From contig MHDQ01000026.1 in the NCBI GenBank assembly GCA_001803565.1, positions 1 to 15,831 of the forward strand: 15,831 nt of DNA, read 5' to 3'. Each line of letters opens with the position of its first letter. The stretch's first letter is position 1. Both the position numbers and the translations under genes were made by a program. This stretch comes from Nitrospinae bacterium RIFCSPLOWO2_12_FULL_45_22. GTDB taxonomy: Bacteria > 2-12-FULL-45-22. Positions 1 through 15,831 of the stretch are shown piece by piece. Below the pieces are notes generated by a model. The model worked only from the letters and a program-made list of their open reading frames with translations. It was not told the DNA's origin and ran no database searches.

Positions 1-34
1 AGATGAAATAACCATTTACGTATAAGCCTTTGGT

Positions 35-64
35 TTGGCAACGGTAGGCCGTTTCTGGTATACT
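35..64 (+). promoter_or_regulatory. Putative sigma-70 promoter of the cyclase gene
   Basis: TTGGCA (35-40) and TATACT (59-64) resemble -35 and -10 boxes and are separated by 18 bases. They would start transcription near base 71, about 50 bases before the cyclase start codon. No operator-like dyad is seen. This is a consensus match by eye only. Confidence 0.4.
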
Positions 65-119
65 CGTCCTTTTGTTGAAAGCTGATTGCTAATACCTGAA
101 CGCTTCCCGGGGGTAGGCT

Positions 120-914
120 ATGAAGAGTCTAATCAAGGCTATTCTGGTAGGGTTAGCGCTGAGTATAGGTGCGGGGATAGCCGGGGCCGACGATCGCTTC
201 CAATTGCTATTTAGTGGAAGGGCAAAGCTTTTGGACCTGACTTATCCCATTAATAAGGGTAATGCCTATTGGCCCGGCAGCGCCTATTTTCCATTCACGC
301 TTAAAAACATCGCTAATATTGATAAAGACGGCGTATACTCGAATAGCTTCTCTATGCCAGAACACCTGGGGACTCATATGGACGCCCCCAGTCATTTTGT
401 TAAGGGCCAACTGTCTTTAGATCAGATCCCTTTGACTCAACTCTTTGGCCCTGCCGTAGTAGTAGATGTCCGGCAAAAGGTGGATAAGAACCCGGATTAT
501 CAAATGAGTATCCAGGACCTGAAGGGATGGGAACAGGCCCATGGGCTCATACCCGATGGAGCCATCATATTAATGTATACCGGCTGGGGGGAGCGGTGGT
601 CTGATTTTAATAGCTATCGGAACCGAGATGCGCAGGGCAACTTGCATTTCCCGGGCTATTCGCCCGAAGTGGCTCAATTCCTGATAAAAGAAAAGAGTAT
701 CTATGGGATTGGTATAGACACTTTGAGTGTAGACTATGGCCTATCTAAAGATTTTAAAGTCCACCACATATGCCATGGGGCAGGTAAATACCATCTAGAG
801 AACGTGGCTAATCTGGACAAGATGCCTGCTAACGGGGCTTATCTGATATTGGCCCCGATCAAGATTGAAGGCGGTTCTGGAGGACCTACGAGAATCTATG
901 CTGTATTACCCTGA
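120..914 (+). CDS. Exported cyclase-family (kynurenine formamidase-like) metal-dependent hydrolase
   Basis: The 264-residue product belongs to the cyclase/KynB-type family (PF04199), metal-dependent hydrolases acting on amides or cyclic substrates. Residues 81-93 carry the family signature H-L-G-T-H-M-D-A-P-S-H, and H82, H86 and D88 are the expected metal ligands. A later GIGIDTLSVDYG stretch (197-208) and HLEN near 225-228 are also typical, and the length is slightly above the usual 210-260. Residues 1-23 form a signal peptide: two lysines, a hydrophobic core and an AGA-D-like cleavage site, so the protein is probably periplasmic or extracellular, unlike cytoplasmic KynB. The ATG follows a G-rich ribosome site at about 109-114. 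It is transcribed alone and converges on the minus-strand operon. The substrate cannot be assigned: no tryptophan pathway gene is nearby. Confidence 0.85.
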   Translation: MKSLIKAILVGLALSIGAGIAGADDRFQLLFSGRAKLLDLTYPINKGNAYWPGSAYFPFTLKNIANIDKDGVYSNSFSMPEHLGTHMDAPSHFVKGQLSLDQIPLTQLFGPAVVVDVRQKVDKNPDYQMSIQDLKGWEQAHGLIPDGAIILMYTGWGERWSDFNSYRNRDAQGNLHFPGYSPEVAQFLIKEKSIYGIGIDTLSVDYGLSKDFKVHHICHGAGKYHLENVANLDKMPANGAYLILAPIKIEGGSGGPTRIYAVLP

Positions 915-955
915 TTGTCCAGGAATTTCCTTTTGGACACAGATGAACGCAGATT
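914..955 (+). repeat. Dispersed repeat copy, GGACACAGAT family (plus orientation)
   Basis: This 42-base stretch directly follows the cyclase stop codon. It is 40/42 identical to the reverse complement of 8922-8963. It contains the family end GGACACAGAT at 935-944. Downstream, 988-1033 resembles the interior of the 8839-8942 element (AGTAAGGAGT, then TTACTGCTCACT). It separates two convergent genes. Confidence 0.8.
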
Positions 956-1044
956 TTTAGGACTAAGGGAAAATATTGAGTGGTGAAGAGTAAGGAGTAA
1001 ACAGTTAACTCTGGATGGCTTACTGCTCACTCTTGACTTTAATT

Positions 1045-3663
1045 TTATCTGCCGTGCTTTACTCCAGCCTCTTCAACTGCGGCAATGATCTCTTTACACA
1101 CTTTCTGTAATTCACGAGATATACGACCGATTACTCTCTTATCCTGGGTGTAATATTGAATGATATATTTGAAAGGCTCAAGGAAGTCAAACTCTTCCTT
1201 ATACGGTGTCCTTGAGAGTTCATTGATGAACTCCTCTGCCTCTTTAAACCTCCTGAGTTTTAAAATATTTATTAAGAAGGTATAGAAAATAGAATGGATT
1301 TGTTTTAATATTTTAACCCTTGGAAGTGCTTCAAGTAGCTCATAGACAAGCCTCTTATAAGTCGTTTCTCTGTCTACCCTGAGCGAAAGCCAGGCCGCTG
1401 TAAGAAGGGTATCAATCATAGAGGGATAGTCAAGTATTGCTTTCTTCTTTATAATCTCCCAGGATGCAATGAACTGCTGGAGTGCCTCTTTAAGGTAATT
1501 TTCATTGTGCTTAAGTTCAGCCAACTCTAAGAGTGCAACTCCCCATTTAGAGAATGCCGAAAAATGATCGGGGTCCAATTCAAGCACCTTTTTGCATTTC
1601 TCGATTACCTCCCGAAATAGTTTTTCATCTCTCTTCAGGGTTGCGAATTCTAATAATGAGTCTCCCCATTTGCAAAAGGCTTCATAAAAATCAGGTTTTA
1701 ATTCCACTGCCATCTTGAATTTTTCAAAAGACTCCTGAAAGAGTCCCTCATCCTGCTTTAACTCGGCAAGTTCAGACAGTGCAATCCCCCAGCTATAGAA
1801 GCCTTCAGGATCATCAGGCTCTAATTCAACTACCTTTTCATATTTTTCAAAGGCTTCTCTGAAGAGTCCTTCATCCCGCTTTAATTTAGCAAGGTCTGAG
1901 AGTGCAATCCCCCAGTTGTTAAAAGCTCTAAAATAATCAGGTTTTAATTCCACTGCCCTTTTGTATTTTTCAAAGGCTTCCTGGAAGAGCCTCTCATCCT
2001 GCTTTAACTCAGCAAGGCGTAAAAGTGCGTTTCCCCAGTTATGGAAGGCTTCAGGAAAATCGGGCTTTAATTCCACTGCCCTTTTGTATTTTTCAAAGGC
2101 TTCTTGGAAGAGTCCCTCATCCTGCTTCAATCTGGCAAGGTCTGAGAGTGCAAGCCCCCAGTTATAGAAGGCCCCATAATCTTTAGGCTCGATTTCTGTA
2201 ATCCTTGAGAATTGTATTACTGAATCAGCAAATGCACCTTCTTCAGCTAAGGCTATTCCATAGAGGTTGAGTATATAAAGGCTATCCGGCTTCTTTCTTA
2301 AATATCTTTTAGATAGTTCAATTACCCGACGGAATTCTCGCTTCTCATATACCTCCTGAATCTCTCTTTCTGCTTTAATAATTCTTATTCTTTTCTTCAG
2401 CTTTAATGCAGCCTCGGTATATTCGAGCAATCTTGCATATTGTGGACGAGTATCCGCAGTATGAATGAGCATTTTGCGATATTCCCTCAATTGAGCCTCG
2501 GAGTACCAAAGACTGATAAACCGAATAAACATCTCAACCAATCCTCGGTCAGTGGTGGATAAATGCCAATAGCGATAGAGGTGCTCTTCTAAGTCATAGA
2601 GCGCGCCTATACCTTTCTCTTTTCTAACAAACCTTACAAATCCATTCTTCTCCAGTTCATTTAACTGGGCGGTGACGGTATTCGTAGGAATATGAAGCTT
2701 TTTTGATATCTGACCTGGAGTAAGAAGGAAGGGGCTTTCGGCAAAGGCGATGAGGATCTTTTCCTGCTGAGGGGAGAGATTCTCGGTCCTGGACTGAAAG
2801 TATGGGGTCAACTCCTCCAGGAGATGATAGAACAACCTCTCTATCTCCTCCAATCTCTCATACTCTAAGGCTATCTCATAAAGCATGAGGATAAGCCTGG
2901 GATTGCCACCAGTAAGGGTGGAAAGAACCATGAGTAGAGCCCGGTTTCTCTTTATTGTCTCTAAGAAATCCTGTCTCCCCTCAAGCTCGGCTCTCTTCAA
3001 CCAGAGACCCTGACAGTCATTATCTGAGAAATCTTCTAACTCCTCTATCCTAAAGAAGTTGTATAAGGCATGCTTGTGATCAATCAGTTGTTTAAAAACT
3101 GAGGTAGAGGTGCCGATGAGTAATAGGACATTATCATTCATTAGAAGGCTTCGTAACCAGCGCTCCTTGTAAGGATCTTTTATTTTTATGACCCTCTTTC
3201 CAAAGACCCTATCTAAGTTTTCTACTAAAAGGAGAAGCTTTCTTTTTCTTTTTATGGCCTGCCCGATTAAAAAAGCCCGTATCTTCTCTACTGCGTCGGT
3301 TTCTTTCTCACCTCTGATATCTTCAAGAATCTTATCCCATCCCTCTTCCTCTCCCTGAGCCAACTTGATTATCTTTACCATAAAATCCAGTAGAGAGATA
3401 ATTCCATACCCCTGCTCAGGAAACAAGATAGGTAGCCACTTCTTTCTAAACCCTTCCTCTTCCTTTATTCGATGATAGATGAAGGATATGAGATGGCTTT
3501 TGCCAATACCTCTTGGTCCTACCAATAACCAATGTTGATGGGTTTTTTTCTCTGCCTGTTCCTTTATGGAATTAAAGAGCAGATTTAATAATTCCTCCCT
3601 TCCTACGGTGGTCTCTTCAAGTTCCTTTAGGGAGAAATGGATCGGGTTATAGTGATAAATCAC
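1045..3663 (-). CDS. ATPase with winged helix and TPR repeats (STAND/MNS-like), third gene of RelA/SpoT-ATPase operon
   Basis: The 872-residue protein has a P-loop NTPase module. Walker A GPRGIGKSH is at about 49-57. A Walker B-like strand LLLLVENLD is at about 143-151, with E-N-L-D in place of the usual acidic pair. A winged-helix domain follows (about 297-360; QISKKLHIPTNTVTAQLNELEKNG region), then helical sequence. Six consecutive 41-residue TPR-like units (493-738) and a helical C-terminus complete it. This order (NTPase, winged helix, helical repeats) is that of STAND-type sensors, in which repeats bind a ligand and the NTPase relays the signal. I chose the GTG at 3663: it overlaps the upstream stop as GTGA and has AGAGGAGG eight bases ahead. 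An in-frame TTG at 3699 has only a badly spaced site. The ligand is unknown. Cytoplasmic. Confidence 0.8.
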   Translation of the reverse strand: MIYHYNPIHFSLKELEETTVGREELLNLLFNSIKEQAEKKTHQHWLLVGPRGIGKSHLISFIYHRIKEEEGFRKKWLPILFPEQGYGIISLLDFMVKIIKLAQGEEEGWDKILEDIRGEKETDAVEKIRAFLIGQAIKRKRKLLLLVENLDRVFGKRVIKIKDPYKERWLRSLLMNDNVLLLIGTSTSVFKQLIDHKHALYNFFRIEELEDFSDNDCQGLWLKRAELEGRQDFLETIKRNRALLMVLSTLTGGNPRLILMLYEIALEYERLEEIERLFYHLLEELTPYFQSRTENLSPQQEKILIAFAESPFLLTPGQISKKLHIPTNTVTAQLNELEKNGFVRFVRKEKGIGALYDLEEHLYRYWHLSTTDRGLVEMFIRFISLWYSEAQLREYRKMLIHTADTRPQYARLLEYTEAALKLKKRIRIIKAEREIQEVYEKREFRRVIELSKRYLRKKPDSLYILNLYGIALAEEGAFADSVIQFSRITEIEPKDYGAFYNWGLALSDLARLKQDEGLFQEAFEKYKRAVELKPDFPEAFHNWGNALLRLAELKQDERLFQEAFEKYKRAVELKPDYFRAFNNWGIALSDLAKLKRDEGLFREAFEKYEKVVELEPDDPEGFYSWGIALSELAELKQDEGLFQESFEKFKMAVELKPDFYEAFCKWGDSLLEFATLKRDEKLFREVIEKCKKVLELDPDHFSAFSKWGVALLELAELKHNENYLKEALQQFIASWEIIKKKAILDYPSMIDTLLTAAWLSLRVDRETTYKRLVYELLEALPRVKILKQIHSIFYTFLINILKLRRFKEAEEFINELSRTPYKEEFDFLEPFKYIIQYYTQDKRVIGRISRELQKVCKEIIAAVEEAGVKHGR
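1450..2187 (-). repeat. Six tandem 123-bp units encoding TPR-like repeats
   Basis: Six in-frame 123-bp units (41 residues each) begin on the minus strand at 2187, 2064, 1941, 1818, 1695 and 1572. Each starts with Pro-(Asp/Lys)-x and carries the pattern F-x-x-W-G-x-x-L, then L-K-x-(D/N)-E, then F-E-K-x-K-x-x-x-E-L in most units. The units nearest 1942-2187 are the most alike, and the last (1450-1572) has diverged. The period is longer than the canonical 34-residue TPR because of an extended loop (LAELKQDE-type). Recombination between units could change the copy number. Confidence 0.9.
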
Positions 3664-5117
3664 TCTTTTAGCCTCCTCTTGAATTGATATCGTTTCCAAT
3701 ACTCCCTGAGGAGAGGGGATGAGAAACGATAGGCATTATCTTTCTTTTCAAGATAAACGTCATACTCTAAATACCCGAGTAGTATTTCAATATCTTTGGC
3801 ATCTCTAAACTTTGAAAGGTAGATGTGTTGTAACTCTGCTATCCTGACCCCTTGAGGGGATTTAGAGAGTTCATCGAGTAAGACCTCAGCCTTCCTTGTT
3901 CGCTCCCCTCCATAGTGCCGCAAGATATGATGATAGAGATCATCCAGATATCGTCTACAGTTTGGGCCTAACAGTTGATTCTCATAGATATGAGGGATAT
4001 CTTTTACAGTAATAGACTTATATTTTCGGTAATATGAGATAATCTGACCAGTGAAGATCTGGAGAAAATAGGGGTAAGCCGGATGGATAGATTTCACTAT
4101 CTCTTCTATTATTTCTTTTTCTAAGTAAACTCCTTGTCCATAGAGGAGACCTTCAACAAGTAATTCAGCCTCTTCTTCCTTAAAGGGTGAGAGTTTGAGG
4201 CGATCAAAGTCAGCAAAATATCTCTGATTTATATTTTTATCCTCAATATATACCTCTATATCTATAGAGCCGGTCAGGATAAACCGTAAGTATTTTTCCC
4301 CCTCTCTCTTTCTAGCAAACCACTGAAGAAATTCCTCAATCTCCTTCCTTTTGAGTTTTTCAAAAAAATTGTCAAGCATATATGAAAACTCATCCATCAA
4401 GAACAATAATCGGCTCCTTCTGATCTCTTTAAAGGTCTCCTCAGCTTTACTTTGCCAGTTTATATTGGTCTTTCTGATTTCTTCTTCAATCTTATTCCTT
4501 TCTACCTCGTCCTTTGCCCTGACGGCTGCCGTACATCTGGCTGCAAAATCCAGAGGAGAGTAAACTTTCTCAAGGTCTATATGAATACAGCGATAGTCCT
4601 CTTTCGGATTATCACGAATAACATACAACAGACTCGTCTTTCCAAACCTTCGAGGAGCAGTTATGAGAAGGTTTTTTTCTTGCAGCCTCTGCCAGACCTC
4701 TTCAATAGTAGCCTCCCGATTGAAAAAATCATTTCCTGTTACCACCCCACCTGCATAATTTGATGGGAAAAAATTGCCTCGAGACAGTAGAAGATTCTTT
4801 ATCCCGATAAGAAATAGCTTATGTTTAAATTCCTGCTTACTTCTATCCCAAAAGATCCATATAGGGAAAGTCTCTATAGTGAACCCGTGAGTCTGTGGAT
4901 GTTTAAAAGGAATCTCTTGGAAATTGGCTACGTAATATTCTTTAATAAAGCCTTCTTCTCTGATACTATCATTAATCTTGGAAGTCTCTTGAGGTAGACA
5001 TTCTACAGCATCACTATCCTCTACTCCTCTAACCCAGAGGAATACAAATCCTTTAGGCTTCTTTTCCTTATCATAGATATCTATAAGGTGTCCTGTTCCA
5101 CTGAACTCTTTGTCCAT
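3660..5117 (-). CDS. AAA-like/archaeal-type P-loop ATPase with unrecognised N-terminal domain, second gene of operon
   Basis: The 485-residue protein has a central P-loop ATPase. N-R-E near 133-135 precedes Walker A APRRFGKTSL (154-163), Walker B LLFLMDE (237-243) and a sensor-like ILTGSID (280-286). The R-R-x-G-K-T-S form of Walker A and the C-terminal winged-helix-like ending (FSSPLLREYWKRY) are typical of the archaeal-ATPase/MNS group of STAND-like ATPases. Residues 1-115 form a mixed domain that I do not recognise, rich in aromatics and probably globular; it may sense something or contact the RelA/SpoT protein. The start is firm: ATG follows the upstream TAA without a gap, with AAGGAGAGG about seven bases ahead. 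The gene overlaps the next one by GTGA, so translation is probably coupled. No catalytic effector domain other than the ATPase is visible. Confidence 0.8.
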   Translation of the reverse strand: MDKEFSGTGHLIDIYDKEKKPKGFVFLWVRGVEDSDAVECLPQETSKINDSIREEGFIKEYYVANFQEIPFKHPQTHGFTIETFPIWIFWDRSKQEFKHKLFLIGIKNLLLSRGNFFPSNYAGGVVTGNDFFNREATIEEVWQRLQEKNLLITAPRRFGKTSLLYVIRDNPKEDYRCIHIDLEKVYSPLDFAARCTAAVRAKDEVERNKIEEEIRKTNINWQSKAEETFKEIRRSRLLFLMDEFSYMLDNFFEKLKRKEIEEFLQWFARKREGEKYLRFILTGSIDIEVYIEDKNINQRYFADFDRLKLSPFKEEEAELLVEGLLYGQGVYLEKEIIEEIVKSIHPAYPYFLQIFTGQIISYYRKYKSITVKDIPHIYENQLLGPNCRRYLDDLYHHILRHYGGERTRKAEVLLDELSKSPQGVRIAELQHIYLSKFRDAKDIEILLGYLEYDVYLEKKDNAYRFSSPLLREYWKRYQFKRRLKE

Positions 5118-5810
5118 TTATTTTCCTCTCCTTTTGTCTATTTCTTTTTTCAAACTGTCAAAGAATTCATCTGCAATATATAATAGTTCGCTCATGGCAA
5201 AGAATTTAATTTCTTCATCCAATTGGACTGACTTAGATCGTTTATATCTAAGACCATGCTCTTTCTTATCCCAACCATGCTGAAGCAGAGTCATAATCTG
5301 CACCTCAAATTTAATAGGAGATATTTCAAAGAAGAGATGGACTGCACGATGCCCCTTTGCTCTTTCTTTAGGGATAATATTGATATAGTCTCGTGGTTGT
5401 TCCAATAATTTGAAAGGAACACCGTCCTCTGTCTTCTCTAGCAGAAAGTCTTTTATTTTAGTCACCTCTGACAGGTAATTACATAGGATACGAAATCTGA
5501 GAATATCCTTCATCTCCCGATGGAAGTTCTGAAAACTATATTTTTTAGGCTCTTCCCCGATTTTTTTTACTATACTCTCCCAGCTTTTTATCTGTGTTGT
5601 CTCATGAGTATCCAACTCAGGATAGAGTTCCGTATCTAATTGATTTTGTACTCTATATTCATTCAGCATCCTGTTAAGTTCAGCAAACACAATTGAACAC
5701 AATCCTTTATGTGGTTGGGTTTTAGCCTCAATATCCCGCTGACATTTTTCAAGAGATAAATAACTACTACCTTTAATAAATTCTTCTAATCTTTTATCAA
5801 TGTATGCCAT
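5118..5810 (-). CDS. Divergent RelA/SpoT synthetase-domain protein (small alarmone-synthetase-like)
   Basis: The 230-residue protein carries the RelA/SpoT nucleotidyltransferase fold without an HD hydrolase domain, the size of a small alarmone synthetase. Recognisable blocks are IKSWESIVKKI (74-84; normally R-x-K...S...K), KDILRFR (101-107; normally D-x-x-G-x-R), GHRAVH (153-158; normally G-Y-x-S-x-H) and EVQI...HGWDKKEHGLRYK (169-190). The Mg ligands expected from the family (D102, E169) are kept. Three usual residues differ: Q73 for Arg, R105 for Gly and H154 for the guanine-stacking Tyr. It may make (p)ppGpp, a related nucleotide, or modify tRNA as some toxic SAS enzymes do; the sequence cannot decide. 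The ATG has AAGGG about seven bases ahead. It is first in an operon with two ATPases and lies behind a palindrome-controlled promoter. Confidence 0.8.
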   Translation of the reverse strand: MAYIDKRLEEFIKGSSYLSLEKCQRDIEAKTQPHKGLCSIVFAELNRMLNEYRVQNQLDTELYPELDTHETTQIKSWESIVKKIGEEPKKYSFQNFHREMKDILRFRILCNYLSEVTKIKDFLLEKTEDGVPFKLLEQPRDYINIIPKERAKGHRAVHLFFEISPIKFEVQIMTLLQHGWDKKEHGLRYKRSKSVQLDEEIKFFAMSELLYIADEFFDSLKKEIDKRRGK

Positions 5811-5830
5811 TTCTAGCCCTTATAAATGCA

Positions 5831-5872
5831 ATAGTTTTATTGCGCAATAAAATTATTGCGCAATAAAACTAT
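5831..5872. promoter_or_regulatory. Double palindromic operator upstream of the RelA/SpoT-ATPase operon
   Basis: Two 20-base arms (5831-5850 and 5853-5872) are perfect inverted repeats with a 2-base centre. Within them, the self-palindromic 14-mer TTATTGCGCAATAA occurs twice (5837-5850 and 5853-5866), centres 16 bases apart. The array covers the proposed -10 box and the transcription start. That is the usual layout of a repressor site bound by dimers. It could also form an RNA hairpin in the leader. Confidence 0.75.
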
Positions 5873-5894
5873 CACAAAATATATATCATGTCAA
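5866..5894 (-). promoter_or_regulatory. Putative promoter of the RelA/SpoT-ATPase operon
   Basis: On the minus strand, a perfect TTGACA (-35; bases 5894-5889) is followed after 17 bases by TAGTTT (-10; 5871-5866), preceded by TGA as an extended -10. The -10 lies inside the palindromic operator, so repressor and polymerase should compete. The leader would be about 50 bases long. Confidence 0.55.
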
Positions 5895-6226
5895 TATATT
5901 CAGTGTCAGCTTTCTCTTGTAAATCTTTTGTAAAATGGTTTGTCTTTAGGCTTAAACTATGATATAAAGGATATAATAGTTGTAAAGAACCCAGGTAAGG
6001 CAGAAGCACATAGATGATCCCCTTCTTGGTGAAATAGACGATGAAGAAACCGATTAAGGTTATTCTGGTACTATAATATCTGTGTAACCATCTTAGGGTG
6101 GGTAACCTAATTTTTCTTTGGGCCTTTGTGGTTCCTTTTAGTTTCGTACTGTTTTGCGCTTCTTTGGGGCTATATTTTAGAAGCTTTTAGCGGGCTAAAC
6201 TATTAGAATTCCAGTTATCTGCAGAA
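5895..6226. other. Non-coding gap between divergent operons
   Basis: No intact gene is visible. On the plus strand, 6041-6190 could encode a short hydrophobic peptide (MKKPIKVILVL... ending SLGLYFRSF), but it is broken by TAA at 6074-6076 and has no good ribosome site. It may be a decayed fragment or chance. A TATAAT at 5972-5977 lacks a convincing -35 partner. Confidence 0.5.
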
Positions 6227-6236
6227 ATCTGTGTCC
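6227..6236 (-). repeat. GGACACAGAT-family repeat end (minus orientation)
   Basis: ATCTGTGTCC is the reverse complement of the repeat end at 935-944. Together they bracket the whole minus-strand three-gene operon. It lies just before the ribosome site of the oxidoreductase gene, as the copy at 7602-7611 does for the next block. Confidence 0.6.
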
Positions 6237-6263
6237 TAAATATACATCAAAGGGAGGACAGAC

Positions 6264-6869
6264 ATGGAGCTAGAAGTTATCCTCTATTCTGATTTTATCT
6301 GACCCTTCTGCTATATTGGGGAGCAGAACCTGGATCGGCTCCGCACGGAGTATAATATAAAGGTGGACTGGAAGGGTTTAGAGATCCATCCTGAAGTGCC
6401 CAAGCCAGGTTTAAGGCTCTCCCAACTCCTTGGTCCAGGGAGGATAGAGACGCTTTGGGCTAATGTAGACTATTTAGCCGCCAGCGTGGGCCTGAAGCTC
6501 AAGCGGCCTCAGCATCTACCTAATTCCCACTGGGCTTTAGAAGCGGCAGAATTTGCTAAAGAAAAAGGACGGCTGAAGGAGTTTCATGACCGGGTATTTA
6601 AGGCCTACTTTGAGGAAGGCGAAGATATCGGGTCGCTAGAAGCCCTGGCTGCTATTGGCCAGCGGTGTGGTCTGGACCCGGCCGAGTTAAAAGAATCCCT
6701 CCAGGCCGGACATTATTACCCTATCATCGAGCAATACCGACAAGAGGCCAAAGAGAGACAGGTTACCGGGGTACCTACTTACATCATAGGAAGTTACCCC
6801 CTTGTCGGGGCACAACCTTATGAAATCATGAAACGGGCCACTGAAAAAGCCCTGGAGCAAGCCAGCTAA
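6264..6869 (+). CDS. DsbA/FrnE-family thiol-disulfide oxidoreductase, probable selenoprotein (Sec13 at TGA 6300-6302)
   Basis: Reading from the ATG at 6264 (AGGGAGG ribosome site at 6251-6257) gives a 201-residue protein of the FrnE/2-hydroxychromene-2-carboxylate isomerase group of DsbA-like thioredoxin folds, if the in-frame TGA at codon 13 is read through. The start reads S9-D-F-I-TGA-P-F-C16-Y-I-G. Family members usually have S-D-x-x-C-P-W-C-x-x-G, so TGA sits exactly where the first catalytic cysteine belongs, giving U-P-F-C. The rest is intact: NSHWAL (about 87-92) and the cis-proline loop VTGVPTY (P171). The family normally has about 200-215 residues, which the long reading matches. 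A GTG at 6363 would remove the active site. TGA is a normal stop elsewhere here. Likely a redox enzyme, cytoplasmic since no signal peptide is seen. It is followed closely by the PHP gene. Confidence 0.8.
6303..6345 (+). promoter_or_regulatory. Candidate bacterial SECIS region downstream of the TGA codon
   Basis: Two mutually exclusive hairpins follow the TGA. The first has GGAGC (6320-6324) paired with GCTCC (6338-6342), extended by TG/CA across one mismatch. Its 13-base loop has G at the second position and starts 22 bases after the TGA, which fits the spacing I recall for bacterial SECIS elements. The second is a perfect 7-bp stem, TTCTGCT (6306-6312) with AGCAGAA (6322-6328), and a 9-base loop closer to the TGA than usual. 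Folding was judged by eye. Confidence 0.5.
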
Positions 6870-6888
6870 AGGAAGAGGCTGAAGAGCG

Positions 6889-7419
6889 TTGACCAGACTA
6901 AAGCTCGACCTCCATACCCACTGCTTCGAGGCATTGAAGGCCAGACCCAGTAAAGATTCTGTCAAAGAAATCCTGGAAGCTATAAAAGCGAAAGGCCTGG
7001 ATGGGATAGCTATCACTGAGCATGAGAATAAATATTATGGATTTAAAGCCCGAGAAATCCAGCAGGCTTATTTCGGTAATGAGGTGTTACTTATACCGGG
7101 CCAGGAAGTGATAACCCCGGAAGCCTCCTTCATAGAACTTTATCTACCTGACAATTCAACTTTTTATACCTTCCGCTTTATTGCCCATCCCTACTATCAG
7201 TTTTCCGTCAAGGACTATACCGATATTCACGGTATTGAGATAGAGAATGATATGCATAATTACCATATTGATAAGGAACTGGTTGAATCGGTAGCCCAGG
7301 ATCACAATTTACTACTCTTACGCAATAGTGATGCCCACTATTTAGAGGATATAGGCAATTTTTATAATGAACTGGCCTGGGAAGACTTTTTTATCAAGAA
7401 CAATAAATTTATAGCATAG
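6889..7419 (+). CDS. PHP-domain metal-dependent phosphoesterase-like protein
   Basis: The 176-residue protein shows the PHP-domain motif order: DLHTH (7-11, metal ligands H9 and H11), ITEHEN (42-47), PGQEV (70-74, E73), a histidine at IAHPY (H100) and NSDAH (146-150). These are the expected ligands of a di- or trinuclear metal centre. It is shorter than many PHP phosphatases (about 220-280) but appears complete. Translation probably begins at TTG 6889: an in-frame TGA lies just upstream (6880-6882), no ATG or GTG precedes the conserved motif, and GGAAGAGG at 6871-6878 is suitably placed. It starts 19 bases after the oxidoreductase and is probably co-transcribed with it. Possible roles are phosphoesterase or nucleotide/phosphoprotein hydrolysis; the substrate is unknown. 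Confidence 0.8.
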
Positions 7420-7432
7420 GAATTTTTGTTTT

Positions 7433-7611
7433 GGACACAGATGAACCCAGAAAATTCTAAACCCTAATATCTAAATCCTAAACAAATTCAAAACTCAAAT
7501 GAGCTAAATTCAAAAAACAGTTTTGAACATTTGGACTTTGAATTTGGATATTGTTTAGAATTTAGGGTTTAATTTATTACTATCCGCATTTGTCTGTGAG
7601 AATCTGTGTCC
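7433..7611. repeat. MITE-like palindromic element bounded by GGACACAGAT / ATCTGTGTCC
   Basis: The 179-bp non-coding element has perfect 10-bp inverted ends (7433-7442 and 7602-7611). Its interior is itself an imperfect palindrome: AAACCCTAA and AATTCAAA on the left recur inverted on the right as TTTGAATT and TTAGGGTTT. No ORF or target-site duplication is evident. It fills the gap between the PHP gene and the racemase-like gene. Confidence 0.7.
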
Positions 7612-7642
7612 TAATAAATCTTAACCATAAGGGAGGTGGACT

Positions 7643-8818
7643 ATGCTGGCATTAGAAGGGCTTGTGGTGCTGGACTTAGCGAGGCGTTACCCGGGGGCCT
7701 ATTCGGCTATGTTTTTTGCTGATTTTGGTGCGGAGGTGATCAAAGTTGATCCGCCCGTGGGAGGTTTACCTATTCAACCAGAAAATGTTAGTGAGGAAAA
7801 ATTTGCTGCCTATTATGCCTCGGATCGGAACAAAAAAAGCATTATCCTTAACCTTAAAAGTGATGAAGGTCGAGAGGCATTTCACCGATTAGTAAAAAAG
7901 GCCGATGTGCTGATAGAGGGCTTCAGCCCCGGGGTAATGAAGCGGCTGAAGACTGATTATGACACGCTTAAAACTATTAATCCCCGGCTCATATATTGTT
8001 CCCTGACCGGATATGGTCATGATGGACCGTATGCCCATATGCCCGGGCATGATATGAATTATTCTGCTATCGGAGGGGCCTTGAGCCTCGTTGGTGAGCG
8101 GGGTGGCCGTCCCTATCTGGTGAGTAATCTACTGGCAGATATGGCTGGTGCTGGCTTGCATAGCGTCATTGGTATTCTGATCGCCCTAATGGCCCGGGAA
8201 AGAACTGGCAGAGGGCAATTTGTAGACATATCATATGTTGATGGTGTGATCTCGCTGCTCGCTATGGATGCCTCTTTCTATCTGGCCACAGGTAAAGTAC
8301 CCCGGCGGGGTGAGACCTTTACGACCGGTGGAGTACCCTGGGGAAATATCTACCGCTGCAAAGACGGAGAATATATTACCTTAGGTTGTGCGGAACCGCA
8401 TTTCTGGGTAAATCTCTGCCGGGCATTAGGCCGGGAAGACCTCATACCCTACCATACTCCACCCGAAGAAAAGCGAGAGGAAGTGATTTCCGCCCTAGCA
8501 GAGATATTTCTTACCCGCACCAGAAAAGAGTGGTGCGAGTTCTTTAAAGACAAAGATACCTGCTTTGGCCCGGTCTATTATCTGAATGAGACCTTTTCTG
8601 ATCCCCAGGTACTGCACCGGCAGATGGTAGTTGAATTAGAACACCCTAACGTAGGCAAAGTAAAACAAATTGGTATCCCCATAAAACTGTCTGAGACACC
8701 AGGCCAGATAAGGAGTTTAGGGGTTCCAACCGGTACTCATACGGGTGAGATTCTAACCAGTCTGGGATATACGAAGGAAGAGATCCAAAAATTGCGCCAG
8801 ACAAAAGTTATTGGCTGA
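7643..8818 (+). CDS. CoA-transferase family III (CaiB/BaiF) protein, alpha-methylacyl-CoA racemase-like
   Basis: The 391-residue protein belongs to the CaiB/BaiF family III fold: N-terminal GLVVLDLARRYPG..., the signature DRNKKSIILNLKSDEGR (61-77), and RTGRGQFVDIS (187-197). Family III transferases use a single catalytic Asp. Here H136-D137 in PGHDMNY, D166 in LLADMAGAG and E251 in CAEPHFW instead reproduce the His/Asp/Glu set of alpha-methylacyl-CoA racemases. Their spacing (30 and 85 residues) equals what I recall for the mycobacterial enzyme (H126, D156, E241). That favours racemisation of a 2-methylacyl-CoA over CoA transfer, though activity needs testing. The start ATG has AGGGAGG 5-7 bases ahead. 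It stands alone between repeat elements. Cytoplasmic; the substrate is unknown. Confidence 0.85.
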   Translation: MLALEGLVVLDLARRYPGAYSAMFFADFGAEVIKVDPPVGGLPIQPENVSEEKFAAYYASDRNKKSIILNLKSDEGREAFHRLVKKADVLIEGFSPGVMKRLKTDYDTLKTINPRLIYCSLTGYGHDGPYAHMPGHDMNYSAIGGALSLVGERGGRPYLVSNLLADMAGAGLHSVIGILIALMARERTGRGQFVDISYVDGVISLLAMDASFYLATGKVPRRGETFTTGGVPWGNIYRCKDGEYITLGCAEPHFWVNLCRALGREDLIPYHTPPEEKREEVISALAEIFLTRTRKEWCEFFKDKDTCFGPVYYLNETFSDPQVLHRQMVVELEHPNVGKVKQIGIPIKLSETPGQIRSLGVPTGTHTGEILTSLGYTKEEIQKLRQTKVIG

Positions 8819-8838
8819 TAAAATTTAAATTATATTTG

Positions 8839-8942
8839 GGACACAGATTTCCACAGATACACACAGATAACAGTAAGGAGTGAGCAGTTACTGCTTAGTG
8901 CTCACTTATTTTTATCCTGTTAATCTGCGTTCATCTGTGTCC
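8839..8942. repeat. 104-bp element bounded by GGACACAGAT / ATCTGTGTCC
   Basis: Perfect 10-bp inverted ends (8839-8848 and 8933-8942) enclose a hairpin, GTGAGCA (8880-8886) with TGCTCAC (8899-8905). The right half, continuing to 8963, is 40/42 identical to the reverse complement of 914-955. The hairpin may also end transcription of the racemase-like gene, though no clean T-run follows. Confidence 0.75.
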
Positions 8943-8978
8943 AAAAGGAAATTCCCAGACAATTAAGTTAATTTTGTT

Positions 8979-9056
8979 ACCACAAAAACACAAAGGGCAC
9001 TAAGAATTTCAGTAATAATCCTTACTTCCCTTAGTGCTTTCTGTGACTTTGCGGTT
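8979..9056. repeat. Imperfect inverted repeat of the CACAAAG...ACTAAG type
   Basis: The left arm 8979-9004 (ACCACAAA...GCACTAAG) pairs imperfectly with the right arm 9030-9056 (CTTAGTGC...GCGGT), about 25 bases apart. It is non-coding. Its RNA would form a long imperfect hairpin. Confidence 0.65.
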
Positions 9057-9129
9057 CATACAACTGGAAAATAGGGAATGGTCATTTACTATTCACCATT
9101 TATCATTTCCGGCAGAACTTCTTAGACGG

Positions 9130-9213
9130 GATTAACAGGATTTCCAAATTTTTCGAATGGTAAGCGTTGAGCATGGTATTTACCGCGGTTATTTGGAATT
9201 TATCCTGTAAATC
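9130..9213. repeat. Imperfect inverted repeat before the SDR gene
   Basis: GATTAACAGGATTTCCAAAT (9130-9149) recurs inverted, with small insertions, at 9191-9213 (ATTTGGAA...TCCTGTAAATC). The two arms are about 41 bases apart. With the two preceding elements this accounts for most of the 441-base gap between 8818 and 9260. I see no gene there. Confidence 0.6.
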
Positions 9214-9259
9214 TTGTGAGATGCTGTAATTGATAACCGTTTAGAGAGGAGGAGAGGTT

Positions 9260-10057
9260 ATGGGATTGTTAGATGGGAAAGTTGCTGTAATAACCGGTGC
9301 TGGTAGGGGTATTGGAGCGGCTGTGGCTAAGTTATTTGCTAGCCAGGGGGCTAGTGTAGTAGTTTCTGACTTAGATGAAGGGCCCGCCCAGGCTGTAGTA
9401 GAAGAGATAAAGAAGGCCGGTGGTAAAGCTATAGCCTGTTGTGGTAATGTTATGGAAGAGGCTACTAACCAGGCCTTAATCAAGGCCGCAGTAGACAGCT
9501 TTAAGGGACTACATATCCTGGTACCCTGTGCTGGCTTTTGTAATGATTCTGTCATTCAGAAGATGAGCCTGGAGGTTTTCCGGCAGATGGTTGCGATCCA
9601 TATGGAGGCACCCTGGATGCTCTGTAGGGCTGCTTACCCGGTGTTTAAAGAAGCGAGTGCTGATGGGGTAATCCGCAAGGTCATTTTTATCTCCTCTGAG
9701 GCAGGCAGCCGGGGCAATGCGGGCCAGACTAACTATGCCTCAGCTAAGAGTGGGGTTATTGGCCTAATGCGGACCGTGGCAAAAGAATGGCTACGCATCC
9801 GCGTCAATTCCAATTGCATAGCCTTTGGCTTTGTTGATACCCGGCTGACCCAGGCCGATTGTGGTAGTACTATCATGGGCGCCAAGATTGGATTACCAGG
9901 CAACTTGCGCCAGATGGCCGAGCAAGGGGTCACGATGCGAGGTGGTAGGCTCCTTACGCCAGAAGAAGGGGCTGGGAGCATATTCTGTCTGGCCATACCC
10001 CAGGCCGATGGGATCAATGGCCAGTTAGTCGAGGTAGACAGCGGGGTCGGTATATAG
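9260..10057 (+). CDS. SDR-family oxidoreductase with altered active-site residues
   Basis: The 265-residue protein is a classical short-chain dehydrogenase/reductase. It has the Rossmann glycine motif TGAGRGIG (12-19) and an acidic residue after strand 2 (D37, favouring NAD over NADP). It also has catalytic Ser in FISSEAG (S145/S146) and Y159-x3-K163 in NYASAK. Two usually conserved asparagines are changed: the NAG motif reads CAG (90-92), and the tetrad Asn position appears to be H114 (VAIHMEAPW). The loop after strand 6 is also atypical, CIAFGFVDTRLT in place of the usual PG-containing form, and the ending is standard (GINGQLVEVDSGVGI). It has a strong ribosome site, GAGAGGAGGAGAGG. It heads a same-strand run with the adenosyltransferase (28-base gap). 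It probably oxidises or reduces a hydroxyacyl-CoA or similar alcohol; the substrate is not assignable. Confidence 0.85.
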   Translation: MGLLDGKVAVITGAGRGIGAAVAKLFASQGASVVVSDLDEGPAQAVVEEIKKAGGKAIACCGNVMEEATNQALIKAAVDSFKGLHILVPCAGFCNDSVIQKMSLEVFRQMVAIHMEAPWMLCRAAYPVFKEASADGVIRKVIFISSEAGSRGNAGQTNYASAKSGVIGLMRTVAKEWLRIRVNSNCIAFGFVDTRLTQADCGSTIMGAKIGLPGNLRQMAEQGVTMRGGRLLTPEEGAGSIFCLAIPQADGINGQLVEVDSGVGI

Positions 10058-10085
10058 AACTCACCCTAAAAGAAAGCGAGAAAGG

Positions 10086-10607
10086 ATGCAGAAATTTAAT
10101 AAAAAGGGAGATGAGGGGTATACTGACCTTCTCTTTGGCCGCCGGGAGCTTAAATGTCATCCCCGGATAGAGGCTTATGGCGAGATAGATGAGGCCATAT
10201 CGCTTCTGGGGTTAGCGCGGGCCCTGGTTAAAGATGAGTGGTCTAAAGAAATACTCCTTGGAATACAGCATGACTTATTTCTGGTCAGCACTGAGTTAGC
10301 CACTTTCCCGGAGGCCTATCATAGGTTAAAAAAGACGGTCTCTGAAGATATGGCCCAGCGGCTAGAGGAGCTTATAAACCAACTAGAGGCCAGGGTAGAA
10401 TTACCACATAGTTTCATTATTCCAGGCGATTCTGTAGTATCAGCCATACTGGACATGGGCCGGGCTATGGTTCGGCGAATAGAACGGCAGGTAGTGAGAT
10501 TGAGAGAAGAAAGGGCTATCTCTAATGGTGCTATCCTGAGCTACCTGAATCGCCTGGCCGATCTCATCTATACCTTAGCCCGCTACCAGGAAACCCTGGC
10601 CGGGTAA
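10086..10607 (+). CDS. pduO: PduO-type cob(I)yrinic acid a,c-diamide/cobalamin adenosyltransferase
   Basis: The 173-residue protein matches the PduO/MMAB-type ATP:corrinoid adenosyltransferase, which transfers adenosyl from ATP to Co(I) corrinoid to make coenzyme B12. Visible motifs are KKGDEGYTDLLFGRR (6-20; family T-K-x-G-D-x-G-x-T), RIEAYGEIDEAISLLG (27-42), a MVRRIERQVV helix (family R-x-x-E-R) and LSYLNRLADLIYTLAR near the C-terminus. The length suits the single-domain form. The ATG is required by the N-terminal motif, but its ribosome site (GAAAGG) abuts the codon, so expression may depend on translation from the preceding SDR gene. The neighbours suggest support of a B12-dependent mutase, either an acyl-CoA mutase or glutamate mutase downstream of histidine breakdown; this is inference. 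The symbol denotes the family type, not a propanediol operon. Confidence 0.9.
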   Translation: MQKFNKKGDEGYTDLLFGRRELKCHPRIEAYGEIDEAISLLGLARALVKDEWSKEILLGIQHDLFLVSTELATFPEAYHRLKKTVSEDMAQRLEELINQLEARVELPHSFIIPGDSVVSAILDMGRAMVRRIERQVVRLREERAISNGAILSYLNRLADLIYTLARYQETLAG

Positions 10608-10659
10608 ATCTAATAAAGATGACAGGTCTGGTCAACGGTTACAGAGAGATAATATTGTA

Positions 10660-11685
10660 ATGCTTGGTCATAGACATTGCAGCTCTAATATTCAACCCCA
10701 TGACCAGAACTACCAGCTTAGCCGGCATAGCCATATCACTGGGGTCACAGACCCGGTCATTTTTACCACCCAGCAAGGTATTCAGGCGATCAAGTGGTCC
10801 TTTATTGGCTTACTGGGCACCGCCTTTCTTCAGATCATTGTTGTTTGGCTCTCAGGAAGTGTGGCCCTTCTGGCTGATACGATCCACAACTTCAGCGATG
10901 CCGCTACCGCCATCCCGCTATGGATAGCTTTCAGGCTTACCTGTATAAAACCCACCAGGCGGTTTACTTACGGCTATGGCCGGGTAGAAGACTTAGCAGG
11001 GGTGGCCATCGTATTTATCATATTGCTCAGCGCCGTTATCGCTGGCTATCAGTCGGTTGCCCGACTTTACCACCCCCAGGCAGTCGGCTATCTTGGCGCT
11101 GTGATCGCAGCATCACTGGTGGGCTTCCTGGGTAATGAGGCGGTGGCCATGTTTCGCATAAGAGTAGGCAAAGATATCGGTAGCGCCGCTTTGGTGGCAG
11201 ATGGCTATCATGCCCGGGTAGATGGTTTAACCAGTTTATCAGTATTGTTTGGAGCAGTAGGAGTGGGGCTGGGCTTCCCACTGGCAGACCCTATTGTCGG
11301 TCTCTTTATTACTGCGGTAATCCTGCGCATTGTCTGGGGATCTGCCAAGGCCGTTTTTATCCGCTTGCTGGAGGGAGTAGACCCAGGTATGATAGATGAA
11401 ATTAAGCATGCAGCCAATCACGTACCCGGGGTGAAGGAAATCACAGAAGTGCGGGTGAGATGGTTGGGTCATCGGCTCCATGCGGAAGTAAATATAGCCG
11501 TTAATCCGGAACTAACCATTACCCAGGGGCATGGAATTGCCCTGGAGGTACGCCACCAGCTCTTGCATCATTTGAAATATCTTTCCCAGGCCACGGTGCA
11601 TATTGACCCATTGGACGCATCAGGTGAGGCATATCATAGCATCTCCGGACATCGGCACGACGATCTGCCTGTTCATAAGCATTAA
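10660..11685 (+). CDS. Cation diffusion facilitator (CDF), probable zinc exporter
   Basis: The 341-residue membrane protein is a CDF antiporter moving divalent metal out of the cytoplasm against protons. Several hydrophobic segments lie between about 44 and 230, and a cytoplasmic ZT-dimer domain follows (about 240-320). The transport site is H76-x3-D80 in TM2 (IHNFSD) and H174-x3-D178 in TM5 (YHARVD). H-x3-D in both helices is typical of zinc-selective CDFs rather than D-x3-D types. Both termini are histidine-rich (N-terminal GHRH and HSH; C-terminal GHRHDD...HKH), as in metal-binding tails. The ATG follows a weak AGAGAGAT site. It sits 52 bases after the adenosyltransferase and 20 before hutU, so it is probably part of the same transcript. 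The link to histidine breakdown may be metal release or zinc control for HutI; that is inference. Confidence 0.9.
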   Translation: MLGHRHCSSNIQPHDQNYQLSRHSHITGVTDPVIFTTQQGIQAIKWSFIGLLGTAFLQIIVVWLSGSVALLADTIHNFSDAATAIPLWIAFRLTCIKPTRRFTYGYGRVEDLAGVAIVFIILLSAVIAGYQSVARLYHPQAVGYLGAVIAASLVGFLGNEAVAMFRIRVGKDIGSAALVADGYHARVDGLTSLSVLFGAVGVGLGFPLADPIVGLFITAVILRIVWGSAKAVFIRLLEGVDPGMIDEIKHAANHVPGVKEITEVRVRWLGHRLHAEVNIAVNPELTITQGHGIALEVRHQLLHHLKYLSQATVHIDPLDASGEAYHSISGHRHDDLPVHKH

Positions 11686-11705
11686 GGGGAGGGAGTTGAG
11701 GTAAG

Positions 11706-13382
11706 ATGGAAAAGGCTTTAGCCGCGGTATTAACTAGAGAGATAAGGGCCCCGCGAGGAAAACACCTGGGCTGCAAAGGCTGGACCCAGGAAGCGGCTAT
11801 GCGTATGCTGATGAATAACCTGGACCCTGAGGTAGCAGAAAAGCCCCAGGAGCTTATTGTCTATGGTGGCTCAGGTAAGGCGGCCCGCAACTGGGAGGCA
11901 TATGAACAGATCGTCAAGTCCCTGCAAGCCCTGGAGAATAATGAGACCCTGTTGATTCAATCCGGTAAGGCCGTAGGTATCCTGAAGACCCATGGCCGGG
12001 CCCCCAGGGTAATAATAGCCAACTCCCTACTGGTGCCTAAATGGGCTACCCGGGACTATTTCCAGGAACTAGAAGCCCGCGGTCTCACCATGTTTGGTCA
12101 GATGACCGCTGGTAGCTGGATATATATCGGAACCCAGGGGATACTGCAGGGTACTTATGAGACCCTACGGGCCGCTGCAGAGCGGCATTTCGGTGGCAAC
12201 TTAAAAGGCAAGCTGGTGGTCACGGCTGGCTTAGGTGGTATGGGTGGTGCGCAGCCGCTGGCTATCACCTTCAACCAGGGTGTTTGCCTGGCCGCAGAAG
12301 TAGATCGAGAACGGATCATGCGGCGGCTACAGACCGGCTATTGTGATACCATGGCAGAAGACCTGCCCCGGGCAGTCAGTCTGGCCCGGCAATATACTGC
12401 TGAGAAAGAGGCCCATTCTATTGCCTACCTGGGCAATGCCGTAGACTTATTAGAATACCTGGTTAAAATGGATATTACTCCGGACTTGCTGACCGACCAG
12501 ACCGCTGCCCATGACCCGCTTAATGGCTATGTGCCGCATGGTATCCCATTTAATCAGGCTATAGCCTTACGCCGTAGCCATCCTAACCAATATATGCAGC
12601 GAGCCATGTCTTCTATAGCCGCCCATATGCGGGCCATGCTGGAACTGCAAAGGCGGGGTGCCGTTACCTTCGAGTACGGCAACAATCTCCGGGGTATGGC
12701 CTTAGAAGCCGGTGTTACTGAGGCATTTCTGGTACCCGGTTTTGTCCATGCCTATATCCGGCCCCTCTTCTGTCAGGGTAAAGGGCCTTTCCGCTGGGTT
12801 GCCCTGAGTGGCGACCCCCAGGATATCCATCGTACTGATAAAGCGGTAATGGAAACCTTCCCGGATAATAAAGGATTATCTGGTTGGCTGACCCTGGCCA
12901 GTAAAAAGGTTAAGTTCCAGGGTCTTCCCGCCCGGATATGCTGGCTGGGCTATGGCGAACGGGATAAGATCGGGCTCTTGTTTAATCAGATGGTAACTAA
13001 AGGCCAGTTGAAAGGCCCTATTGTCATTGGTCGGGACCATCTGGACTGTGGCTCCGTAGCATCTCCCAACCGTGAGACCGAGAAGATGCTGGATGGTAGT
13101 GATGCTATTGCCGATTGGCCTATCCTTAATGCGTTGATCAATGCGGTGAATGGGGCCAGTTGGGTATCAGTACACCATGGTGGTGGAGTAGGGATAGGCT
13201 ATTCTATCCATGCGGGTATGGTAGTAGTGGCGGATGGGAGCCGCGAAGCAGCCTGGCGCTTGAAGCGGGTATTGGTCTCTGACCCCGCCTCAGGCATCAT
13301 CCGCCATGCCGATGCCGGCTACCCCGAGGCTATAGCCACCGCCCAGCGCAAAAAGATAAAGCTCCCGGGCATCAACCTATAA
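11706..13382 (+). CDS. hutU: Urocanate hydratase
   Basis: The 558-residue protein matches urocanase in full length. It hydrates urocanate to 4-imidazolone-5-propionate with a tightly bound NAD, the second step of histidine degradation. It shows the N-terminal [20 protein letters not shown] block, the NAD-binding [10 protein letters not shown] region (175-184), and the family signature [10 protein letters not shown] (404-413) containing the essential cysteine (C412). Later come [17 protein letters not shown] and the glycine-rich [16 protein letters not shown]. No key residue is missing. The ATG has GAGG about five bases ahead. It follows the CDF gene closely and precedes hutI by 179 bases of repeat-containing DNA. 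Cytoplasmic dimer in known members. Confidence 0.97.
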
Positions 13383-13561
13383 TTGCAGTAGCACAATATC
13401 CTGCTTAAATGCGGAGGCGCAGGGAACACCAGATTGGGTTATTGGGTTATTGGGTTATTGGGTTATTGGGTTATTCAATACAGGAATGACCTAATCACCC
13501 AATAACGACCACGCCTCTGCGGTTCAATGGTCATTTTTCATAACTTATTGCGTACAGACCT
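13383..13561 (+). repeat. hutU-hutI gap with five tandem TTGGGTTA units
   Basis: Five perfect 8-bp units TTGGGTTA run from 13434 to 13473. ACCCAATAAC at 13497-13506 is complementary to the array and could form a hairpin with it. Outside lie GCGGAGGCG (13411-13419) and CGCCTCTGC (13512-13520), an imperfect inverted pair. No gene fits. The array may vary in copy number between strains. Confidence 0.8.
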
Positions 13562-14821
13562 ATGCCTCAACCGGTTGAGTTGATTATAAAGAATGCTGAC
13601 CAACTCCTTACCCTGGCTACGGCTACACCTGACAATCCCCTGGGGATAATAACTCAAGGTTCAGTTGCTATTGGCCGGGATCAGGTGGTATGGGTAGGAG
13701 CAGAAGCAAACCTGGCAAAAGAGGTGCTGGTTACTGAATCTACCAGGGTATTGGATGCCCAGGGTAAAGTAGTTATCCCCGGGCTGATAGATGCCCATAC
13801 CCATCTGATCTTTGCTGGCAGTAGGGCAGACGAGTTCGACCTGAGGAATATTGGCATCAGTTATCAAGAGATTATGGGGCGTGGTGGTGGAATCCTGGCT
13901 ACCGTAGCCGCTACTCGAAAAGCCAGCAAAGAAGAGCTGTATAGGCTGGGCGTGAGGCGCTTGAACCGGGCCTTGAGGTGGGGTACTACTACCTTAGAAG
14001 TTAAGAGCGGCTATGGCTTGAGTCTGGAGCACGAGCTAAAGATGCTAGACGTAATAAAGGAATTAAGCGCCCATCATCCAGTAGATCTCATACCTACCTT
14101 TTTGGGCGCCCACGCCATCCCGGAAGAATACAAAGGCCAACGAGAAAAATATATCCAGCTTATCTGCCAGGAGATGATACCCAGCATAGCCGAGAGGAAG
14201 CTGGCAATATTCTGTGATGTATTTTGTGAAAAAGGCGCCTTTACTTATGACGAAACGGAACAGATTTTACGGACTGGCATAAAATATGGTCTAAAGGCTA
14301 AAGTCCATGCTGATGAATTCTCTAATAGTGGCGGCGCCATCCTGGCAGCAGACTTAGGGGCCGTTTCCGCCGATCACTTACTCTCTGCCCCGGCGGAGGC
14401 ATTAGCTGCCATGCGGCTCCGGGGGGTCGCAGCGGTATTATTGCCCGGTACTTCTTTTGTCCTGGGACTGAAGCGTTATGGGCCAGCCCGCAGCATATTA
14501 GCCCAGGGATTAACCCTGGCCTTAGCTACTGATTTCAATCCCGGCTCCTGCTTCACGCAGTCCCTCCCACTCATTATGTCCATTGCCTGCACCCAGATGC
14601 ATATGACGGTAGCAGAGGCAGTCCTGGCCTGTACTAGCGGGTCGGCTAAGGCTTTAGCGCTACCGGATAAATATGGTAAATTGGCGCCTGGAAGTCCGGC
14701 AGACCTCCTGATCCTGGATATCACTGATTATCGCTTCCTGGCCTATCAAATGGGAGAAAACCCGGTAGAGACAGTGATCAAAGAAGGCCGAATAGTTATA
14801 GAAAACAGACATTTAGTATGA
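13562..14821 (+). CDS. hutI: Imidazolonepropionase
   Basis: The 419-residue amidohydrolase-superfamily enzyme opens 4-imidazolone-5-propionate to N-formimidoyl-L-glutamate, the third step of histidine breakdown. Metal-binding residues expected for the family are present: H79 and H81 (DAHTH), H249 (VHADEF), H272 (ADHLL) and D324 (ATDFNPGSC). The FAGSRADEFDLRNIG stretch after the HxH and a GGGILATV segment are typical. The length is normal. The proposed ATG has no good Shine-Dalgarno sequence, although the N-terminus (VELIIKNADQLLTLA) aligns with family starts. It overlaps hutG by ATGA, implying translational coupling. Likely binds zinc or iron; cytoplasmic. Confidence 0.96.
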   Translation: MPQPVELIIKNADQLLTLATATPDNPLGIITQGSVAIGRDQVVWVGAEANLAKEVLVTESTRVLDAQGKVVIPGLIDAHTHLIFAGSRADEFDLRNIGISYQEIMGRGGGILATVAATRKASKEELYRLGVRRLNRALRWGTTTLEVKSGYGLSLEHELKMLDVIKELSAHHPVDLIPTFLGAHAIPEEYKGQREKYIQLICQEMIPSIAERKLAIFCDVFCEKGAFTYDETEQILRTGIKYGLKAKVHADEFSNSGGAILAADLGAVSADHLLSAPAEALAAMRLRGVAAVLLPGTSFVLGLKRYGPARSILAQGLTLALATDFNPGSCFTQSLPLIMSIACTQMHMTVAEAVLACTSGSAKALALPDKYGKLAPGSPADLLILDITDYRFLAYQMGENPVETVIKEGRIVIENRHLV

Positions 14822-15807
14822 AAAAAGGACTAGCGTCTCTAATGACCCAGCCAGACCCAGGGGCGTTTTATAGCTCCGGTGATACTCAAGATATTCGCCT
14901 GGGAGACCTGGTAAAAAAAGATATTTCCTGGGAAGAGGATTTCCCCACCAATACCATAGCCCTTATTGGTTTTCCTTTAGACGAGGGCATTGAGCGGATC
15001 GGCGGTAGGATCGGTGCCGCCCGGGGGCCGACCGAGATCAGAACGGCCCTTTATCGCTTGACCAGCGGGTGTCGCCATCCACTTAATAAGGTAACTTTGC
15101 TGGATTTAGGAGACCTGATCCCTCAGAATGACCTGGAAACCTCCCATGAGCGGCTGGCCGATATTGTGGCCATCTGGATAAAAAAGGGGGCATTACCCAT
15201 TGTCCTTGGCGGTAGTCATGATCTGAGCTTCGGCTCAGTCAGTGGCTTGATCCAGACAATACCTGCTCTTGAACATATCGGCCTGATAAATATAGATAGC
15301 CATCTCGATCTACGCTCATCGGATAAAGGGATCAATAGTGGCACTGCCTTTTATCGCTTATTAGAGAGATGGCCAGAGCAATTATCTGGCACAGGCATTA
15401 TTGAATATGCAGCACACGAACAGTGTAACTCTTCCTTTCATTATCAATACGCCTTAGAAAAAAGAGTGAAGGTATATTTCTTAGATGAATTACGCACCAA
15501 CCTGGATGGCCCAGTAGGATTCTTCCCGCAGGTCCTGCGTCTGGCAGGTATGGATGTAGCGGCAGTAGCCCTTAGTATAGATATAGACGTATGCCAGCGG
15601 GCTTATGCGCCAGGCGCCAGCGCACCACAAACCGATGGGCTAACGGGTTCTGAAATCCTTCAGATAAGTTTCCTGGCAGGCAAAGAGAGAAAAGTTAAGC
15701 TCCTGGATCTCTGTGAAGTCAGCCCACCCCTGGATATTGCTGGTAAGACCATTGCCCTGGCTGCCCAGATCATCTTCTGGTTCTTACAAGGATTAACGTT
15801 AAGATGA
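14818..15807 (+). CDS. hutG: Formimidoylglutamase, arginase family
   Basis: The 329-residue protein is a ureohydrolase of the arginase/agmatinase family. In this position it is best read as formimidoylglutamase, giving L-glutamate and formamide. The binuclear manganese ligands are all present: H134 (GGSHD), D160, H162 and D164 (NIDSHLDLR), and D255 and D257 (SIDIDVC). RGP near 69-71 (AARGPTEIR) also fits. The usual D-x-D-x-x-D-P is altered to DIDVCQRAYAPG, as seen in HutG-type members. The ATG overlaps the hutI stop. Agmatinase is a less likely alternative given the hutU-hutI context. It would complete conversion of urocanate to glutamate without a separate formimidoylglutamate deiminase. Confidence 0.9.
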   Translation: MKKGLASLMTQPDPGAFYSSGDTQDIRLGDLVKKDISWEEDFPTNTIALIGFPLDEGIERIGGRIGAARGPTEIRTALYRLTSGCRHPLNKVTLLDLGDLIPQNDLETSHERLADIVAIWIKKGALPIVLGGSHDLSFGSVSGLIQTIPALEHIGLINIDSHLDLRSSDKGINSGTAFYRLLERWPEQLSGTGIIEYAAHEQCNSSFHYQYALEKRVKVYFLDELRTNLDGPVGFFPQVLRLAGMDVAAVALSIDIDVCQRAYAPGASAPQTDGLTGSEILQISFLAGKERKVKLLDLCEVSPPLDIAGKTIALAAQIIFWFLQGLTLR

Positions 15808-15817
15808 GGAGATAGCT

Positions 15818-15831
15818 ATGGAATCCCGTAA
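15818..15831 (+). CDS. Start of a further gene, truncated by the window edge
   Basis: ATG-GAA-TCC-CGT begins 10 bases after hutG, with GAGGAGA (15806-15812) as ribosome site. Only four codons are visible, so the product cannot be identified. In hut clusters, hutH or a formiminotransferase/cyclodeaminase gene is a common neighbour. Confidence 0.5.

Follow-up and report, generated by a model that had tools for sequence, protein, structure and literature searches.

A predicted FrnE-like selenoprotein gene with an in-frame UGA at the catalytic cysteine codon in a Nitrospinae genome

The window analyzed here, 15,831 nt in length, is the whole of contig C26 of a fragmented assembly (3.67 Mb in 321 contigs, about 85% complete), and it holds a frame of 201 codons with a single TGA at codon 13 (Table 1). 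The locus raises the question of whether this UGA is read as selenocysteine (Sec) or reflects a defect of the sequence, a misplaced gene start or a changed genetic code. A selenium-containing enzyme, encoded by a gene with UGA at the site of the reactive cysteine, is the most likely answer, because the genome carries the full selenocysteine machinery. More exactly, the frame would encode an FrnE-like oxidoreductase with Sec as its nucleophile, the UGA being read by means of a downstream hairpin and the Sel machinery, and we give this reading a probability of about 0.93.

Table 1. Positions of the predicted selenoprotein gene, its elements and the selD gene of the same genome (window coordinates unless a contig is named).
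Feature	Position	Strand	Remarks
Ribosome site, Shine-Dalgarno-like GGGAGG	6252-6257	+	6-nt gap to ATG 6264; read from the sequence
FrnE/DsbA-like selenoprotein gene (predicted), 201 aa	6264-6869	+	Start ATG 6264; codon 13 is UGA, predicted Sec; stop TAA 6867-6869
In-frame UGA, predicted Sec13	6300-6302	+	Opens U-P-F-C; invariant Cys column; also UGA in seven genomes besides this one
Resolving cysteine Cys16 of U-x-x-C	6309-6311	+	TGC codon; invariant column
SECIS-like hairpin	6317-6345	+	Core GGAGC-A-GA[ACCUGGA]UC-G-GCUCC at 6320-6342; loop 6328-6334; 25 nt from UGA to loop
Alternative hairpin GCUCC[GCAC]GGAGU	6338-6351	+	Mutually exclusive with the 6317-6345 hairpin; G-first loop, 40 nt from UGA
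Pro171 codon of T-G-V-P-T	6774-6776	+	Invariant column (alignment of 33 relatives)
selD (L018)	C19:5853-6779	minus	UGA in SHGGG-U-ACK; canonical bSECIS CGCAG-GUG-CUGCG, 33 nt spacing

The sequence-only reading of this DNA had described a frame that opens behind a ribosome site, is broken once by TGA and continues as intact family sequence. The sequence and its translation agreed on the start and on the one TGA. The read-through protein matched the Pfam family DSBA (PF01323) with 117.2 bits against a cut-off of 25.6, and the match extended over residues 5-192, so the homology is unbroken across the TGA. Only six columns were invariant in an alignment of 33 relatives (D10, C13, P14, C16, P43, and P171), and column 13 was occupied by Cys or Sec throughout. 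The TGA corresponds to the N-terminal residue of C-P-x-C, the active site in DsbA/FrnE-like proteins, and yields the UxxC motif U13-P-F-C16, as expected if it replaces the first catalytic cysteine.

The ORF listing also showed that standard gene calling would cut the gene back to GTG 6363, with loss of the active site, as had been predicted. The expressed product might then be this short ORF of 168 aa, with the upstream part left untranslated, which is what a mechanical gene caller would choose. However, a strong ribosome site precedes ATG 6264, and the residues encoded before GTG 6363 are as conserved as the rest, with the active-site columns invariant. We consider the short product very improbable.

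The UGA could also be an error of sequencing or assembly, or a nonsense mutation of recent date (TGC or TGT to TGA), and the locus would then hold an ordinary Cys-type FrnE or a young pseudogene. A single base change turns either Cys codon into TGA, the contig comes from a draft assembly, and by identity the window protein is nearest to Cys forms, the highest value (~40%) belonging to sequences of Binatota and of unplaced proteobacterial MAGs. On the other hand, cysteine positions make up 3 of the 201 codons (13, 16, and 134), and a random stop would therefore be expected at the catalytic Cys only about once in 200 cases, which agrees with the earlier argument that chance would hardly pick this codon. 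The 201 codons showed no other disruption. Moreover, the homologues, whose alignment had been proposed as a check, had Cys at codon 13, except for those of seven other genomes, which had UGA there. The motifs of these Sec forms were SDFV-U-PFC (L025), SDYV-U-PWC (L027, L028, and L029), SDFT-U-PYC (L032), and DYL-U-PWC (L041 and L043). A selA gene scored over the cut-off in all seven Sec-form genomes, whereas the Cys-form genomes had one in 4 of 11 cases (Fisher p = 0.013), and the recurrence of UGA in genomes with selA is difficult to reconcile with an error.

Among the relatives, no close UGA orthologue of the window protein was found, the best having 36% identity, and no additional UGA forms appeared when the search was widened to the phyla of genomes G151 and G025. 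In a tree with 71 relatives, the window protein stood on a poorly resolved branch, and the eight Sec forms needed ~4 state changes (4-5 in the bootstrap). A tree with all Sec forms in one clade was not rejected (p-AU 0.21), so a repeated origin of Sec is possible rather than shown. L027, L028, and L029 formed a tight Sec-form group (SDYV-U-PWCYFST), and their hairpins had G-containing loops at 20-21 nt from the UGA.

All four genes of the Sec pathway, which the sequence-only reading had named as decisive, were present in the genome itself. selA (524 bits) and the adjoining selB (372 bits) lie on contig C264, the tRNA-Sec gene selC (75 bits; anticodon tca by ARAGORN, i.e., UCA) lies on C247, and selD (401 bits) lies on C19. 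The selD gene has an in-frame UGA of its own at the classical place, and with its canonical bSECIS it makes a total of two or more selenoproteins probable for this genome. The tetranucleotide composition of the window correlated with that of the other loci of the bin at r = 0.93, compared to 0.77 at most, and mostly far less, for loci of other genomes. This match makes it plausible that the sel genes and the 6264-6869 gene belong to one organism. With a complete machinery and a second UGA gene at hand, an error or mutation at codon 13 becomes improbable. An in-frame TGA alone would also be compatible with an organism in which UGA has a general sense meaning, e.g., Trp or Gly. Yet translation table 11 leaves the remaining genes of the window open, the relatives have Cys at column 13 and neither Trp nor Gly, and the genome combines a complete Sec system with a selD UGA at the classical Sec position. 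In addition, no TGA was found inside the molybdopterin-oxidoreductase domains searched in this genome, and general reassignment is accordingly the least probable explanation, close to negligible. A search of the molybdopterin-oxidoreductase and FlpD domains of the genome revealed no further selenoprotein.

A Sec codon in bacteria would be expected to have a SECIS element behind it, and the region after the UGA was folded from +10 to +52; the first ~10 nt were left out as they would lie under the ribosome. The fold obtained was UG-G-GGAGC-A-GA[ACCUGGA]UC-G-GCUCC-G-CA, which begins ~17 nt after the UGA and has an energy of -11.9 kcal/mol with flanks and -7.4 for the core alone. Of 2000 synonymous recodings drawn with the codon usage of the window, 1% folded as well, and the z-score of the window against a base-composition null (-3.5) was the lowest among 74 homologues. 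Sec forms folded better than Cys forms, with p = 0.011, or 0.035 without the window, both values being uncorrected for the kinship of the sequences. A hairpin at +4 to +26, obtained by folding directly from the UGA, was set aside, as a ribosome with the UGA in its A site would cover it.

The hairpin was then compared with the bacterial SECIS rule (stem of 4-16 bp; loop of 3-9 nt with a G among the first two positions; spacing of 16-37 nt to the UGA; MFE of -7.5 or lower). Stem, loop length, spacing and energy fit this rule, while the G position does not: the loop ACCUGGA has no G in its first two positions and carries GG at positions 5-6. The alternative hairpin fits in its G position, and its distance of 40 nt is just outside the range. 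Canonical elements were seen in several other Sec forms, e.g., GCAGCCU[GGUC]AGGCUGC in L025 and GGCCACC[GUG]GGUGGCU in L032. The canonical rule was also passed by 16 of 67 Cys forms at -7.5 kcal/mol and therefore carries little weight alone; as a discriminator the G-first rule was rejected, since it did not separate Sec and Cys forms. An Rfam search of the UGA region at a relaxed threshold gave no match. Thus, the expectation of a SECIS after the UGA held as far as a stable hairpin at SECIS distance is concerned, while its loop is not fully at the published consensus. The element is supported but not proven; position and stability are in its favor, and it is a candidate only. A tentative and rather doubtful extension is that the SelB of this lineage accepts a late GG in a 7-nt loop or a G-first loop at 40 nt, which would extend the bacterial SECIS rule, and that Sec arose more than once within the FrnE-like proteins.

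An AlphaFold2 model of the protein (pLDDT 96.7, pTM 0.92) placed the UxxC motif at the start of helix 14-29. The nearest solved structure by sequence was Deinococcus FrnE (E 2.4e-19), which also gave the best fold matches in the PDB (TM 0.87-0.90), and Streptomyces DsbA-like SCO1869 was among the nearest solved structures as well. No signal peptide was evident in the window protein, which suggests a cytoplasmic role like that of FrnE. We take Pro171 to be the predicted cis-proline that faces the active site in the thioredoxin fold, and we assume the usual chemistry of the thioredoxin superfamily, with Sec13 attacking and Cys16 resolving. The product would accordingly be a cytoplasmic FrnE-like thiol-disulfide oxidoreductase of the DsbA fold with Sec13 of Sec13-Pro-Phe-Cys16 as nucleophile. 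For its synthesis, tRNA-Sec would be charged by SelA with selenophosphate from SelD, and SelB, given the hairpin shortly after the UGA, would deliver the Sec-tRNA to the ribosome, so that this codon would be decoded as Sec. From its place at the N-terminus of helix 1, opposite cis-Pro171, Sec13 may then attack or exchange disulfides, and the selenenylsulfide would be resolved by Cys16. Sec insertion itself, the hairpin used by SelB, the redox direction and the substrate are what we infer in this scheme.

COG2761 is the FrnE family. DsbA-like UxxC selenoproteins were reported as nine COG2761 sequences from the Sargasso Sea in 2005 (PMC1088965), in sequenced genomes in 2006 (PMC1794560), and as 63 sequences of "DsbA 1" (pfam01323) in the GOS survey of 2008 (PMC2398784); a 2026 review lists a "DsbA-like protein form 1" (PMC13188914). 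The window protein shares with this family the PF01323 fold, a UxxC motif with N-terminal Sec, widespread Cys homologues and a bacterial host with SelABCD (PMC1088965, PMC2398784, PMC13188914), and it differs in a hairpin loop that departs from the usual G-first apical loop. It was placed there by domain and motif. Deinococcus radiodurans FrnE (PDB 5cnw and others) has the active site CPWC where the window protein has UPFC, with Cys instead of Sec, and is longer. Besides codon 13, the window protein has only Cys16 and Cys134 and lacks a second cysteine pair. In Deinococcus FrnE, such a pair is present as a further C-x4-C motif, of which C239 is a part. The window protein was therefore filed as FrnE-like and not as a Deinococcus-type FrnE. 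The 2-hydroxychromene-2-carboxylate isomerases and kappa-class GSTs belong to the same DsbA-fold superfamily and matched more weakly (E 2e-6 at best, TM 0.78-0.81); these enzymes are not known to have a CxxC redox pair. The DsbG-like selenoprotein (NF041057) is likewise a thioredoxin-like UxxC protein, and its weak C-terminal similarity of 39 bits lies far below the cut-off of 190 bits; the NF041057 family consists of lipoproteins, unlike the window protein.

Shortly after the stop of the selenoprotein gene, a PHP-domain protein begins with TTG (6889-7419) and is possibly co-transcribed with it. Three adjoining genes occupy 1045-5810 on the minus strand and encode a small RelA/SpoT-domain protein, with a weak match to the PADLOC candidate PDC-S33, a STAND-like AAA NTPase, and a protein with AAA_16, winged-helix and TPR domains; this trio possibly serves (p)ppGpp-linked defence or signalling. 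At 11706-15807, likely histidine-degradation genes were found, namely a urocanase, an imidazolonepropionase-like amidohydrolase and an arginase-family formiminoglutamase candidate.

Taken together, the initial proposal of a probable UxxC selenoprotein was strengthened by the sel genes, the seven UGA relatives and the stable hairpin, and the product itself is a prediction. DsbA-like UxxC selenoproteins have been known since 2005, and what is new here is a fairly divergent member from a thinly sampled lineage. The result corrects the annotation, in which a start at GTG 6363 would delete the active site, and makes a well-supported divergent addition to the DsbA-like selenoprotein family. It also provides a mildly unusual SECIS candidate. 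Since the selD of the same genome has the canonical GUG loop and the 6264-6869 gene does not, the two offer a test case for how strictly the loop rule of the bacterial SECIS applies.
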